From: Fimbriiglobus ruber
GTDB lineage: Bacteria; Planctomycetota; Planctomycetia; Gemmatales; Gemmataceae
Length of the DNA stretch: 64,000 nt
Reading direction: 5' to 3'
NCBI RefSeq assembly: GCF_002197845.1
Contig: NZ_NIDE01000005.1
Coordinates: 186,001-250,000, forward strand
Part shown: positions 1 through 64,000 of the stretch, piece after piece
Layout: each line of letters begins with the position of its first letter
Position numbering within the stretch: the stretch's first letter is position 1
Made by a program: the position numbers and the translations under genes
The notes under the pieces: generated by a model
Told to the model about the DNA's origin: nothing
Database searches by the model: none
Seen by the model: only the letters and a program-made list of their open reading frames with translations

Positions 1-159
1 CAGGTACGTCTTGTTGTCGCTGGCGATGAAAATGACTGTCGCCCCGGTCAATGGCTTGCCCTGGAACTTGACGGTCCCGTGAACCCGGGACCGCGGTACG
101 TCCCCACACCCGGACAGGGCAGCGGCGAAAACGGCCGCGGCGAGTAAACAGAAACGCAT
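1..159 (-). CDS. Lipoprotein N-terminus, carboxypeptidase-regulatory-like (partial)
   Basis: The gene runs off the left edge and only the first 53 codons are visible. The ATG at 159 begins a signal peptide of about 17 residues ending in a lipobox (A-L-S-G-C, lipid-attachment Cys 18), so the product should be a membrane-anchored lipoprotein. The following stretch, VHGTVKFQGKPLTGATVIFI, is the opening of a carboxypeptidase-regulatory-like (transthyretin-type) beta domain, the usual form of small planctomycete lipoproteins encoded just after DUF1559 genes. It lies 35 bp downstream of the DUF1559 gene on the same strand, so the two are probably cotranscribed. The biochemical role is unknown. The C-terminus cannot be judged. 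Confidence 0.8.
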   Translation of the reverse strand, partial: MRFCLLAAAVFAAALSGCGDVPRSRVHGTVKFQGKPLTGATVIFIASDNKTYL

Positions 160-194
160 CGGCGAGACTCCGGGTCGGAGGGTGGAAGTGGGGA

Positions 195-1094
195 TCACCA
201 GTCGCTCCCGAGTACTTCGCCTTGGTCCGGCGTGCAGGCGTACCACCAAGTGGTCGGAGTCGTGCTGGCGCTCAGGAAGCGAACGCTCCCGTCGCCCAAC
301 CCGGTGAGGATGCCGGCCGACCGCGGGGAACTGGCGAGCCGCGGGTCGCAAGTCGCGTTCGCGCCGCTGGTGATCGGGTTGACCTGGAATATGGAAGCCG
401 TGCCCGTGAGCTGGTACTCGAAGACCGGGTTCCATTCCTTCCAGGACGTCCGCCCGTAGGCCCAAATGTTGTAATAATTGACGTCGCCTTGCGAGCTGGC
501 GTAGTTCTTGTTGACGCAAACGGCAGTTTTCTCGGCGAAGAAGATGGTGTTCGAGGTGCCGTCGGTGATGCTCGCCATCTTCATGACTTTGTTCGTCGAG
601 TCGTTCAGAAAGTATCCGAGGCTCTGGTAGTTGGCGGCGTACCCGGTCACGCCGTAGCTCGAACCGTCCGTGAATTGGCCGCTACTCGGGTCGGACGGGT
701 CGGACGGGTTGGTGTACGTTTTGAGGCCGTTGCCGATGTAAACGGCCCAGAAAATGTTGAACTGGCTCGACCCGTAAGCCCAGGTCTTCTGGGCGAGGGC
801 CGTCTGCTCGATGTAAGGCAGGATAAAGTAGTGGGTCGACCCGGCCCGACTGTACCAGGAGACGTTGTAGTTCGAATCCCAATCCACGAACGCGGGGGGG
901 AAGTAGTTGTTCGTGTCGTGATACCCGTGTGTGGCCAGGGCCATCTGCTTGATGTTGTTCGTACTCTGACTGCGGGCGGCGGCCTCGCGGACTTTCTGGA
1001 CGGCGGGCAGGAGCAGGCCGATCAAAATGGCAATGATCGCGATCACCACTAACAGTTCAATCAGCGTGAACGCGGCACGACGGACGGGGATCAT
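195..1094 (-). CDS. DUF1559 domain protein with type IV pilin-like N-terminus
   Basis: A 299-residue protein of the large planctomycete DUF1559 family. It starts with a prepilin-type leader (RRAAFTLIELLVVIAIIAI, cleavage expected before Phe) followed by the pseudopilin helix and LLPAVQKVREAAARSQSTNN, the family hallmark. The C-terminus has the usual GLGDGSVRFLSAS-type segment. The ATG at 1094 was chosen over the upstream in-frame start at 1142 because GAGGA lies 5 bases before it and the leader then starts at the normal place. Members are thought to be envelope-associated pseudopilin-like proteins; their function is not established. It is followed by a lipoprotein gene and divergent from a GntR-type regulator that may control it. 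Confidence 0.93.
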   Translation of the reverse strand: MIPVRRAAFTLIELLVVIAIIAILIGLLLPAVQKVREAAARSQSTNNIKQMALATHGYHDTNNYFPPAFVDWDSNYNVSWYSRAGSTHYFILPYIEQTALAQKTWAYGSSQFNIFWAVYIGNGLKTYTNPSDPSDPSSGQFTDGSSYGVTGYAANYQSLGYFLNDSTNKVMKMASITDGTSNTIFFAEKTAVCVNKNYASSQGDVNYYNIWAYGRTSWKEWNPVFEYQLTGTASIFQVNPITSGANATCDPRLASSPRSAGILTGLGDGSVRFLSASTTPTTWWYACTPDQGEVLGSDW

Positions 1095-1276
1095 GGCATT
1101 CCTCGACTTGGTGGTATGAGGCACCGAGCAACCAGATAACAATCAGGTAATATCAGAAGCTAATAAACTCCTAACAGACAATCAAGATGGAATTCGAGTA
1201 AATTTCGTGAAGAAACGGAGGGATTCCCGACTTTCTGAGAACATTCTCGAATCGTGACCTGTAATGAAACTGATAG

Positions 1277-1304
1277 TTGCTATCGGGATTTTGTCTGGTA
1301 ACAT
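1277..1304 (+). promoter_or_regulatory. Putative sigma-70 promoter for the GntR-type regulator
   Basis: TTGCTA (1277-1282) and TAACAT (1299-1304) are separated by 16 bases, in an AT-rich stretch 45 bp before the GTG start. A short inverted repeat GAGAA-CA-TTCTC lies upstream near 1240-1251 and could be an operator. This is consensus matching only. Confidence 0.35.
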
Positions 1305-1348
1305 AACAGAACAAAGCAGTTGCTAGCACTCCGGCTCAGAGGTTTTCC

Positions 1349-2503
1349 GTGTCAGCTCCTCCGCTCTCCTCCGCCGATACCGCCGGCCCGAAGTACGTTA
1401 ACCTGTCCAATCTTCTGGCCACCCGCATTCAGCAGGGGGAGTGGAATGAGGGCCGGATTCCGACCGTTCGCGAGATCGCCGACGCTTACGGGGTGTCGTC
1501 GTTCACCGCCTCGCGGGCGCTCGGCCTGCTCCAGAAGCGGGGGCTGATTTTCACCAAGGAGCGGTCCGGGTGTTACGCCCGACCCACGCCCCAGGCGGCT
1601 GCGGTCGACACGTGGGCACTCGTGCTGCGGGTCTCTCCGGGGACGTGGAAGGAAGTCTCGGAAGCCGCCTCCCGGGCCGGGTTCGACCGGGTGGCGGCGG
1701 AGGAGCAGGTAAACTTCGTTCGCGTCCCGGTCGCGTTCGACGACCCCGCGGAGGGAGCGGACGACCGGGCGGTGAAGGACGCGATGGCGGCCGGCGCGGC
1801 GGGATTGATATTCCTTCCCTCTCGCGTGTCCGACGACGCCCTGCGACGGGACGAGCGGTTCCTCGCCGCCTGCCGGAACGCCCGCTTGCCGGTCGTCCTC
1901 GTGGACCGGAACTTGCGCGGGTCGGACCGGCCGCTCGAATACGATCTGGTCGCGTCCGACCACTTCGAGGGCGGCCGGGTCTGTACCCGCCACCTGATCG
2001 ACCTCGGCCGCCGGGCGATCGCCTGCGTGGTGGCGTCCCCGACGAGCAGCCACGCCGAGCGCCAGGCCGGCTATCTGTACGCCCTCCAGACTGCCCGATC
2101 GTCGGACTCCGGGGCGAACCCGGTGGCAGACCCGCTCGTACTCACGCAACCGCCCGGCATTCCGGCCGGCGAGGAATACGGCTGGCTGGCGGACCGGTTG
2201 ATCGCCCACCGCGCCGACGGGGTGATCTGCTACCAGGATTACACCGCGGTCGGGCTCACCCTGGAACTGTTGCGGCGGGGCGTCCGCGTCCCGCAAGACG
2301 TGGCGGTGGTCGGCTGCGACGACCTGCCGATCGGCAGTACCTTCTCGCTCGGGGTAACGACCTACGCCTACCCGTCGGCCGACATCGCCCGGTGGGCCGT
2401 CCGGCTGTTACGCGGCCGGGTGGCTAACCCGGCGGGTCCGCCGGTCAAAGTGCTGCTGCCGGGGCGCCTGGTGATTCGCAACTCGACGGTTTCGGGCGGC
2501 TGA
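1349..2503 (+). CDS. GntR-family regulator with LacI-type ligand-binding domain
   Basis: A 384-residue transcription factor. Residues about 15-75 form a GntR winged helix (RIPTVREIADAYGVSSFTA, then RALGLLQKRGLI). The rest is a LacI/periplasmic-binding-protein-like sensor, ending in the typical VPQDVAVVGCDDLPIGS and a C-terminal LLPGRLVIRNST. This GntR-plus-LacI architecture is that of AraR-type repressors that sense sugars; the ligand here is unknown. The start is GTG, with CAGAGG about 7 bases upstream. It is divergent from the DUF1559 gene with a 254-bp AT-rich intergenic region, and is followed by a hairpin terminator. Confidence 0.9.
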   Translation: MSAPPLSSADTAGPKYVNLSNLLATRIQQGEWNEGRIPTVREIADAYGVSSFTASRALGLLQKRGLIFTKERSGCYARPTPQAAAVDTWALVLRVSPGTWKEVSEAASRAGFDRVAAEEQVNFVRVPVAFDDPAEGADDRAVKDAMAAGAAGLIFLPSRVSDDALRRDERFLAACRNARLPVVLVDRNLRGSDRPLEYDLVASDHFEGGRVCTRHLIDLGRRAIACVVASPTSSHAERQAGYLYALQTARSSDSGANPVADPLVLTQPPGIPAGEEYGWLADRLIAHRADGVICYQDYTAVGLTLELLRRGVRVPQDVAVVGCDDLPIGSTFSLGVTTYAYPSADIARWAVRLLRGRVANPAGPPVKVLLPGRLVIRNSTVSGG

Positions 2504-2519
2504 GACGGTGCTTTGTCCA

Positions 2520-2555
2520 GTCCGCTCGGGTACGCTTCGCGAACCCCGAGCGGAC
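2520..2555 (+). terminator. Hairpin terminator after the GntR-type regulator
   Basis: An 11-bp perfect stem (GTCCGCTCGGG paired with CCCGAGCGGAC) with a 14-base loop lies 16 bp after the stop codon and is followed by CTTTC. Confidence 0.6.
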
Positions 2556-2675
2556 CTTTCGGACCTGTACACAGACTAACGTCAAAAGACACGATGTCCG
2601 TACCGGGCTTCGCTCGGCGGAACTCGGCCCCTCTCCCCAGACATCGAATCCCAGGGGTCACACGTCCGGGACGCT

Positions 2676-2779
2676 CGTTTTTGCAAAACGAACCCAATTT
2701 GCGGCGACGTGTATGGACTTGCGGTCGTCGCCGAGGCAGCCCGGAACCCGTTTTTACCAAACGAACCCATTTCGGGCGG
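2676..2779. repeat. Two related intergenic repeat units around AAACGAACCCA
   Basis: Units at 2676-2704 and 2749-2779 share CGTTTTT, then AAACGAACCCA, then a TT-and-GCGG ending. Translated, they give QNEPN/TKRTHF-like strings that recur in planctomycete spacers. The 378-bp gap 2504-2881 holds only this and the terminator; no gene is supported there. Confidence 0.5.
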
Positions 2780-2881
2780 GTGATCCGGATCAGTTTTCCG
2801 ACTTGGCGAGCGTCGAGGCATAACCACCGCTGGCTCCCAATCGAACCCCGACCCTGAATCGCCCAAAGCGGGGACTCCAAC

Positions 2882-3322
2882 TCAAGACTTGCCGACCGAG
2901 GGAAACTCGCAAAGCGGACGGCTCTCGGTCGGTTCGGCCAGCACTTCGGCCAGGGTCGTCTGCCGGAACGCGTCTTCCACCATCGCCAGCGCGTTGTCCA
3001 TTCGCTTGTGCAGCGGGCAGAGCCGGACGCCGTGGGCCGCCAACCCGAGCGGGCACGTGCGAATGCGGCCGATCGGTTCCACCGCGTTGACGACTTCCAG
3101 AATGGTCAACTCGGACGGCGTTTTCGTCAAGACCATGCCGCCACCCAGCCCGCGCTTCGACGCCACAATTCCGGCGTGACACAGCCCCTGCAACACTTTC
3201 GACAGATAGGCCTTCGGCACCCGCGTGGCCTCCGCGATCTGGTCGGTCGTCCGCGCCGCCGGGGCCTGATCGGCCAGGTGAACGACGGCCCGCAAAGCGT
3301 ATTCGACCGTCTGCGAAAACAT
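2882..3322 (-). CDS. Rrf2-family transcriptional regulator
   Basis: A 146-residue Rrf2 regulator: MFSQTVEYALRAVVHLADQ opens the winged helix, TRVPKAYLSKVLQGL is the recognition region, and KRGLGGGMVLTK is the wing. Cysteines at about 90 and 102 (RTCPLG and RLCPLH), with Cys 49 and Cys 138 nearby, could hold an Fe-S cluster as in IscR and NsrR, though the spacing is not exactly that of either. The start at 3322 has GAGGGAG 5 bases upstream; the longer open frame upstream is antisense to other genes and was rejected. It is divergent from a protoglobin gene, with a palindrome between them. A nitric-oxide or redox-responsive repressor is the likely role. Confidence 0.93.
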   Translation of the reverse strand: MFSQTVEYALRAVVHLADQAPAARTTDQIAEATRVPKAYLSKVLQGLCHAGIVASKRGLGGGMVLTKTPSELTILEVVNAVEPIGRIRTCPLGLAAHGVRLCPLHKRMDNALAMVEDAFRQTTLAEVLAEPTESRPLCEFPSVGKS

Positions 3323-3353
3323 CGGCACTCCCTCAACCTTCGAAAAATGGACC

Positions 3354-3412
3354 TTGACATCCAATTTGAAGAGGGTACGTTTTTCGTTAACTGGATATCG
3401 ATGTCCAATTAA
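3354..3412. promoter_or_regulatory. Divergent promoter with 26-bp Rrf2-type palindromic operator
   Basis: Positions 3387-3412 form an inverted repeat with half-sites TTAACTGGATATC and GATGTCCAATTAA, matching at 11 of 13 pairs. A related half-site GACATCCAATT lies at 3356-3366. A rightward promoter fits: TTGACA at 3354-3359, 16 bases, TACGTT at 3376-3381. The extra half-site would overlap the -35 and the palindrome would cover the transcription start. Repression by the adjacent Rrf2 protein is inferred. Confidence 0.7.
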
Positions 3413-3457
3413 CTGGGTAGACCCGATCCGGTCAACCCGAAAAGCGTGGAGATCGCA

Positions 3458-4054
3458 ATGGTACAAATCGACGAACAGCGCCTGGAAACCGACCTCGGAT
3501 ACCGCTTCCAATACCTGACCGAATTCATGGGCTTTGGCGCCGAGGACATCTCTACAATCCACGCCGCCGCCGGCGCCATCGCCCCGCTCGTACCGACGCT
3601 CGTGAACGCGGTTTACGAAAAGCTCAACACCTACGACGCCGCGTGGCGGCACTTCCTGCCCCGGCAATCGGGGTACGGCGGGGCCGTACCGAAGTCGCTG
3701 GAAGAACTCACCCAGGACCACGAGATCATCCGCTTCCGGAAAGAACACCTCGCCCGCTACCTCGCTGCGCTCGTCACCAAGCCTTACGACGGCAAAATGG
3801 TGGCCTACCTCGACATGGTCGGCAAGATGCACACGCCGAAAGCCGGGTCGAGCGAACTCAACGTGCCCCTGGTCCAGATGAACGCGCTGCTCGGATTCGT
3901 CGCGGACGCCCTGACCGGCACGATCCTGAGCCTGGGTCTGGAACGCGGCCAGGAAGTCCGAACGCTCCGCGCCTTCAACAAGCTGCTCTGGCTGCAAAAC
4001 GACCTCATCAACCGCCACTATCAGGATAACCCGGCGCTCTCGACCGCAGCCTGA
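3458..4054 (+). CDS. Protoglobin-family heme protein
   Basis: A 198-residue single-domain protoglobin, close to the usual ~195 residues. Recognisable segments are LGYRFQYLTEFMGFGAEDI near the N-terminus, AWRHFLPRQSGY in the middle, and LDMVGKMHTPKAGSSELNVP, whose His (about residue 125) is the likely proximal heme ligand. Protoglobins bind O2, CO and NO; no signalling domain is attached. The ATG at 3458 was preferred over the in-frame GTG at 3446 because GGAG sits 6 bases before it. It is divergent from the Rrf2 gene, so it is probably induced by the gas or stress that the regulator senses. Its last 34 bp overlap the convergent DUF5690 gene. Confidence 0.92.
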   Translation: MVQIDEQRLETDLGYRFQYLTEFMGFGAEDISTIHAAAGAIAPLVPTLVNAVYEKLNTYDAAWRHFLPRQSGYGGAVPKSLEELTQDHEIIRFRKEHLARYLAALVTKPYDGKMVAYLDMVGKMHTPKAGSSELNVPLVQMNALLGFVADALTGTILSLGLERGQEVRTLRAFNKLLWLQNDLINRHYQDNPALSTAA

Positions 4055-5382
4055 GCCGCCTCGGGCGTGTGGGCGCGAAGGCGCCGGTACAAGGCGATCG
4101 CGCCCGCCGTCGCCAGGACGATGCCGGCGATTGAGACGGCGTAAGACAGCGGGATGAAGAACGCCAGCCGGCCGACGCCGGGGTGGGCCAGGTCGCGGTA
4201 CAACTGAATCGCCACCGAGCCGGTGTACCCGACTCCGTCGGCGAGTTGGACCACGAAGACGGACGTGCCGCGGAACCGGGTCGCCGCCATGACCCGCTCG
4301 AACAACACCACGCCGAACGGGACGTACGCCAGGTATAGGCCGACCCCGACGAGGGAAATCCACCCGAGCCCGGTGAGTAGGTTGGCCTGGAATGCGGCGG
4401 TCGCCAGTCCGATCAGCGCGAACCCGCTCAACACGAGAACGTACACCACGGCGAGCGCCCGCCGGTGCGACTTGATCGCGTTCAGGCCGGCCAGGGCCGC
4501 GAGGGCGCCGACCAGCGCCCAGCGGTCGGCCCGGGTGAACAGGCCGGCCGCGGACGGGTACCCGAGCCCCAGGAAGATTTCCCGCCCGTAGTGGTCCCGA
4601 AAGTCGCGGTATGAAGTCAGCAGCAGGTACGCGGCCAGAAGGAAGATGAGGCCCGGCCCGAGTTGCCGAAGCAGCGTCCGGCGGTCGGCTGCGGTCATGT
4701 CCGCCCGGGGCGCCCGGGCCGCCACGTCCGCGGTGGACGGCGGCGGGAGCCGGTTGAGGAACCAGACCCCAGCCAGGTACGGCCCCAGGAAGATCGCCCC
4801 GGCCACGGCCGGCACCCACTCTTCCGCGACCCCGCCATCGGTTAGCAGGTACAAGCCCACGTCTTTTGTGAGTGCCCCGGCCAGAATGAACGAGGCGCTC
4901 ACGCCGACCAGAAGAATGTCGCTCGTCGTCCGCCCTTCGAGGTAGCGGACGACCAACCCCCAGACCATTCCCAGCGGCAGCCCGTTGGCCAGCATCGCGA
5001 CCGGCCGCAAGCCCGGCGGGGCGACCGCGAACAGGACCAACGCGCCCACGGACCAGATCGCACACCCCGCAAGAACGAACCCCCGCCACCGCCGCGGGAC
5101 CTCCGAGCAGACCCGCGCCCCGGCGTACTTCGACATCATGTAGCCAAGGATTTGTCCGAGGACGCACGCGGTCTTCAAGTCGACGCGCGTGCCGAGGAAG
5201 TGTTCGCCCGTGAACGTGACCGCGTCGAACGGCTTACGGACCCCGTAGGCACACGTGTACGTGACGAACGCGGCCGCGACAGCGTACCCGGCGAACGCCC
5301 ACGGCGGCGCGGTCGCCAGCCACCCGCCCCGCGAGGGGTCGCGGGGCGGGGCAACTGCTTCGGATTCAGTGGGAACGCCCAT
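4021..5382 (-). CDS. DUF5690 family MFS-like membrane protein
   Basis: A 453-residue polytopic membrane protein with about 12 predicted hydrophobic segments. The first contains FAGYAVAAAFVTYTCAYGVRKPF, and the middle has the conserved-looking VVRYLEGRTTSDILLVGVSA; both resemble DUF5690 proteins, which have an MFS-like fold and no assigned substrate. The ATG at 5382 gives a short cytoplasmic N-terminus before the first helix. The 3' end overlaps the convergent protoglobin gene by 34 bp. Substrate and direction of transport cannot be inferred. Confidence 0.85.
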   Translation of the reverse strand: MGVPTESEAVAPPRDPSRGGWLATAPPWAFAGYAVAAAFVTYTCAYGVRKPFDAVTFTGEHFLGTRVDLKTACVLGQILGYMMSKYAGARVCSEVPRRWRGFVLAGCAIWSVGALVLFAVAPPGLRPVAMLANGLPLGMVWGLVVRYLEGRTTSDILLVGVSASFILAGALTKDVGLYLLTDGGVAEEWVPAVAGAIFLGPYLAGVWFLNRLPPPSTADVAARAPRADMTAADRRTLLRQLGPGLIFLLAAYLLLTSYRDFRDHYGREIFLGLGYPSAAGLFTRADRWALVGALAALAGLNAIKSHRRALAVVYVLVLSGFALIGLATAAFQANLLTGLGWISLVGVGLYLAYVPFGVVLFERVMAATRFRGTSVFVVQLADGVGYTGSVAIQLYRDLAHPGVGRLAFFIPLSYAVSIAGIVLATAGAIALYRRLRAHTPEAAQAAVESAGLS

Positions 5383-5445
5383 CTCGACACGACTCCCTGC
5401 GGGGGAGTTGTTGTACGGGTCGGCGAGCCGGCAGACCGCACGTCC

Positions 5446-6201
5446 CTACGCGAGGGCCGCCCGCCGGCGACGGACGGCGGCCCAGGCAAACAATCCGCCG
5501 ACCGCGAACGGCAGTACGAGTTGCCCGAACTGCCCCCAGCCCATCGGCAGGAAGAAGGTGCGCAGAGCGGGATGGGTCGTGGGCTCCCAGGGCGGCAGGC
5601 TGAGCCCGATCATCCACTGCGACTGCCCCGGTTCGTCGCTGTACACAATGTGCGATTTGTACAGGGCCGCCATCACGGCGATCTGGGCAATGGCGAGTAC
5701 AAGCCACCACGCGTTCGTCCGGTACTTCACCACGAGCCGACCGAAGAAGAGCGGCGCGAGGGCGAACGGGAGGAGCCGAATACCGTGGTGACAGAAGTAA
5801 ACGGCATCGACCTTGACCCACCGCGGAAGTGTTTTCGGATCGAATCCCCCGGTGGTCAAGGCGGCCGCCGCGACCAGCACGCACAGGGTAACGAGCGACA
5901 GCACGACGGCGGCCAGGACCAGCCCCAGGAGCGTCACCGGCAGCGGCGCCAGGGCGAACGTGAGGACCGGGTGCCGGCGGACCCACCCCGCCCGCCGGTA
6001 CTCCTCGGCCGCCGCCGCGGCCACCCGGTCCGGGGCCCCGAACCGCCCCTCGATCGTCTCTTCGGTCATGTCCGACTCCTCGTCCTTGAGGTCGTCAATG
6101 TGGTCGCGCAGTTCGGCCACGAACCGCGCCCGGAAGCGAGCGGGAACGCCCCGCCGGACCAACTCGGCTTCCACCCGCTCAGACCACGGCCGGCGATCCA
6201 T
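5446..6201 (-). CDS. Membrane protein paired with PadR regulator
   Basis: A 251-residue protein. The first ~70 residues are soluble and helical (RVEAELVRRGVPARFRARFV, then AELRDHIDDLKDEESDMTEE), like the N-terminal prefix found before permease domains in PadR-linked proteins. Four hydrophobic segments follow at about 77-110, 135-160, 168-190 and 225-245. The gene overlaps the upstream PadR gene by 23 bp, so the two are translationally coupled and the protein is probably the regulated target or effector. No enzymatic motif is visible and the function is unknown. Confidence 0.8.
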   Translation of the reverse strand: MDRRPWSERVEAELVRRGVPARFRARFVAELRDHIDDLKDEESDMTEETIEGRFGAPDRVAAAAAEEYRRAGWVRRHPVLTFALAPLPVTLLGLVLAAVVLSLVTLCVLVAAAALTTGGFDPKTLPRWVKVDAVYFCHHGIRLLPFALAPLFFGRLVVKYRTNAWWLVLAIAQIAVMAALYKSHIVYSDEPGQSQWMIGLSLPPWEPTTHPALRTFFLPMGWGQFGQLVLPFAVGGLFAWAAVRRRRAALA

Positions 6202-6535
6202 CGTCTTCTCCCCGTAACACCCGCGCGACCGCGGCCGCGACCTGCTCCCAGTGGGCGGCCGACTCCGCGAGCCGCCGCTTGCCGGCCGTCGCCAGGCGGT
6301 ACACCACCCGGCTCCGGCCGTTCACCGCTTCCCGGCGGGACGCGAGTACCTTCTCGGCCTCCAGCCGGTGAAGGATCGGGTAAACGCACCCCTCGCCGAA
6401 CTGGAGTACGCCGCCGGTGCTGAGCTTGATCGCCTGCACCAGCTCGTACCCGTACATCGGCTGCCGGGCGAGCAGCCGGAGGATCAGCAGTTCGGGGACG
6501 CCGTTCAGAAAGTCGTTGTCTTTGCGGTCGGCCAT
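6179..6535 (-). CDS. PadR-family transcriptional regulator
   Basis: A 118-residue PadR regulator of typical length. The winged helix includes ELLILRLLARQPMYGYELV and GCVYPILHRLEAEKVL, followed by the wing NGRSRVVYRLATAGKRRL and a short dimerisation helix. The ATG at 6535 gives the usual PadR N-terminus (MADRKDNDFLNG); an in-frame ATG at 6568 would add 11 residues and cannot be excluded, since neither has a clear ribosome binding site. It is first in an operon with an overlapping membrane-protein gene. A small palindrome at 6579-6592 is a likely autoregulatory site. Confidence 0.9.
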   Translation of the reverse strand: MADRKDNDFLNGVPELLILRLLARQPMYGYELVQAIKLSTGGVLQFGEGCVYPILHRLEAEKVLASRREAVNGRSRVVYRLATAGKRRLAESAAHWEQVAAAVARVLRGEDDGSPAVV

Positions 6536-6578
6536 GGTGCGAGTGGTATACCTTGCGTCGCGAGGCATGGCAAGCCCG

Positions 6579-6592
6579 ATACCTCAAGGTGT
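6579..6592. promoter_or_regulatory. Candidate PadR operator palindrome
   Basis: ATACCTCAAGGTGT is a 14-bp near-palindrome (outer A/T, then ACCT against AGGT) just upstream of the PadR start. A half-copy, TATACCTTG, lies at 6547-6555. Its position is right for autorepression; binding is inferred. Confidence 0.4.
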
Positions 6593-6701
6593 GAGGCATG
6601 GGGCCAGAGGCCATTCAGGAAAGCGACGTGTCGCCGCGGCAGGCTTCCTGGCATGGATGTGACGTCGACGCCCCAGTCCGATTAGCTTTCTCCTCTGACA
6701 T

Positions 6702-6812
6702 CAGACTAACCTCGGCCGCCGGTACGGAGGAGGGTCGACCCGGACCCCAGCCGCCACCCGGGCAACGGGACCAGGATCTGAGCGCGAAGGGAGTTTCTGC
6801 GCTTTTTGCGCC
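6702..6812. repeat. Dispersed intergenic repeat, copy 1
   Basis: CAGACTAACCTCGG at 6702-6715 and a 24-base block at 6789-6812 (containing TTTCTGCGCTTTTTGCGCC) both recur in inverted orientation at 45753-45857. Read as protein it gives the string GVSALFAP. This element occupies much of the 436-bp gap 6600-7036, in which no gene is supported. Confidence 0.55.
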
Positions 6813-6838
6813 TAAAATGACGTTTCTCGCTCAAGCAT

Positions 6839-6923
6839 AGACCTGGGCGCGAATACAGGAGCGGTTTGTTGGGTCGGTGTCCCGCGTTGCACGATCGAGT
6901 ACAGACCTGGACGCGAATACAGG
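6839..6923. repeat. Pair of 21-bp direct repeats
   Basis: Copies at 6839-6859 and 6903-6923, with one mismatch, start AGACCTGG and end CGCGAATACAGG. They are 64 bp apart, upstream of the glycosyltransferase. Meaning unknown. Confidence 0.5.
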
Positions 6924-7036
6924 GCGAGGTTTTTGCGCGGCGCCCGCGCGGAAAATCCGGCGACCACTAACCTGTTGCATTCAGCAGTTTGTCGGTTAGA
7001 ATTCGTCCTGGCCTCGTACCTCTCCCGGACGTGCCC

Positions 7037-9019
7037 ATGCCCGAGCCGACGATTTCGATCGTGACGCCCGTCTACAACGGCGCGTCGTTAATTCTTCGCG
7101 CCATCGAATCCCTTCACCGACAAACACATTCCGACTGGGAACTGCTCGCCGTCGACGACGCGTCGACCGACGCGAGTACCGCGTTGCTCGAAGAAGCAAC
7201 CGCAAGCGACGCCCGGATTCGGGTGTTCCGACACCGGCTCAACCGCGGCCAATCCGCCGCCCGAAATACGGCCCTCGACCACGCCCGCGGGGAATGGATC
7301 GCGTACCTCGACCCGAACGACGAGTTCTATCCCGATCACCTGGCCCGAGCCTGGGAGTGGCGGGACAAGGGTGACGTCCTCGTGTTCCGGTACGATCAGG
7401 TCATCGACGCGGCCGCCGGTCCGGGATTTGGGTCGGTCGTCCGGTACGACCCGGCGGCCCGGTATGACCGCATGTTTACGGAAACGATCGCGGCGCCGCT
7501 CGGAGTCGTTCACCGGCGAGCCCTGCTCGACCGCGTCGGGCGGTTCAACGAGGCGATGGGGCGTCACCCGGGCGAGCACGAAGAGGGCGACTTGTGGCGG
7601 CGGTTCGCCCGCGCGGGGGCCACGTTTACGTTCGTCCCGGCGGCAAGCGGGCGGTCTCACGCCCGCGGTGATAGCCCGTCCCAAACTCGCCCCGCCCGAC
7701 CCGATACTCCAGTCGTCACCGGATTGCCACCAGCCGTCAGTTACGAGGGCCGCGTCGAGTCCGCGCCGCGCGAATCGGCGGATGGTCTTCCGATTCCGGT
7801 GGGGCCGAACGTCGCTCTCGCACCCCCACAGGGGACTCGTCCGCGGGTACTGTTCGCGTCGTACCACTGTCACTTCGACCCTTCCAGTGGGGCCACCCTG
7901 AGTACCAGGGATTTGTTCCACCAATTGACCGCCCGCGGATGGGCGTGTGCGGTCGCAACCGGACCCCAACTCGACAATCCCAACGCCACCCCGATCGGGA
8001 CCGTCCTCGCCACACGACCGGGCTTGCGGCGGGTGGACGGCCGAACTGGGGATCTCTCGTTCGCGGTTTACGACGTGCCCGAAGACGGGTTCCCGGCCAC
8101 GGTCTTTGCCCCGGACCCGCCGGCCGCCCGCCGCCCGCCGGGACCGGACGAGGTCCGGGCGTTCCACGATGTCGTGTCCCGGGTGGCCGCCGACTTCCGG
8201 CCGGACGTCGTCCTCACCTACGGCGGCGACCCGGCCAGCACGGGGGTGGCGGCGATCGGGCGCCGGATCGGGGCGCGGGTGGCGTTCCGACTGCACAACT
8301 TCGCCTATTCGGACACACGCGCGTTCGCGGGGTGCGATGCGGTGATCGTCCCGTCGGAGTTTAGCCGGTCTTTTCATCGGTCGGCTTTGGGAATCGAGTG
8401 TGTCGTCCTCCCGTCCGTCGTCGACCCGAACCGGGTGGGCGCCGACCGACCGGGAGGTGGGAAGTACGTGACATTCGTGAACCCGGAACCGGCCAAGGGG
8501 GTGTTCTGGTTCGCGCGGATCGCCGAAGTTCTCGGGCGAACCCGGCCGGACATCCCGTTCCTGGTCGTCGAGGGGCGGGGCGGGTCGAACTGGCTGGACC
8601 AGTGCGGCATCGATTTAAACGGGGCGTCGATCCACTTGATGTCGAACACGTCGGACCCGCGGCGGTTCTACCGGGTGACGCGGGTGGCGCTAGTCCCGTC
8701 GGTCTGGCGGGAGTCGTTCGGGCGGGTGGCGGTGGAGGCAATGCTGAACGGGATTCCGGTGATCGCGAGCGACCGGGGCTCACTCCCTGAAATCGTCGGG
8801 ACCGGCCGGGCGTGTCTGGCGATCCCGGCTCACATCACGCCAGAGACCCGGGTTCCGCCCGCGGCGGCCGAAGTCGGCGAGTGGGTGTCCGCCATCGTCC
8901 GCTTGTGGGACGACCCGGCGGAGTACGTCCGGGTATCGGCGGCCGAGCGAACGTGGCATCCGGGTGTGGTCGTCCCGAAGTGGGAGAAGTTCTTGTCCGA
9001 GATTGCAGCCGACTTGTAA
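7037..9019 (+). CDS. Bifunctional GT2-GT4 glycosyltransferase fusion
   Basis: A 660-residue cytoplasmic protein made of two glycosyltransferase modules. Residues 1-210 are a GT-A/GT2 domain (ISIVTPVYNGASLILRAIES, then VDDASTD, then AYLDPNDEF at the position of the usual metal-binding DxD). A linker of about 60 residues follows. Residues about 270-650 are a GT-B/GT4 domain (RVLFASYHCHFDPSSGATLS at its start; SVWRESFGRVAVEAMLNGIP and SDRGSLPEI as the nucleotide-sugar site, with the E(x7)E motif). It probably adds two sugars to a polysaccharide or glycoconjugate. The ATG at 7037 was chosen because the GT2 strand begins four residues later. It stands alone, with no sugar-synthesis neighbours. Confidence 0.88.
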   Translation: MPEPTISIVTPVYNGASLILRAIESLHRQTHSDWELLAVDDASTDASTALLEEATASDARIRVFRHRLNRGQSAARNTALDHARGEWIAYLDPNDEFYPDHLARAWEWRDKGDVLVFRYDQVIDAAAGPGFGSVVRYDPAARYDRMFTETIAAPLGVVHRRALLDRVGRFNEAMGRHPGEHEEGDLWRRFARAGATFTFVPAASGRSHARGDSPSQTRPARPDTPVVTGLPPAVSYEGRVESAPRESADGLPIPVGPNVALAPPQGTRPRVLFASYHCHFDPSSGATLSTRDLFHQLTARGWACAVATGPQLDNPNATPIGTVLATRPGLRRVDGRTGDLSFAVYDVPEDGFPATVFAPDPPAARRPPGPDEVRAFHDVVSRVAADFRPDVVLTYGGDPASTGVAAIGRRIGARVAFRLHNFAYSDTRAFAGCDAVIVPSEFSRSFHRSALGIECVVLPSVVDPNRVGADRPGGGKYVTFVNPEPAKGVFWFARIAEVLGRTRPDIPFLVVEGRGGSNWLDQCGIDLNGASIHLMSNTSDPRRFYRVTRVALVPSVWRESFGRVAVEAMLNGIPVIASDRGSLPEIVGTGRACLAIPAHITPETRVPPAAAEVGEWVSAIVRLWDDPAEYVRVSAAERTWHPGVVVPKWEKFLSEIAADL

Positions 9020-11082
9020 TCAAAAGTACGTCAATGCGTTTTAGTTTTCGACAGTAAAACACGAAAAATTTCCAACACATCTTGTATTAGTGCGTTTTTC
9101 TTGACAGACTAATTCTCCTTGTCGCACAATCAATATCTTACCCGTCTTCTTCACAAGTATCGACCGTGAATAGCATCTACCGCATGTTTTTTCTTAAATC
9201 TGTGCGCACTACCAAGCATTTCTCTTTATCCCCCTCGCGCCGACCCGCCCCTGTGGGTTTGCGTGTGGAATCGTTGGAGCCGCGGGACCAGCCGAGCATC
9301 AGCGTGACGGTTGCGCCGCCCACGGGGCCCGTGTAAGTCGGGCAGCCCGCGACGTTCACGGCGTCCGCCACCGGCGGCGGCTCGTACATTTACCACTGGT
9401 CAGACAATAATTACGGACAGACAGATACCGTCTATTTTGACGGGCCTGAGACGTACACGGATAGTGTGACGGCCACTGACACTTCGGGTGGCGGATCGGC
9501 TACCGGCACCTCGCCACCGGTCACCGTGATCGCCCGCCCGCCCTTTACGGTTGCGGTCGCGGGGGCGACGGACGGCGCGGATGCGGGAATGCAAGTTAAG
9601 TACACTTCCACCCCGTCAGGCGGGACGGGGCCGTTCTCGTACCTGTGGGACGACAATACGACCGGCGCCACGGACTTCCGCACGTACAGTTCGCCCGGGA
9701 GTGTTCGGGCGTACGTGACGGTCACGGATTTGGGTTCGTCCGGGGGGTCGGGTGGTTCCAGCACGACGGCATCGAGCTACTCGAATTACGTGACCGTGAT
9801 CGGGAGCACGACGACGGCCGTCTCGGCCCCGACCGCGGTGTACGGGCAGGCGGTCACCCTGACGGCGACCGTGTCGCCCAACTCGCCAGCGACCGGGTCG
9901 CCGACCGGGTCGGTCACGTTCGAGGACGGGGGAGTAACCATCGGGTCGGGCACCCTCAGCGGCGGGACGGCCACGGCGTCGGTTACCCTGCCGGCCGGTA
10001 CCCACGCGATCACGGCCGTGTACGGCGGCGCGACGTACTGGAACGGGAGTTCGGGCAATACCTCGGAGACGATCACCCCGGCCCCGCTCACGATCGCGGC
10101 CACGAGCCAGACCCAGACCTACGGGTTCGGGGGTACCAGCGCCGCTCTGGGGACGACCGGATTCACCACCGCCGGCCTTCTCGGATCGGACAGCGTATCC
10201 GGGGTGACGCTGTCGACCAACGCCCCAACTAGCACGTCGGGCAACTACACGGCCGGGGCGTACACCCTCACGCCGTCGGCCGCGTCGGGATCGGGCCTGT
10301 CCAACTACACGATCACGTACACCACCGGTAGCCTCACGGTCGCCCGGAAGAGCGCGCCGATCACCGGCGTGTCGGCCGATGACAAGGTGTACGACGGGAC
10401 GACGGCGGCGACCCTGGACACCGACGATGCGAGCGTCTCGGGAGCCGTCTCGGGCGACGCTGTCGCCGTCGCCGGCGGGTCGGGCACGTTCGCCACGGCG
10501 AACGTCGGGACCGGGATCACCGTGACCGCGACGGGCTTCGGCCTGAGCGGGGCGGATGCAGCTAACTACACCCTCTCGGGTCAACCGAGCGGCCTGTCGG
10601 CCGACATCACCCCGGCCACGCTCGACATCACCGCCGACGACCAGGAGATAACCTACGGCGACGACGTGCCCGACCTGACGTACGAGGTAGACGGGTTGGT
10701 GGGTGACGACTCCGTGTCCGGGGCTCCGGCGACGACGGCCACGAGTACGAGTAATGCCGGCGACTACGCGATCACCCAGGGCACCCTGACCGCGAGCAGC
10801 AACTACACGCTCACCTTTACCGCCGGCACATTGACGATCGACACGGCCGAATTGGAGATCGTGGCGGACGACCAGGAGATGACCTACGGCGACCCGGTCC
10901 CCGGCCTGACCTACGAGGCGTATGGGTTGGTGAACGGGGACGCCGTGTCCGGGACGCCGACGACGACGGCCGCGAGTACGAGCAACGTGGGCGATTACTC
11001 GATCGACCAGGGCACCCTGACCGCGAGCAGCAACTACGACGTGGAATACATCCCGGGGACGCTCACCATTGATCCCGCGACC

Positions 11083-12628
11083 TGTTGAAACACATTAGAA
11101 ATGTCCGGCCTTAACTCGTTAGAAATGTCCTCCTTGTTCATGCCAAGGAGGACGTATGTCTACCGAGCTACAAGATTGGGGCATTCTAGCCATGAGTCAG
11201 CGCGAGCGTGACGTTTTGGCGATTCTGAAGGCGGTGGTATCGGGAGATCGGACGGTTACGGAAGCCGCTGGTTTGTTGAAGTTGAGCGCGCGTCAGGTCC
11301 GGCGACTGAAGGGCAAACTGAAGACCCAGGGTGACAGCGCCCTGGTGCATGGCCTTCGAGGTCAGCCGTCGAATCGCTGCCTGGAAGCCAAGCTGCGAAC
11401 GCAGGTGCTGGCGGCGTACCGCCAGCGTTACCGCGACTTCGGCCCCACCTTCGCGTGCGAGAAGTTGGCGGAAGAAGGGTTGAAGGTGGGCGTCGAAACG
11501 CTGCGTCGCTGGTTGCTGGCCGAGGGCTTGTGGGAACGCCAACGTCGCCGTGACCCGCATCGCAGTCGTCGGCCGCGACGGGCTTGTTTGGGCGAGTTGG
11601 TGCAGATGGACGCCTCGGTGCATGAGTGGCTGGAGGGTCGCGGCGAGACGATCGTTCTGATCACCATGATCGATGACGCCACCAGCCGCGTCGAAGCGAA
11701 GTTTTACCGGCATGGGAGCGTGGAATCGCACCTGGATTTGTTGGGGATCTGGCTGCGGAAATACGGCCGACCGCTGGCGGTTTACACGGATCGACACAGC
11801 ATCTTCGAGCCGCACGAGAAGGGACGTCCGCTCGCCGATCCCGACGCGCAAACGCAGTTTGGCCGAGCGCTCGGCGAACTGGCCATAGAGTTGATTCGGG
11901 CGCACAGTCCCCAGGCGAAGGGACGTGTCGAGCGTTCGTTTGGCACGGCTCAGGATCGGTGGGTCAAGGAACTGCGGTTGGCCAAGGTCACGACCTGCGA
12001 GGACGCCAACGCGTTGTTGGCGAAACTCCTTCCCGACCACAACAAGCGGTTCGCCAAGCCGGCGCGTCAGCCAAACGATGCCCATCGACCGTTGGGTCGA
12101 GATCACAAGCTGGCGTCGATCCTGTCGATTCAGAGCGAGCGGGTGGTGAGCAACGACTACGTGGTGCGTTTCGCGAATACGTTCTACCAATTGTTGCCGC
12201 CAGCGTACCCGGGAGAGCGTGGCGGCCGGGTGGTGATTGAGCAGAGACTGGATGGGACGCTGCACATTCGGTTCGGGAAGCGTCATTTGCCGTACCAGGA
12301 GATCACCGTGGGGGGCAGCCTTGGGGGCTCTGCCCCCAAACCCCCGGAGTTTAGCGCATCAGCGGCCGATGCCAGTGCGGAGACGACGGGACGGGAGCCG
12401 GTCAAGGACTCCCGTCCCGCGGGCATGCAGCCGACTGCCGGACGCTCGGGTCGCACTCCTGCGGAGCCCTATCCTTCCGGCGGCGAGGAGGTAGATAACC
12501 CGAAGCGATCGTACCGTCCAGCTCCAAATCATCCTTGGCGAAAACGTCTATGATGAGTGGAAATATGTCCCGGGGGGAGGACATTTCTATTGGGGCCAAA
12601 CCCCGGACATTTCTAATGGGGCGTGACA
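11083..12628 (+). mobile_element. ISNCY/IS1202-like insertion sequence with long target duplication
   Basis: An element of about 1,546 bp inserted in the MBG-protein gene. The 20-bp sequence CACCATTGATCCCGCGACCT occurs at both junctions (11064-11083 and 12627-12646). If the ends are TGT and ACA, the target duplication is 17 bp. Each end holds two copies of a TAGAAATGTCC motif: left at 11094-11106 and 11118-11130, right inverted at 12579-12591 and 12605-12617. These are probably the transposase binding sites. Long target duplications are a known trait of the IS1202 group. The single transposase gene looks intact, so the insertion appears recent. Confidence 0.85.
11156..12553 (+). CDS. DDE transposase of the ISNCY/IS1202-like element
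   Basis: A 465-residue transposase with a strong ribosome binding site (AAGGAGG, 4 bases before the ATG). Residues 15-125 hold two helix-turn-helix regions (TVTEAAGLLKLSARQVRRLK and GLKVGVETLRRWL). The integrase-type catalytic core follows, with likely acidic triad D152 (LVQMDASVHEW), D212 (AVYTDRHSIFE) and E259 (AKGRVERSFGT). The C-terminal ~80 residues are low-complexity, rich in Ser, Ala and Pro, and look like an extension. No frameshift or stop is present. Family assignment rests on the motif pattern and the long target duplication. Confidence 0.85.
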   Translation: MSTELQDWGILAMSQRERDVLAILKAVVSGDRTVTEAAGLLKLSARQVRRLKGKLKTQGDSALVHGLRGQPSNRCLEAKLRTQVLAAYRQRYRDFGPTFACEKLAEEGLKVGVETLRRWLLAEGLWERQRRRDPHRSRRPRRACLGELVQMDASVHEWLEGRGETIVLITMIDDATSRVEAKFYRHGSVESHLDLLGIWLRKYGRPLAVYTDRHSIFEPHEKGRPLADPDAQTQFGRALGELAIELIRAHSPQAKGRVERSFGTAQDRWVKELRLAKVTTCEDANALLAKLLPDHNKRFAKPARQPNDAHRPLGRDHKLASILSIQSERVVSNDYVVRFANTFYQLLPPAYPGERGGRVVIEQRLDGTLHIRFGKRHLPYQEITVGGSLGGSAPKPPEFSASAADASAETTGREPVKDSRPAGMQPTAGRSGRTPAEPYPSGGEEVDNPKRSYRPAPNHPWRKRL

Positions 12629-14759
12629 CCATTGATCCCGCGACCTTGACGGTCGCGGCCGACAATGGGACGATGGTGTACGGGGGTACGGTTCCGAACC
12701 TGGGCTACACGGCCACCGGGTACGTGAACGAGGACTCGTCGAGCGTCCTGTCCGGTTCGCTGTCGACCGGCGCGACCGCGACCAGTGGCGTCGGGTCGTA
12801 CTCGATTACCCAGGGCACGCTGGACGCGGGGTCGAATTACGCGATCGCGTTCACCCCGGGTACACTGACCGTGACCCCGGCCACACTTGAGATTATTGCG
12901 AGCGGTCAAACGGTGGTGTACGGCAGCACGATTCCTGATCTGGCCTATTCATCCAGTGGCTTGGTGAATGGGGATACCATTTCCGGAAGCCTGTCGACGT
13001 CCGCCACCAGCGCCAGCGGTGTGGGCACGTATCCGATCACACAAGGCAATCTTGATGCCGGTCCGAACTACACCGTCACGTACACCGCCGCAACGCTGGC
13101 AATCGATCCGGCCCCTCTCTCCGTCGCGGCGAACGACCAGAAAATGGTCCTCGGATCGCCCGTGCCGGCCCTCACGTTTACGGCCACCGGGTTCGTGAAC
13201 GGGGACACACTCGCCTCCCTCGGCGGTTCATTGTCGGCGGACGCCAGCACGGTCGGTACGCACGCGATCACCCTGGGTGATCTGTCGGAGCCCAACTACA
13301 CGATCACGTTCACTCCCGGGACACTGACCGTGTACGCCAAATTAACGGCGACCGTGTCTCCGGCCCTGGTAGCGGGATTACCGAACCAGATCTTCACCCT
13401 GACCGCCAGCGGGGCCGGCGGGGACGGGAACTACACGTACACATGGGACGACACGTCGACGACGGCTTCGGATGATGTGTCGTATCCAGCGGCCGGCGAT
13501 TACACGGTCGGAGTAACGGTAACTGATGGATTCGGACAATCGGCCCGGGCGACGGCGTCCGTCCACGTGACGGCCGACCCGAACTTGGCCGTCACGATCG
13601 GTCCGGCGGCCGGGTACACGTGGGTCAACCACGGCTTCCTGTTCACGGCCACGGCGACCGGCGGGGATGGGAGTTACACGTATGTGTGGGGGATGGAACG
13701 GGCGGGGCGACGGATACGGTGTCGTACCCGGCGGCCGGCGATTATACGGTCGGCGTAACGGTGACGGACGGGACCGGGCAGTCGACGTCGGCGGCCGCGA
13801 CGATTCACGTCGATCCGCTCCTGACGGTGAGTGTGGCCCCGACCCCGCCGACCGGGTGGCCGAACCAGACGATCACGTTCGCGGCGACGCCGAGCGGGGG
13901 CGACGGGACGTACACGTACTCGTGGCCGGACGGGACGAGCGGGGCGTCCGACGGGACATCGTTCACCCGGACCGGGTATCAGTCGGTGACGGTGCAGGTG
14001 ACGGACGGGCACGGGCAGACGGCGTCGGGAACAGGAACGGTGTATATCAATACCCCGCACGTGTCGATCTCGGGCGGCCAGGACGCGATCGCGGCCGGCC
14101 CCGGGAGTACGCAGAACGGGTACTTCGACATCCACCGGGACTCGACCGGGTGGGTACCCGCTGACGGTGGCGTACGGGTCGCCGTCCGGGACAGCCGTCC
14201 TGGGGACCGACTACGTGGGCCTGTCGGCCAACGGCGGGTCGGTGTCGTTCGGATTGTACGACACCGACGAGTGGGTGTACGTGGACCCGGGCGACCTGTC
14301 GACCAAGCCGGTGGACGGGAACACGACGGTGTCGTTGGGGTTAACAGGTAGTACGAGTTACGCCATTGATGGGTCGTCCGGAACAGTCAATGTTCTCGAC
14401 GACCGAGCCCAAGTGAACGGTCAGGCGTGGATGGACAACGACGGCGACGGGGTGGAAGACGCGGGCGATACCCCGGTCGTTGGGGACACGGTCCAGCTCC
14501 TCAACACATCGACGGGCGACGTGGTCGGGACCACCACGACGGACAGGAACGGCAATTACCAGTTCGTGTACGACACCTTGACGTCTGCCTCGCCGACATC
14601 GCCGATCTCCGTGCAGATCGTGTTCGGGAACCCGAACGCGGCGAGCGACATCTTCGTCGTCGGTGGTCCGAACAGTAATATCATTGATGTCATGAATGGT
14701 ATGACGGCCGCATTCACCCTCGTCGCGGGGGGAAAGGGAAAGAAAATGGGGGGATTACT

Positions 14760-15137
14760 GTGCCCCCGGGCTTGAAGGTGTCTTCGATTAAATACTTGGG
14801 CGAACAGACATTTTCTGCCGATCCCAGGCCCGGCCAACCTGCAATAAATACAAGCAAGGACTGGTCGGAAAATTTTACCCAGCCAGTAATATATGTACAG
14901 GGAAAAACCGTATCAATAAGAGCTGTATTTGTATCTAGTATGCAAGGCGCGAAGTTACCCCAAGAGTTGCCATATTACATCAAAGCCACATTGAATACAG
15001 GGCACCAAATCATTTCATTCTTACCAGTCGAAGCGACATACTTCAGTAGCACTGAAACGGGTGGGATCTCTCCCCTGCGCATGATCCAGCCGCTTTTTCA
15101 CCGCTTTCAACCGCAACGGGTTCCGGGTTGGCTTTGA
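14760..15137 (+). CDS. Hypothetical protein fragment in low-GC DNA
   Basis: An open frame of 125 residues starting at GTG, overlapping the end of the MBG-protein remnant by 16 bp in another frame. The translation (ITVPPGLKVSSIKYLGEQTF, then PVIYVQGKTVSIRAVFVSS) looks like a beta-rich protein and continues in frame upstream of the GTG to the G6 run at 14748-14753, so it may be a frameshifted extension of the gene before it, or of a different gene. Codon use and GC are lower than in the neighbours. The last ~20 residues run into sequence next to the ISKra4-type element and are probably not original. No function is assigned. Confidence 0.4.
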   Translation: MPPGLKVSSIKYLGEQTFSADPRPGQPAINTSKDWSENFTQPVIYVQGKTVSIRAVFVSSMQGAKLPQELPYYIKATLNTGHQIISFLPVEATYFSSTETGGISPLRMIQPLFHRFQPQRVPGWL

Positions 15138-15149
15138 CGACTTGAAAAC

Positions 15150-15210
15150 GTGTGGCGTCCTTGGTTCAACGAGCTGTTACCACACAGTTTCGCCGGCCAG
15201 GACGCCACAC
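15150..15210. repeat. 12-bp inverted repeat at the left side of the ISKra4-type element
   Basis: GTGTGGCGTCCT (15150-15161) is repeated inverted as AGGACGCCACAC (15199-15210), immediately before the transposase ATG at 15211. It may be a terminal or regulatory hairpin of the element. Confidence 0.55.
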
Positions 15211-16472
15211 ATGACGTACTCTCTGCACTTGCTCGCCGTCGCGGCTACCCTCGGGGTTCCCCGATCGGCCGGCTCCCACTCGCCCGACCTCGACGCCGAG
15301 GACGCACTCGCCCGGCGTGGGCGGCCCTGGTCCAACTCCTCCGCGACTTCGCCGCTGCCCCCGCCTCCCCCTCGGCGACGTTCGCCCTCGAGCAACAACT
15401 GCGGGAGCGGATGCGAGAACTCGGCCGCCTCGGGCTGGAATGGGCGTACAACCATGTCAAACCCCGGGAGGTCGAGGCATTGCCGTCCCACGTCGAGTTC
15501 GAGGCCACGCCGTACACCCGGCTCGGCCGCCCGACGCCGCAGGTCGTCGCCACTCTGTTCGGGAAGGTCCGGTTGTGGCGGGTCGGGTATCGCCCGACGC
15601 ACCGAACCGGTGAGCCGACCCTCTTCCCCGTGGCCGTGCAACTGGGCCTCGTGGCCGGGGCCACCCCGGCGGTCGCCGAGCGGGCTGCGTACGACTAGTC
15701 CGAGGCCGGGGCCACCCAGCGTCGGACCCGGCAGCGGTTGCGGGACGACCACGGCCTACGATGGGGGATCAAGACGTTGCGCGCGGTGGTCGCCCGGGTG
15801 GCCGACGGGATGGCCGCCGCCCGACACGACGTGCAGGTGCAGAACATTCTGCGCTTGCTGGAACAGGCGTGGGTCGGGACGGGCCCGCACAAGCCGGTCC
15901 TGAGCGTCGGCCGGGCCGGCATCTCGCTCGGCGTCCCGGTCCGCGGGGGCACCGTGTTCGAGGTGGCGACCGCGGGGACGGTGACCGTGATGGACCGCCG
16001 CGGGCGGCGGCTGGGGACGGTGTACCTGGCGCACACGCCCGAGTCCAAGCAGGGGACGATGAGTCGGAACCTGACCCGCCTGGTGACGGCCGTGTTGCAG
16101 GCGTGGGAGCGACCGCTGCCACGGTTGTGCTACGTGACCGATGCGGGGGACAACGAAGCGGCGTATTACGCCACCGTCCTGCGGCCAATGCGGCACCCGC
16201 GCACCGGGGACCGGCTCGACGGGGTGCGGGTGGTCGACTACTACCACGCGAGCGAGCGACTGTGGGCGATGGCCAGGGCGTTGTTCGGTCCGGGACGGCA
16301 GGCCCAGGCCTGGGTGCGTCGGATGCAAACGCTATTGAAACGGCCGAACGGCATCCGCCGGGTCCTCAACTCGGCGTCGGTGCATCGCAGCCGTCAGACG
16401 TTGCAGGGGAAGAGGCAAGTTGAGTTCGACAAGGCGTACCACTACCTGCGGAAGCGGACGCCGTTCCTGTAG
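15211..16472 (+). pseudogene. ISKra4-family transposase, frameshifted and truncated
   Basis: Remnant of an ISKra4-type transposase. The reading begins MTYSLHLLAVAATLG at 15211 and shifts by one missing base near 15316-15320 (DALAR then AWAALVQLLRDF). It reaches an in-frame TAG at 15696-15698, inside AERAAYD then SEAGATQRRT, and continues in the same frame to 16472. Recognisable core segments are VMDRRGRRLGTVYLAHTPES and CYVTDAGDNEAAYYATVL, and VRVVDYYHASERLWAMARAL. It ends at FDKAYHYLRKRTPFL, about 90-100 residues before the expected C-terminus, where GC drops sharply into an unrelated remnant. The element cannot encode an active enzyme. Confidence 0.8.
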
Positions 16473-16560
16473 TCGAAAAAGAGATTTTGAGCCAAATCAA
16501 TTTGGAATCCGTTTTGAGTTCTGCTGTTGATGAGACTATTGCCTTTACTATACCCCCTCT

Positions 16561-17117
16561 CAGGAAAAGGTCAGTTCCAGCTGGATGGATCAATTCGTCG
16601 AATTTGCCAAGTCAGCTCAGGATGAAGAGATGCGAATAATTTGGGGGCGGATACTTGCAGGTGAAGTACACCAGCCAAAATCATTCTCACGACGCACACT
16701 CACATTCGTAAATCAACTGAGTGCAGAAGAAGCTAATTTATTCACTCGACTCTGTTCCTTGCGTTGGGTAAGCGACCAGAAAGAAGACTGTTTTCTGCTA
16801 CGATTTGGTTAAAATTAGCTACGTGTCAAGATTTTGTGATTGACGATCTGGCAAAGCTTGGCTATATCGGTCTGTGTAATTTTAATGGTTCATTCACGCG
16901 TGCGTTTTCAAATGAAGACGATTTTTCCTTGGCTTATTTTGGACGCGAACACTCAATTCATCCCAAAAAACATACGGCACTCGGAATTACTCCAGTTCGC
17001 ACTACACCGATAGGAAGGGAACTAGCGAGAATTGCAGGTGGCAATGCAAACGAAGAATACCGCAAATCAATTGTTTCGGATTTTAGAAAGGCGGGCTGGA
17101 ACGTTGGGGAGCAATAG
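16561..17117 (+). pseudogene. DUF2806 domain protein remnant
   Basis: A low-GC remnant. Frame 1 gives SSSWMDQFVEFAKSAQDEEM and IIWGRILAGEVHQPKSFSRR, matching the conserved core of DUF2806 proteins. The frame then shifts by one base somewhere in 16765-16815 and continues as ATCQDFVIDDLAKLGYIGLC to a stop at 17117. The N-terminal half is missing at the junction with the ISKra4-type remnant. DUF2806 proteins have no known function. The AT-rich codon use, unlike the rest of the window, indicates acquired DNA. Confidence 0.65.
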
Positions 17118-17422
17118 CATCTATACAATGTATCGCTGAGTGCTGCGTCAAGATGACGATAATCAAGACTTCCATGCCAAACAGCTCCAGGGTTGTTTCC
17201 CAGGGCTGTGGCGTTGACCACCACCGACGCGAATTGGGTAACCAGATAACCAGGCAACCAACCAAGCAAACTGACGAAAAAGGCATCGGCAATTGTTTTG
17301 TTGTAAAAGGTGACGTGAATTCGCGTCGCTCTGACAGCCAAGAGCTCTACACAAATTGATTAACAGGCTGAATATGTTAAATAATGATGTTGTTGATTTA
17401 CGCGCCGCGTCAGTAATACTGA
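17118..17422. other. Low-GC spacer between DUF2806 remnant and IS5 element
   Basis: About 305 bp of AT-rich sequence with only short unconvincing open frames on both strands. It is probably decayed acquired DNA. Nothing else is recognisable. Confidence 0.5.
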
Positions 17423-18373
17423 GAGGCTGTCCGAAAAGTGACCTTGCTGTAAGTTGTGCGTCTCTTGTAAGTTAGTCGCTCCTTCGTACTCGAGGAGCGA
17501 AGTCATGGATGCGACCGTTCGCAAACCGTATCCGACCGATTTGACCGACCTCCAATGGGAGATCATCCAGGTCGTCCTGCCGGCCGCCCGACCCGGAGGA
17601 CGCCCCCGGTCGGTGGACCTCCGGGAGGTGCTGAACGCGATCGTGTACGTGAACCGGTCGGGGTGTCAGTGGTCGATGCTCCCGCACGACTTCCCGGCCA
17701 AGAGTACGGTGTACGAATACTTCGCCCAGTGGCGGGACGATGGCACCTGGCAAGAACTCCTGGATGTCCTCCGGGAGGGGTATCGGGAAGTCCACGCCCC
17801 GAGTCACGAGCGGACCCCGAGTGCCGCGAGCATCGACAGCCAGTCGGTCAAAGGGACCGAACACGCGGGCGGGAACGGGTACGATGCGGGCAAGAAAATC
17901 CAGGGCCGGAAGCGGTCGCTCGTGGTCGATACGCTGGGCCTGCTGATGGTCGTGGCGGTGACCGCCGGGCACGTCGACGACGCGGCCGCGGCCCCGACCG
18001 TACTCGAAGGGTTGGACCGTGACGCGTACCCGCGATTGAAGGTCGTGTGGGCCGACGGGAAGTACCACAACCATGCCCTGAACGGGTGGAAAGACGGCCA
18101 CCCGGAACTCGGATGGGAACTCGTCATCGTCCGCCGACCGGACGGGGTAAAGGGGTTCACCCTGTTACCCAAGCGGTGGGTCGTCGAGCGGACGTTCGGG
18201 TGGCTCGGGCGGGCCCGGCGGTTGAGTCGTAATTATGAGCGACTGAATAGTTCCAGCGAATCCATGATTCGTGTGCGGTCAATCCAGCTGATCCTCAATC
18301 GCATGGATCCACAAGAGCGTTATCCCCCGTTTAAATATAGAGTTGCATCAAAATAGTCTTCCCGGACAGGCTC
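17423..18373 (+). mobile_element. IS5-family insertion sequence, apparently complete
   Basis: A 951-bp element. The left end GAGGCTGTCCGAAAAG and the right end, read inverted, GAGCCTGTCCGGGAAG form imperfect terminal repeats. A 3-bp target duplication TGA flanks it (17420-17422 and 18374-18376), fitting the TNA targets of the IS1031-type branch of IS5. One transposase gene fills it. Confidence 0.85.
17505..18356 (+). CDS. IS5-family transposase
   Basis: A 283-residue transposase with the N-terminal IS5-type domain (YPTDLTDLQWEIIQVVLPAA, then NRSGCQWSMLPHDFP) and a DDE core. The likely triad is D111 (SAASIDSQSVKG), D184 (VVWADGKYHNH) and E229 (KRWVVERTFGWLGRARRLSR). The ATG at 17505 has AGGAG 7 bases upstream. 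The length is normal and the frame is intact, so it is probably functional. It lies next to older, decayed elements. Confidence 0.92.
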   Translation: MDATVRKPYPTDLTDLQWEIIQVVLPAARPGGRPRSVDLREVLNAIVYVNRSGCQWSMLPHDFPAKSTVYEYFAQWRDDGTWQELLDVLREGYREVHAPSHERTPSAASIDSQSVKGTEHAGGNGYDAGKKIQGRKRSLVVDTLGLLMVVAVTAGHVDDAAAAPTVLEGLDRDAYPRLKVVWADGKYHNHALNGWKDGHPELGWELVIVRRPDGVKGFTLLPKRWVVERTFGWLGRARRLSRNYERLNSSSESMIRVRSIQLILNRMDPQERYPPFKYRVASK

Positions 18374-18393
18374 TGATCCCTCTCCCCTCTCCC

Positions 18394-19920
18394 TTACGCC
18401 TTCGGCAGGTAGACGCGGACCTGGGTGCCCCAGTCGACTTCGGTCTGGATCTCGATGTGGCCGCCGGCCTGGGTCACGATGTCGCGGACGGCCATGAGGC
18501 CGATTCCGGTGCCGGTGCCGGGTTTGGTCGTGAAGTACGGGTCGAACGCGCGGTGGAGGGTGGCCTCGTCCATCCCCGTGCCGGTGTCGATGACCGTGAG
18601 CACCACGAACATGCCAGCCGGGACGCGGGCCGGCCACCCGGGGCGGTCGGCCGGGATGGCCTGGACGGCCGTGCGGACGGTCAGCGTGCCGCCAGTCGGC
18701 ATCGCGTCACGCGCGTTCGTCGTCAGGTTGAGCACGATCTGCGTGAATTCGGCCGCGGCAACCTTCGCGAAGCCGGCGTCCAGGGTGGGCGCGATGGTGA
18801 CCCTGACTCGCGCGCCGACGATCGCCCGCACCAGCCGGTCGAGTCGCTTGAGCAGGAGGTTCGGGTCCGTCCGCGGCGGGATACCGGGCTCGGGCCGGGC
18901 CACGGTCATCAGGTGCCGGACCACCCCGGCCGCCACGTCGGCCGTCGCGGCGATCGTCTCGGCCGCGGTCCGCTGCTCGGTCCCCTGGGCGAACTGCTCC
19001 GCGAGCAATTCGGCGTTCCCCTGGATGACCGACAGCATGTTGTTGAAGTCGTGGACCACCCCGGCCACCACCCGGCCGAGGGCGACGAAGCCCCGCGCGT
19101 CGGCCGACTCGGTCGACGCCGCAGGCAGAACCGCACGCCCGACATCAGGCACAGTCTTCGGAGGCGGGAACGGGAACGCCGGATGCGACTCGGCCGGCGG
19201 GGGAAACGCGTAGTCGACCGTCGTTTCCATCCGAACACGGAACCGGAAGACGGTCCCGCCACACGGGCTCGGGATCGCGGTCGCCCAGACTGAGACGAGT
19301 CCGCCGTCTTTCCGCTTGCGAACTGTAGCGAGTTCAGGACCAGACGCGAGCGCGTCGCCGCGGGCCAGATCGGCGTGTTCCATCACCTTGTCGTCCGGCA
19401 GGAACATCGGCGGTGAGCCGACGGCCTCGCGGGCGGACCACCCGAACAGGTCGACGGCCGCCGGCGTCCAGACGCGGACGATTCCGGACTCGTCCGTCCC
19501 CACGAGTGCCCCAGCGCCCGCAGCCGCGGCAACCGCGCGAAGCTGGTCGTCGGCCGCGGCGGGCGGAACCGCCCGGGCGTCCGCGCGGCCTGCCCGGGTG
19601 GGCCAGCGGATGACCGGTGGGGTCGGCTCGGCCACGGTGGCGATGCGCTTGGTCTCGGCGGCGGGCGAACTCTTGACGGCCGGCTCGTCGGGCGCATGGG
19701 GCAGCCCGCGCACGAGGGAGTCGAGCCGGCGGATCCGCTCGTCCTGTTTGTCGACCCGCGCGAACAGCTCGGCCAGGAGGGCTTCGCTGACCTGCACGGC
19801 GGCCGGAATCGCGTTCAAGACGACGCCCCCCAGGTTTCGCTCGGCCTGTTGAACCGGACCGCCCCGGGTGGTAGGCTGTCCTCCCCCGCCCGGATTCCCT
19901 CCCACCCACCCGAAAGGCAC
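18394..19920 (-). CDS. Soluble PAS-containing histidine kinase
   Basis: A sensor kinase with no membrane segment. Residues 40-70 are helical, about 125-230 form a PAS-like sensor (ALVGTDESGIVRVWTPAAVD), and about 285 onward is the kinase core. The H-box is VVAGVVHDFNNMLSVIQGNA (phosphorylated His), the N-box LNLTTNARDAMPTGG, the G1 box VIDTGTGMDE and the G2 box GTGTGIGLMAVRD. The C-terminus ends right after the ATPase domain, with no receiver. The GTG at 19920 is the longest start; a TTG at 19818 is also plausible, because the first 34 residues are Gly/Pro-rich and overlap a likely promoter of the divergent esterase gene. No partner response regulator is nearby. Confidence 0.85.
   Translation of the reverse strand: MPFGWVGGNPGGGGQPTTRGGPVQQAERNLGGVVLNAIPAAVQVSEALLAELFARVDKQDERIRRLDSLVRGLPHAPDEPAVKSSPAAETKRIATVAEPTPPVIRWPTRAGRADARAVPPAAADDQLRAVAAAAGAGALVGTDESGIVRVWTPAAVDLFGWSAREAVGSPPMFLPDDKVMEHADLARGDALASGPELATVRKRKDGGLVSVWATAIPSPCGGTVFRFRVRMETTVDYAFPPPAESHPAFPFPPPKTVPDVGRAVLPAASTESADARGFVALGRVVAGVVHDFNNMLSVIQGNAELLAEQFAQGTEQRTAAETIAATADVAAGVVRHLMTVARPEPGIPPRTDPNLLLKRLDRLVRAIVGARVRVTIAPTLDAGFAKVAAAEFTQIVLNLTTNARDAMPTGGTLTVRTAVQAIPADRPGWPARVPAGMFVVLTVIDTGTGMDEATLHRAFDPYFTTKPGTGTGIGLMAVRDIVTQAGGHIEIQTEVDWGTQVRVYLPKA
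19849..19877 (+). promoter_or_regulatory. Putative promoter for the esterase gene
   Basis: TTGAAC (19849-19854) and TAGGCT (19872-19877) are 17 bases apart, 49 bp before the esterase ATG, which itself has GAAAGG 8 bases upstream. It lies inside the longest reading of the divergent kinase. Confidence 0.4.
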
Positions 19921-19925
19921 TTTCG

Positions 19926-20812
19926 ATGCGACACTTCGTTCCCGCGGCCCTCTGCGTCGCCCTGACGCTCGGGACCGCCGGCGCCGCCGACGACTACAAA
20001 CTCGGCCCCGACTCGCAAGTCCAGGACGGGACGCCCAAAGGCGTCGTCACCAAGTCTACCTGGAACGACAGCACGATATTCCCCGGGACCACGCGGGACT
20101 ACTGGGCGTACGTCCCCGCCCAGTACAAGGCGGACGGCCCGCCCGCTTGCGTGATGATCTTCCAGGACGGCGGCGGCTACCAGAGCTCGAACGGCCAGTT
20201 CCGGGCGCCCGTCGTGTTCGACAACCTCATCCATAAAAAAGAAATGCCCGTTACCGTCGGAATTTTCATCAATCCCGGCACATTCCCCCGGCGAACCCGA
20301 AAGCCCAGGGGCGGTCGAACCGGAGTTTTGAGTACGACACCATTTCTGACCAATATGTGCGATTTCTGGAACAGGAAATCTTGCCTGCCGTCGGAAAAAC
20401 CGTGAAACTCCGGTCCGATGCTGCGGGTCGCGCCATTTGCGGCATTAGTTCGGGCGGGATCTGCGCTTTCACCGCCGCGTGGGAACGGCCCGACCTGTTT
20501 TCCAAGGTTCTGAGCCACGTCGGAAGCTTCACCAACATCCAGGGCGGGGACGTGTTCCCGGGGATGATCCGCAAGACCGAGAAGAAGCCGATCCGGGTGT
20601 TCCTGCAAGACGGCTCGAACGACCTCGACAACCTGCACGGCAGCTGGCCGCTGGCCAACCAGCAGATGGCAGCCGCCCTCAAGTTCATGAAGTACGACTA
20701 CAAGTTCGAGTTCGGCGACGGCGGGCACAACGGCAAGCACGGCGGCGCCATCCTGCCCGACAGCCTTCGGTGGCTGTGGCGCGACACCGCGGACACCCAG
20801 GCCGCGAAATAA
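19926..20812 (+). pseudogene. Secreted esterase (esterase D/Fes-like), frameshifted
   Basis: An alpha/beta-hydrolase of about 295 residues split by one frameshift. The N-terminal part (19926 onward) has a signal peptide (RHFVPAALCVALTLGTAGAA) and YWAYVPAQYKADGPPACVMI. At the C5 run 20285-20289 one C appears to be missing: adding it joins NPGTFP to a frame containing [20 protein letters not shown]. The second part carries the nucleophile motif [10 protein letters not shown], a likely acid DGSNDLDN and His in [10 protein letters not shown], all present. The gene is otherwise undamaged, so this may be a sequencing error in a homopolymer rather than a dead gene. It is probably cotranscribed with the next gene, 27 bp downstream. 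Confidence 0.8.
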
Positions 20813-20839
20813 CCACCACACGCACCGGAGATCAGTCCC

Positions 20840-21400
20840 ATGAACAGATTCGTGTGTGTGGCCGCAATCCTCCTCCTGGCCGCCCCCGCCGCGGTCGCGC
20901 AGGACATGCCGCTGACGATGTTTTTGATCGACGGCGAAGGCTGGACGAAGGCCCCCGCGGTCGTCACGCCCCCGGCCGCGGCGAAGGTGACGCCGCCCTC
21001 GGTCGTGGCCAAGCCGACGGTCGCGGCGCTGAACCCGGCCGGGACGACGTGGTACGTCGGGTCGGCCGAGGGCCGGTACGTGTGGGCGTTCCAGGCGGAC
21101 AAGGACGGCCAGATTAACCCGGCATCGGGCGACCGCTACGCGCGGCTGTGGGTTCACAAGGGGCAGAAGGACCAGCCCGTGTCCGGCCTCACCTTCGACA
21201 CCCGCGGCTGTATTTACGCGGCGACCCCGGCCGGCATCCAGGCGTTCGACCCGACCGGCCGGCTCTGCGGCGTCATCGCCTTACCCGCGCCGGGTCAGAC
21301 GGGCGAGTTGACGTGGACCGGCGACGCCCGCGACCACCTCACGGTCCGCGTCGGCGATACGTGGTACGTCCGGAAGCTGAAGGCGACGGGGCCGAAGTGA
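20840..21400 (+). CDS. Small secreted SMP-30/beta-propeller-like protein
   Basis: A 186-residue protein with a clear signal peptide (FVCVAAILLLAAPAAVAQ). The mature part contains two or three blade-like repeats (WVHKGQKDQPVSGLTFDTRG, then IYAATPAGIQAFDPTGRLCG) resembling the last blades of SMP-30/gluconolactonase proteins, but it is too short for a full propeller. The ATG has GGAG 9 bases upstream. It is probably in an operon with the esterase, so it may act on the same extracellular substrate; this is an inference. A strong hairpin follows 24 bp after the stop. Confidence 0.75.
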   Translation: MNRFVCVAAILLLAAPAAVAQDMPLTMFLIDGEGWTKAPAVVTPPAAAKVTPPSVVAKPTVAALNPAGTTWYVGSAEGRYVWAFQADKDGQINPASGDRYARLWVHKGQKDQPVSGLTFDTRGCIYAATPAGIQAFDPTGRLCGVIALPAPGQTGELTWTGDARDHLTVRVGDTWYVRKLKATGPK

Positions 21401-21423
21401 CCAGCTGAACAGCGGATGTGAAT

Positions 21424-21469
21424 GTGGGCGGTTGCCGGACACGCAACATCGTGTCCGGCAACCGCCCAC
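21424..21469. terminator. 20-bp perfect hairpin, probable bidirectional terminator
   Basis: A perfect 20-bp stem (21424-21443 with 21450-21469; GTGGGCGGTTGCCGGACACG) and a 6-base loop lie between two convergent genes. There is no T-tract, so it may act as a factor-assisted or bidirectional terminator. Confidence 0.65.
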
Positions 21470-21526
21470 GCCAATTCCAGAGACCGCCTTCTTCCGCAGT
21501 TAGCCAGACATCTCACAGAGGCTGTC

Positions 21527-23368
21527 TCACTCCTTTTTCCCGGCGGCTTCCGCTTCCTGAACGCTGATCAAGCCGTCGCCGTCCGTATCGAGTTTGCGGA
21601 AATCTTCCTCGGTGCCGAGGAACTCGCGCCGACTCACGTCGCCGTCGCGGTTGCGGTCCATCTTCTGAAACCAGACCGGCCCGGCTTGTGCCCGCGGTGG
21701 GCCGTTCGCCGCGGGTACAGGGACAGCCAGTACGCCGTAGGGAGCCTGGCCGGCGCCGAAGCCCTGCGAGAATTTCGCTTCGAACCGGCGGGGGATTTCG
21801 TTCGGCGCCAGCAACCCATCTTTGTTCGCGTCGAACCGCTCCACCAGGGTCGCCATCGCTCGCAATTCGCGGACCGAGAACCGGCCGTCGCCGTCGGCGT
21901 CGATCAGGCCGAAGAGCCCGTGGCCCACTTCCGTCAGCTCGATCGTGACGACGCCGTTCGTCGCGGCCTCGTCGAGGTCTTCCGCCTCGTCGACCGCCGC
22001 CAGGAGTTCCTTCTCGAACACCTTGCCGTCGCCGTCCTTGTCGAGCACGGGGAAAAGGTCGCGGAAGACTGGATCGTTATTGGCTTCGGTCGTATCGACG
22101 TACCCGTTACCGTCCCGATCAAGAATGCGGAAGCGGTTGAGATACTGCATGCGAAGTCGGGTGGTCATTTGTGACCCGGGCATGGGCGGCGGGAGGAAGA
22201 AAACCGGCCCCGGCATGAGGTCGAGGCGAACGCCCGGGACGTCGACCGACGCCTCGGCACCACGAAGCCCGGCGGACGCCTTCATCGGCGGCCTCGGGGG
22301 GACGATGATCTCCACCGCCTTGGTGCCGGACTTGAGCTTGCCGAACCGCAACGCGATCTCCACATCCGGCCCCACGTTCTGGCCGAAGTGGGCCAATTCC
22401 TCGGCGTCGAGTTCGTCGTCGCCGTCCTGGTCGAGTGCGGCGAATGCGGAAGCGCCGAGGCCCAGATCTTTTTTGGTCAGCCGGCGCGGGACGGGTTCGG
22501 CCTGTTGGTTAGGTCCGCCGGGGCGAGGAATCGCCTGCGGGAGCCCAGGAATGTTCGGGGGCGGAGGCTTGGTGCCGTACCGCGTGAGCAACCGCTTCGC
22601 GAGGTTCGTGTCCATCCCCGTGCGGGAGAACGCGAGAAATTCCACGCCCGGGCGCGCCGGCTGTGGCATCACGTCGATCAGACCCTGGACGAAAGAGTAC
22701 GGCGACATGGGCCGGCGAAGGAGTTCGTCCGTGCCGATCATTTCATTCTCATCCGCGTCGAGTTTCGCGAGGATTTCGGCGCCCGCGGAGAGTTCCGCGG
22801 CGGACAGTTTGCCGTCCTTGTTGGCATCGAGCAGTTTCAGAATGGCGTTGTCGAGTTCGTCGGGCGTGGGTTGGCCGCCGCGGCGAACCCTGCCGCGCAC
22901 CGCGTTGGCCTGATTCATCGCGGACGGCAGCCGCAGCGGTCCGAGATCGTTTTTCTTGAGGTAGTCGCGGAACTCGTCGCGGCTCATGGGTTGCGGCCGC
23001 GCAGCAGAGGCGGCAGACCCGCGCGGATTGAGACCCATGACCAGCGCGAGCGTCGGCCGCAGGCGGGTCAGTTCCTTTTCTTCGAGCCGGCCGTTTTTGT
23101 CCGCGTCGAGCTTGGCAAAGAGGATATCGGCGAAACCGGCCCACGCGTCCTGAAGCGGTTTCCCGTTCGACGTGAGATGGAGACGCAGGACAACGGGTCT
23201 CGCGTCGGTGAGATAGAGTACGTCGAGCGGTTCCGCTTTCGCGGCCGGAGCGGCCCCGGCCGACGGGCTGCCGGAAAGAGCGACGACCGCGGCGAGCAAG
23301 GCGACCGGCCCGGCCCATCGGGCTGCGGACGAATCGCTCGCGGCCCGGAAGAGGGATCGCGCCTTCAC
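21527..23368 (-). CDS. Secreted protein with ten EF-hand motifs
   Basis: A 613-residue exported protein. The GTG start at 23368 overlaps the stop of the DUF1501 gene by 4 bp and has AAGGAGG 8 bases upstream, so it is translationally coupled. A signal peptide (WAGPVALLAAVVALSGSPSA) is followed by repeated calcium-binding loops. I count ten: DADKNGRLEEKE, DANKDGKLSAAE, DADENEMIGTDE, DQDGDDELDAEE, DRDGNGYVDTTE, DKDGDGKVFEKE, DADGDGRFSVRE, DANKDGLLAPNE, DRNRDGDVSRRE and DTDGDGLISVQE. The third (no Gly at position 6) and the fourth are the weakest. It may buffer calcium or act as a structural partner at the cell surface. Confidence 0.88.
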   Translation of the reverse strand: MKARSLFRAASDSSAARWAGPVALLAAVVALSGSPSAGAAPAAKAEPLDVLYLTDARPVVLRLHLTSNGKPLQDAWAGFADILFAKLDADKNGRLEEKELTRLRPTLALVMGLNPRGSAASAARPQPMSRDEFRDYLKKNDLGPLRLPSAMNQANAVRGRVRRGGQPTPDELDNAILKLLDANKDGKLSAAELSAGAEILAKLDADENEMIGTDELLRRPMSPYSFVQGLIDVMPQPARPGVEFLAFSRTGMDTNLAKRLLTRYGTKPPPPNIPGLPQAIPRPGGPNQQAEPVPRRLTKKDLGLGASAFAALDQDGDDELDAEELAHFGQNVGPDVEIALRFGKLKSGTKAVEIIVPPRPPMKASAGLRGAEASVDVPGVRLDLMPGPVFFLPPPMPGSQMTTRLRMQYLNRFRILDRDGNGYVDTTEANNDPVFRDLFPVLDKDGDGKVFEKELLAAVDEAEDLDEAATNGVVTIELTEVGHGLFGLIDADGDGRFSVRELRAMATLVERFDANKDGLLAPNEIPRRFEAKFSQGFGAGQAPYGVLAVPVPAANGPPRAQAGPVWFQKMDRNRDGDVSRREFLGTEEDFRKLDTDGDGLISVQEAEAAGKKE

Positions 23369-24720
23369 GACAGCACCTCCTTGATCGGGGCGGCTGTCGG
23401 CTCCACGAGGCGGATCGGGCGGCCGATCGTCGAATCGTTCTGCTTCGCCGGATCGAGCCCGACCGCTTTGCACACCGTCGCCAGCAGGTCGGGTACGCTC
23501 ACTGGGCGGTCTTTCACTTCCATGCCGTCGGCGCTCGTCTGGCCGACCACCTGGCCGCCCTTGATACCGCCGCCCGCGATCACCGTGGACCACGAGTTGG
23601 CCCAGTGGTCGCGGCCCTTCTGCGGGTTGATCTTCGGCGTGCGGCCGAACTCGCCCATCCACACGACCGTGGTCGTGGCGAGCAGGCCGCGGTCGGCGAG
23701 GTCGTCCAGGAGGGCGGCAAACGCGGGGTCGAGGACGTCGCACAGTTTCTTGACAGACGCGAAGTTATCGAGGTGGGTGTCCCAGCCGATGCCGTTGTTG
23801 AGGCCGGGGACGGTCGAGAGGGTGACTTCGATGAACGGCACCCCGCGCTCCACGAGCCGGCGGGCGAGTAGACACCCCTGACCGAACAGGTTGCGGCCGT
23901 ACTTGTCGCGGATCGCGTCCTTTTCTTCGGTCAGGTCGAAGGCCTTCACGGCGGCCGACCGCATGAGCGTGTTGGCCCGGCGGTAGGCGGTGCGGTGGCC
24001 CTCGCCCGAGGGACCGGGGCGGTCGGCGAGGAAGTCGGCGTCGAGGGCGTCGCGAAAGTCGGCCCGCGCGAGCCCGCGGGTATCTGATACGCCCGCGGGC
24101 AAGTCGAGGTCCTGCACCTTCAGCAGCCGGGCGACGTCTTGTTGACCGCCGCGGTTAAGGTCGTTGATACTGTTCTCGGCGACGACGAGGGGCGCGTACC
24201 GCGGGCCGAGGAAGCCGGGGCCGTACGCCTCGGGGCTCAGGAAGCGGAACGGGGCGACGCTCACGAAGCAGGGCAACTCGGCGTCCGGGCGGTCGAGCTC
24301 CTTGCCGACGAAGGAGCCGACGGTCGGGTAGCGGATCGGCCCGCCGGGGACGCGGCCGGTCCGCAGCAGGTAGCTGCCGCGGCCGTGGTCCGCTTCCTTC
24401 GTGGACATGCCGCGGATGATGGCGAGCTTGTCGGCCCGCGCCGCGAGCTTGGGCAGGTGTTCGCTGATGCGGACACCGGGCACCTTCGTGCCGATCCCCT
24501 CGACGGGGCCGCCGTTGTCGTGGCCGGGCTTCGGGTCCCAGGTGTCCATCTGGCTGGGCCCGCCGTTCATCCACAACAGGATGCACGCCCGCCCGGGTTT
24601 CGAGCGCGCGGCGTCGGCCGCGCGGGCGAGGTTCCCGAGCCAGCCCGACACCGAGACGGCCGTGCTGGCGGCGCCGGCGCGGAGGAAATGGCGGCGCGAA
24701 AGGTCGAGCGAACGGTTCAT
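23365..24720 (-). CDS. DUF1501 domain protein (sulfatase-like fold, Tat-exported)
   Basis: A 451-residue DUF1501 protein. The N-terminus carries a twin-arginine signal (DLSRRHFLRAGAASTA) and the body has family motifs such as ACILLWMNGGPSQMDTWDPK and TTVVWMGEFGRTPKINPQKG plus GRDHWANSWSTVIAGGGIKG. DUF1501 proteins are alkaline-phosphatase/sulfatase-superfamily relatives of unknown substrate, usually encoded beside DUF1549/DUF1553 proteins in planctomycetes, as here. It is followed by the overlapping EF-hand gene. Upstream, a 418-bp spacer with inverted repeats separates it from the DUF1549/1553 gene. Confidence 0.93.
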   Translation of the reverse strand: MNRSLDLSRRHFLRAGAASTAVSVSGWLGNLARAADAARSKPGRACILLWMNGGPSQMDTWDPKPGHDNGGPVEGIGTKVPGVRISEHLPKLAARADKLAIIRGMSTKEADHGRGSYLLRTGRVPGGPIRYPTVGSFVGKELDRPDAELPCFVSVAPFRFLSPEAYGPGFLGPRYAPLVVAENSINDLNRGGQQDVARLLKVQDLDLPAGVSDTRGLARADFRDALDADFLADRPGPSGEGHRTAYRRANTLMRSAAVKAFDLTEEKDAIRDKYGRNLFGQGCLLARRLVERGVPFIEVTLSTVPGLNNGIGWDTHLDNFASVKKLCDVLDPAFAALLDDLADRGLLATTTVVWMGEFGRTPKINPQKGRDHWANSWSTVIAGGGIKGGQVVGQTSADGMEVKDRPVSVPDLLATVCKAVGLDPAKQNDSTIGRPIRLVEPTAAPIKEVLS

Positions 24721-24779
24721 GTCGGCACTCCCAGATTCGCGTAGTTGTTTGCAGGGGACGATCAGCCCCCGGCGTCCCC

Positions 24780-25074
24780 GGGCTCCCGCCCGGGTCTACG
24801 TTAGGCCGCCCCGGAGGGGCGGAAATCAATCCAGTTTTCGACGGAAACGTCCCTACATAAGCTCTTGGTTCTTCCGCCCCTCCGGGGCGGCCTAACGTAG
24901 ACCCGGGCGGGAGCCCTCGTTGTACCCCATAAGTCGGAAGCGGCGAAAATGCCCCTTCCGAATGGCCTGGAAAACAAGCGATTTCCGAACGGCGAAGCGG
25001 ATTTGGGCCTTCCGAATGCCGTTTCTGCAACATCTTGTTACGAAAGACGTTGCAGACTTGTGGGGTACAACGAG
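24780..25074. repeat. Nested inverted repeats between DUF1501 and DUF1549/1553 genes
   Basis: A perfect 45-bp inverted repeat (24780-24824 with 24872-24916, 47-bp spacer) begins GGGCTCCCGCCCGGGTCTAC. A second inverted pair follows: CTCGTTGTACCCCATAAGTC (24916-24935) with its near-complement at 25055-25074. Together they fill most of the 418-bp gap 24721-25138, which contains no gene. They may form a large hairpin in the operon transcript. Confidence 0.8.
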
Positions 25075-25138
25075 GGCGGGAGCCCGGGGACACCTGCCCA
25101 CACCTTCCATTCATTCCCGAGTACCGACCCGGACCACC

Positions 25139-26755
25139 CTAATGATTGAAGACGAATTCGGAGCTGTTGAGTAACGACCAAAAGATGTCGGCGATGGCCG
25201 TGGCGCGAGCCCTTCTCGGGGCTTCCCCGGCCGCGCTGCGACTGATGAACGACTCGGCGGCGGTGAATTCCTTGTCGCTCGGCAGCCGCGAGAGGGTCGC
25301 CAGGTAGAGGGCCTCGATGCGGCCCTTCTCGTTGAGGAATGGGGCTTCGAGTACGGCCGTAAGAAGTTCGCTGAGGGTCGGATTGGTGGCGTTGCCCACG
25401 AACTGTCCGTTCATCAAGGTCAGCGCCTGGATGATCGAGGTTTCATGTTCGGTCGACTTTCCGGTCTGCTGGCCGAATTTCGCGAGGAACTCGCCCCTCG
25501 GCGTATTCCCGCGGTTGAAGGCTCCGAACGGGTCTTCGGTCACGGCGTCCGTTTGCCCGGTCGCGACGGCGAGGCTGTCGAACAGCTGTTCGCCGGTGAG
25601 CCCGCGGAGCAGTTGCCGCGAGTAGAGCGGGGCGGTGCCTTTGCCGCGGCTGCTGATCTGATAAGCCTTCGAGCCGGCGATCGCTTCGAAGAGGTATTTC
25701 AGATCGTATTTGTGGGCCACGAACGCCTTCGCCAACTCGTTGAGCAGCGCCTCGTGTTGAACTTTCGTGTCCTGCCCGCCGACCATTTCGTCGACCGGCT
25801 CGACCAACCCGACGCCGAACAGGTGAGCCCAGACGCGGTTCACCGTGGCCCGCGCGAAGTACGGGTTCTCCTTCCCCGTCACCCACTCGGCCAGCGTTTG
25901 CCGCGGCCCGACGTTGAACTTCCATTGCGGCTCGGTCCCGTCCGGGTAGACCGCCTGGACGACGCGATCGGTGCCCGGAATCGCGAGTTCGCGGCGGTCG
26001 AGAAGTTCTTTTTCCGGCACGACGAATCCGTTGCCGCGGTCCTGCGCCCGCAGACCGGCGAAGAACGCGGCGAGGCCCCAGAACTCGTCGCGGGTCCACG
26101 TCGCGAACGGGTGGTCGTGGCACTGGGCGCATTCGAGCCGCAGGCCGAGGAAGACGCGGGCCGACGACGCGGCGAGGTTTTCGGGCTTCGCTTCCTTCAC
26201 GAAATAGTACGCGATCGGCGACGGCTGGGTGATTTGCGCCGCGTTCAGCCCCCGCTGGCCGGTCTGCGCGTCGAGGGGCACGGCGAGCAGGTCGCGGACC
26301 GTCTGGTCGTAGCCCGCGTTCGCGGCGAACTGCTGGCGCAGCCAGGGCTCGAAGCCGGTGGTGAAGAATAAGAGCTGCGGGCTCGTGTCCGCCTCGGGGA
26401 GCAAGAGCCGCCGCCAAATCGCCGCCATGTGTCTGGCATAAGTCGGCCGGCTGAGCAGTTCGGCCGCGAGCCGGCGGCGCTTGTCATTCCGGTCGTCCGC
26501 CAGGAATCTACGGGCCTCGGCGACCGTCGGAATCCGACCGGCCAGGTCGAGGTAAACGCGGCGGAGGAATTCCGCGTCGGTCGCGTCGGCCGCCGGGGTG
26601 ATGCTTCCGGCTTTCCACGCGCCGGCGAGAAGGGCGTCGATCCTCGCGGCGAGCGCGGCCGCCTCGGCGGACGGTTCGACCGGGTCGGCGGCTCGCGCCG
26701 GTGCCGCAAACGTCATGATCCCGCAGGCGGCGAGCCAGAGTGCCACGCGATTCAT
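25139..26755 (-). CDS. DUF1549/DUF1553 domain protein
   Basis: A 538-residue exported protein with a signal peptide (VALWLAACGIMTFAAPARAA). The DUF1549 part spans about residues 30-220 (FLRRVYLDLAGRIPTVAEAR) and contains a heme-like CAQCH motif (C209, C212, H213). DUF1553 follows from about 270 (WVTGKENPYFARATVNRVWA, then GRGFV-like and SSRGKGTAPLYSRQLLRGLT). Such proteins form operons with DUF1501 proteins in planctomycetes; redox or polysaccharide-related roles have been proposed, but none is proven. It lacks the separate N-terminal PSD cytochrome domain of larger relatives. Same strand as the WD40 gene 67 bp upstream. Confidence 0.92.
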   Translation of the reverse strand: MNRVALWLAACGIMTFAAPARAADPVEPSAEAAALAARIDALLAGAWKAGSITPAADATDAEFLRRVYLDLAGRIPTVAEARRFLADDRNDKRRRLAAELLSRPTYARHMAAIWRRLLLPEADTSPQLLFFTTGFEPWLRQQFAANAGYDQTVRDLLAVPLDAQTGQRGLNAAQITQPSPIAYYFVKEAKPENLAASSARVFLGLRLECAQCHDHPFATWTRDEFWGLAAFFAGLRAQDRGNGFVVPEKELLDRRELAIPGTDRVVQAVYPDGTEPQWKFNVGPRQTLAEWVTGKENPYFARATVNRVWAHLFGVGLVEPVDEMVGGQDTKVQHEALLNELAKAFVAHKYDLKYLFEAIAGSKAYQISSRGKGTAPLYSRQLLRGLTGEQLFDSLAVATGQTDAVTEDPFGAFNRGNTPRGEFLAKFGQQTGKSTEHETSIIQALTLMNGQFVGNATNPTLSELLTAVLEAPFLNEKGRIEALYLATLSRLPSDKEFTAAESFISRSAAGEAPRRARATAIADIFWSLLNSSEFVFNH

Positions 26756-26822
26756 ATTGCCCCCCCGGAAATCGGCTCAGACAAGCTGTCTGATTGTCGA
26801 CGAACGACGCTCGAATTTGCAA

Positions 26823-29708
26823 CTACTTTTCCGCCGCGAATTCCGCCATCGCTTTTTCATCCGGCATCTGCCAGAGCTTGACGACGTGGTCGGTGCCCTT
26901 GGTCCATTTCCCGCCGCCGGCGTTCCCGCCGCCGCCGGCTGTCACGACCCGTTTGCCGTCCGGCGAAAAGGCGACGGTGAAGAGGAACTCGCGGTGGCTG
27001 CGGAACTCGTAGACTTCCTTCCCCGTCGCCACTTCCCAGAGCTTGGCGGTGCCGTTGTAGCCGCCGGAAAGCAGGTACTTACCGTCCGGGGAGAACGTGG
27101 CAGAGGTCGTACCGTGCGGGTGTTCCTCGGTCTCGCGGACGAGTTTGCCGGTGGCCGCCTCCCAGATTCTCATCGTCATACCGCCCGCGGCCACGTACTT
27201 ACCGTCCGCCGAGACGGCGACACAATCGGCCCAGTTGCCGCTGACCTGGAACTTGCGCACCTCCTTGCAGGTGTCGAGTTCCCACATCCGGACGTACGAG
27301 TCGCGGCCGGCCGAGAGCGCGTGCAGGCCGTCCGGGTGAAAGACGACGCGGCGAACCAGCGCGGTGTGGCCGGTGAACTTCCCGACCTCGGCCCCGGTTC
27401 GCGCGTCCCAAATCCGCGCGGTCTGATCGGGGCCGGACGTCAGCAGGTGGCGGCTATCGGGGGAGACCGCGACCCCGCTGAGCCCCGCCGTGTGGCCCTT
27501 GAACGTCCGCAGTGGGGCGCCGGTCACGGCGTCCCACAGGTAGGCGTTGGAATCGCTCGACACCGAGGCGATGAATTTGTCGTTCGGGGAGAAAACGGCC
27601 ATCCCGGCCTCGCCCGGGTGTTCGATCTTCATGAGTTCCTTGCCGGTCTCGACGTCCCAGACGCGGATCGTCTTGTCGCCTTCCGGCCAGTTGCCGCAGG
27701 TCATGAGCCTGCGGCCGTCCCTGGAAAAGTGTGCCGAGTGCAGCGTCCCCGTGTGACCCACGAATAGGCGGATCGGCCCGGCCGAATCCTGGCGGAACCG
27801 CTTGACGACGCGATCCGCGCCGGTGGAGATGAAGCCGCCGCCGTCCGCGACGACGGCAATGCCGCTGACACCGCCGCCGTGCCCGTTCAGCGATGCGACC
27901 GCCTCGCCGGTGGTCGCATCCCACTGGCGGATCGTCCCGTCGGTGCCGCCGCTGAGGATCGTGGCGTTTCCCGCGAACGCGACCACCGTCACGTCTTCCG
28001 CGTGCTCTTTCTTCGTGGCGACTCGTTCCTGGCCTGTCGCGGGGTTCCAGAGTTTCACGAACCCGTCTTCGCCGCCGCTGGCGAGTGTCTTTCCGTCCGG
28101 GGAGAACGCCAGAGCCCGAACCGAGCTTTCGTGCCCCTTCATGGTGAACGTCAATTCGCGGGTGCTAACGTCCCACAACTTCACGGCCCGGTCGCTGCCG
28201 CCGCTGGCGAGCAGGCGACCGTCCGGGCTGAACGCCACCGCCCGCACCGAGCCGCGGTTCGCCGGGATGACGCCCTTGTCCTGACCGGTCTCGGCGTCCC
28301 AGAGCCGGACGGTTTTGTCGTACGACCCGCTGGCGAGCGTCTTCCCGTCGTGACTGAACGCGAGCGCGTAGACCCAGTTCGTGTGTCCGGCGATCGTGAC
28401 GCGGTCTTTCGAACTCGCCACGTCCCACAGCTTGATCGTCTTGTCGGCGCTGCCCGTGGCGAGTGTCTTGCCGTCCGGCGAGAATGCCAGGCAGGTGACG
28501 GCGTCGCCGTGGCCGTTGAGAGTGGCGCGCACGCCCCCGGTCCGGCCGTCGCGCAGGATCACGCCGTGTTGTTCGGTAGCGATGGCGACGAGCGAGCCGT
28601 CGGCCGTGGCTGCCATCGCCAGCGGGAGCGGCATGTCTTCCGGGCGTTCGTCCTGGCGGAGCGTGGCGAGTTCCACCTTGCGGGGCACGTCCCACAGTTT
28701 CACGGACCGCGAGCCGCCGCCGGAGACGAGTTTCTTCCCGCCGTCCAAAAATGCGACACAGCGGCATGCGCCCGGATGTCCGGTGAGTGCGGCGATCTCG
28801 TCGCCGGACGCCGGGTTCCAGAGCCGGATGGTGCCGTTGCCCATCGCGGTTGCGAGTGTGTGGCCGTCCGGAGAAAACGCGAGACCCGATACTTGTTGCT
28901 GGAGCGTCAGACTCTGCAGCGTCTTCGACGTGTCCAATTCCCAAATCCGCAGCTGCCGATCGGCGCCCGCTTCCGCGACAAGTTTCCCGTCGGGCGAGAA
29001 CGCAACGGCTGTTACGGAAGTCGGGGTGTTCGTCTCCAGTTTCGTCAACAACCGTTGAGTTGGGACATCCCAGACGAAGACGGTGCCGACGGTGTTCTGC
29101 TTCTGCTCGCCGCCGCCGGCCGCGAGTTTCTTACCGTCTGCGGAGAGGGCGATACAGCGGAGGGGCACCGTCGCGCCACGGAACTTGGCCTGTTCGTCGC
29201 CGGTCGGCACGTCCCAGAATTGGACCGATTTCGCTACCGTCACTGTGGCGAGCATCTTCCCGTCCGGGGCGAAGGCGACCTGGGCGGCCCCGTCGAGTCT
29301 CTTGGAGAAGAGCGTTTTGCCGCCGTCGATTTCCATCACCTTCAACTCGGCCGACTGGCCCGTGAAAGCGATCAGCTTGCCGTCGGGGGAGATGCCGACC
29401 GAGTTGAACGGCCGGGGCGTGCGGATCGCGAGGATTTCCTTCTTCGTCTCAGTGTCGAGGACGCTGACGTAACCGGAGGAAGGGTTAAAAACACCGCCCA
29501 CGTTGGCGACGCGCTTGCCGTCGGCCGAGACCGCCAGGTCGATGGTGTCGCCGTTCGGGCCGCCGATCGCACTGGGCGACGGGTTGAACCGCACGGCGGG
29601 CGCGGCCGGCGCCTTCGCCGCATCCGGCGTCTTCTGCTGCGGCGCGTCTTCCGCTTTGAGAAAGCCCATCGCCGCGATCAACACCCACCCGGCGAGCAAC
29701 CGCTGCAT
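26823..29708 (-). CDS. Secreted WD40-repeat protein (961 aa)
   Basis: A 961-residue protein with a signal peptide (LLAGWVLIAAMGFLKAED). Nearly the whole length is WD40 repeats of the type ALAFSPDGKTLASGGEDGFV followed by KLW, at least 14 of them, enough for two propellers. The repeats in the middle third are the best conserved; the first and last ones are looser. WD40 proteins are interaction scaffolds. It is the first gene of the leftward group WD40, DUF1549/1553, DUF1501 and EF-hand, so it may assemble these exported proteins. No catalytic domain is present. Confidence 0.92.
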   Translation of the reverse strand: MQRLLAGWVLIAAMGFLKAEDAPQQKTPDAAKAPAAPAVRFNPSPSAIGGPNGDTIDLAVSADGKRVANVGGVFNPSSGYVSVLDTETKKEILAIRTPRPFNSVGISPDGKLIAFTGQSAELKVMEIDGGKTLFSKRLDGAAQVAFAPDGKMLATVTVAKSVQFWDVPTGDEQAKFRGATVPLRCIALSADGKKLAAGGGEQKQNTVGTVFVWDVPTQRLLTKLETNTPTSVTAVAFSPDGKLVAEAGADRQLRIWELDTSKTLQSLTLQQQVSGLAFSPDGHTLATAMGNGTIRLWNPASGDEIAALTGHPGACRCVAFLDGGKKLVSGGGSRSVKLWDVPRKVELATLRQDERPEDMPLPLAMAATADGSLVAIATEQHGVILRDGRTGGVRATLNGHGDAVTCLAFSPDGKTLATGSADKTIKLWDVASSKDRVTIAGHTNWVYALAFSHDGKTLASGSYDKTVRLWDAETGQDKGVIPANRGSVRAVAFSPDGRLLASGGSDRAVKLWDVSTRELTFTMKGHESSVRALAFSPDGKTLASGGEDGFVKLWNPATGQERVATKKEHAEDVTVVAFAGNATILSGGTDGTIRQWDATTGEAVASLNGHGGGVSGIAVVADGGGFISTGADRVVKRFRQDSAGPIRLFVGHTGTLHSAHFSRDGRRLMTCGNWPEGDKTIRVWDVETGKELMKIEHPGEAGMAVFSPNDKFIASVSSDSNAYLWDAVTGAPLRTFKGHTAGLSGVAVSPDSRHLLTSGPDQTARIWDARTGAEVGKFTGHTALVRRVVFHPDGLHALSAGRDSYVRMWELDTCKEVRKFQVSGNWADCVAVSADGKYVAAGGMTMRIWEAATGKLVRETEEHPHGTTSATFSPDGKYLLSGGYNGTAKLWEVATGKEVYEFRSHREFLFTVAFSPDGKRVVTAGGGGNAGGGKWTKGTDHVVKLWQMPDEKAMAEFAAEK

Positions 29709-29866
29709 ATGAGAGCCTCGAAGATGTCTCGATAATAACGAGTGGGCAGACCGTTTGTTCCATGAAAATCTTGTGACGACGTGCGATGCTTCTCTATCGC
29801 TTTTTTATCAATCTACATTTCGCTCGTATTAATTGAGATTTAATCGGTCGCTTCAGTTTCTTTTGA

Positions 29867-29947
29867 AATTTGGAGTGCGGCGCTTTACCGCCGCTTTTGC
29901 TTTTAAAAACCAGAGCAAAGCGGCGGTAAAGCGCCGCACTCCAAATT
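29867..29947. repeat. 31-bp perfect inverted repeat (GCGGCGCTTTACCGCCGC family)
   Basis: Arms at 29867-29897 and 29917-29947 pair perfectly with a 19-bp spacer, and each arm is itself partly palindromic (GGCGCTTTACCGCC). The same sequence recurs at 62622-62825. It fills the spacer between two WD40 genes and could act as a terminator for neither or both; a mobile REP- or MITE-like origin is more likely. Confidence 0.8.
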
Positions 29948-29966
29948 AGCGCAACGTGATCAATTG

Positions 29967-32900
29967 CTACTTCGCCCCCGGCAATCGTACCGCGACGACC
30001 GCGCCTTCACCACTCGCAACGAGCAGGTTGTTACCGTCGTTGGTGAAATCGACGCGGAAGGTGCAGTCCTTCAGGTCCGGGAGGCTCAGCACCTCCTGCC
30101 AGGACGTCGTTTCAAACACCTTCACGGGGCCCTTGGACGAGCCGATGGCCAGGTGTTGACCGCCCGGTGAAACCGCGAGGCAGCGGCCGGTGTTGAACGT
30201 CGCGAACGGCAAGATCGGGCGGATCATCTGCTTCGTTTTGATGTCCCAGATGTGGAGATTCGTGTCGTCGGTCCGCTCGCCGGGCGTGTGGATCACGCCC
30301 ATGTGCTTGCCGCCGGCCAGGAACACGAGGTCCCAGATCTCGCGGGCCTGGTCTGGGAACCGGCCGATTTCCTTGCCGTTGGTCGGGTCCCAGATTCGCA
30401 ACTCGCCCGCCGCCTTCGCCTTCCAGTTGCCCGATGCGGTCACGAGGCCGGAGCCGTCCGGCAGGAACTTGGCCCGGTAGATGGCGTTGGCCGACGCCTT
30501 GAACGAGGTCTTGAGCTCGAGTGTGCTTGCGTCCCAGACCATCACCCGGCCGCCGTCGTCCGTGGACGCGAACCGTTCGCCGGCGACGTCGAAGGCGACG
30601 CTCCGCAAGCCGGCCGTGTGCCCGCTCAGCCGCTTCTTGAGCCGGGGCTGCGCCGGGTCGCTCATGTCCCACGCGGTCAGAGTTTTGCCCCAGCCGCCGA
30701 TGACGAGCAGTTTGCCGCCCTGACCGATGCCGGCGCCGCAGAGGTAGCTGCCTTCACCGGGCACCTTCACCTCGGCGACGGGCCGGAAGCCGCGGGGATC
30801 CCACAAGCGCAACTCGCCGTTCGTCGGACTCCCCCAACTGGTGGAAGCGACCAGCGCCCCGCTCTTGCTGACGGCGAGCGACTGACCCCAACTGCGGTGG
30901 CCGGTGAACTGTCCGATCTGTTTGCCGCTCGCGTAGTCGTAGAGGCGGAGCGAGCCGAGGCCGTTGTTCTCGCCGCCGGCCGCGACGAGCGTCTTGCCGT
31001 CCGGAAGGAAGGCGAGGTTCATCACCGACGCGGGGTGAGCGGGGAACAACCGCGGCTCGGGCCGGCTGTCGACGAGCGAATACGCGGCGATTTCCGGCTT
31101 CCGCTCCAGCCGGTTATTCCCCCGCCACGACGAGACCACGATCTCCCGACCGTCCGGGCTGAAGAGCGCCTGGCTGGGGCGGAGTTCGGCGTTGGTCGTG
31201 ATCTCGCGCAGCGGCTCCCAGGAGTTCGTGTCCCAGATGCGAACGATGTGGTCGGCGTCGGCACAGGCGAGCCGGCCGCCGTCGCGGTCGAAGGCGACGG
31301 AATAGAGCCCCGGGCCGCCCTTCGTCAGACTGCGGACCAGCTTGCCGGAAGCCAGATCCCAGACGCGGGCCTTGCCGTCGTTCCCCGCCCCCGCTGCGAG
31401 AGTCCCGTTCGGGTGGACGGCGACCATCCACTGCAACACCGGGGCTTCGAGTTTGTGCCTCACCGTGCCGGCGGGAAAGTCGAAGACGACGGCCTCGCCG
31501 GCTTCCTCGCCGTTCATCCAGTTGCCGCCCACGGCCACGATCGCGGCGCCGTTCTCGGCGAACGCCAGCGACGAGACGCGCTTCGTCAACCCGCTGATGG
31601 TGCGGACCGGCTGCCCCGTCGCGGCCTCGCGGACCACGAGGCCGCCTTTGTCGTGCCCGGTGACGAGGAACTGGTTGTCCGGCGAAAACACCAGCGCGTA
31701 AACGGATCCGTGCTTGTCCGGCTTGACCGGGATCGACGTGGGTATTCCCGCGAACACGCGGAAGGCCGTGTCGCCTTCGCCGCCGGCCACGAAGTATTTG
31801 CCGTCCGGGCTCGGGATGGCCTCCCAGACGCGGCGGAGGCCGATCGGCGTGAGGCGCGTCAGGCCGGGCGCCACATCGGCACCAGGCAGCCGCCAGATGC
31901 GAACGGCCCCGTCTTCCCCGGCCGTGACGAGCGTGCCACTCTCGACCGAGACCGCCGACGCAAGGACTGCGGCGGCATGAGCCTGGAACCGCCGGGCTTC
32001 GCGCGGGCCGCCCGCGCCGACGTCCGTGAGACGGACCGTGCCGTCCGTGGCCGCCGACACGAGGGCTTGCCCGTCAGCGGTCCAGTCGAGCCCCGTGAGT
32101 GGCTGGTCAGAGGGTTGTGGGGAAAACACAACCGGATCGGCGAACGCGTCGCCGCCCGCATTCGGGACGGTAAACGCACGCACCTCGCGGACGACACGGA
32201 AGGTGCCGGTCATGTCGCCGGGCTGCGGTTGTTCGGGGCCGTAAGCAGAGACGGCGAAGCGCGAGCCGTCCCATGAGAAGGCGAGGAGCCCGATGGCGGA
32301 GGCATTGCCGAACGCGGGCGTGACCTGCTGCTTCGCGCCGCTCGCCACGTCCCACAGCCGCACTTTGGTCTCTTCGCCCGCGGAAATCATCCGTTTGCCG
32401 TCGGGGCTGAACGCGACCCGCACCACATCGCCCTCGTGCCCGCCGGTGAAGCGTTTGGCTTCTTTCCCGGTGACCGCGTCGTGAAGCGCGATGTCTTTTC
32501 CGTTGGCGACGGCCAGGTGTCGGCCGTCGGGCGTGAACGCGGCGAACTTCGCCTTGGCTTTCCAGACGTCGGCGCCGGTCTCGTGGCCGACGACCAGCGT
32601 ACCGTCCTTGCCGACGGAAGCGACCCGCATCTTGTCCGTCACGGCGACGAGGGCCACGCCGCCCGCGTGACCGTGCGCGGGGAGGGGACGCGATTCGCCG
32701 GTTTTCAATTCCCAGACCGCCACGGTGCCGGCCGTCGTGCCGATGACCGCCGCCCGCCCGTCCGGGGTCAGGGCTGCCGCGGTCGCGATGCCGGGCGTAC
32801 TACCCATCGTTCGAACCGGTGCCGCAATCGACGATGTCACGGCTGGCCACTGCCGGATCGTGCGGTCCTTCGAAACCGAGACAATGGTCTGTCCCCCGTC

Positions 32901-34007
32901 GACGAAGACGACACCGGTAGCTTCGTCGTTGTGGGCGCGGAGCGTCTGGCGGTGGCGGCCGGTGATCGGGTCGAGCAGTGCCACCGATCCCTGGAATAAC
33001 GCCGCGGCCAAGGACTGGCCTTTGGGCGAAAAGCGGACGGCGTTCACCCCGTCGGGCAAGACGCCGAACGTGACCGTCTCCTTGCCCGTTTGCACGTCCC
33101 ACAGCTTCACACTGCGGTCTTCGGACCCGGTCGCCGCGGTCTTGCCGTCCGGCGAGAAGGCGACCGATCGCACCGCCCCTTTATGGCCCTTCAGGGCAGA
33201 AAGCACCGTCCCGTTGGTCGTGTCCCAGACGCGAACGACGCGGTCCGAGCCGCCGGAGACGAGCTTCGTTCCGTCCGGCGAGAACGCGACGGAGCGGACG
33301 CCGGCCGTGTGGGCTTTCCAGGTCGCTTGCGGGCTGCCGGTCGCGGCGTTCCAGAGCCGGACGGTCTTGTCGTAGCTGCCGGTGGCGAGCGTCTGGCCGT
33401 CGGGCGAGAAGGCGACCGCGAGAACCCAGCCGGTGTGCCCGGCGAGCGTGCGGCGTTCCTTCCAGGTCTTGGTGTCCCACAGCTTCACCGTCTTGTCGTT
33501 GCTGGCGGAGGCGAGCGTTTTGCCGTCCGGCGAAAAGACGAGCCCGCAAATCAGGTCTTCGTGGCCGGTCAGTTCCGCGACGAGTGCGTTGTTCGAACGA
33601 TTGACGACGAGAATGCTTTTATCCTCGCCGGATACGGCCAGAAGCTCGCCCACCGGCGACGCGGCGACGGTAGAGTACGGCCGCGGCGTGAAGGTCTCTC
33701 CCGGTGGCGTCGGTTTGGCGCCAGGGCGGAACTCGATCGATCGCCCCTCGAACTGGAGGGGTTCGCCGCGTGGGTTGCCGCCGGCGGTCACCGGCTCCGG
33801 CGACTTGGCCGCGGCGGGTTCTTCCCAGGCCGACGCGGCCGGGGTCATCGTGAGCCCGACCGCGAAGACGATCATCGCCAGACCGAGGTGTAGCAATCGC
33901 CCCGATATACGGCTATTGAGAACCAAATGCAGCCGGTGCTCCACCGCGGCCGGCGGCCCGGCGGTCGCAAGGTTACGCAGCCCTGGTTCCGGAAGAGTTG
34001 CAGCCAC
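29967..34007 (-). CDS. Giant WD40-repeat protein (1346 aa)
   Basis: A 1346-residue protein composed almost wholly of WD40 repeats (for example LVFSPDGKTLASASNDKTVK and VAFSPDGQTLATGSYDKTVR), about 18-20 in all, predicting two or three propellers. The longest reading starts at GTG 34007, with GAGGA 7 bases upstream; a signal-like hydrophobic segment (MIVFAVGLTMTPAASAW) begins at residue 44, so a start at 33878 is possible and would make a normal signal peptide. It is related to the neighbouring 961-residue WD40 protein and probably arose by duplication, but it is separated from it by the 31-bp inverted repeat. The binding partner is unknown. Confidence 0.9.
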   Translation of the reverse strand: MAATLPEPGLRNLATAGPPAAVEHRLHLVLNSRISGRLLHLGLAMIVFAVGLTMTPAASAWEEPAAAKSPEPVTAGGNPRGEPLQFEGRSIEFRPGAKPTPPGETFTPRPYSTVAASPVGELLAVSGEDKSILVVNRSNNALVAELTGHEDLICGLVFSPDGKTLASASNDKTVKLWDTKTWKERRTLAGHTGWVLAVAFSPDGQTLATGSYDKTVRLWNAATGSPQATWKAHTAGVRSVAFSPDGTKLVSGGSDRVVRVWDTTNGTVLSALKGHKGAVRSVAFSPDGKTAATGSEDRSVKLWDVQTGKETVTFGVLPDGVNAVRFSPKGQSLAAALFQGSVALLDPITGRHRQTLRAHNDEATGVVFVDGGQTIVSVSKDRTIRQWPAVTSSIAAPVRTMGSTPGIATAAALTPDGRAAVIGTTAGTVAVWELKTGESRPLPAHGHAGGVALVAVTDKMRVASVGKDGTLVVGHETGADVWKAKAKFAAFTPDGRHLAVANGKDIALHDAVTGKEAKRFTGGHEGDVVRVAFSPDGKRMISAGEETKVRLWDVASGAKQQVTPAFGNASAIGLLAFSWDGSRFAVSAYGPEQPQPGDMTGTFRVVREVRAFTVPNAGGDAFADPVVFSPQPSDQPLTGLDWTADGQALVSAATDGTVRLTDVGAGGPREARRFQAHAAAVLASAVSVESGTLVTAGEDGAVRIWRLPGADVAPGLTRLTPIGLRRVWEAIPSPDGKYFVAGGEGDTAFRVFAGIPTSIPVKPDKHGSVYALVFSPDNQFLVTGHDKGGLVVREAATGQPVRTISGLTKRVSSLAFAENGAAIVAVGGNWMNGEEAGEAVVFDFPAGTVRHKLEAPVLQWMVAVHPNGTLAAGAGNDGKARVWDLASGKLVRSLTKGGPGLYSVAFDRDGGRLACADADHIVRIWDTNSWEPLREITTNAELRPSQALFSPDGREIVVSSWRGNNRLERKPEIAAYSLVDSRPEPRLFPAHPASVMNLAFLPDGKTLVAAGGENNGLGSLRLYDYASGKQIGQFTGHRSWGQSLAVSKSGALVASTSWGSPTNGELRLWDPRGFRPVAEVKVPGEGSYLCGAGIGQGGKLLVIGGWGKTLTAWDMSDPAQPRLKKRLSGHTAGLRSVAFDVAGERFASTDDGGRVMVWDASTLELKTSFKASANAIYRAKFLPDGSGLVTASGNWKAKAAGELRIWDPTNGKEIGRFPDQAREIWDLVFLAGGKHMGVIHTPGERTDDTNLHIWDIKTKQMIRPILPFATFNTGRCLAVSPGGQHLAIGSSKGPVKVFETTSWQEVLSLPDLKDCTFRVDFTNDGNNLLVASGEGAVVAVRLPGAK

Positions 34008-34352
34008 GGTGCATCCTCAAAATGTGCCGCAGGAAGCTTCCCAGTCGAGCCACCCATGACCACGAAGCCGCCAGCGGCCATACAATCTTCAGCAAGTCGT
34101 GCCGGTATTACGAGCAAAATATGGGAAGACTTCGACACTTCTTGTCCGACGTGACAACGAAACGAATGACTGGAATTGTGTCCGTCGAGGCTGCCATCTG
34201 CCCCTGCGTTTCCCACAGCACTGCCTGGGTTCCGCCATTGGGTTCAGCGAGGGTCGCCCGCCGCCGCTCGGTCCCGAAACAGGACGGGACGGCGATCACG
34301 ACCCGCGCCGTGGTTGTGTGGGCCGGCGGCGATCGCGTGGAAGTTCACTTTG
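34008..34352. other. 345-bp spacer, no gene seen
   Basis: The interval between the giant WD40 gene and the kinase gene shows no convincing coding sequence on either strand and no strong hairpin. It should contain the promoter of the WD40 gene. Confidence 0.5.
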
Positions 34353-37300
34353 TTACTTTCGCGGCCCGCTCACGTTATCGCCGGGGCCGCGCTCGGGCTG
34401 GATCTCGTCCGCGCGCTTCAGCGCGACCGCGGCTAGAGCCGGCTCGCCCGCGTTGGTTAAGATCGCGGCACTGTCCCGGTACGCCGTCGATAGGAACGGG
34501 CGGATGCCTTCGAGCCCCGGGGCTTTTTTCCAGACGTCCTCGACCCGCCGGACCGCGTCGTCGAGGCGGGTCCGCGCCTCCGGCCACTGTTTCCGGTCGG
34601 CCAAAACGCGGCCCAGCGACCGCTCCATCAAACCGAGTTCGAGCGTGTAAGCGGCCACGTCCGGGTATCGGCCGACGAGTTTTTCCTGGTCGGTCACGGC
34701 CTGCCGGCTCATCTGCTCGGCGTCTTCGAGTCGGTTCGCGACCCTAAGCTGGCCGGCTAGCTGATCGAGGTAGCGGTTGCGGGCGGCGACGTATTCGGGC
34801 ACGTTCGGGTATTGCGAGACCAGAGCGGCGGACAAGTCGATCGCCTGCCGCAACCAATCCATGACCCGCTGCCCGGTGCCGTCCGGGCGTCCGGTTGGCC
34901 CGCCCGGTGTACCAAGGGTTTCACAGAGATCGAAGCGATAATCCGGCACCCGCGGGTGCTCGGACACCAATCGCCATAGAAGCTTGACCGAGGCTTCGAG
35001 GTTCGCCTGTGGGGACATCCCTTGACCCGGCCGCGCGTGCGGGAGGTCTCGGTAGCACCGGGCGAGCAGGTGGCGGTATTCCGGGACGAGGGGGGATTCT
35101 TCGGTCAACTGTTCCAGGAGTTTGACCGCTTTCACGGCGGGGTGATCCGGCCGGTAGGCATACACTTTGGACTGCTTCGGGAGCGGTTCGAGTGCTTCTG
35201 GCTCTCGGCGCGAATCCGGTCCGGGTGGACCCTTCGGAGGGCCCCCCGGACCGTGCGGTCCGCCGGGTCCCCCGTGCGGACCGAAGTCTCCCCCCGGGCC
35301 GCGCGGCCCGCCGGGGCCACCGGGCGGGCCGAAGTCTCCCCCTGGACCGCCGGGGCCATGCGGCCCCCCGGGCGGGCCGAAACCTCCGCCGGGGCCGCCT
35401 GGAGGCGGACCGTGGTCAAATCCCCCGGGGCCGCCTGGGGGAGGCCGATCAAATCTCCCGGGACCGCCCGGAGGCGGGCCGCGATCGAATCCGCCCGGGC
35501 CACCTGGAGGAGGCGGTCCCGGGCCGAACCCGCCCGGACCGCCCGGGGGAGGGCCGCGATCAAATCCTCCCGGACCCCCCGGGTGGCCCGGGGGCGGGCC
35601 GCGATCGAACCCACCCGGGGGAGGGCCAAATCCCTTGTCATGCGGGTGTTTCCCGGGGCCGCCCGGAGGCGGGTGGTCGGGCGCGTCGTCGAAGTCGTCG
35701 GGGCGGGCGTGGGCTCCCGCGGTCTGCCCGCCGATGGTGGTCAACGACTTTCGCGGGATGAGGGCCAGGTACGAGCAAGCCAATTCGAACCGACATTCCG
35801 GTCGGCTGGCGAGAGAAGCGGGCAGGGTCGTCAGATCGCGGACCGCCTGCTCGTGCAATCGATCGGCCTCGTCGAGACGATTCAGCAGCCGGTAGACGCG
35901 CCCGAGTTCGTTCCGCACCCGGGCTAACCGGAGGGGTAGACTGTCGCCAACTTCGGCGGCCGTGCGGCCGTAGAGGTCGATGGCCGTCTGGTAGGCGGCG
36001 GCCGCCTCGACCGGGCGCCCGAGCCGCTGGCGGATGTCGCCGATCCGGTGGTTCGCTTCGGCCGCCCGGGCCTGAAGGCTCGGCAGCGTCGCACCCCGCG
36101 CGGCGATCTGCTCGTAGGTGAGGAGGAGGTTTTCGAGGAGCGGCACGGCTTCGGGCGGAAGCGTGGCGGGCGGGGTCGGGATCTCCACCCCTTGCTCGGA
36201 CACGGGCGCGGGCGCGACGACCAGGCGGGACGGGGCAAACTGGTCGAACGTTCGGTTCAGGGAATCGAGGGCGAGGGCGGACAGTTCCTCGACCTGCCCC
36301 CGCTGGGCCTTCTCCGCATCGAGGGCGTCTTGAAGATTGTTCTTGGCGGCCGTCACGTCCCGGTTGGCGGCCCGGGTCCGGGAATTCGCGACGGTGGAAA
36401 CGACGGTCGTCGCCACCATCAAGGAGACCGCGCAGGCCACGGCCCCGGCCAGCGCCGGATTCCGCCGGCACCACCGCACGCCCTGGGTGAGCGGGCCGGT
36501 GCGCTTGGCCAGGACTGGCCGGTTGTCCAGGAAGCGGCCGAGGTCCTGGGCCAGTTGCCCGGCCGACGAATACCGTTGGTCGGGGTCCGCCGCCGCGGCT
36601 TTCAGGACGACCGCCTCGAGGTCGACCGGCACGTCGGGGTTCAGGCGGCGCACGGACGACGGCAGCCCGTTGCCGATCAGATTAATCAAGTGCTGCGGGT
36701 TCGTGTCCGGGAACGCCGGCCGGTTCGTCAACAGCTCGTACAGCGTCACACCGAGGCTGTACACGTCGCCCCGGGCGTCGGACTGGCCGGTGAAGCGCTC
36801 GGGCGGCATGTACCGGAGCGTGCCCACCACGTCCCCGGACTGGGTCAGGTCGGCCTCCTCGATGATCTTGGCCACGCCGAAATCGGTCACCCAGACCATC
36901 CCCTGTTCGTCGAGTAACAGGTTCGACGGCTTGATGTCGCGGTGGAGGATGCCCCGGTCGTGGGCGTAAGCCAGAGCCTCGGCCGCCTGGGCGCCGATCC
37001 GGGCGATCTCCCGGCAAAACTCCTGCGGGGCGAGGTCGGTGAGCGAGGTCAGAAAGGCGGACGATTGCGGCGGCTGGTCAACGGGCGGGTCGCCGGCGCT
37101 GCCGTCGGCCGGCGTGTCGGCTCGCAGTCCCCCGGGGAAGGTCGTCCGGTCCAGTTCCGTGACTTTCGCCCGGACCAGTTGGTCCAGTCCGCAGCCGCGG
37201 ATCAGTTGCATGACGTAGAAACACTGGCCGTCCGCCTCGCCGACACCGAACACGGGCACGATGTTCGTATGGTGCAGCAGGGCCGCGGCCCGAGATTCCC

Positions 37301-37691
37301 GCTGGAACCGCGCCTTCAATCCGGTATTTGCCAGCAGATGTGCGGGCAACAATTTCAGTGCCACGGCCCGGCCGAGCGGCTCCTGAATCGCCTCGTACAC
37401 CACACCCATCCCGCCCCGGCCGAGTTCGCGGACGATGCGGAAATCGTCGAGCCGGGCCGGGGGTTGGTCCGCGCCGAGGCGCGGAGCGGGCACGTCTTCG
37501 TTGGCCGCCCAGCGGGGCTTCATGCGTTCGAGGGCCACGACGGCCGAAAGCATCTCGCGGACTTCGGTCGCCCGGCCCGGGAACCGGCGGACGTAGTCTT
37601 CGACCGACGGGCGTTCCCCTGCCCGCCACCGCCCGGCGAATTCCTCGGCCGCGGCGTCGAGGGGTTCGGTGTCGTCGCTCGGGTCGGCCAT
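34353..37691 (-). CDS. Ser/Thr protein kinase with Gly/Pro-rich insert in its C-terminal region
   Basis: A 1112-residue Hanks-type kinase. Residues 84-385 are the kinase domain: GRGGMGVVYE as the ATP loop, Lys 113 (AVALKLLP), HRDIKPSNLLLD with catalytic Asp 252, and DFG at 270-272. It has an insert of about 40 residues (180-220) before the alpha-E helix. One membrane segment follows at about 406-430 (PALAGAVACAVSLMVATTVV). The exported part has tetratricopeptide-like helices interrupted at about 677-830 by a repeat rich in GGFDRGPPPGGPG. It is encoded 17 bp after an ECF sigma factor gene, a common planctomycete pairing in which the kinase controls the sigma factor. The ATG at 37691 was chosen; the longer open frame upstream covers the sigma gene. 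Confidence 0.93.
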   Translation of the reverse strand: MADPSDDTEPLDAAAEEFAGRWRAGERPSVEDYVRRFPGRATEVREMLSAVVALERMKPRWAANEDVPAPRLGADQPPARLDDFRIVRELGRGGMGVVYEAIQEPLGRAVALKLLPAHLLANTGLKARFQRESRAAALLHHTNIVPVFGVGEADGQCFYVMQLIRGCGLDQLVRAKVTELDRTTFPGGLRADTPADGSAGDPPVDQPPQSSAFLTSLTDLAPQEFCREIARIGAQAAEALAYAHDRGILHRDIKPSNLLLDEQGMVWVTDFGVAKIIEEADLTQSGDVVGTLRYMPPERFTGQSDARGDVYSLGVTLYELLTNRPAFPDTNPQHLINLIGNGLPSSVRRLNPDVPVDLEAVVLKAAAADPDQRYSSAGQLAQDLGRFLDNRPVLAKRTGPLTQGVRWCRRNPALAGAVACAVSLMVATTVVSTVANSRTRAANRDVTAAKNNLQDALDAEKAQRGQVEELSALALDSLNRTFDQFAPSRLVVAPAPVSEQGVEIPTPPATLPPEAVPLLENLLLTYEQIAARGATLPSLQARAAEANHRIGDIRQRLGRPVEAAAAYQTAIDLYGRTAAEVGDSLPLRLARVRNELGRVYRLLNRLDEADRLHEQAVRDLTTLPASLASRPECRFELACSYLALIPRKSLTTIGGQTAGAHARPDDFDDAPDHPPPGGPGKHPHDKGFGPPPGGFDRGPPPGHPGGPGGFDRGPPPGGPGGFGPGPPPPGGPGGFDRGPPPGGPGRFDRPPPGGPGGFDHGPPPGGPGGGFGPPGGPHGPGGPGGDFGPPGGPGGPRGPGGDFGPHGGPGGPHGPGGPPKGPPGPDSRREPEALEPLPKQSKVYAYRPDHPAVKAVKLLEQLTEESPLVPEYRHLLARCYRDLPHARPGQGMSPQANLEASVKLLWRLVSEHPRVPDYRFDLCETLGTPGGPTGRPDGTGQRVMDWLRQAIDLSAALVSQYPNVPEYVAARNRYLDQLAGQLRVANRLEDAEQMSRQAVTDQEKLVGRYPDVAAYTLELGLMERSLGRVLADRKQWPEARTRLDDAVRRVEDVWKKAPGLEGIRPFLSTAYRDSAAILTNAGEPALAAVALKRADEIQPERGPGDNVSGPRK

Positions 37692-37708
37692 CGGAAGGCT
37701 CGAATGGG

Positions 37709-38332
37709 TTAGAGCGTAACGGAGCCGCCGGAGAGGATTTCGCGGAGCCGCTTCAAGGCCCGGATGTACCGCTTGCTGGCCGCGTCCTTGCTGAGTTGCA
37801 AGATCGCGGCCGTTTCGTTGTTCCCGAGTTCCTCGAAATGGCGCAGGGCCAGAACCTCGCGGTCGAGGGGGTCCATCGCGTCCAGTGCCGTCCGGAGCCG
37901 GTCCTGGAGTTCGTTGCGGATCGCGGCCTGGCTGGGCGACGTCATGGTCCCGACGAACTGCCCGGCCATCGAGTCGGCGGACGCGAACCCGGAGGGCGGT
38001 TGTGCAGACACCTCGTTGCGGGCGTCCCGCATTTTCGACCCGAGGTGCGCCCGCTGGACGATCTGGAGCCGTTGAACCGTCAAAAAGCGTACCCAAACGT
38101 AGAACGAGGCCGTCGGATCGGCGAGGTATTCGTCGACCCGGCCGGCCACGTCGAGGTAAGCTTCCTGGAGTACGTCGTCCACCGAGATGCGGCCCGCGAT
38201 CCGGCGGTCCAGCCGGACGCTGAGCATCCGCCACAGCCGCTCGCGGTACAGCTCGAACAATTCCCCGGTCGCGGCCGAATCGCCCGCCCGTATGCGGTCG
38301 AGAAGTGCCGCAGTCTGATCGGTCGAACTCAT
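37709..38332 (-). CDS. ECF-type RNA polymerase sigma factor
   Basis: A 207-residue sigma factor with region 2 (GELFELYRERLWRMLSVRLD, then GRISVDDVLQEAYLDVAGRV) and region 4 (MDPLDREVLALRHFEELGNN, then ETAAILQLSKDAASKRYIRA). It is of the planctomycete type that pairs with Ser/Thr kinases rather than with a classical anti-sigma factor. No anti-sigma gene is adjacent; the kinase gene starts 17 bp downstream and is probably cotranscribed. Its target promoters are unknown. The upstream divergent spacer contains three hairpins. Confidence 0.93.
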   Translation of the reverse strand: MSSTDQTAALLDRIRAGDSAATGELFELYRERLWRMLSVRLDRRIAGRISVDDVLQEAYLDVAGRVDEYLADPTASFYVWVRFLTVQRLQIVQRAHLGSKMRDARNEVSAQPPSGFASADSMAGQFVGTMTSPSQAAIRNELQDRLRTALDAMDPLDREVLALRHFEELGNNETAAILQLSKDAASKRYIRALKRLREILSGGSVTL

Positions 38333-38750
38333 CGTGCGCCCCCAGGCGGCCGATCCGGAGCAGCCCCCATTTTATCCGTCGGTCGAACGGCCCACGCATT
38401 GAAGCGGTAATTTTTTTCTGACGTCTTTGCTTGCTCGTCGGTCAACCTGCGGCGCGCATCTTCCCGGCGGGAAATGGCCCCGACCGTGCTTTCACAAATA
38501 TTTCCCACAATTCCAGTCCACACACGGCCCCTCCGCGCAGTAAACCCTTCAAGCACGGTCGAACGCGGAAAACGAGTGCGAGCAAAACCGAAACCACAAC
38601 CAGCCCTCCGCGACAAAACGTGGGGCCGGAATTACGATTGTCCGGTGAAAACTGAGATGGCATCGAAACACTCGATTCGCGACATATCAGCCCGCCCGGG
38701 ATCGACGGTTAGGCCTCCCGCATAAAGTGAATGATCCACCTGCAAATTAA

Positions 38751-38893
38751 AAAGTCGTAGCCGCGTTTTCATTATCTGCGGCTACGACTTTGGAAATTTG
38801 CGGCCGCCGTCGGGCTCGCCCACCCGACGGCGGCCGCGTCGTCTCACTTTGGAATTTGCGGTCGCCAGCGGTTCGCCCACCCGCTGGCGACCG
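38751..38893. other. Cluster of three covarying hairpins, possible structured RNA or repeat
   Basis: Three perfect hairpins follow one another: 38751-38764/38778-38791 (AAAGTCGTAGCCGC stem), 38800-38814/38823-38837 (GCGGCCGCCGTCGGG stem) and 38859-38871/38881-38893 (CGGTCGCCAGCGG stem). The second and third share flanks (TTTGGAA, TTTGCGG) and the loop core TCGCCCA, while their stems differ on both sides so that pairing is kept. A T7 run at 38927-38933 (after CTCTTG) could end a rightward transcript. They lie in the 860-bp spacer 38333-39192 between divergent genes; nothing else is recognisable there. Confidence 0.6.
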
Positions 38894-39192
38894 TACCCAA
38901 ACCTGCCCGCCCGACGCCCGCTCTTGTTTTTTTAAGTTAAGTGTTCGTCGACCCACTCGCACTTCGATCTTGTCATCGTAACCGGCTTATCCGACGGCGT
39001 GAGTCGGAAACCCGTACATCCGCCTTCAATTCCGCAAATCGTTCCCATCGGCTCGACACGCTACCCCGTTTCGACGCGGGCCGTTCTTCGTAAAACTCTA
39101 CGTCACAAGGCTCGCGTAACTGGTAGCGGACGGTCCGTCCGTGGCCGGGTGTCGCGAAGCCGTGCGATCCCGCGGCGTCAGGAGCTGACCGC

Positions 39193-40257
39193 ATGTTGAC
39201 GACCGAATCGATCGACCAAATTCTCACCAGCATTCCGGCCCGCACCATCGGGCTCGTCGGCGACCTCTTCCTCGACCGCTACCTCGACATCGACGCGGCC
39301 CGCAACGAGCCGTCGGTCGAAACGGGCCTGATCGCGTATCAAGTGACCCGCGTGCGGTCGTACCCCGGCGCGCTCGGGACCGTGATGAACAACCTCGCCG
39401 CGCTCGGCGTCGGCCGCATCTGCCCGATCGCGGTCATCGGCGACGACGGCGAAGGGTACGAATTACGCCAGGCACTGAGCCGGATGCCGGCGCTGGACCA
39501 GGCGGGCCTCGTCTCTGCTCCCGACCGGCGGACGCCGACGTACACCAAGCCCATGTTGGAAGAAGCCGGCCGTCCGCCCCGCGAGTTGAGCCGACTCGAC
39601 ATCAAAAACCGCACGCCGACCCCGGCGGCGCTGGAAACCGCCGTCATCGACCATATCGAACGCGCGTGGTCCCAGTTCGACGCGCTAATCGTGCTAGATC
39701 AAGTCAGTGAAGTCGATTGCGGCGTCGTCACCCGGCGGGTGCGGGAGCGGATCGCCGAGCTGGCTGCCCGCGACCCCAACAAGTTCGTGCTTGCGGACAG
39801 CCGCGAGCAGATCGGGAAGTTTCGTAACGTGTGCGTGAAGCCGAACGCCGACGAGTGCAAGAAAGCCGTCTCGCACCCCGACACGCCGGACCAGGACGAA
39901 GAAGGGCTCTTCACCGCCCGGTGCCTCGAACTCGTGCGCACGGGGGCCGTCCGGGCCGTCTTCGGAACATCCGGCGAGCGCGGCATTTACCTCGCGCGCA
40001 CGACCGCACCGGACGGCGTCGAGGGACGCTTCGTCCCCGCGTACCCGGTCTCGGGGCCGATCGACATTTGCGGGGCCGGGGACAGCTGTAGCGCCGGGAT
40101 TTCATGTGCGATGGTGGCGGGGCAAACTTACCACGACGCGGCCGCATTCGGGAATCTGGTGGCGTCGATCACGGTCCAACAAATCGGGACGACCGGCACC
40201 GCCTCGCCCGCCCAAGTGCGGCAGCGCTGGATCGACGTGGGGAAGTTCTGTAGTTGA
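39193..40257 (+). CDS. PfkB-family carbohydrate kinase, HldE/RfaE-like
   Basis: A 354-residue ribokinase-fold enzyme. The N-terminus (IGLVGDLFLDRYLDID) and SYPGALGTVMNNLAALGV match the substrate-binding part of the ADP-heptose-type kinases; the C-terminal anion-hole motif is GPIDICGAGDSCSAGIS, with Asp in GAGDS as the catalytic base. It should phosphorylate a sugar or sugar phosphate with ATP. Only the kinase half of HldE is present, with no nucleotidyltransferase domain or heptose genes nearby, so the substrate is unsure. The ATG at 39193 follows CAGGAGCTGACCGC, a good ribosome binding site. Confidence 0.88.
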   Translation: MLTTESIDQILTSIPARTIGLVGDLFLDRYLDIDAARNEPSVETGLIAYQVTRVRSYPGALGTVMNNLAALGVGRICPIAVIGDDGEGYELRQALSRMPALDQAGLVSAPDRRTPTYTKPMLEEAGRPPRELSRLDIKNRTPTPAALETAVIDHIERAWSQFDALIVLDQVSEVDCGVVTRRVRERIAELAARDPNKFVLADSREQIGKFRNVCVKPNADECKKAVSHPDTPDQDEEGLFTARCLELVRTGAVRAVFGTSGERGIYLARTTAPDGVEGRFVPAYPVSGPIDICGAGDSCSAGISCAMVAGQTYHDAAAFGNLVASITVQQIGTTGTASPAQVRQRWIDVGKFCS

Positions 40258-40306
40258 AATGTTCGACCGGGCAGAGACGGTAGTCGAATTGGGAGACGCT
40301 CGCTCT

Positions 40307-40358
40307 GCGCTCGGCGCGGGTCTCCGACCCCGCCGTTCGATCCGACCGCAGGTCTCCT
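40307..40358. repeat. Solo arm of the GGGTCTCCGACCCCGCC palindromic repeat family
   Basis: GCGCTCGGCGCGGGTCTCCG followed by ACCCCGCCGTTCGATCCGAC and CGCAGGTCTCCT matches the left arms at 43081-43130 and 45891-45946. A decayed opposite arm may be GCGCCGAGCGCGG near 40405-40420. The gap 40258-40560 holds only this repeat. Confidence 0.65.
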
Positions 40359-40560
40359 CTTCGGACACCCCCCGCACGGGACGCCGACCGAATGTGGGGG
40401 ACGCGCCGAGCGCGGAATTGGTCGAGTCGATGTCCTTGTGAAGTCGCGCGCGACAAATGACGTGATCGAAGTGGTTCCGTGCCGAAAGCTAGCAGCTGAT
40501 CCGCGGGGCAAAGATCGCAGACGGTCCGCCCCGCGCGGACCGTCCGGCGTTCGGCTACCG

Positions 40561-41274
40561 TTAGACTTCGATCGGCAGGGCGTTCCGCATCATCCGCGGC
40601 ACCTGGATGGGGAGCGGCGTGTTGACGTGCTGGAGGGATTCGTCGTCCCGGGCGCGGAGTTCTTCTTCTTCGTCCGTCAGAACGTCCTTCAGCGCGGCGA
40701 TGACTTCGGCGTCGTCCGGGGCGATCTTGGTCAGCAGCGTGGCGCACCGACCACGCAGGTCGGCGTCGTCGGTCCGGACGCTGTTGAGGAGGGCCGGAAT
40801 CGCCGCCCGCCCGATCCGCTTGATCGCCACCGAGACCACCACCCGCATCCGCGTTTCCGGGTCGGCTAGGAGCGTGATCAGCGCGGTCGTCGACTGGTGG
40901 GCGGCCGGCCCGAGTCGGCCCAGCGCCCCGGCCGAGTCGCGGCGGACGCTCTGGTCCGGGTCGCGCAGGCCGTTCATCAGCATGAGCATGGCGGCCCCGG
41001 CGGCCGGCCCCTGGTCGCCGAGCGCCCTGGCTGCCCGCCGGCGGACCCGTGGGGCCTCGTCGGTCAGGGCGATCATCAGGGCGTGGACCCGTTTCGCGAC
41101 GGGGACTGGCAGGTCAGCCAGTGCGACCACCGCCAGCTCCCGCACTTGCGGGTTGTCATGGTCGAGGGCGTCAGTCAGCACTTTCAAGGCGAGCGTGGTC
41201 TGGGAGTCGTTCAGGCCGTGCATCAGAACGGTAAACACAAGCTTGTGCATGAGTTGAGGCGAAAGCTGTTCCAT
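40561..41274 (-). CDS. HEAT-repeat protein
   Basis: A 237-residue soluble protein made of about five HEAT-like helical repeats, for example DNPQVRELAVVALADLP, EAPRVRRRAARALGDQGP and PDQSVRRDSAGALGRLGPAA. It has no signal peptide, membrane segment or catalytic motif. HEAT repeats are protein-interaction scaffolds. The ATG at 41274 was preferred to the upstream GTG because the helical repeats start there; AAGG lies 14 bases before it. It has no operon partners. The C-terminal tail (ARDDESLQHVNTPLPIQVPR) is unstructured-looking. Confidence 0.8.
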   Translation of the reverse strand: MEQLSPQLMHKLVFTVLMHGLNDSQTTLALKVLTDALDHDNPQVRELAVVALADLPVPVAKRVHALMIALTDEAPRVRRRAARALGDQGPAAGAAMLMLMNGLRDPDQSVRRDSAGALGRLGPAAHQSTTALITLLADPETRMRVVVSVAIKRIGRAAIPALLNSVRTDDADLRGRCATLLTKIAPDDAEVIAALKDVLTDEEEELRARDDESLQHVNTPLPIQVPRMMRNALPIEV

Positions 41275-41691
41275 TGCTGTCGAGCCTTGAAGACGTTGAG
41301 CGTGGGGAATACGGGGCGGCCGGCGTCGGATAATTGGGGGGTGCGTTACGGCCACTTCGAACTTAGGTCACGGACCGTGCGAGTCGGGTGAAATTTGCGG
41401 AATTTACCGATTGCGCGGCAGAATTTCGTAATACCTCCGATCCCCCCGCGGTTTTCATCCCACGGACGAGGAACCCGGCGCCAATTTCCGTCAACGTGAG
41501 AACGTCTTGCTCTCGCCGGGGCAAAACGTTCCCCATGGGCGCGACGTGCGGACCGCGGCTCCCGCAACGGGCAGAAGATTTTCTCCCCGCGATTGTGGAT
41601 CGCGTCGCGGTCGGATATCTCTGTAAGTCGGGGGGTAAGTGGTTCGGACCGTCGGCATTAACCGGCGGTCGGCCCGCCCGGAGGCGATCCT

Positions 41692-42909
41692 GTGACCGAG
41701 CCGGTTCCGTGCCCATCGTGCCAGTCTCTGCTGCGGCTCCCGCCGGGGGCGGCGACGGTTCGTTGCCCGAACTGCAAGACCGTATTGGCGGTCGAAGTCT
41801 CGCCGCCCGCCGAACCCACTCCCGCCGCGCCGGCCGCGCCCCCGCTGCCGTTCGGCCGCCCCGCGCCGGCCGCCCCGCCGCTCCCGTTCGGCGCCCCGAC
41901 CAAAGCTGCCCCCGCGCGGGCCGCCCCCGCCCGCCCGAAGCGGCCCGCCGTCCGGGCGAAGATCGCGGCCGACGACCCCTACGAATCGCCGCCGACGGCC
42001 TCGGTCGAGCCGGGCGCGGAGGAGAAGCGCCGCGAAGTCCTGCGACAACTGGCCGAGTACCAGGAAGAAAAAGCGATCGAGGAAGAGGAGTATGAACACC
42101 TCGCCGGGCTCTGCGCGCACGCCCGGACCGGCCTCCAACTACTCGCTCTCGGGGCCCTCGCGGCGTGCGTGGTCGCCGTCGTGACGATGTTCTTCTTTAT
42201 CGGCTCGTTGTTGGGCCTGCCGTTGTTCCCGCTGCTGTTCCTGGCCGGCGGGTTCCTCGTGCTTCACTGGCTGCTGACGGCCGGCGGGTTCGGGTTCTGT
42301 TGCGCCGGCCTGCCCGACATGCGCCCGACGGCGGTCTTCGGCATAGCGTTCACCGCCGGGCACGCCGTCTTCAACCTGGCGTGTACGATGCTCGCGATCG
42401 GGATCGTGGTCCTCGCCGACTTCGAGGTCCGGGCCGAAGGGGTCGCCCTCGGGGGTTTGCTCCTGAGCAACTCGGTCAGCAACATGACCGTGGCGGCCGA
42501 CGTCCCGTTGTACCTCGTGTTCGGGTTCCCGACCCGGTCGTCGATGCTCGTCCTGATCCTGATCGCGGCCGCGTTCGAGTTCGCCAAACTGTCCTCCATC
42601 GGCCTCCTGACGAACCAGTACGCGACGGCCGGGAAGGACCAGCGCCTGGCCCACGACGGGATGCGGTTCGTGTACCGGATCTTTTGGCTCGTTTTGGCCG
42701 CACCCATTCTGAAAGTGACGGTTTACGTGATGATCGGGGTTCTGTTCCCGATCGGGTACCTGATGCTCGCGTTTATCTCGCTCACGGTCGGGTTTTACGC
42801 CTGGTGGGCGTTCACCTGGTTCGCCCAATTCCAGGTCTTGAACGACACCCGCGAAATCGTCGTCGCCACCCGGGTAGCCGACAAACGCGCCCGCTTGGAC
42901 GTGGTTTAA
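41692..42909 (+). CDS. Zinc-ribbon multi-pass membrane protein
   Basis: A 405-residue protein. Cys 7, 10, 25 and 28 (VPCPSCQSLL and VRCPNCKTVL) form an N-terminal zinc ribbon, a common planctomycete module. A Pro/Ala-rich linker (to about 120) and a short acidic helix (EEKAIEEEEYEHLAGL) follow, and then about eight hydrophobic segments up to the C-terminus. The GTG start has GGAGG 7 bases upstream. Function is unknown; no transporter signature is evident. It is monocistronic, followed by a palindromic repeat element. Confidence 0.8.
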   Translation: MTEPVPCPSCQSLLRLPPGAATVRCPNCKTVLAVEVSPPAEPTPAAPAAPPLPFGRPAPAAPPLPFGAPTKAAPARAAPARPKRPAVRAKIAADDPYESPPTASVEPGAEEKRREVLRQLAEYQEEKAIEEEEYEHLAGLCAHARTGLQLLALGALAACVVAVVTMFFFIGSLLGLPLFPLLFLAGGFLVLHWLLTAGGFGFCCAGLPDMRPTAVFGIAFTAGHAVFNLACTMLAIGIVVLADFEVRAEGVALGGLLLSNSVSNMTVAADVPLYLVFGFPTRSSMLVLILIAAAFEFAKLSSIGLLTNQYATAGKDQRLAHDGMRFVYRIFWLVLAAPILKVTVYVMIGVLFPIGYLMLAFISLTVGFYAWWAFTWFAQFQVLNDTREIVVATRVADKRARLDVV

Positions 42910-42918
42910 ATCCTTTTG

Positions 42919-45517
<2,599 letters not shown>

Positions 45518-45752
45518 GGACCGTTCGACGGATCACATCCCGATTCAGGAAGCGAAAGACCTGTCGGGAATGTTCTTCGGCCCCGCTTCTCGGGAACGAA
45601 TCTCTCGGTCGATCCTCTCGCGCAGCCGCGCAAAAACCGGCGCCGGCCCCTGCGTGCAAGTCGATACCCGTCTACGGAACGCGGTCCACGGAGCCGACCA
45701 TTTTCCGTGCAGGGATGTCCTGGTCCGTCTACTGTCAGAAAACACGTCGCAA

Positions 45753-45857
45753 GGCGCAAAAAGCGCAGAAATTCCCCTCGGGCCCAGATTCGTGGGCCCG
45801 GCGATCCCCTCGGCGTCACGATGGGCGGTCGGCCCATCGGTGTCCGAGGTTAGTCTG
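45753..45857. repeat. Dispersed intergenic repeat, copy 2 (inverted)
   Basis: GGCGCAAAAAGCGCAGAAA at 45753-45771 and CCGAGGTTAGTCTG at 45844-45857 are the inverted counterparts of blocks at 6789-6812 and 6702-6715. It lies in the ligA-csrA spacer (45518-46261), which contains no gene. Confidence 0.55.
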
Positions 45858-45890
45858 AGGTCGCAGGACGGAGCGGTCCCGACGCGCGCT

Positions 45891-46055
45891 ACCGGCGCTC
45901 GGCGCGGGTCTCCGACCCCGCCGTTCGGCCCGACCGCAGGTCTCCCTCGGCCGCGCGCCGCACGGGAACACCGACCGGATGGGCACGTGCTTGTGGGACG
46001 GGAGACCTCCGGTCGGGCCGAACGGCGGGGTCGGAGACCCGCGCCGAGCGCCGGT
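45891..46055. repeat. 56-bp inverted repeat of the GGGTCTCCGACCCCGCC family
   Basis: Arms 45891-45946 and 46000-46055 pair at 55 of 56 positions around a 53-bp centre. The same arm sequence forms the inner part of the element at 42919-43398 and the solo arm at 40307-40358. CCACCTCATGAGCC further right (about 46117-46131) matches the middle repeat of that larger element. Confidence 0.8.
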
Positions 46056-46209
46056 GCGAGGGGCCGAACGGCGACCGCGCCGAGCGCCGGTGCGAAGGGA
46101 TGGTTACGCCCTACCACCTCATGAGCCGAAATGTCCACAATGTCGCCGTCTGGGCGAACCGACGACTCACTCACGGCCCGGTTCGCTCAAGTCTTGTGGC
46201 ATAAACGAC

Positions 46210-46237
46210 GCGGCGAGCGCCCGAAGGCACTCGCCGC
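46210..46237 (-). terminator. Possible terminator after csrA
   Basis: An 8-bp stem (GCGGCGAG with CTCGCCGC) and 12-base loop lie 25 bp beyond the csrA stop. It has no T-tract and the signal is weak. Confidence 0.3.
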
Positions 46238-46261
46238 TGGTGTTACGACTCGGGTGCGTTC

Positions 46262-46642
46262 CTATCGCGGCTTGCGCGGCGGGAAACGGCGGTCGAGCTG
46301 CTTGAGCCGGTTTTCGACGGCTACAGGCTGCTCCGCGGACTTCACCTCCGGAGCGGGCGGTCCCTGGACGGCGGGAGCCGGGGCCGGCGGGAGCTTGGTC
46401 GCGATCCGGTTGTGGATGGCCGGCGCGGGCGTGTCGACGAGCTGGGCTTCCGGGGCGGGCGGCCCGGTGAGCCCGGCTTGCTCGGCCACTTTCTTGTCGT
46501 GAATTTCCTGGCGGTCCACTTTCACGGTCGGTGGGGCGTCGATCCCGATCTTGACGCGGCCGTTGCCGAAGCTCACGACGGTGATCCGAATGTTGTTGTC
46601 GATGACGATTTGTTCGCCGATTTTCCGCGTTAAAACTAACAT
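46262..46642 (-). CDS. csrA: Carbon storage regulator CsrA with long C-terminal tail
   Basis: A 126-residue protein whose first ~60 residues are CsrA (MLVLTRKIGEQIVIDNNIRI, then VVSFGNGRVKIGIDAPPTVK and VDRQEIHD), including the RNA-binding Leu 4 region and the VDRQEI strand. CsrA dimers bind GGA motifs in mRNA leaders and control translation. The usual length is 60-75 residues; the extra ~60-residue tail here is rich in Pro and Ala and ends in KQLDRRFPPRKPR, a basic segment. The start has AGGAGG 7 bases upstream. No flagellar genes or FliW are adjacent. Confidence 0.92.
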   Translation of the reverse strand: MLVLTRKIGEQIVIDNNIRITVVSFGNGRVKIGIDAPPTVKVDRQEIHDKKVAEQAGLTGPPAPEAQLVDTPAPAIHNRIATKLPPAPAPAVQGPPAPEVKSAEQPVAVENRLKQLDRRFPPRKPR

Positions 46643-47161
46643 GGTGTCCCTCCTGGATGGCTCGTGGGGGGATTAAATAATCCACGAACCGGTGGCGCGG
46701 GTGAGCGCCGTTGAAACTCGTTGTTCGAGTGAAAGATACCCCGGCGGGGTCACACGGGCCGATCGGCCATAGACGGTGGGAGGACCGTTCTGGACCGCGG
46801 CAGGTGCCGGGGTGGGCAAGGCGGGATGCCGTTCGCCGCCCGTCGGGGGTCTCACCCGGCGGACACGACCGGAACGCATGGCTAAGCGCCGTGGGCGGCG
46901 CGATACCGGGGATGAAACCGTCCGCCGACTCCCGCGGCAGCGGCTTCCCGGAGAGGGCAGCCCGTCTTGAGCAGTACAGAGCTTAATTCGGATAAAAAGC
47001 CCGTGTCAAGCCGAGTTTTCCTCAGTTCCGGCACAACCACCGTCTCTGTTCCCGCCGCTGCATTGTACCGGCCGCGACAAGCCCCTACGGCTAAACGATC
47101 ATCTCGGCGGATTTAGTCGCGAGCAATGCGAGCAGTTTGCCCGCCCAAAGCGATCTGACAA
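46643..47161. other. 519-bp spacer, no gene seen
   Basis: Between csrA and the tetR-type gene there is no convincing open frame, no strong hairpin and no member of the repeat families seen elsewhere. It should include the csrA promoter. Confidence 0.5.
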
Positions 47162-47734
47162 TCAGGACTCGGCCGGCAATGATCTCATCACCGCGGCCAA
47201 AATCTCGTCCGAGAGGGCTCGGTCGTCCACGGCCCGGGCGAGAACGACGGCCCCCACCAGGCTGGCCATGATGTTTAACGCCTCACTGCGAGCCGCGGCA
47301 TCACTTTCGGCCGGGGTGTGGCGTTCGAGTATTTCGACGAGTCCCCGCAACCCGTTCGTGAAGGCGTGCCGGACTGCTTCGCTTCCCCTCCCAGCTTCCG
47401 TGCCCAAAGCCGAGACCAGGCAGCCGTCGCCCGGGTTATCTCTGTGGGTGTGGGAAAGATAATGGGCGGCAACGGCCGACAGTGGCGCGTCCCCGCCGCG
47501 CTCGACCAGTGCCTCCCAGCGCTCCCGCGACCGGGCCAGCGTCCGGGAGCAGATCTCAGCCATGAGGTCGTCCTTGGAGGCGAAGTGGCCGTAAAAGCCG
47601 CCGTGCGTGAGCCCGGCGGATTTCATCAGGGCGTCCACGCCCGTTTCCTGGAATCCTTGTTCGCGAAACAACTTCGCCGCGACATCGAGAATGCGCTCCC
47701 GGTTCTTCGCCGCCTGCTCCCGACTGACTTTCAT
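47162..47734 (-). CDS. TetR/AcrR-family transcriptional repressor
   Basis: A 190-residue TetR regulator. The N-terminal helix-turn-helix is RERILDVAAKLFREQGFQET followed by GVDALMKSAGLTHGGFYGHF; the rest is the ligand-binding helical domain with DGCLVSALGTEAGRGS. It resembles regulators of small-molecule efflux. It is divergent from an MFS transporter gene, and two operator-like palindromes lie between them, one overlapping the transporter's -10. It probably represses itself and the transporter until it binds a drug or metabolite, which is unknown. Confidence 0.92.
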   Translation of the reverse strand: MKVSREQAAKNRERILDVAAKLFREQGFQETGVDALMKSAGLTHGGFYGHFASKDDLMAEICSRTLARSRERWEALVERGGDAPLSAVAAHYLSHTHRDNPGDGCLVSALGTEAGRGSEAVRHAFTNGLRGLVEILERHTPAESDAAARSEALNIMASLVGAVVLARAVDDRALSDEILAAVMRSLPAES

Positions 47735-47760
47735 GACATTCCGCTCCCAGGTGCGTCACC

Positions 47761-47809
47761 TTGACATTTTACATGACGATCGTAATATTTCAATCATGAC
47801 TGGCGTCAT
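47761..47809 (+). promoter_or_regulatory. MFS promoter with tandem TetR operators
   Basis: TTGACA (47761-47766) and TAATAT (47783-47788) are 16 bases apart. Two palindromes share ATGAC-N4-GT(A/C)AT: ATGACGATCGTAAT at 47773-47786, within the promoter, and ATGACTGGCGTCAT at 47796-47809, over the likely start site. Starts are 23 bp apart, about two DNA turns. Confidence 0.7.
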
Positions 47810-47887
47810 TTAAGCGGTACGCGCCTACCATTTCCAGGAATGGCACGCTGTCACGCGTTAATCGAGAGCAAGAGGAAGCGAGATTTC

Positions 47888-49222
47888 ATGTCGAGCCAAC
47901 CAACCACTTCTCGCAACCGGTTGCATTACGCCTGGGTCGTTGCCGGCGTGACGTTTCTGATCCTTCTCGCGAGCGCGGGGGTCCGGTCGACACCCGGGGT
48001 GTTGATCGTTCCCGTGGAGCGGGAGTTCGGCTGGAGCCGGGCGACAATCTCTCTAGCGATCTCGGTCAACCTAATGCTCTACGGCTTCATCGGTCCGTTC
48101 GCGGCCGCCCTCATGGGCGGGCTCGGGTTGCGTAGGACTGTGGTGATCTCTCTGAGCGTCGTCGCGACGGGCGTGATGCTGACCACGCTGATGACGGCCC
48201 CCTGGCAGTTGGTGTTGCTCTGGGGGGTAGTCGTCGGCGGGGGGACCGGGATGACGGCGCTGGTACTCGGGGCCACGGTCGTTAATCGCTGGTTCGCCCA
48301 CCGGCGGGGTCTGGTACTCGGGGTGTTGACGGCGAGTTCGGCGACCGGGCAACTCGTCTTCCTGCCGCTGTTGGCGTGGATCGTTCAGGAAGAAGGGTGG
48401 CGGTCGGCCGTCTACCTCGTCGCGGGCGTGGCGATCCTGATCATCCCGCTGGCGGCGTTCCTCCTCCGCGACTGGCCGTCGGACGTCGGCCTCCGCCCGT
48501 TCGGGGCCGAGGGCGAAGAGGAGCGGGCTCCCGTCGTCACCAACCCACTGGCCGAAGCGCTCGGTGCGCTCCGCGTCGGCTTTCGCTCGCGCGACTTTTG
48601 GCTGTTGGCCGGCAGCTTCTTCGTCTGCGGCGCCAGCACGAACGGCCTCGTCGGAACGCACCTGATTCCGGCTTGCGTGGACCAGGGCATTCCCGAGGTT
48701 CGGGCGGCCGGTCTGCTGGCGGCGATGGGCCTCTTCGACCTGTTGGGCACGACGGTTTCGGGGTGGCTGTCGGACCGCTGGGACAACCGGAAGTTGCTCT
48801 GTTGCTACTACGCCCTCCGCGGGCTGTCTCTGATCTACCTACCCTTCGCCCTCGGCGGCGCGTCGTGGGGGCTCACGGCCTTCGCCATCTTCTACGGCCT
48901 GGACTGGATCGCGACCGTCCCGCCGACGGTGCGGCTGACGGCGGACGCCTTCGGAAAGGCGCGAGCCGGGGTCATGTTCGGGTGGGTGATGGCAGCCCAC
49001 CAACTCGGGGCCGCCGCGGCGTCGTTCGGAGCCGGTTCGGTCCGCGCATGGATGGGCGACTACGAAAAAGCTTTCCTCACCTCCGGCGCCCTCTGTCTGA
49101 TTACCGCGGCGATGGTCCTCCAGATCGGGCGAACCGCCCGGCGGCCCACGACCAGTGATTCCAAAGACGTCGAGCCCGAAGCCGCCCTGCCGCACGCACT
49201 GCCGCAGGGGGAGCCGGCATGA
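47888..49222 (+). CDS. MFS transporter, monocarboxylate-type
   Basis: A 444-residue, 12-helix major facilitator. The first half includes HYAWVVAGVTFLILLASAGV and EFGWSRATISLAISVNLMLY, typical of the oxalate/formate and monocarboxylate-porter branch, and the helix 2-3 loop is degenerate. The second half has GTTVSGWLSDRWDNRKLL, the MFS loop 8-9 motif. It probably exports or imports a small organic acid or drug. The ATG at 47888 was preferred over 47840 because the first helix then starts normally, with GAGGAAG about 10 bases upstream. Its stop overlaps the next gene by 4 bp. The promoter has TetR operators. Confidence 0.9.
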   Translation: MSSQPTTSRNRLHYAWVVAGVTFLILLASAGVRSTPGVLIVPVEREFGWSRATISLAISVNLMLYGFIGPFAAALMGGLGLRRTVVISLSVVATGVMLTTLMTAPWQLVLLWGVVVGGGTGMTALVLGATVVNRWFAHRRGLVLGVLTASSATGQLVFLPLLAWIVQEEGWRSAVYLVAGVAILIIPLAAFLLRDWPSDVGLRPFGAEGEEERAPVVTNPLAEALGALRVGFRSRDFWLLAGSFFVCGASTNGLVGTHLIPACVDQGIPEVRAAGLLAAMGLFDLLGTTVSGWLSDRWDNRKLLCCYYALRGLSLIYLPFALGGASWGLTAFAIFYGLDWIATVPPTVRLTADAFGKARAGVMFGWVMAAHQLGAAAASFGAGSVRAWMGDYEKAFLTSGALCLITAAMVLQIGRTARRPTTSDSKDVEPEAALPHALPQGEPA

Positions 49223-49794
49223 CCCGAAAGCTCGCTACCGGCTTGCTCCTGGCCCTGGCAGTCGTGACTCTGATCGTCGCGTACTGGCTCCCCCCGCGAA
49301 TCGGCCACCCAGTCACGCCTTTCATGGAGTCGGCGGCCGACGACGCCGGCGGCAAGCCGGTCGACCCGCTTCCCGGCGTCGCGATGGACCGGCCGACGGT
49401 GGTCGTCTTCATCCTGCCGGGGTGCGAATGCAGCGAAGCCTATGACGTCTTCATGCGCCGGCTCTTCGATGCCTATGGCGACCGGGTAGCATTCGCTGGC
49501 GTAGTTGTGGGCGACGCCCGGAGCGCCGACGAGTGGAAGGCGAAGCATCAAACGCCGTACCCGCTCGTAGCCGACCCAGACTTGGCAATCACCCGGGCGT
49601 ATGGGGCCGCCCGGTCGGCGTACACGGCGCTCGTGGTCGACGGCAGGGTCTCCAGGCTTTGGCCGGGATACTCCGCGGAAATGCTTCGTGCGTTGGGGGT
49701 GAAATTAGCAGAGATCGGCGACCGCCCCGAAGCATCGCTCGATGTCCGGGGCGCGCCGGAAGGGATGACCTCGGGCTGCCCGCTCGATCCGTAA
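49219..49794 (+). CDS. Membrane-anchored thioredoxin-like protein with CxC motif
   Basis: A 191-residue protein with an N-terminal membrane helix or signal anchor (LATGLLLALAVVTLIVAYWL) and an extracytoplasmic redoxin-like domain. The active-site region VVVFILPGCECSEAYDVFM holds a C-E-C pair instead of CxxC, followed by PLVADPDLAITRAYGAARSA, which resembles AhpC/TSA proteins. The start overlaps the MFS stop (ATGA), so it is translationally coupled and under the same TetR control. It may be a thiol-redox helper for the transporter or its substrate. The C-terminus (RGAPEGMTSGCPLDP) carries another Cys. Confidence 0.82.
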   Translation: MTRKLATGLLLALAVVTLIVAYWLPPRIGHPVTPFMESAADDAGGKPVDPLPGVAMDRPTVVVFILPGCECSEAYDVFMRRLFDAYGDRVAFAGVVVGDARSADEWKAKHQTPYPLVADPDLAITRAYGAARSAYTALVVDGRVSRLWPGYSAEMLRALGVKLAEIGDRPEASLDVRGAPEGMTSGCPLDP

Positions 49795-49838
49795 CGGAAA
49801 TTTGCTGTCAACCGAGCTGAATAAAAAACGCCGGTTGT

Positions 49839-51176
49839 TTACTTCCGCGGCATCAGGTCCATCACCGCGATCGTCATCGTCTGCACGCCCACGCGGATGC
49901 TCGGTTCGGGGAGCGGGGCGTAGCTGTCGCTGTGCATACTCGGGAGGATGGCCGCGCCGGGCTGCAACGACGCGGCGTACTTGTCCTTGTCGATCGTGCC
50001 CAGGAAGTACATGCAGATCGGGATGCCGGTCTTGCCGTATCGGCCGAAGTCCTCGCCACCCATGATCGGCGGCCGCTCCTTCACGTTGTCGTCGCCCAGG
50101 AACTCGCGGAACCGGGCCATCGTCTGCCGCGTCAGTTTCACGTCGTTGATCGTGGACGGGGTGAATTCTTCCAGGTCGACTTTCACTTCGGGCTCCGGCG
50201 CGTTCGCGCCCTGGGCGGCGGCCTTGCAGATGCGGGTGATCGCTTTCAGGATGTGATCGCGGACCGAGTCCTTGGTCGACCGGACGGTGAGTTGCAGCTT
50301 CACCTCGTTCGGGATGATGTTGTGCTTGGTACCGCCGTGGATCGAGCCGACCGTGACCACCGCCGGGTCGGTCGGGTTGACCTCCCGGCTCACGATGGTT
50401 TGCAAGTCGAGGATGATGCGGGCGGCCAGCACGACCGGGTCGACGGTCGTGTGCGGGGACGCGCCGTGCCCCCCTTTGCCCTTCACCAGGATGTCCACCG
50501 TGTCCACGTTCGCCAGGGCCAGTCCCTCGGAGTACGCGACCTGGCCGACGGGCAGGCGGGAGTCGCAGTGGAGGGCGAGGGCGTAGTCGGGCTTGGGGAA
50601 GCGCTTGAACAGGCCGTCTTCGAGCATGGCCCGGGCACCGACGCCGATCTCCTCGGCCGGCTGCCCGATGAGTACGAGCGTCCCGGCCCACTTGTCCTTC
50701 AGCGCCACCAGCGCCCGCGCGGTGCCGACCCAGCAAGTCATATGCACGTCATGTCCGCAGGCGTGCATGACGCCGGTGTTGTTCCCGAACCGGTCGCGGA
50801 CGCGGATCTCGCTCGCGTAGGGCACGCCCGTCCGCTCCGTGACCGGCAGGGCGTCCAGGTCGGTGCGGACCAGGACGGTCGGCCCTTCGCCGTTCTTGAG
50901 GACCGCGACGATCCCGTGGCCGCCGACCTTGGGCGTGACCGTGAACCCGAGTTTCTTCACCTCGGCCGCGATCCGGGCCGCCGACTTCTCCTCCTGGAGC
51001 GACAGTTCCGGGCTCATGTGCAAGTGCTGGTAGAGCGCGACGAGGTCTTTCGTCTCGGTATCGAGGATCTTGTCCACCGCCTTGAGCCGGTCCGCGAGGG
51101 CCGGATCGGCCGCGGGCGCGGCGAGGGCTGCGAGTGCGAGGAGCGGGAGCAAGCCGAGACTGCGGTACACGAACAT
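49839..51176 (-). CDS. Secreted M20-family amidohydrolase/peptidase
   Basis: A 445-residue zinc-dependent hydrolase of the M20D (amidohydrolase, aminoacylase-like) type. It has a signal peptide (YRSLGLLPLLALAALAAPAA). Metal-ligand regions are VMHACGHDVHMT, GQPAEEIGVGARAMLEDG and the late PIMGGEDFGRYG; the dimerisation domain contains GKGGHGASPHTTVDPVVLAA. It should cleave N-acyl or N-carbamoyl amino acids, or similar amides, outside the cytoplasm. The ATG at 51176 gives the signal peptide; the longer frame to 51344 is not supported. It is convergent with the redoxin-like gene. Confidence 0.93.
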   Translation of the reverse strand: MFVYRSLGLLPLLALAALAAPAADPALADRLKAVDKILDTETKDLVALYQHLHMSPELSLQEEKSAARIAAEVKKLGFTVTPKVGGHGIVAVLKNGEGPTVLVRTDLDALPVTERTGVPYASEIRVRDRFGNNTGVMHACGHDVHMTCWVGTARALVALKDKWAGTLVLIGQPAEEIGVGARAMLEDGLFKRFPKPDYALALHCDSRLPVGQVAYSEGLALANVDTVDILVKGKGGHGASPHTTVDPVVLAARIILDLQTIVSREVNPTDPAVVTVGSIHGGTKHNIIPNEVKLQLTVRSTKDSVRDHILKAITRICKAAAQGANAPEPEVKVDLEEFTPSTINDVKLTRQTMARFREFLGDDNVKERPPIMGGEDFGRYGKTGIPICMYFLGTIDKDKYAASLQPGAAILPSMHSDSYAPLPEPSIRVGVQTMTIAVMDLMPRK

Positions 51177-51381
51177 CGGCGAATCCTGGCGGTGTATCGG
51201 TGGGGAAATTGGGGGCCGGAAAGGTACGGATAGTAGACCACGCCAGCCGCCCGTGTACCAAGGAGAACTTGGTGAATTACGCCCGCGAAGACTTGCTCGG
51301 ACGCGATACTCTCGGCGAGGGCGAGAACCGTGCTGGTGCGCCATGTCGGATCAATGGGCGGGAGGGCGGCCGTGACCTGTT

Positions 51382-51675
51382 TTAGGTGTAGAGCGAAGTG
51401 CATCCCGCAGAGAGAGACGGCAGCGGACCATGTTCTGGTTTCATGCCAGCAGACGCGATCGATTTCCATGCGGATCGAACGGATTTGGGTCTTTTGTCGC
51501 ACCACAACCCGGCCTCGAACCCACGCGCCCGGGGAAACGTAGCGCGCCGACCACAACTCTCGAAGTCGGCTCCGATCCTGGTCAGGAGTTCGAGGACGGC
51601 GGGTCTTAACTCCGGGGCGAGAGCCCGGAGTTCGTCGACGGCTCCCGGCGTGAGCGAGTAGCGGAGCGGGTTCAC
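51382..51675 (-). CDS. Small hypothetical protein overlapping Panacea gene, toxin candidate
   Basis: A 97-residue open frame whose GTG start (51675) overlaps the stop of the Panacea-domain gene by 4 bp, as in toxin-antitoxin operons. The N-terminal half (LRYSLTPGAVDELRALAPEL, then RPAVLELLTRIGAD) looks like a helical hairpin of ParE/RelE-like proteins; the second half is Cys- and Trp-containing and not recognised. The C-terminal part might be frameshifted, since another frame (RSIRMEIDRVCWHETRTWSA) also looks protein-like. In Panacea systems the toxin partner varies widely. Identity is inferred from arrangement only. Confidence 0.5.
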   Translation of the reverse strand: MNPLRYSLTPGAVDELRALAPELRPAVLELLTRIGADFESCGRRATFPRARGFEAGLWCDKRPKSVRSAWKSIASAGMKPEHGPLPSLSAGCTSLYT

Positions 51676-52217
51676 CAGCCGACCACCTGGCGGAGCTGGT
51701 CCAGGGTGAGCCCGCTCGAATGAACCACGACAGGCCCGGTTTCCGTCTCGATCGGCTCGCCCGTCAGCCGCTGGTACTCTTCGCCGAAGAAGGCGGCCAA
51801 GTCCGCGGGCGAGATGACCTTGTTGCACCGACCGCTGTCGTCCGGATCGTAGTGGTTCCGCCAGGGCGCTTCCGAATGCGTCTTGTGCCTCAACCCGTAG
51901 GCCGAGAACTCGCGGTAGTGCTTCCAGACTTGCTCGATCGCCCGCTTCTGATCGGCAGACAGGTCGGCCGGCTCGCCGAGGTCCGGGATGGGCGATGCGC
52001 CCTGCCCCCACGGCTGGGCGTACACGTCGGGCACCACGGGCCCGTGCCACCACGCCTCGATCTGGTTGGCGAACAACGGGTGGCCGGTCCAGGCGAGGTG
52101 CCACCCCTGGCAGTAGTAAAGCAGCTTGTGCAGGACGAGCGGGGTCATCGGCTCCCCTTCGGGGTCCGTCGCCGCCAGCTTCACTAGGCACCGGGCCGCA
52201 TCAATCGCCGTGGACAT
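51672..52217 (-). CDS. Panacea-domain (DUF4065/SocA-like) protein, antitoxin candidate
   Basis: A 181-residue protein with the DUF4065/Panacea core: LVLHKLLYYCQGWHLAWTGH, then LFANQIEAWWHGPVVPDVYA. Such domains occur in SocA-type proteolysis adaptors and in antitoxins of PanAT systems, where they neutralise many different toxins. The ATG at 52217 follows AAGGGGGACGCGG, a good ribosome binding site; the longer frame to 52259 is less likely. A small gene overlaps its 3' end. It lies about 240 bp from a tRNA gene, a common site for acquired modules. Confidence 0.85.
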   Translation of the reverse strand: MSTAIDAARCLVKLAATDPEGEPMTPLVLHKLLYYCQGWHLAWTGHPLFANQIEAWWHGPVVPDVYAQPWGQGASPIPDLGEPADLSADQKRAIEQVWKHYREFSAYGLRHKTHSEAPWRNHYDPDDSGRCNKVISPADLAAFFGEEYQRLTGEPIETETGPVVVHSSGLTLDQLRQVVGW

Positions 52218-52419
52218 CCGCGTCCCCCTTCCCGCACAAGAGCCGCACGGACAGATCAAGCCGATCGGGGTGATCGGCCCGTTGTTGCCGTTATTAGCAT
52301 ACTAACCCCCGGAATATCGCGAGCAATGCCGGAGGGTACGTCGAGGAGCCGATCCGCAGACCTGTAAGGAGACAACAAGGAGTCGCTGAGCTGTTTTCGA
52401 CCCTTCCCCGGAAACGAAT

Positions 52420-52451
52420 AAACCCCGCAAGTTCTTATCCTTGCGGGGTTT
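52420..52451 (-). terminator. Terminator downstream of tRNA-Thr
   Basis: A perfect 12-bp stem (AAACCCCGCAAG with CTTGCGGGGTTT) and an 8-base loop lie 9 bp beyond the 3' end of the tRNA gene. Confidence 0.7.
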
Positions 52452-52460
52452 TGCGTTTAA

Positions 52461-52532
52461 AGCCGCCTCAGGGATTTGAACCCTGGACCCCAGCTTTACG
52501 AAAGCTGTGCTCTACCGCTGAGCTAAGGCGGC
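52461..52532 (-). tRNA. tRNA-Thr(CGU)
   Basis: A 72-base cloverleaf on the minus strand. The acceptor stem is GCCGCCT paired with AGGCGGC and the D arm is GCTC with GAGC. The anticodon stem CAGCT/AGCTG holds the loop TTCGTAA (anticodon CGT), and the T arm is CAGGG-TTCAAAT-CCCTG. CCA is not encoded. It reads ACG codons. Confidence 0.95.
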
Positions 52533-52781
52533 GCATCAGAAGCCGTTCATCCAAGAACCAATTCACTGGACCCGTGCCAAGGACACGGTAACCAGCGGGC
52601 CGGTTCAAGAATTTCTAAATTATCTACCGCCGGACCTTTGACAAGGCCAACCCGCGGTCGGAAATCGGGCCGGATATCGCGCCCCACCACCGAATCGAAT
52701 CGGCCAAGCCCGCTCGGTCCAGAATGGCGACGCTTGTCCCGTCGCCGCGGGCGAATTCGCCCGCGGCGACGTTCGAGGGGG

Positions 52782-54449
52782 TCATTTCCGTTTTCGGATT
52801 TCCTTGGCGGCGTCTTCAGCCTCTTTTGCCAGGCCACGGTCTTTACTCTTCAATGCGGCGATCTTTTCGATGGCCGGCAGACTGGCGCTCGTCCCGATTT
52901 TCGCGAGAACCCGGAGCGCGTCGATCTTCGTGTCCTTGTTCGCTTCGTCGAGGAGCGGGAGGACGGCCGGTTCCGCCGGCGGACCGATCGCGATGAGCGC
53001 GTTCCGCGCCTTATCGCGTTCGGTGCCGGTGATCAAAAGACCCGCGATCGGCTCGGCCGTCTCGGGCACTTTCAACCGGCCGAGCCCGGCCAGCGCGGCC
53101 GTCTTGACCGCGCCGGACTGATTCTTCAAGGCGTCGACCAGCACGGGCGCGTCTTCGGTGCCGGCCCAGACGGCCAGAGCCCGCGCGCACTCGTCCCGGC
53201 CGTGTGAATCGGTCGTCAGCCTCTTGGCGAGGGCGGCGACCACTTCCTTGCGGTGGTCGTCGGGCTGCATTTTCGACAACCGGTCGGCCGCGGCCGAGAT
53301 CTTAAATCCGTCCTCGCCGTTCAGGGCGGCGAAGATGTTCGCCCAGTCTTCCGGGCTGCCCGGCTCGGCCTTCTTGAGTTCCGGCAGGCTGACATTACCC
53401 GGGAGGCCGAACGCCCCTTGTTTGCCCACCGGCGCGCTCATGATCAGGATGGCCCCGATGCCGGCCGGGACGACCAACAAAGCGATCGCGGCGAGGACGC
53501 CGACCACCCCGATCATTCCGAGCGGCTTACCGGCTACCTTGGCCTGGGCCCGGACGACCGCGGCCGGGTTCGGTTCCGGGAGAACGTCGTCCTCCCGGAA
53601 CCGAATGTGGAGCGTTTCCCGGACCAATTTCTCCACCTCCTGGGCCGCCTCGACGTGCAGGAACCCGTAATTTGTGATCTTGGTACTGGTACTCGCCCCG
53701 CGCCGGCTCGTCGTCACGACGATCGTTTTGTCTTGCCGGAAGATGACATCCCCGGCCCCCTTGATGATGAAGCTGTTCTCGCGCTTGAGGCCGCGGACCG
53801 CCGCGGCGTCGTAGTGTTCCACCTGCGCGGTCCCGAAGTACTGGGTCCGCCACACGATGGCCCGCCGGTTCGTGAGGGCGTAGATGGTGTTCTTCGCCTG
53901 TTTTTTCGCGAAAGCGATGCCGAGGATTCCGATCAACAGCCCGAAGGACGGGAAGAGGATACCGATGAGGATCGGGATCAACGAAATCCCGCTGGCCCGG
54001 GCAACGACGCCGGCCACCAGGACCCCGATGCCGGCGAAGAAGCACCCGCCGATCAGAGTCCCCACGCCCCGTAACTGCATGACGCGCGGCGACGGCTGAC
54101 ACGCCCAGATCAACCGCTCGCCCTTCGTCAGCTCGGTAAAGACCTGTTCCAACAAGTTCCGGGGAAGTTCGGTCTGCGGCGCGTCGTCGGATTCGACCTC
54201 GTCCTCGTCGTCGTACTCGACTTGGGGTTGGGGCCGCGGCGCGACCGGGGCCGCCTGGCGGGGGCGCGGCGGGGGCGGGGGTGGCGGCGCGTCGTCAATC
54301 TCGGCGACGTCCAACACTTCTAACGGCGGTGGCGCGTCGGGTACGGTAATCGGGCTCTCGCACCGGGGACACTTCACCCGCTTTCGTGCGGCGGTGTCCG
54401 GCACCTTGAGTTGAGTCTGGCAGTCGGGGCAGACGACGGAAATGGGCAT
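52782..54449 (-). CDS. Zinc-ribbon, PH-like and HEAT-repeat membrane protein
   Basis: A 555-residue protein. Cys 7, 10, 27 and 30 form an N-terminal zinc ribbon (VVCPDC and VKCPRC), followed by a Pro-rich acidic linker (to ~105). Two membrane helices (VGTLIGGCFFAGIGVLVAGV and LIPILIGILFPSFGLLIGIL) are followed by a bacterial PH-like domain (YALTNRRAIVWRTQYFGTAQ), a third membrane helix near 330-350, and C-terminal HEAT-like repeats (ALKNQSGAVKTAALAGLGRL). The ATG at 54449 puts the ribbon at residue 7. The function is unknown, but the architecture suggests a membrane scaffold. The gene is flanked by a tRNA and a spacer and has no operon partner. Confidence 0.82.
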   Translation of the reverse strand: MPISVVCPDCQTQLKVPDTAARKRVKCPRCESPITVPDAPPPLEVLDVAEIDDAPPPPPPPRPRQAAPVAPRPQPQVEYDDEDEVESDDAPQTELPRNLLEQVFTELTKGERLIWACQPSPRVMQLRGVGTLIGGCFFAGIGVLVAGVVARASGISLIPILIGILFPSFGLLIGILGIAFAKKQAKNTIYALTNRRAIVWRTQYFGTAQVEHYDAAAVRGLKRENSFIIKGAGDVIFRQDKTIVVTTSRRGASTSTKITNYGFLHVEAAQEVEKLVRETLHIRFREDDVLPEPNPAAVVRAQAKVAGKPLGMIGVVGVLAAIALLVVPAGIGAILIMSAPVGKQGAFGLPGNVSLPELKKAEPGSPEDWANIFAALNGEDGFKISAAADRLSKMQPDDHRKEVVAALAKRLTTDSHGRDECARALAVWAGTEDAPVLVDALKNQSGAVKTAALAGLGRLKVPETAEPIAGLLITGTERDKARNALIAIGPPAEPAVLPLLDEANKDTKIDALRVLAKIGTSASLPAIEKIAALKSKDRGLAKEAEDAAKEIRKRK

Positions 54450-54786
54450 GAATTCTGATCCTAATAAAGAAACGGATTGGTCCCAGTTGTTCATCCCTGG
54501 GAATGACGAATCGATTTCAAAAGGTGGACTCTACCGGCACGAAATGATTTTCGCAACGATTTTCGAGCCCGCGGAATTTCTATCCTCCGGCGCCCGAGAA
54601 TCACCTCCGTCAGCGAATCGGCGCCGCGGCCGGCAAACGAGCCCGGGCTCATGGAAAAGGTGACAGTGCCGGAAAACAAAGCGGATTCCGCGCTCAGATG
54701 CGAAGGGGGTGTCTTGGAGATCCCGGACAGATTCGGCTCGTCAGAACTGAGGAACATCGACGCGGTTGACGGGCGCGAACGCGGGC
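54450..54786. other. 337-bp spacer, no gene seen
   Basis: No convincing open frame, hairpin or repeat was seen. It should hold the promoter of the zinc-ribbon/HEAT gene and the end of the transcript arriving from the right. Confidence 0.5.
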
Positions 54787-55827
54787 TCAGCCGCCGGGCG
54801 CGCGGACGTCGAGTTGCGCGGGGCGGCGGAGCGGGCCGTCGCCGACCCAGACCCACGTGTCCCCGCGAAACACGTCCGCCCGGTGAGCCCGCAGCCAGGT
54901 GCCGAGCCGGTCGGGGACCGCGACCACGAGCCGGTCGCCGTCGAGGGTCAGTTGGCTGGTGTTGAGGTTGTCGGCCGGGACCGCCCGACTCTTGGCCCAC
55001 CCGACCCAGGCCGCCCGCAGACTGGCCGGTGCGACAGGCGCGAAGAGTTCGGGGAACGCCGCACGGGCTGGCGGGCCGGACATGGTAAACGTCGGCTCGT
55101 CCGCCAACGGCCAGTCCGGCGGAGCCGTTACAAAACCGACAATCGCCGACTCGTCGGCAGTCCCGACGGCCGCGACCACGACGGCCACCTCCGACGCGGA
55201 CTCGATGGGCACCGCGCGCCAGCGGACCCACTCGGGCACATCGTCGCCCGGACCGACGACCCGGCCGTCTGGGACCGGGAAGCAGGCGTGCGCCCGCCAG
55301 TCGGCCGGGCGCTCGGTTGCCGCGCGTACGAGTTGCAGCCCCCGTTTCGGACCGTCACCCGGCGGCGCGGTGCTCGACTGGGCCAGATCGACGGCGGGAA
55401 GCGGAACGAACTGGCCGTTCCTGAACGAGAACCGAACGCGCTCCCAGTGCGGGTCCGGAACCCCGTCCACGAGGGCGGCCCGACCCGCGTCGGTGACCCG
55501 GAGGCACGGGACGGCGTCCGCCGGGCGGCAGGCTTCGACCAGGCCACGCTGCCGGGCAGACGCCAGCGCCGTCGCGACACGCGCCTCGCCGATTTGCAGG
55601 AGAGAGTTCAACCCGTCGGGAGTCGGCGGGGCCACGAGTGGGAGGGAAGTCAACACGGCCCGGGTGAGCGGATCGAGCGGCTGACGGACTGACGTTTCGA
55701 GCAAAACTTCGGTGTGAATGACGGTAACGTGGCCGGCCACGGTGGCGCGCGGACGGCGTGCGGCTAGATGCGCCCGCCACCCGGCGGTAATCCGGGGGCC
55801 CGGAAGCGGTGCCGGCGTGGGAATCAC
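54787..55827 (-). CDS. Winged-helix protein, partner of helicase-like protein
   Basis: A 346-residue protein. The GTG start (55827) overlaps the stop of the upstream gene by 4 bp, so the two are translationally coupled. The region about residues 55-125 (RQPLDPLTRAVLTSLPLVAP, then LLQIGEARVATALASARQRG and CLRVTDAGRAALVDG) looks like a winged helix-turn-helix. The rest, about 130-346, is beta-rich and not recognised (FSFRNGQFVPLPAVDLAQ, then FRGDTWVWVGDGPLRRPAQL). It is likely to work with the SF1-like protein, but what it binds is unknown. Codon use is strongly GC-biased like its neighbour. Confidence 0.65.
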   Translation of the reverse strand: MIPTPAPLPGPRITAGWRAHLAARRPRATVAGHVTVIHTEVLLETSVRQPLDPLTRAVLTSLPLVAPPTPDGLNSLLQIGEARVATALASARQRGLVEACRPADAVPCLRVTDAGRAALVDGVPDPHWERVRFSFRNGQFVPLPAVDLAQSSTAPPGDGPKRGLQLVRAATERPADWRAHACFPVPDGRVVGPGDDVPEWVRWRAVPIESASEVAVVVAAVGTADESAIVGFVTAPPDWPLADEPTFTMSGPPARAAFPELFAPVAPASLRAAWVGWAKSRAVPADNLNTSQLTLDGDRLVVAVPDRLGTWLRAHRADVFRGDTWVWVGDGPLRRPAQLDVRAPGG

Positions 55828-58118
55828 CCGGCGACCCCGGCGGCGACCAGCCGGACCGGCGGCGGTTCGGGAAGGGCGGCGGGGCGGGCGAGGGCCGTGG
55901 TCCGCGGGGCCGCGGCGTGCCGCTCGACCCACTCGGCGGCCCGGGCCATGTTCCAGCCGGCCGCCTTGTCGAACGTCACGACCGCCGTCCAGCTGTCGGG
56001 GCTCGACCCGGTCACTTTTTCGCGCACGCCCGGGGCCAAATCGGCCCACTCGCCACCCCCGCGGGTCAGCGATTCGGCCGCCTGCCAGACCGCGGCGACG
56101 TGGTCGCCGGCGTCGTGCCAGTCGACCGGGCCGCACGGGACGACGCGGATTTCCCCGAGTTCCCGGGCGAGGAACGTCTTGGCCGCCGCCACCGAGGTCC
56201 GCGGCGGAAACACAACTTGGGCGACCACCGGAACCCGGTCCGGCCCCGGCACGAAGCGGAGTTCGATCCCCGGGTCGTCCGCCAGCGGTTCACTCGTTGC
56301 GGCCGTCCGGTCGAGGTCGGCGGCGGTCAGACGGGCGACGAGACGGCCGCCTTCCGTGGTCCAAAGGGTTCGGTGCATGTGCTGCCAAAGTTTGCGAAAT
56401 GTCGTGACTCGGGAGGACCCGGTCGGTTTGTTGGGACGGGGACGGTTGCCGCGATAACCCATCGGGCCATGGCGCCCGCGGGCGGCCGCGTCGGGGAAGC
56501 CATCGACTTCGGACCCGATGAGCACCCAGCGGGGCGCGTATCGGGCGACGAGGTCGAAGTCGGCGGGGGCCTCGGCCTCGGCCCCCACCCACACCACTCG
56601 GTCGAACGGCGGCCGGGTCGGCCCGCCGGGAGGAATCGTCACGAACGGGTCGCCGCCGAGCGCGGCCACGGGGCCGATAACGACCCGGACCTGTTCGAGC
56701 AACTGGCCCACGAAGGCGGCTTCGTCCGCCGTCAGCGTGGCCGCCCACCCGCGGGTCAGTTCGACCTCCGCCGCGGCCCGGTCGGTCAAGCCGGCCAGGG
56801 ACGTGGCAGCCGCGTCCAGGTGGTCGGCGGTCGGGTCGGTGGGGCAATCCACGCCGACGCCGAGCAAGACTTCGCGGCCGGCCCGCACCTCGTCTCGGAT
56901 CGCCAGGAGGGCAGTATCCAGGGTTGTGAGTTGTTCGTCGAGGGCAGTCGTGCGGCGGCCGATCTCTCCGCGTATCCGTGTGCCCCGCTCGGTCAGAAAC
57001 GCTTGCTCGGCGGCGGTCCGCGCGGCAGCCAATGTCGCCGCGCTCGCTTCGGCGGCAGCGAGGGCGCTCGCGGCGGCCTGGGTTTTCGCGTCGAGGTCGG
57101 CGATCCGGTCGGGGGCGCTGTCCCGACCGAACAATCCCTTCATGAACGACGACAACCCGCCGGGCCGCTTGCCCTCGCACTGCCGGGCCAGTTCGTCCTT
57201 CTCCTGTTTCAATTTGGCGAGTTCGTCCCGCCGCGCGGCAAGTTCGGCCGCAACCACCGCCGCGGCCGCATCGGTCCGGGCCAAGTCGGCCGCGTGGGTT
57301 TGGGCTCGCGCCCGTATTTCGGCGGCAAATCCCGCCGCGTCCGAATAGGAGTTGCCCGCTTCAGAATCCACGGCGGCGGGGAGGGCGCCGCGCTCGTGGA
57401 GCAGTTGGTCCCGGTCGGCGCCGAGACGACCGCATCGGTCGAGCGCGGCCCGCAACGGAACCAGGGCTGTCGCCGCGGACCGCAGGGCCGCGAGCTTTGC
57501 CCCGGCGTCCGCCAACGCGGCGGTCACTTTCCGGCGGGCATCGGCTAGCACGTCGGTGCCCTGCGCGCGGGCGGTGTGTGAGGCGAGCGCGGGCGGGAGA
57601 GGCGGTTCGTCCGGGGCAACGGCCCGCCCGACGAGAAGGCCGGGCGAACGGGCCAGCCGCCCGAGTATAGCGTCCGCTTCCGCGGGTCCGGGTGTCAACA
57701 CCAGCACTCGCTCGCCGGCGGCAGCCGCCTCGCCCGCGAGGTCGGTAGCGAACGCGATCGCGTCCACTTCGTCCGCGTCGACCAGGAACAGATCGGGGCA
57801 CCCGAGCGAGTGGGACAACACCGCGTATTCTTCGGGCGGACGATCCGGATCGGCGAGCGCGACCGGCGCGGGCGGCGGCAGGGCGGTCGGGTCCGCGGCT
57901 AAATATCGCGCGACAAAACTGGGTCCGGCGGAGGGCTGCGAAGGGAGTTCGATCGTCGTCAAGCCGCCGGTCGTGGCCGCGCGGCGGAGCAGGTAGTGTT
58001 GGACGTCGGGCGGGAGGGTTGGGAACAGGCATTCCCACGGAGCGGCGGCCGGACCGGGCGGGTCGGCCGGACGCGGGACTAGCCCGACAGCCCCCGGCGG
58101 GGCGGGTCGTTCGCTCAT
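55824..58118 (-). CDS. SF1-helicase-like protein with degenerate ATPase motifs
   Basis: A 764-residue protein resembling UPF1-type SF1 helicases in layout but apparently catalytically dead. The Walker A position reads IELPSQPSAGPSFVARYLA (no GKT/S), motif Ia reads ERVLVLTPGPAEADAILGRL, and the Walker B position reads RVVWVGAEAEAPADFD instead of DEAS/DEAQ. The next motif, VLIGSEVDGFPDAA, stands where GDPRQLPP is usual. A long Ala-rich coiled coil fills about 190-420. The C-terminal part (SSRVTTFRKLWQHMHRTLWT) matches the helicase region after motif III. It forms an operon with the winged-helix gene (4-bp overlap). The role is unknown; a nucleic-acid-binding scaffold is possible. Confidence 0.7.
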   Translation of the reverse strand: MSERPAPPGAVGLVPRPADPPGPAAAPWECLFPTLPPDVQHYLLRRAATTGGLTTIELPSQPSAGPSFVARYLAADPTALPPPAPVALADPDRPPEEYAVLSHSLGCPDLFLVDADEVDAIAFATDLAGEAAAAGERVLVLTPGPAEADAILGRLARSPGLLVGRAVAPDEPPLPPALASHTARAQGTDVLADARRKVTAALADAGAKLAALRSAATALVPLRAALDRCGRLGADRDQLLHERGALPAAVDSEAGNSYSDAAGFAAEIRARAQTHAADLARTDAAAAVVAAELAARRDELAKLKQEKDELARQCEGKRPGGLSSFMKGLFGRDSAPDRIADLDAKTQAAASALAAAEASAATLAAARTAAEQAFLTERGTRIRGEIGRRTTALDEQLTTLDTALLAIRDEVRAGREVLLGVGVDCPTDPTADHLDAAATSLAGLTDRAAAEVELTRGWAATLTADEAAFVGQLLEQVRVVIGPVAALGGDPFVTIPPGGPTRPPFDRVVWVGAEAEAPADFDLVARYAPRWVLIGSEVDGFPDAAARGRHGPMGYRGNRPRPNKPTGSSRVTTFRKLWQHMHRTLWTTEGGRLVARLTAADLDRTAATSEPLADDPGIELRFVPGPDRVPVVAQVVFPPRTSVAAAKTFLARELGEIRVVPCGPVDWHDAGDHVAAVWQAAESLTRGGGEWADLAPGVREKVTGSSPDSWTAVVTFDKAAGWNMARAAEWVERHAAAPRTTALARPAALPEPPPVRLVAAGVAG

Positions 58119-58667
58119 CCGATCACCTCGCCGCGCGCCGCCTGCATAAACGGATTCTCAAGTTTCAAACCCGCGGGGTGGGAAGTCGCGAACAGTCCGA
58201 TAGTTCAATTCACCCGGCGGTCGGGACGTTTCCGGTGTTCAAAGTGGTCGCGGACCGATCGTCCGCCTATGGTCGGAGTATAGTCTCCCGTTCCGCCGGA
58301 AGCTATCACGCACTGAAATTTCCTGAACTTACGTCGATCCGATGCGACCCTAAAAGTCGACACCGTCGGACCCGATTTCGGGGTACCGGCCGTAGAATCC
58401 GAAAGATGCGGCACACAAAAATGCTACGAGGCCGGACGTGTTAGGACTATCGGGAGCGGGCTAGCGGTTATGCAGGTGTGGCAACCTGAAGTTCGAGATG
58501 TCTTGCCGATTCACCCGGTCGCCACCGTCATATTCGGCTAATTTTCCGCAAGTCAGCTATATTACCTACCCAGTAACGGTCCTTCGGCCTCGCCGCATTG
58601 AGGCGGAGGTCGCCGCAGTCGATGGGTTAGCCGCACCCGCCCAACGCTCCCATCCACGTTGCCGACT
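58119..58667. other. 549-bp spacer, no gene seen
   Basis: Only short open frames of poor quality are present, with no repeat family or strong hairpin. It lies between two leftward transcription units and should contain the promoter of the SF1-like operon. Confidence 0.5.
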
Positions 58668-59510
58668 TCATCCCCGCAACCCGAGGCACGCGGCCCCCGA
58701 CGCCACCACCGCGCACGCGACCAACCGCCACCACCCGAGCCGCTCGCCGAGGAAGAGCCACCCCAGGACGGCCGCGACGACGACGCTCGACTCCCGTAAC
58801 GCCGAGACCGGACCCATAGGGCTGATACTCGCCGCCCAGATGACGATGGCATATGCCACCAGCGACACCACTCCGCCCGCCGCCGAACGCAGCGATGCGG
58901 CGCCGAGCCGGACGGGTCCACCCGGCGCACGCCGCCGCCAGGCCCAGACCGGAAGCATCGCCGGGCCGGTGGCCAGGAAAAGCCACGCCGCGTACGCCCA
59001 GGAGTTACCCGAAGCCCGGCTCCCGAGCCCATCGACCACAGTGTAGGCGGCGATCGTCACCCCCGTCAGGATTGCGGGCGCGATGACCCGTGAAAGCTTG
59101 GCTCCCCGGCATTCGCGGGCCAAACCGAAGATCCCGCCGCACACCAAAACAATCCCGACGAGCGTGAAGGCGTCGAGCCGTTCCCCCGCCAGGATCGCCG
59201 CACCGGCGGCCACCAGCAGCGGCGAAGAGCCACGCGCGATGGGGTAGGTCACGCCCAGATCGCCGTGACGGTAGGCCATCACCAGCAGCAGGTTGTAAAC
59301 GACGTGGAGGGCGACGGAAAGGCCGATGTAAAACCAACTCTCCACACGAGGGACGGGCAGGAACGGCACCCACACGGCGGAAACGACGCTCGCCGCCACG
59401 GTCATCACCGTGACCGAATGCAACCGGTCGCTGCCACCTTTCAGGAGAGCGTTCCACGATGCGTGCAGGACGGCCGAAAAAAGGACCAAACCGACAACCC
59501 ACGGACTCAT
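58668..59510 (-). CDS. EamA/DMT-superfamily transporter
   Basis: A 280-residue protein with ten predicted membrane helices forming two EamA repeats. The first begins VVGLVLFSAVLHASWNALLK and has YPIARGSSPLLVAAGAAILA; the second has PMGPVSALRESSVVVAAVLG and LFLGERLGWWRLVACAVVAS. Drug/metabolite transporters of this type export small metabolites such as amino acids; the substrate is not predictable. The ATG at 59510 is immediately before the first helix. No operon partner. Confidence 0.9.
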   Translation of the reverse strand: MSPWVVGLVLFSAVLHASWNALLKGGSDRLHSVTVMTVAASVVSAVWVPFLPVPRVESWFYIGLSVALHVVYNLLLVMAYRHGDLGVTYPIARGSSPLLVAAGAAILAGERLDAFTLVGIVLVCGGIFGLARECRGAKLSRVIAPAILTGVTIAAYTVVDGLGSRASGNSWAYAAWLFLATGPAMLPVWAWRRRAPGGPVRLGAASLRSAAGGVVSLVAYAIVIWAASISPMGPVSALRESSVVVAAVLGWLFLGERLGWWRLVACAVVASGAACLGLRG

Positions 59511-59800
59511 ATCTCAACGGGCAACATGGCGTGCCCCTCGCTCTCAAAAAAGACCTGTTCCCTGTTGGAAGCAGTGGCTTCGCCGGCTCCGGCATCGACG
59601 ACGGCCGAGACCCAGCCAGTGTATCGGAGGACGAAGCCCACGCCATCAAAGCACTCAACTTTGCCGGCAGCCGTTGTGCCGGTTCGACAGTGGCTCGACT
59701 GATTCGCCGGCAGTCATTCTGACAAGCGGCGCAGGATTGCCACAGTACAACAGTATGGCGCGTCCGCAGGCCGCGGTGCGAATCGCTCTCACCCAAAAGC

Positions 59801-59849
59801 CGCTCCCGGGTGCGGCCGACCTGCTGCGGGTCGGCCGCACCCGGGAGCG
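59801..59849 (-). terminator. 20-bp perfect hairpin after desaturase gene
   Basis: A perfect 20-bp stem (59801-59820 with 59830-59849; CGCTCCCGGGTGCGGCCGAC) and 9-base loop lie 28 bp beyond the desaturase stop. There is no T-tract. The remaining spacer, 59511-59800, shows nothing else. Confidence 0.7.
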
Positions 59850-59877
59850 AGTGCGTACTGTCGGTTTCGGAGTCGCG

Positions 59878-60831
59878 TTACGCCTTGGCTTCGGCGGGCG
59901 CCGCACCGATCAAATTCTTGGACAGTGCCCGCGGCGTCGGTTGGCGGAGATCCCACACGAGGCCGACCCAGCTCAGCGTCTTAAGGATGCAGTAGCTCAG
60001 GTCGAATTCATACCACTTGAACCCCTGGCGGGCGGCCGACGGGTAGTGGTGGTGGTTGTTGTGCCACCCCTCGCCCATGCTGAAGATGGCCACGAACCAG
60101 TTGTTCCGGCTCTTGTCGCTGGTCTCAAACCGCCGGCGACCGACCAAGTGGCAGACCGAATTGACCATGAAAGTCGCGTGGTACAGGAGAACCGTACCGA
60201 CCACGAACGCCCAGACGAATTCGGACACGCCGACGGCCAGGCAGCCCAACCCGAGCAGGACGCCGGGCAGCCAGTCGTACTTGTCCAGCCACTTCAGTTC
60301 CGGGTACTTCTGCCAGTCGCGGATCTGGTCCCATTCCACCTCGCCGAAGCGGGGGGACAGAATCCAGCCGACGTGGGACCAGAAAATCGAGCCGACGATC
60401 GGCGAGTGCGGGTCTTGTTCCTGGTCCGAGTGCTTGTGGTGGAGGCGGTGGTGGGCACACCACCACATCGGCCCCCGCTGCAGGGACGCAGTCCCGATCC
60501 ACGCGATCACGAACTGGAACCAGCGGCTCATCTTGTAACCGCGGTGCGAGAAGTACCGGTGGAACCCGCCCGTCAGGCCGAACCCCCGGATGAGGTACAG
60601 CCCGACCATCATGCCGAGCCCCAGCCAGGTGAACTCGACGAAAAACACGCTGACGCAGGCCAGGTGCATGGCGATGAACGCGGCCGGACCGATGAAATCC
60701 AACGGGGATCGGGAACCGATCCGCTGGGATTTGTGGTCGGCCGGGGCTGCGGTCTCGGGTTTGAGCGCCGGGACGACATCGGACAACGGGGCGGCGGGGG
60801 GTGCGACCGGAATTTCAACGGTCGCGGGCAT
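59878..60831 (-). CDS. Acyl-CoA/fatty-acid desaturase
   Basis: A 317-residue membrane di-iron desaturase that should introduce a double bond, probably delta-9, into fatty acyl chains using O2. The three histidine boxes are present: HRYFSHR, HHRLHHKHSD and GEGWHNNHHHYP. Four membrane segments flank them (for example PAAFIAMHLACVSVFFVEFT). The ATG at 60831 gives a ~35-residue Pro/Ala-rich lead; a GTG at 60891 is in frame but would only lengthen it, and neither has a clear ribosome binding site. Divergent from the CoxG-like gene. Confidence 0.92.
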   Translation of the reverse strand: MPATVEIPVAPPAAPLSDVVPALKPETAAPADHKSQRIGSRSPLDFIGPAAFIAMHLACVSVFFVEFTWLGLGMMVGLYLIRGFGLTGGFHRYFSHRGYKMSRWFQFVIAWIGTASLQRGPMWWCAHHRLHHKHSDQEQDPHSPIVGSIFWSHVGWILSPRFGEVEWDQIRDWQKYPELKWLDKYDWLPGVLLGLGCLAVGVSEFVWAFVVGTVLLYHATFMVNSVCHLVGRRRFETSDKSRNNWFVAIFSMGEGWHNNHHHYPSAARQGFKWYEFDLSYCILKTLSWVGLVWDLRQPTPRALSKNLIGAAPAEAKA

Positions 60832-61083
60832 CAAGGCAGGAATAGATCGACACCTCCAGCGCGGGCCGGCAGCGATTCGGCCTGGTAACACTCAGTCGCC
60901 ATTTACAACACAACCATAGGAGTCCGAACACCCCTCGTCTCGCCGCCGCGACAAATTTTTCTCGGTCGGCACGACGGTCCGGCACCAATCCTTGTGACAG
61001 ATGCCTGATTCCGGGGCGGGCAAATCCGGCGGATCAGGTATAATTTCCCGTATCGCTCCGTTATGCCGGTCCGGGGAAACTCC

Positions 61084-61527
61084 ATGCTCCGCTTCGAAGG
61101 CTCCGAATCATTCCCGCTGGCCCCGGCCGACGTCTACGCCAAACTCGCCGACGCCGGGTGGCTCGCCCGCGCGCTCCCGGACGCCGAGGTGACGGAGGCC
61201 GCCGCCGACCGGGCGACGTGGAAAGTTCGCCCGAAATTCGCGTTCATGTCCGGCGTGCTCGACACGACCGCCGAGATCACCGGCCGCGGGGTCGACCCGT
61301 CCGCCGTCCGCTACCGCATCGCCAGCCGCGGCGTCGGTAGCAGCAGCGCGGTGGACGCCGAACTCACCGTCCGCCCCGTCGACAGCGGCTGTACTGTACA
61401 GTGGAGCGGGGACGTCACCGAACTCGGCGGGCTGTTGAAAATGGTCCCGCGTGGGCTGGTGCAGGCCGCGGTGCAAAAAGTGATCGAGGACGTTTGGCAG
61501 TCCGTCCGGGGAAAACTGGCGGCATGA
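61084..61527 (+). CDS. CoxG/SRPBCC-family protein
   Basis: A 147-residue single-domain SRPBCC (START-like) protein of the CoxG type: SESFPLAPADVYAKLADAGW opens the fold, with GVDPSAVRYRIASRGVGSSS and CTVQWSGDVTELGGLLKMVP later. CoxG proteins are linked to CO dehydrogenase, but members occur widely with unknown ligands, and no CO-dehydrogenase genes are nearby. The ATG at 61084 has GGGGA about 6 bases upstream; an in-frame ATG at 61063 would add 7 residues. Convergent with the DUF1571 gene. Confidence 0.85.
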   Translation: MLRFEGSESFPLAPADVYAKLADAGWLARALPDAEVTEAAADRATWKVRPKFAFMSGVLDTTAEITGRGVDPSAVRYRIASRGVGSSSAVDAELTVRPVDSGCTVQWSGDVTELGGLLKMVPRGLVQAAVQKVIEDVWQSVRGKLAA

Positions 61528-61634
61528 CCACGGACCGGTCGCGGGCTGGTAATCGGCGGCGGGCCGCCTGCGAGTTGCCCCGCGGCGGCCCCACCGGCCC
61601 CCCGAAACCCTCTCCCCCGAGAGAGGTCGGCTCG

Positions 61635-62513
61635 CTAGCGGTCAAAGACCGACGCTTCGATATTCGCGTTCAACTTGAGACCGATAAAGCTCTGGACTTC
61701 CAACAATTCCCCGTCGATCGGCCCGCCGGCCTTCGGCTGCTCGTAGGCCTCAAAGCGGATCGGCAACTTGGTCTCCTTGTCCACGCACAGCACACAGCGA
61801 AACGCGTACCGCCCCTGATGCGGCAGGTCGGTGAACACCTCGTACCGCACGACCGATCGGTCGTTAAAGGTGTAATCGCTCGCCAGCACCTGAACCGGGT
61901 GGTTCAATTTCTTTTCGGTCGCGATGACGTGTTCGATCCGTTCCACGACGGCGAGCAGACCCACGTCGGGCATCGGGTGCCGGGTGTCGGCCATGACCTT
62001 GGCGTCGCCGAGCGGGAGCGAGGCGTACCCGCGGAAGCCTTCGGGCCCCGCCGCCCGGAACCGGACTTTCAAGGTACTCTGCTTCGTCTGGTAGATCGTG
62101 TCCTGGCCCGCCAGAGCCTTCGGGGTAATGACGCGAACGGCCGCGCTGAACGGCTGCGTCTTTACCCGCAGTTCCGTCACCTCTTCGGGCAGCAACTTGC
62201 CGCCCACTTTTTCCTGGCGAACGAGGTAACAGGCGTAATCCCGGGTCTTGCCGTAAGCGCCGCGCGCCTCGGCGAGGGCTTTCGGCAGCGACTCGTCCCC
62301 ATTGATCGGGGCGACGCCGACCTCGACCTTGGCGACCGGGACCGGGACTTCTGGCGCGGGATCATCGGCCGTGGGAATCCGCAAAGCGGGCGCGGGCTTC
62401 GCGGGCGACTTTTCATTGACCGGCTGTTGGGCGGCGGCCACGGCCACCAGACCCACCCCGCCGACCACACCGGCCAACCGGGCGACGCGACGAACCGCGG
62501 AGCGGAGTGACAT
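61635..62513 (-). CDS. DUF1571 domain exported protein
   Basis: A 292-residue exported protein with a signal peptide (VARLAGVVGGVGLVAVAAAQ) and a Pro-rich linker. From about residue 85 it is DUF1571 (ARGAYGKTRDYACYLVRQEK, then LRVKTQPFSAAVRVITPKAL). Such proteins share a lipoprotein-carrier-like (LolA/LppX) beta fold and may carry lipids through the periplasm, but no function is proven. The ATG at 62513 has AGGGA 5-6 bases upstream; the longer open frame crosses intergenic repeats. Confidence 0.88.
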   Translation of the reverse strand: MSLRSAVRRVARLAGVVGGVGLVAVAAAQQPVNEKSPAKPAPALRIPTADDPAPEVPVPVAKVEVGVAPINGDESLPKALAEARGAYGKTRDYACYLVRQEKVGGKLLPEEVTELRVKTQPFSAAVRVITPKALAGQDTIYQTKQSTLKVRFRAAGPEGFRGYASLPLGDAKVMADTRHPMPDVGLLAVVERIEHVIATEKKLNHPVQVLASDYTFNDRSVVRYEVFTDLPHQGRYAFRCVLCVDKETKLPIRFEAYEQPKAGGPIDGELLEVQSFIGLKLNANIEASVFDR

Positions 62514-62621
62514 GGCGTCCCTGCATTTATGGGTAAGCGATGGCGGCGGGCGGGCGTCCGTGCCCAGTCCCCACCGCGGTTTGCGGGGAATATCGTGGGT
62601 GGGCGAAGAACGCCAGGGGAA

Positions 62622-62825
62622 TTTTGCGCAATTTGGAGTGCGGCGCTTTACCGCCGCTTTTGTTTTTGGCCTTCTTGACCGGGAGTACCCGTCGGCCCGG
62701 AGGTGCGGCGCTTTACCGCCGCTTTTGTTTTTGGACTTCGCGGTCCACTGGTATGAACACCCGTGCACAACGAAGTAAAAAGCAAAAGCGGCGGTAAAGT
62801 GCCGCACTCCAAATTGGCGCAATTG
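62622..62825. repeat. Element with three GCGGCGCTTTACCGCCGC repeats
   Basis: Copies at 62631-62670, 62703-62735 and, inverted, 62783-62825, so the outer two form an inverted repeat of about 40 bp. The sequence matches the arms at 29867-29947. It fills most of the 376-bp divergent spacer 62514-62889, in front of both flanking genes. Confidence 0.8.
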
Positions 62826-62889
62826 TGGTCGCCGGGTATCTTCCTGAAAAGAGTCGAGATACGGCAACTGGTTACGTCCGGGGGACGCG

Positions 62890-63606
62890 ATGAAATCGAC
62901 GGTCGACGAAATTCGGGCGCGGTTCGACGCCGAGGTGGAGCGGTTCTCGAACCTGGACACGGGGCAGGTCGCGACGGTGGACGCGCCGCTGGCGATGGCA
63001 CGGGTCGCGGAAGCCGCGGCGGCCGCCACCCCGCACGCCCGACACGTTCTGGACGTGGGGTGCGGCGCCGGGAACTACACGCTCAAATTGCTCGGCCACC
63101 TTCCCGGCCTGGATGTGACCCTGGTCGATCTGAGCCAGCCGATGCTCGACCGCGCCGCCGCGCGAGTAACGCCGGCCACGACCGGCCGCGTTTCGGTGAT
63201 TCAGGGCGACGTCCGCGACATTACCCTCCCGGACGCCGGGTTCGACGTCGTTCTCGCGTCGGCCGTGCTGCACCACCTGCGGACCGACGACGAGTGGCGG
63301 GCTGTCTTCGCGAAACTGTACCGGGCGTTGCGGCCGGGCGGTTCGGTGTGGATCTTCGACCTGATCGAGAGTACAGTCCCCGCGATCCAACAACTCATGT
63401 GGCGGCAGTACGGCGAGTTCCTCTCCCGCCAGCAGGGCGACGCGTACCGGGACCGCGTTTACGCGTACGTCGAGAAGGAAGACACGCCGCGGCCGCTCAT
63501 GTACCAACTCGATCTGTTGCGGGAGGTCGGGTTCTCCGCTGTCGAGGTGCTGCACAAGAACCTCTGCTTCGCGGCGTTCGGGGGGATCAAGGCTGACGCC
63601 GGTTAG
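62890..63606 (+). CDS. Class I SAM-dependent methyltransferase
   Basis: A 238-residue methyltransferase. Motif I is VLDVGCGAGNYTLKLL (SAM binding), the post-I acidic residue is VTLVDLSQPM, motif II is IQGDVRDITLPDAGFDVVLA and motif III is LRPGGSVWIFDLIE. The substrate is not predictable; the short helical C-terminus resembles UbiE/Methyltransf_11-like small-molecule enzymes. The ATG at 62890 follows GGGGGACGCG, a usable ribosome binding site. Divergent from the DUF1571 gene across the palindromic element. Confidence 0.9.
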   Translation: MKSTVDEIRARFDAEVERFSNLDTGQVATVDAPLAMARVAEAAAAATPHARHVLDVGCGAGNYTLKLLGHLPGLDVTLVDLSQPMLDRAAARVTPATTGRVSVIQGDVRDITLPDAGFDVVLASAVLHHLRTDDEWRAVFAKLYRALRPGGSVWIFDLIESTVPAIQQLMWRQYGEFLSRQQGDAYRDRVYAYVEKEDTPRPLMYQLDLLREVGFSAVEVLHKNLCFAAFGGIKADAG

Positions 63607-63765
63607 CGCGTGCCGACCCGGATCGGACGGGACAGCGGTGGGTTTCTCATCAGGGGTTCATTCCTGGAAATGCCGCGGAAATCCGCCCGTCCGTCGATAG
63701 CCTTGCCTCCCGTCCGCCACTACCCTGGCAATTGACTCACACCTGCTCGCCCCTGAGTAATTGAC

Positions 63766-64000
63766 ATGGGTGTTTCTCCCCGGGCCGGGTTCGCTCGTCT
63801 GGCCCTGGTCGGTTCCGTGATCTTCCTGGCGAACGCCGGGCTCCTAGTCCTGCAACTCGTGGCGGGGCGGTTGCTCGCCCCGTTCGTCGGGTCGTCGCTG
63901 GAGACGTGGACGGCGGTGATCGGCGCGTTCCTGACCGGGATCGCGGTCGGGAACGCCGTCGGCGGGCGGGCCGCGGACCGCGGGCCGGCCCCGTGGAAGC
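63766..64000 (+). CDS. Spermidine-synthase-like membrane protein (partial)
   Basis: The first 78 codons are visible before the window ends. Two membrane helices (LALVGSVIFLANAGLLVLQL and ETWTAVIGAFLTGIAVGNAV, followed by GGRAADRG) match the N-terminus of MFS/spermidine-synthase fusion proteins, in which membrane helices precede a spermidine-synthase-like domain. The ATG at 63766 follows GAGTAATTGAC. The catalytic part lies outside the window. Confidence 0.75.
   Translation, partial: MGVSPRAGFARLALVGSVIFLANAGLLVLQLVAGRLLAPFVGSSLETWTAVIGAFLTGIAVGNAVGGRAADRGPAPWK

What the first reader, a model, noticed from the sequence alone, without database searches (positions are those of the whole stretch)
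38742..38933. Three consecutive hairpins with compensatory changes and a terminal T run
Hairpins 2 and 3 share loop and flanks but have different stems that remain perfectly paired. Hairpin 1 has a third stem and shares the TTTGG flank. Covariation within one locus suggests selection on structure. A T7 run follows in the rightward direction. This could be an undescribed structured RNA or a self-copying hairpin family, and it is one of the best candidates for new biology here.
Basis: partly seen in the sequence, partly recalled or inferred. Interest (0 to 1): 0.7.

Follow-up and report, generated by a model that had tools for sequence, protein, structure and literature searches.

The report
Triple hairpin between divergent genes
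Three perfect DNA hairpins lie between two genes that point away from each other; one resembles an ordinary transcription stop signal and the other two are a local duplication whose arms stayed matched, which may reflect copying within the DNA hairpin rather than a new RNA gene.

Summary
The hairpins are real: 14, 15 and 13 perfect pairs, well beyond chance. The 'three covarying hairpins' reading is weaker. H1's arms are unrelated to those of H2 and H3, and the TTTGG flank that H1 'shares' with H2 is a single stretch between them. The covariation is H2 against H3 only: a tandem duplication with three compensated pairs. The T7 run starts 33 nt past H3. No other flanked copy was found in the own genome, no ortholog in 94 family genomes, only two weak hits in 148 phylum genomes, no Rfam match here at gathering score. 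One hairpin beside pyrG has H2's exact 15-bp arm. Best reading: a one-locus terminator-like palindrome array, perhaps a transcription barrier, with arms kept alike by templated DNA copying. Function and mechanism are inferred; transcription was not testable. The same genome holds a better case: an element with 33 forward and 34 reverse end matches whose inner hairpins differ yet pair (1043 of 1058 pairs).

The parts
38751..38791 (-). H1: 14-bp perfect hairpin, 13-nt loop; read leftward it ends in TTT of the stem followed by TTAATTT (terminator-shaped). With flanks, 38742-38748 can also pair with 38795-38801.
   Evidence: minus-strand fold -23.8 kcal/mol; 7 A in the 10 nt at its left end, 5 T in the 10 nt at its right end
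38800..38837 (.). H2: 15-bp perfect GC-rich hairpin, loop CTCGCCCA, no T-tract on either side
38859..38893 (.). H3: 13-bp perfect hairpin, loop TTCGCCCAC; diverged tandem copy of H2, no T-tract on either side
38789..38803 (+). flank TTTGGAAATTTGCGG, first direct copy; lies between H1 and H2 and runs into H2's stem
38848..38861 (+). flank TTTGGAATTTGCGG, second direct copy, between H2 and H3
38740..38753 (-). degenerate inverted copy of the flank (3 mismatches), possibly chance
38927..38933 (+). T7 run, 33 nt past H3; not adjoining a hairpin
37709..38332 (-). ECF sigma factor gene, left neighbour, reading away from the hairpins
   Evidence: Pfam Sigma70_ECF
39193..40257 (+). PfkB-family kinase gene, right neighbour, reading away from the hairpins
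   Evidence: Pfam PfkB; best NCBIfam hit rfaE_dom_I, below its cut-off

Best explanation
A lineage-specific array of terminator-like palindromes in the 860-bp spacer of two divergent genes. H1 is shaped like an intrinsic terminator, with its better T-tract on the leftward strand, so it would stop polymerase running left toward the ECF sigma gene; the GC-rich H2 and H3 may add hindrance to transcription crossing the spacer. H3 is a tandem copy of H2 with its left flank, and its two arms changed together because one arm was re-copied from the other at the DNA level (template switching within the palindrome), with or without selection for the hairpin. Shown: hairpins, duplication, three compensated pairs, the tract, lack of found relatives. 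Inferred: termination, barrier role, copying mechanism.
For: H1 minus-strand stem plus T-tract. Long perfect hairpins are common at gene ends in this genome: of 185 with >=12 bp in 2.45 Mb, 55 lie between convergent genes, 23 of those with an A/T tract, against 0 of 25 within genes. A hairpin with H2's exact 15-bp arm, within a 19-bp stem ending in AAA/TTT, lies 24 nt after the pyrG stop codon and faces a convergent regulator gene. H2/H3 duplication and paired changes. In another element of the same genome, inner hairpin arms vary between copies yet pair, with almost no G-T, as arm copying would give. Template switching as a source of paired changes is published (PMC8794818; abstract and Discussion read).
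Against: The array lies 299 bp or more from either start codon and at no gene end; divergent spacers are the less usual place (23 of 185, only 4 with tracts, H1 among them). H1's tract beyond the stem is short and broken (TTAATTT), and its right side meets my loose tract criterion too. H2 and H3 have no T-tract. The consensus scan found no terminator. Two sequences cannot tell copying from selection, and H3 keeps one G-U and one unmatched base. PMC8794818 itself calls the evidence for maintenance of short stems circumstantial.
Confidence: 0.5

Rival explanations
1. A leftward small RNA or leader: transcription starts right of H3, the RNA folds into H3 and H2, and H1 is its terminator, giving a structured RNA of about 200 nt.
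For: Minus-strand fold z -8.6 with three separate hairpins; H1's better tract is on that strand; the spacer looks non-coding.
Against: No relative found; no sigma-70-type promoter match in 38300-39400 (other promoter types not covered); Rfam gives only a sub-threshold BTH_s1 match on this strand, 16.9 bits against a gathering score of 74.
Confidence: 0.2
2. Remains of a low-copy mobile palindromic element, akin in kind to REPs or MITEs, partly duplicated after insertion.
For: Tandem copies with flank; H2's arm occurs in another hairpin of the genome; the genome carries other palindromic repeats and three Y1-type transposase genes.
Against: No other flanked copy; no outer inverted ends seen beyond the poor one at 38740; none of the listed places of the 67-match element lies here, though that list names only its own end sequence.
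Confidence: 0.2
3. A 5' leader (attenuator-like) of the PfkB gene on the plus strand.
For: It lies upstream of PfkB on the right side: H3 ends 299 bp before the start codon.
Against: No comparable array in 25 relatives' PfkB loci, searched within 1.5 kb of the match or to the contig end; no Rfam match at gathering score; no hairpin adjoins the T7 run.
Confidence: 0.05

Closest known systems
Intrinsic (Rho-independent) terminators
   Same: H1: GC-rich stem, then a T-tract on the minus strand
   Different: Tract short and broken, 13-nt loop, not at a gene end; H2 and H3 lack a tract
REPs / BIMEs (repetitive extragenic palindromes)
   Same: Short intergenic palindromes in a tandem array
   Different: No high copy number found; not shown to bear a GTAG or CGTC end tag; H1 has GTAG only inside its arms
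Template-switch-made hairpins (PMC8794818)
   Same: Perfect stems and several paired changes together
   Different: Two sequences, no ancestral reconstruction, and intergenic bacterial DNA rather than known RNA genes
Multi-hairpin element with GGGGCTCNGCCCC ends, own genome
   Same: Several hairpins, arms that vary yet pair
   Different: No shared end sequence, different arms and loops, dispersed rather than single-locus

Membership tests
Intrinsic terminator (H1, minus strand) | GC-rich stem followed at once by a T-tract | tested here: inconclusive
   Stem present; the tract is TTT inside the stem plus TTAATTT; the consensus scan, limited to loops of 3-8 nt, did not report it
Intrinsic terminator (H1, minus strand) | Transcription ends there | not testable with these tools
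   Needs Term-seq or a reporter
Intrinsic terminator (H2, H3) | T-tract next to the stem | tested here: not met
   3 and 1 T at the right ends, 3 and 2 A at the left ends of 10 nt each
REP | High copy number in the genome (over 100 per the start of the abstract of PMC2817692, seen in listing only) | tested here: not met
   No other flanked copy
REP | GTAG or CGTC tetranucleotide at one end (PMC3733652, passages) | tested here: inconclusive
   By eye, GTAG occurs within H1's arms, not at the hairpin's end; H2 is followed by GTCGTC; no copies to define ends
REP | RAYT (Y1-type) transposase in the genome or nearby | tested here: inconclusive
   3 Y1_Tnp matches in the genome, one on the same contig about 63 kb away; RAYT motifs not tested
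Rfam families | Match at the family's gathering score | tested here: not met
   Only a tRNA at 52461-52532 in the whole window; 16.9 bits for BTH_s1, gathering 74
Conserved structured RNA | Covarying structure in several genomes | tested here: not met
   No ortholog recognised
Multi-hairpin element of this genome | End sequence GGGGCTCNGCCCCAAACCCCGCCGGAGGGGT, up to 3 mismatches | tested here: not met
   67 places listed, none on contig C5, where the window lies
Template-switch hairpin | Several paired changes made in one event | not testable with these tools
   Needs intermediate strains or an ancestral reconstruction

The most novel reading that the evidence does not exclude
The H2/H3 covariation is not a sign of RNA function: palindrome arms in this genome are repeatedly re-copied from each other at the DNA level. 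The same mutational signature would run through the multi-hairpin element of this genome, where paired changes occur with almost no wobble intermediates, and it would mislead methods that take covariation as proof of a functional RNA stem.
Probability: 0.35. Interest if true: 0.55.

Novelty: new member of a known kind. Interest (0 to 1): 0.3.

Why it matters
By itself the array is a minor, single-genome feature. Its value is a caution: compensatory changes, often taken as the best evidence for a functional RNA stem, can also arise in DNA palindromes by templated copying. The same genome offers dozens of element copies in which that can be tested properly.

Tried and rejected
Dispersed family of H1-H3 in the own genome: BLAST at E<=10 gave 44 places. 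Of the 30 that became loci, L001, L003 and L004 are the locus itself, L002 and L005 are one other hairpin, and the other 25 have no perfect hairpin of >=10 bp within 120 nt of the centre; several are copies of two repeated sequences. The other 14 places got no locus; most of them share the query span and scores of a repeated sequence, but I did not read them.

Flank pattern with up to 2 mismatches: 12 places (reversed-pattern control 6); none of the 11 others has such a hairpin nearby. H1 hairpin pattern: own locus only, 0 of 58 relatives.

Covariance model R1 was built with a wrong structure string by my error and never used for a search; R2 is the right one. Of R2's 11 places in the own genome, three are this locus and one is the pyrG-side hairpin; among the rest only L131 has a perfect hairpin of >=10 bp (11 bp), without the flank.

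Relatives: the spacer matched in 4 of 58 and the hairpin stretch in 7 of 94 family genomes. Of these nine distinct places, L044, L221 and L224 have some perfect hairpin of >=10 bp near by, with unrelated arms; none has the flank by eye.

Synteny: in the 7 genomes where both a PfkB and an ECF hit were listed (G003, G005, G006, G013, G018, G019, G044), they lie on different contigs or, in G003, about 1.86 Mb apart. Broken contigs limit this.

Spacer ORFs of 83 and 91 aa: no Pfam match at E<=0.001, negative coding scores.

Papers: searches were seen as listings; none listed an expression study that I recognised as of this organism. That the genome is Fimbriiglobus ruber is my recall from its size; no call names it.

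Mended: the reading's loci, the tract on both sides of H1, the gene names beside L002.

Full report
WHAT IS THERE. The 860-bp spacer between an ECF sigma gene on the minus strand (37709-38332) and a PfkB-family kinase gene on the plus strand (39193-40257) holds three perfect hairpins: H1 38751-38791, H2 38800-38837, H3 38859-38893. Folded as RNA, 38740-38933 reaches z -9.8 (plus) and -8.6 (minus), with 0 of 200 shuffles as stable. In 100-nt plus-strand windows across the spacer the lowest z is -4.3 at 38733-38832; the next are -2.0 at 38833-38932 and -1.9 at 39033-39132. The structure is more than chance.

H1 is no more like H2 or H3 than shuffled sequence (p 0.92 and 0.93), while H2 and H3 are related (p 0.0005). 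The TTTGG 'shared' by H1 and H2 is one stretch between them; the direct copies are 38789-38803 and 38848-38861. So the covariation is between two sequences: three pairs changed on both sides, one G-C against G-U at the stem base, one base missing in one arm, and 29 of 29 cells with letters paired. With two rows the shuffle control is weak (75 of 500 as high); sliding the partner gives no double change at any of six offsets. My estimate for the changes meeting and pairing by chance is about 0.001. The T7 run (38927-38933) starts 33 nt past H3.

On the minus strand H1's stem ends in TTT and is followed by TTAATTT, a terminator-like shape. The tract is modest, and the plus-strand side (TTTGGAAATTT) also meets my loose criterion of 5 T in 10 nt. 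The consensus scan did not report it; it allows loops of 3-8 nt, and H1's loop has 13. H2's 15-bp arm occurs exactly in one other hairpin, at C20:492659-492694, with other loop and flanks; there the stem is 19 bp and ends in AAA/TTT. It lies 24 nt after the stop codon of a CTP synthase gene (NCBIfam PyrG, above cut-off) and faces a convergent gene that looks like a GntR-type regulator (below cut-offs). It is therefore probably a terminator.

IS IT A FAMILY? In the own genome (12.36 Mb in 20 contigs; 97% complete by its record), BLAST, flank pattern, H1 pattern and a covariance model of H2/H3 find no other flanked copy. The model scores 78.1 and 70.6 bits on the copies it was built from, 38.4 on the pyrG-side hairpin, 32.5 on the locus's other strand, and 24.9 or less on seven more. 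Outside: the spacer matches in 4 of 58 relatives and the hairpin stretch in 7 of 94 family genomes, by short, mostly GC-rich pieces of 23-43 nt. The model gives 2 of 148 phylum genomes, at 27-28 bits, and the exact pattern 0 in genome contigs. None of 25 relatives' PfkB loci has such an array within the 1.5 kb fetched on either side, less where contigs end. Rfam at gathering score finds only a tRNA elsewhere in the window.

GENOME CONTEXT. I surveyed 2.45 Mb (window included, about a fifth of the genome) with a home-made gene caller (1437 genes, 67% coding), so orientation classes are approximate. It held 185 perfect hairpins of >=12 bp: 55 convergent, 37 and 32 tandem, 23 divergent, 25 genic, 13 edge. 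A tract (>=5 A or T in the 10 nt at a stem end) was found for 23 of 55 convergent, 9 of 37 and 13 of 32 tandem, 4 of 23 divergent and 0 of 25 genic; edge cases were not counted. Long perfect hairpins are thus common at gene ends here, and H1-H3 sit in the less usual divergent class. Clusters of three or more hairpins of >=10 bp with gaps up to 80 nt number three: this one and two copies of another element (L140, L192).

A COMPARISON FROM THE SAME GENOME. That element has inverted ends GGGGCTCNGCCCCAAACCCCGCCGGAGGGGT: 33 forward and 34 reverse matches at up to 3 mismatches, 0 in the reversed-pattern control, and 0 in 94 other family genomes. I fetched 30 of 31 paired copies, leaving out one with ends 0.9 kb apart and five unpaired ends. 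Most copies have end hairpins and two inner hairpins of about 18 bp. On 29 inner hairpins of one kind, one per copy from 29 of the 30 (26 distinct rows), 98.9% of 466 cells pair; 9 of 18 pairs show changes on both sides (42 cells; shuffle mean 9.8); no cell has a one-sided change; the few others do not pair. Those rows were found by perfect pairing of at least 9 bp, which works against wobble. A recount by flank located 59 of 60 inner hairpins: 1058 pairs, 1043 Watson-Crick, 2 G-T, 13 mismatched; there arm and loop lengths were fitted for best pairing, a milder bias. Left and right ends are more alike within a copy (mean 0.959) than between copies (0.892), but a copy's own partner is best or tied in only 16 of 30. 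Paired changes with few wobble intermediates suit arm copying at the DNA level better than slow change under RNA selection. For H2/H3 this is an analogy, not proof.

BEST READING. H1 is a terminator-like hairpin, better leftward; H2/H3 are a tandem-duplicated palindrome. Together they may hinder transcription across a divergent spacer, their arms kept alike by templated copying (template switching, PMC8794818: abstract and Discussion read) and perhaps by selection. The sequence facts are shown; function and mechanism are inferred. Main rivals: a leftward small RNA ending at H1, and a low-copy mobile palindrome.

MEMBERSHIP AND NOVELTY. It works, at most, like a terminator or barrier. H2 and H3 fail the T-tract test, and the array fails the copy-number test for REPs. 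It is a new single-locus instance of a known kind of thing, intergenic hairpins.

LIMITS. No transcription data; one genome; two sequences for the covariation; home-made gene calls; the phylum search used stricter filters that lose some weak matches. PMC3733652 was seen as passages; other papers as listings.

Noticed in passing
own genome, L230-L259, e.g. G000:C1:25549-25824, C2:566170-566480, C14:172359-172646 (not in the window): A dispersed element of roughly 300-400 bp with inverted ends GGGGCTCNGCCCCAAACCCCGCCGGAGGGGT (33 forward, 34 reverse matches; 0 in 94 other family genomes) and inner hairpins whose arms vary between copies yet stay paired; the inner part occurs in either orientation. 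Among the five copies caught by the cluster scan, four lie between divergent genes.
   Followed up: partly
window 29867-29947; also L061 12386-12469, L065 2363-2453, L086 6011-6088, L167 17392-17481, L183 5034-5118: A repeated 31-38-bp perfect hairpin (core TTTGGAGTGCGGCGCTT[TG]ACCGCCGCTTT) in several places; in L065 and L167 the outermost bases differ from the other copies but still pair.
   Followed up: no
L002 1499-1540 (G000:C20, by pyrG): A 19-bp hairpin 24 nt after the pyrG stop codon contains H2's exact 15-bp arm with a different loop and flanks.
   Followed up: partly
L225 (G000:C5:161105-161443) and L057 1476-1541: One of three Y1_Tnp (PF01797) matches in the genome has a 31-bp perfect hairpin about 30 bp beyond the end of its domain match, on the side where the minus-strand gene starts.
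   Followed up: no
window 52420-52451: A 12-bp hairpin with AAA/TTT ends next to the tRNA gene at 52461-52532 (minus strand), as expected of a terminator.
   Followed up: no
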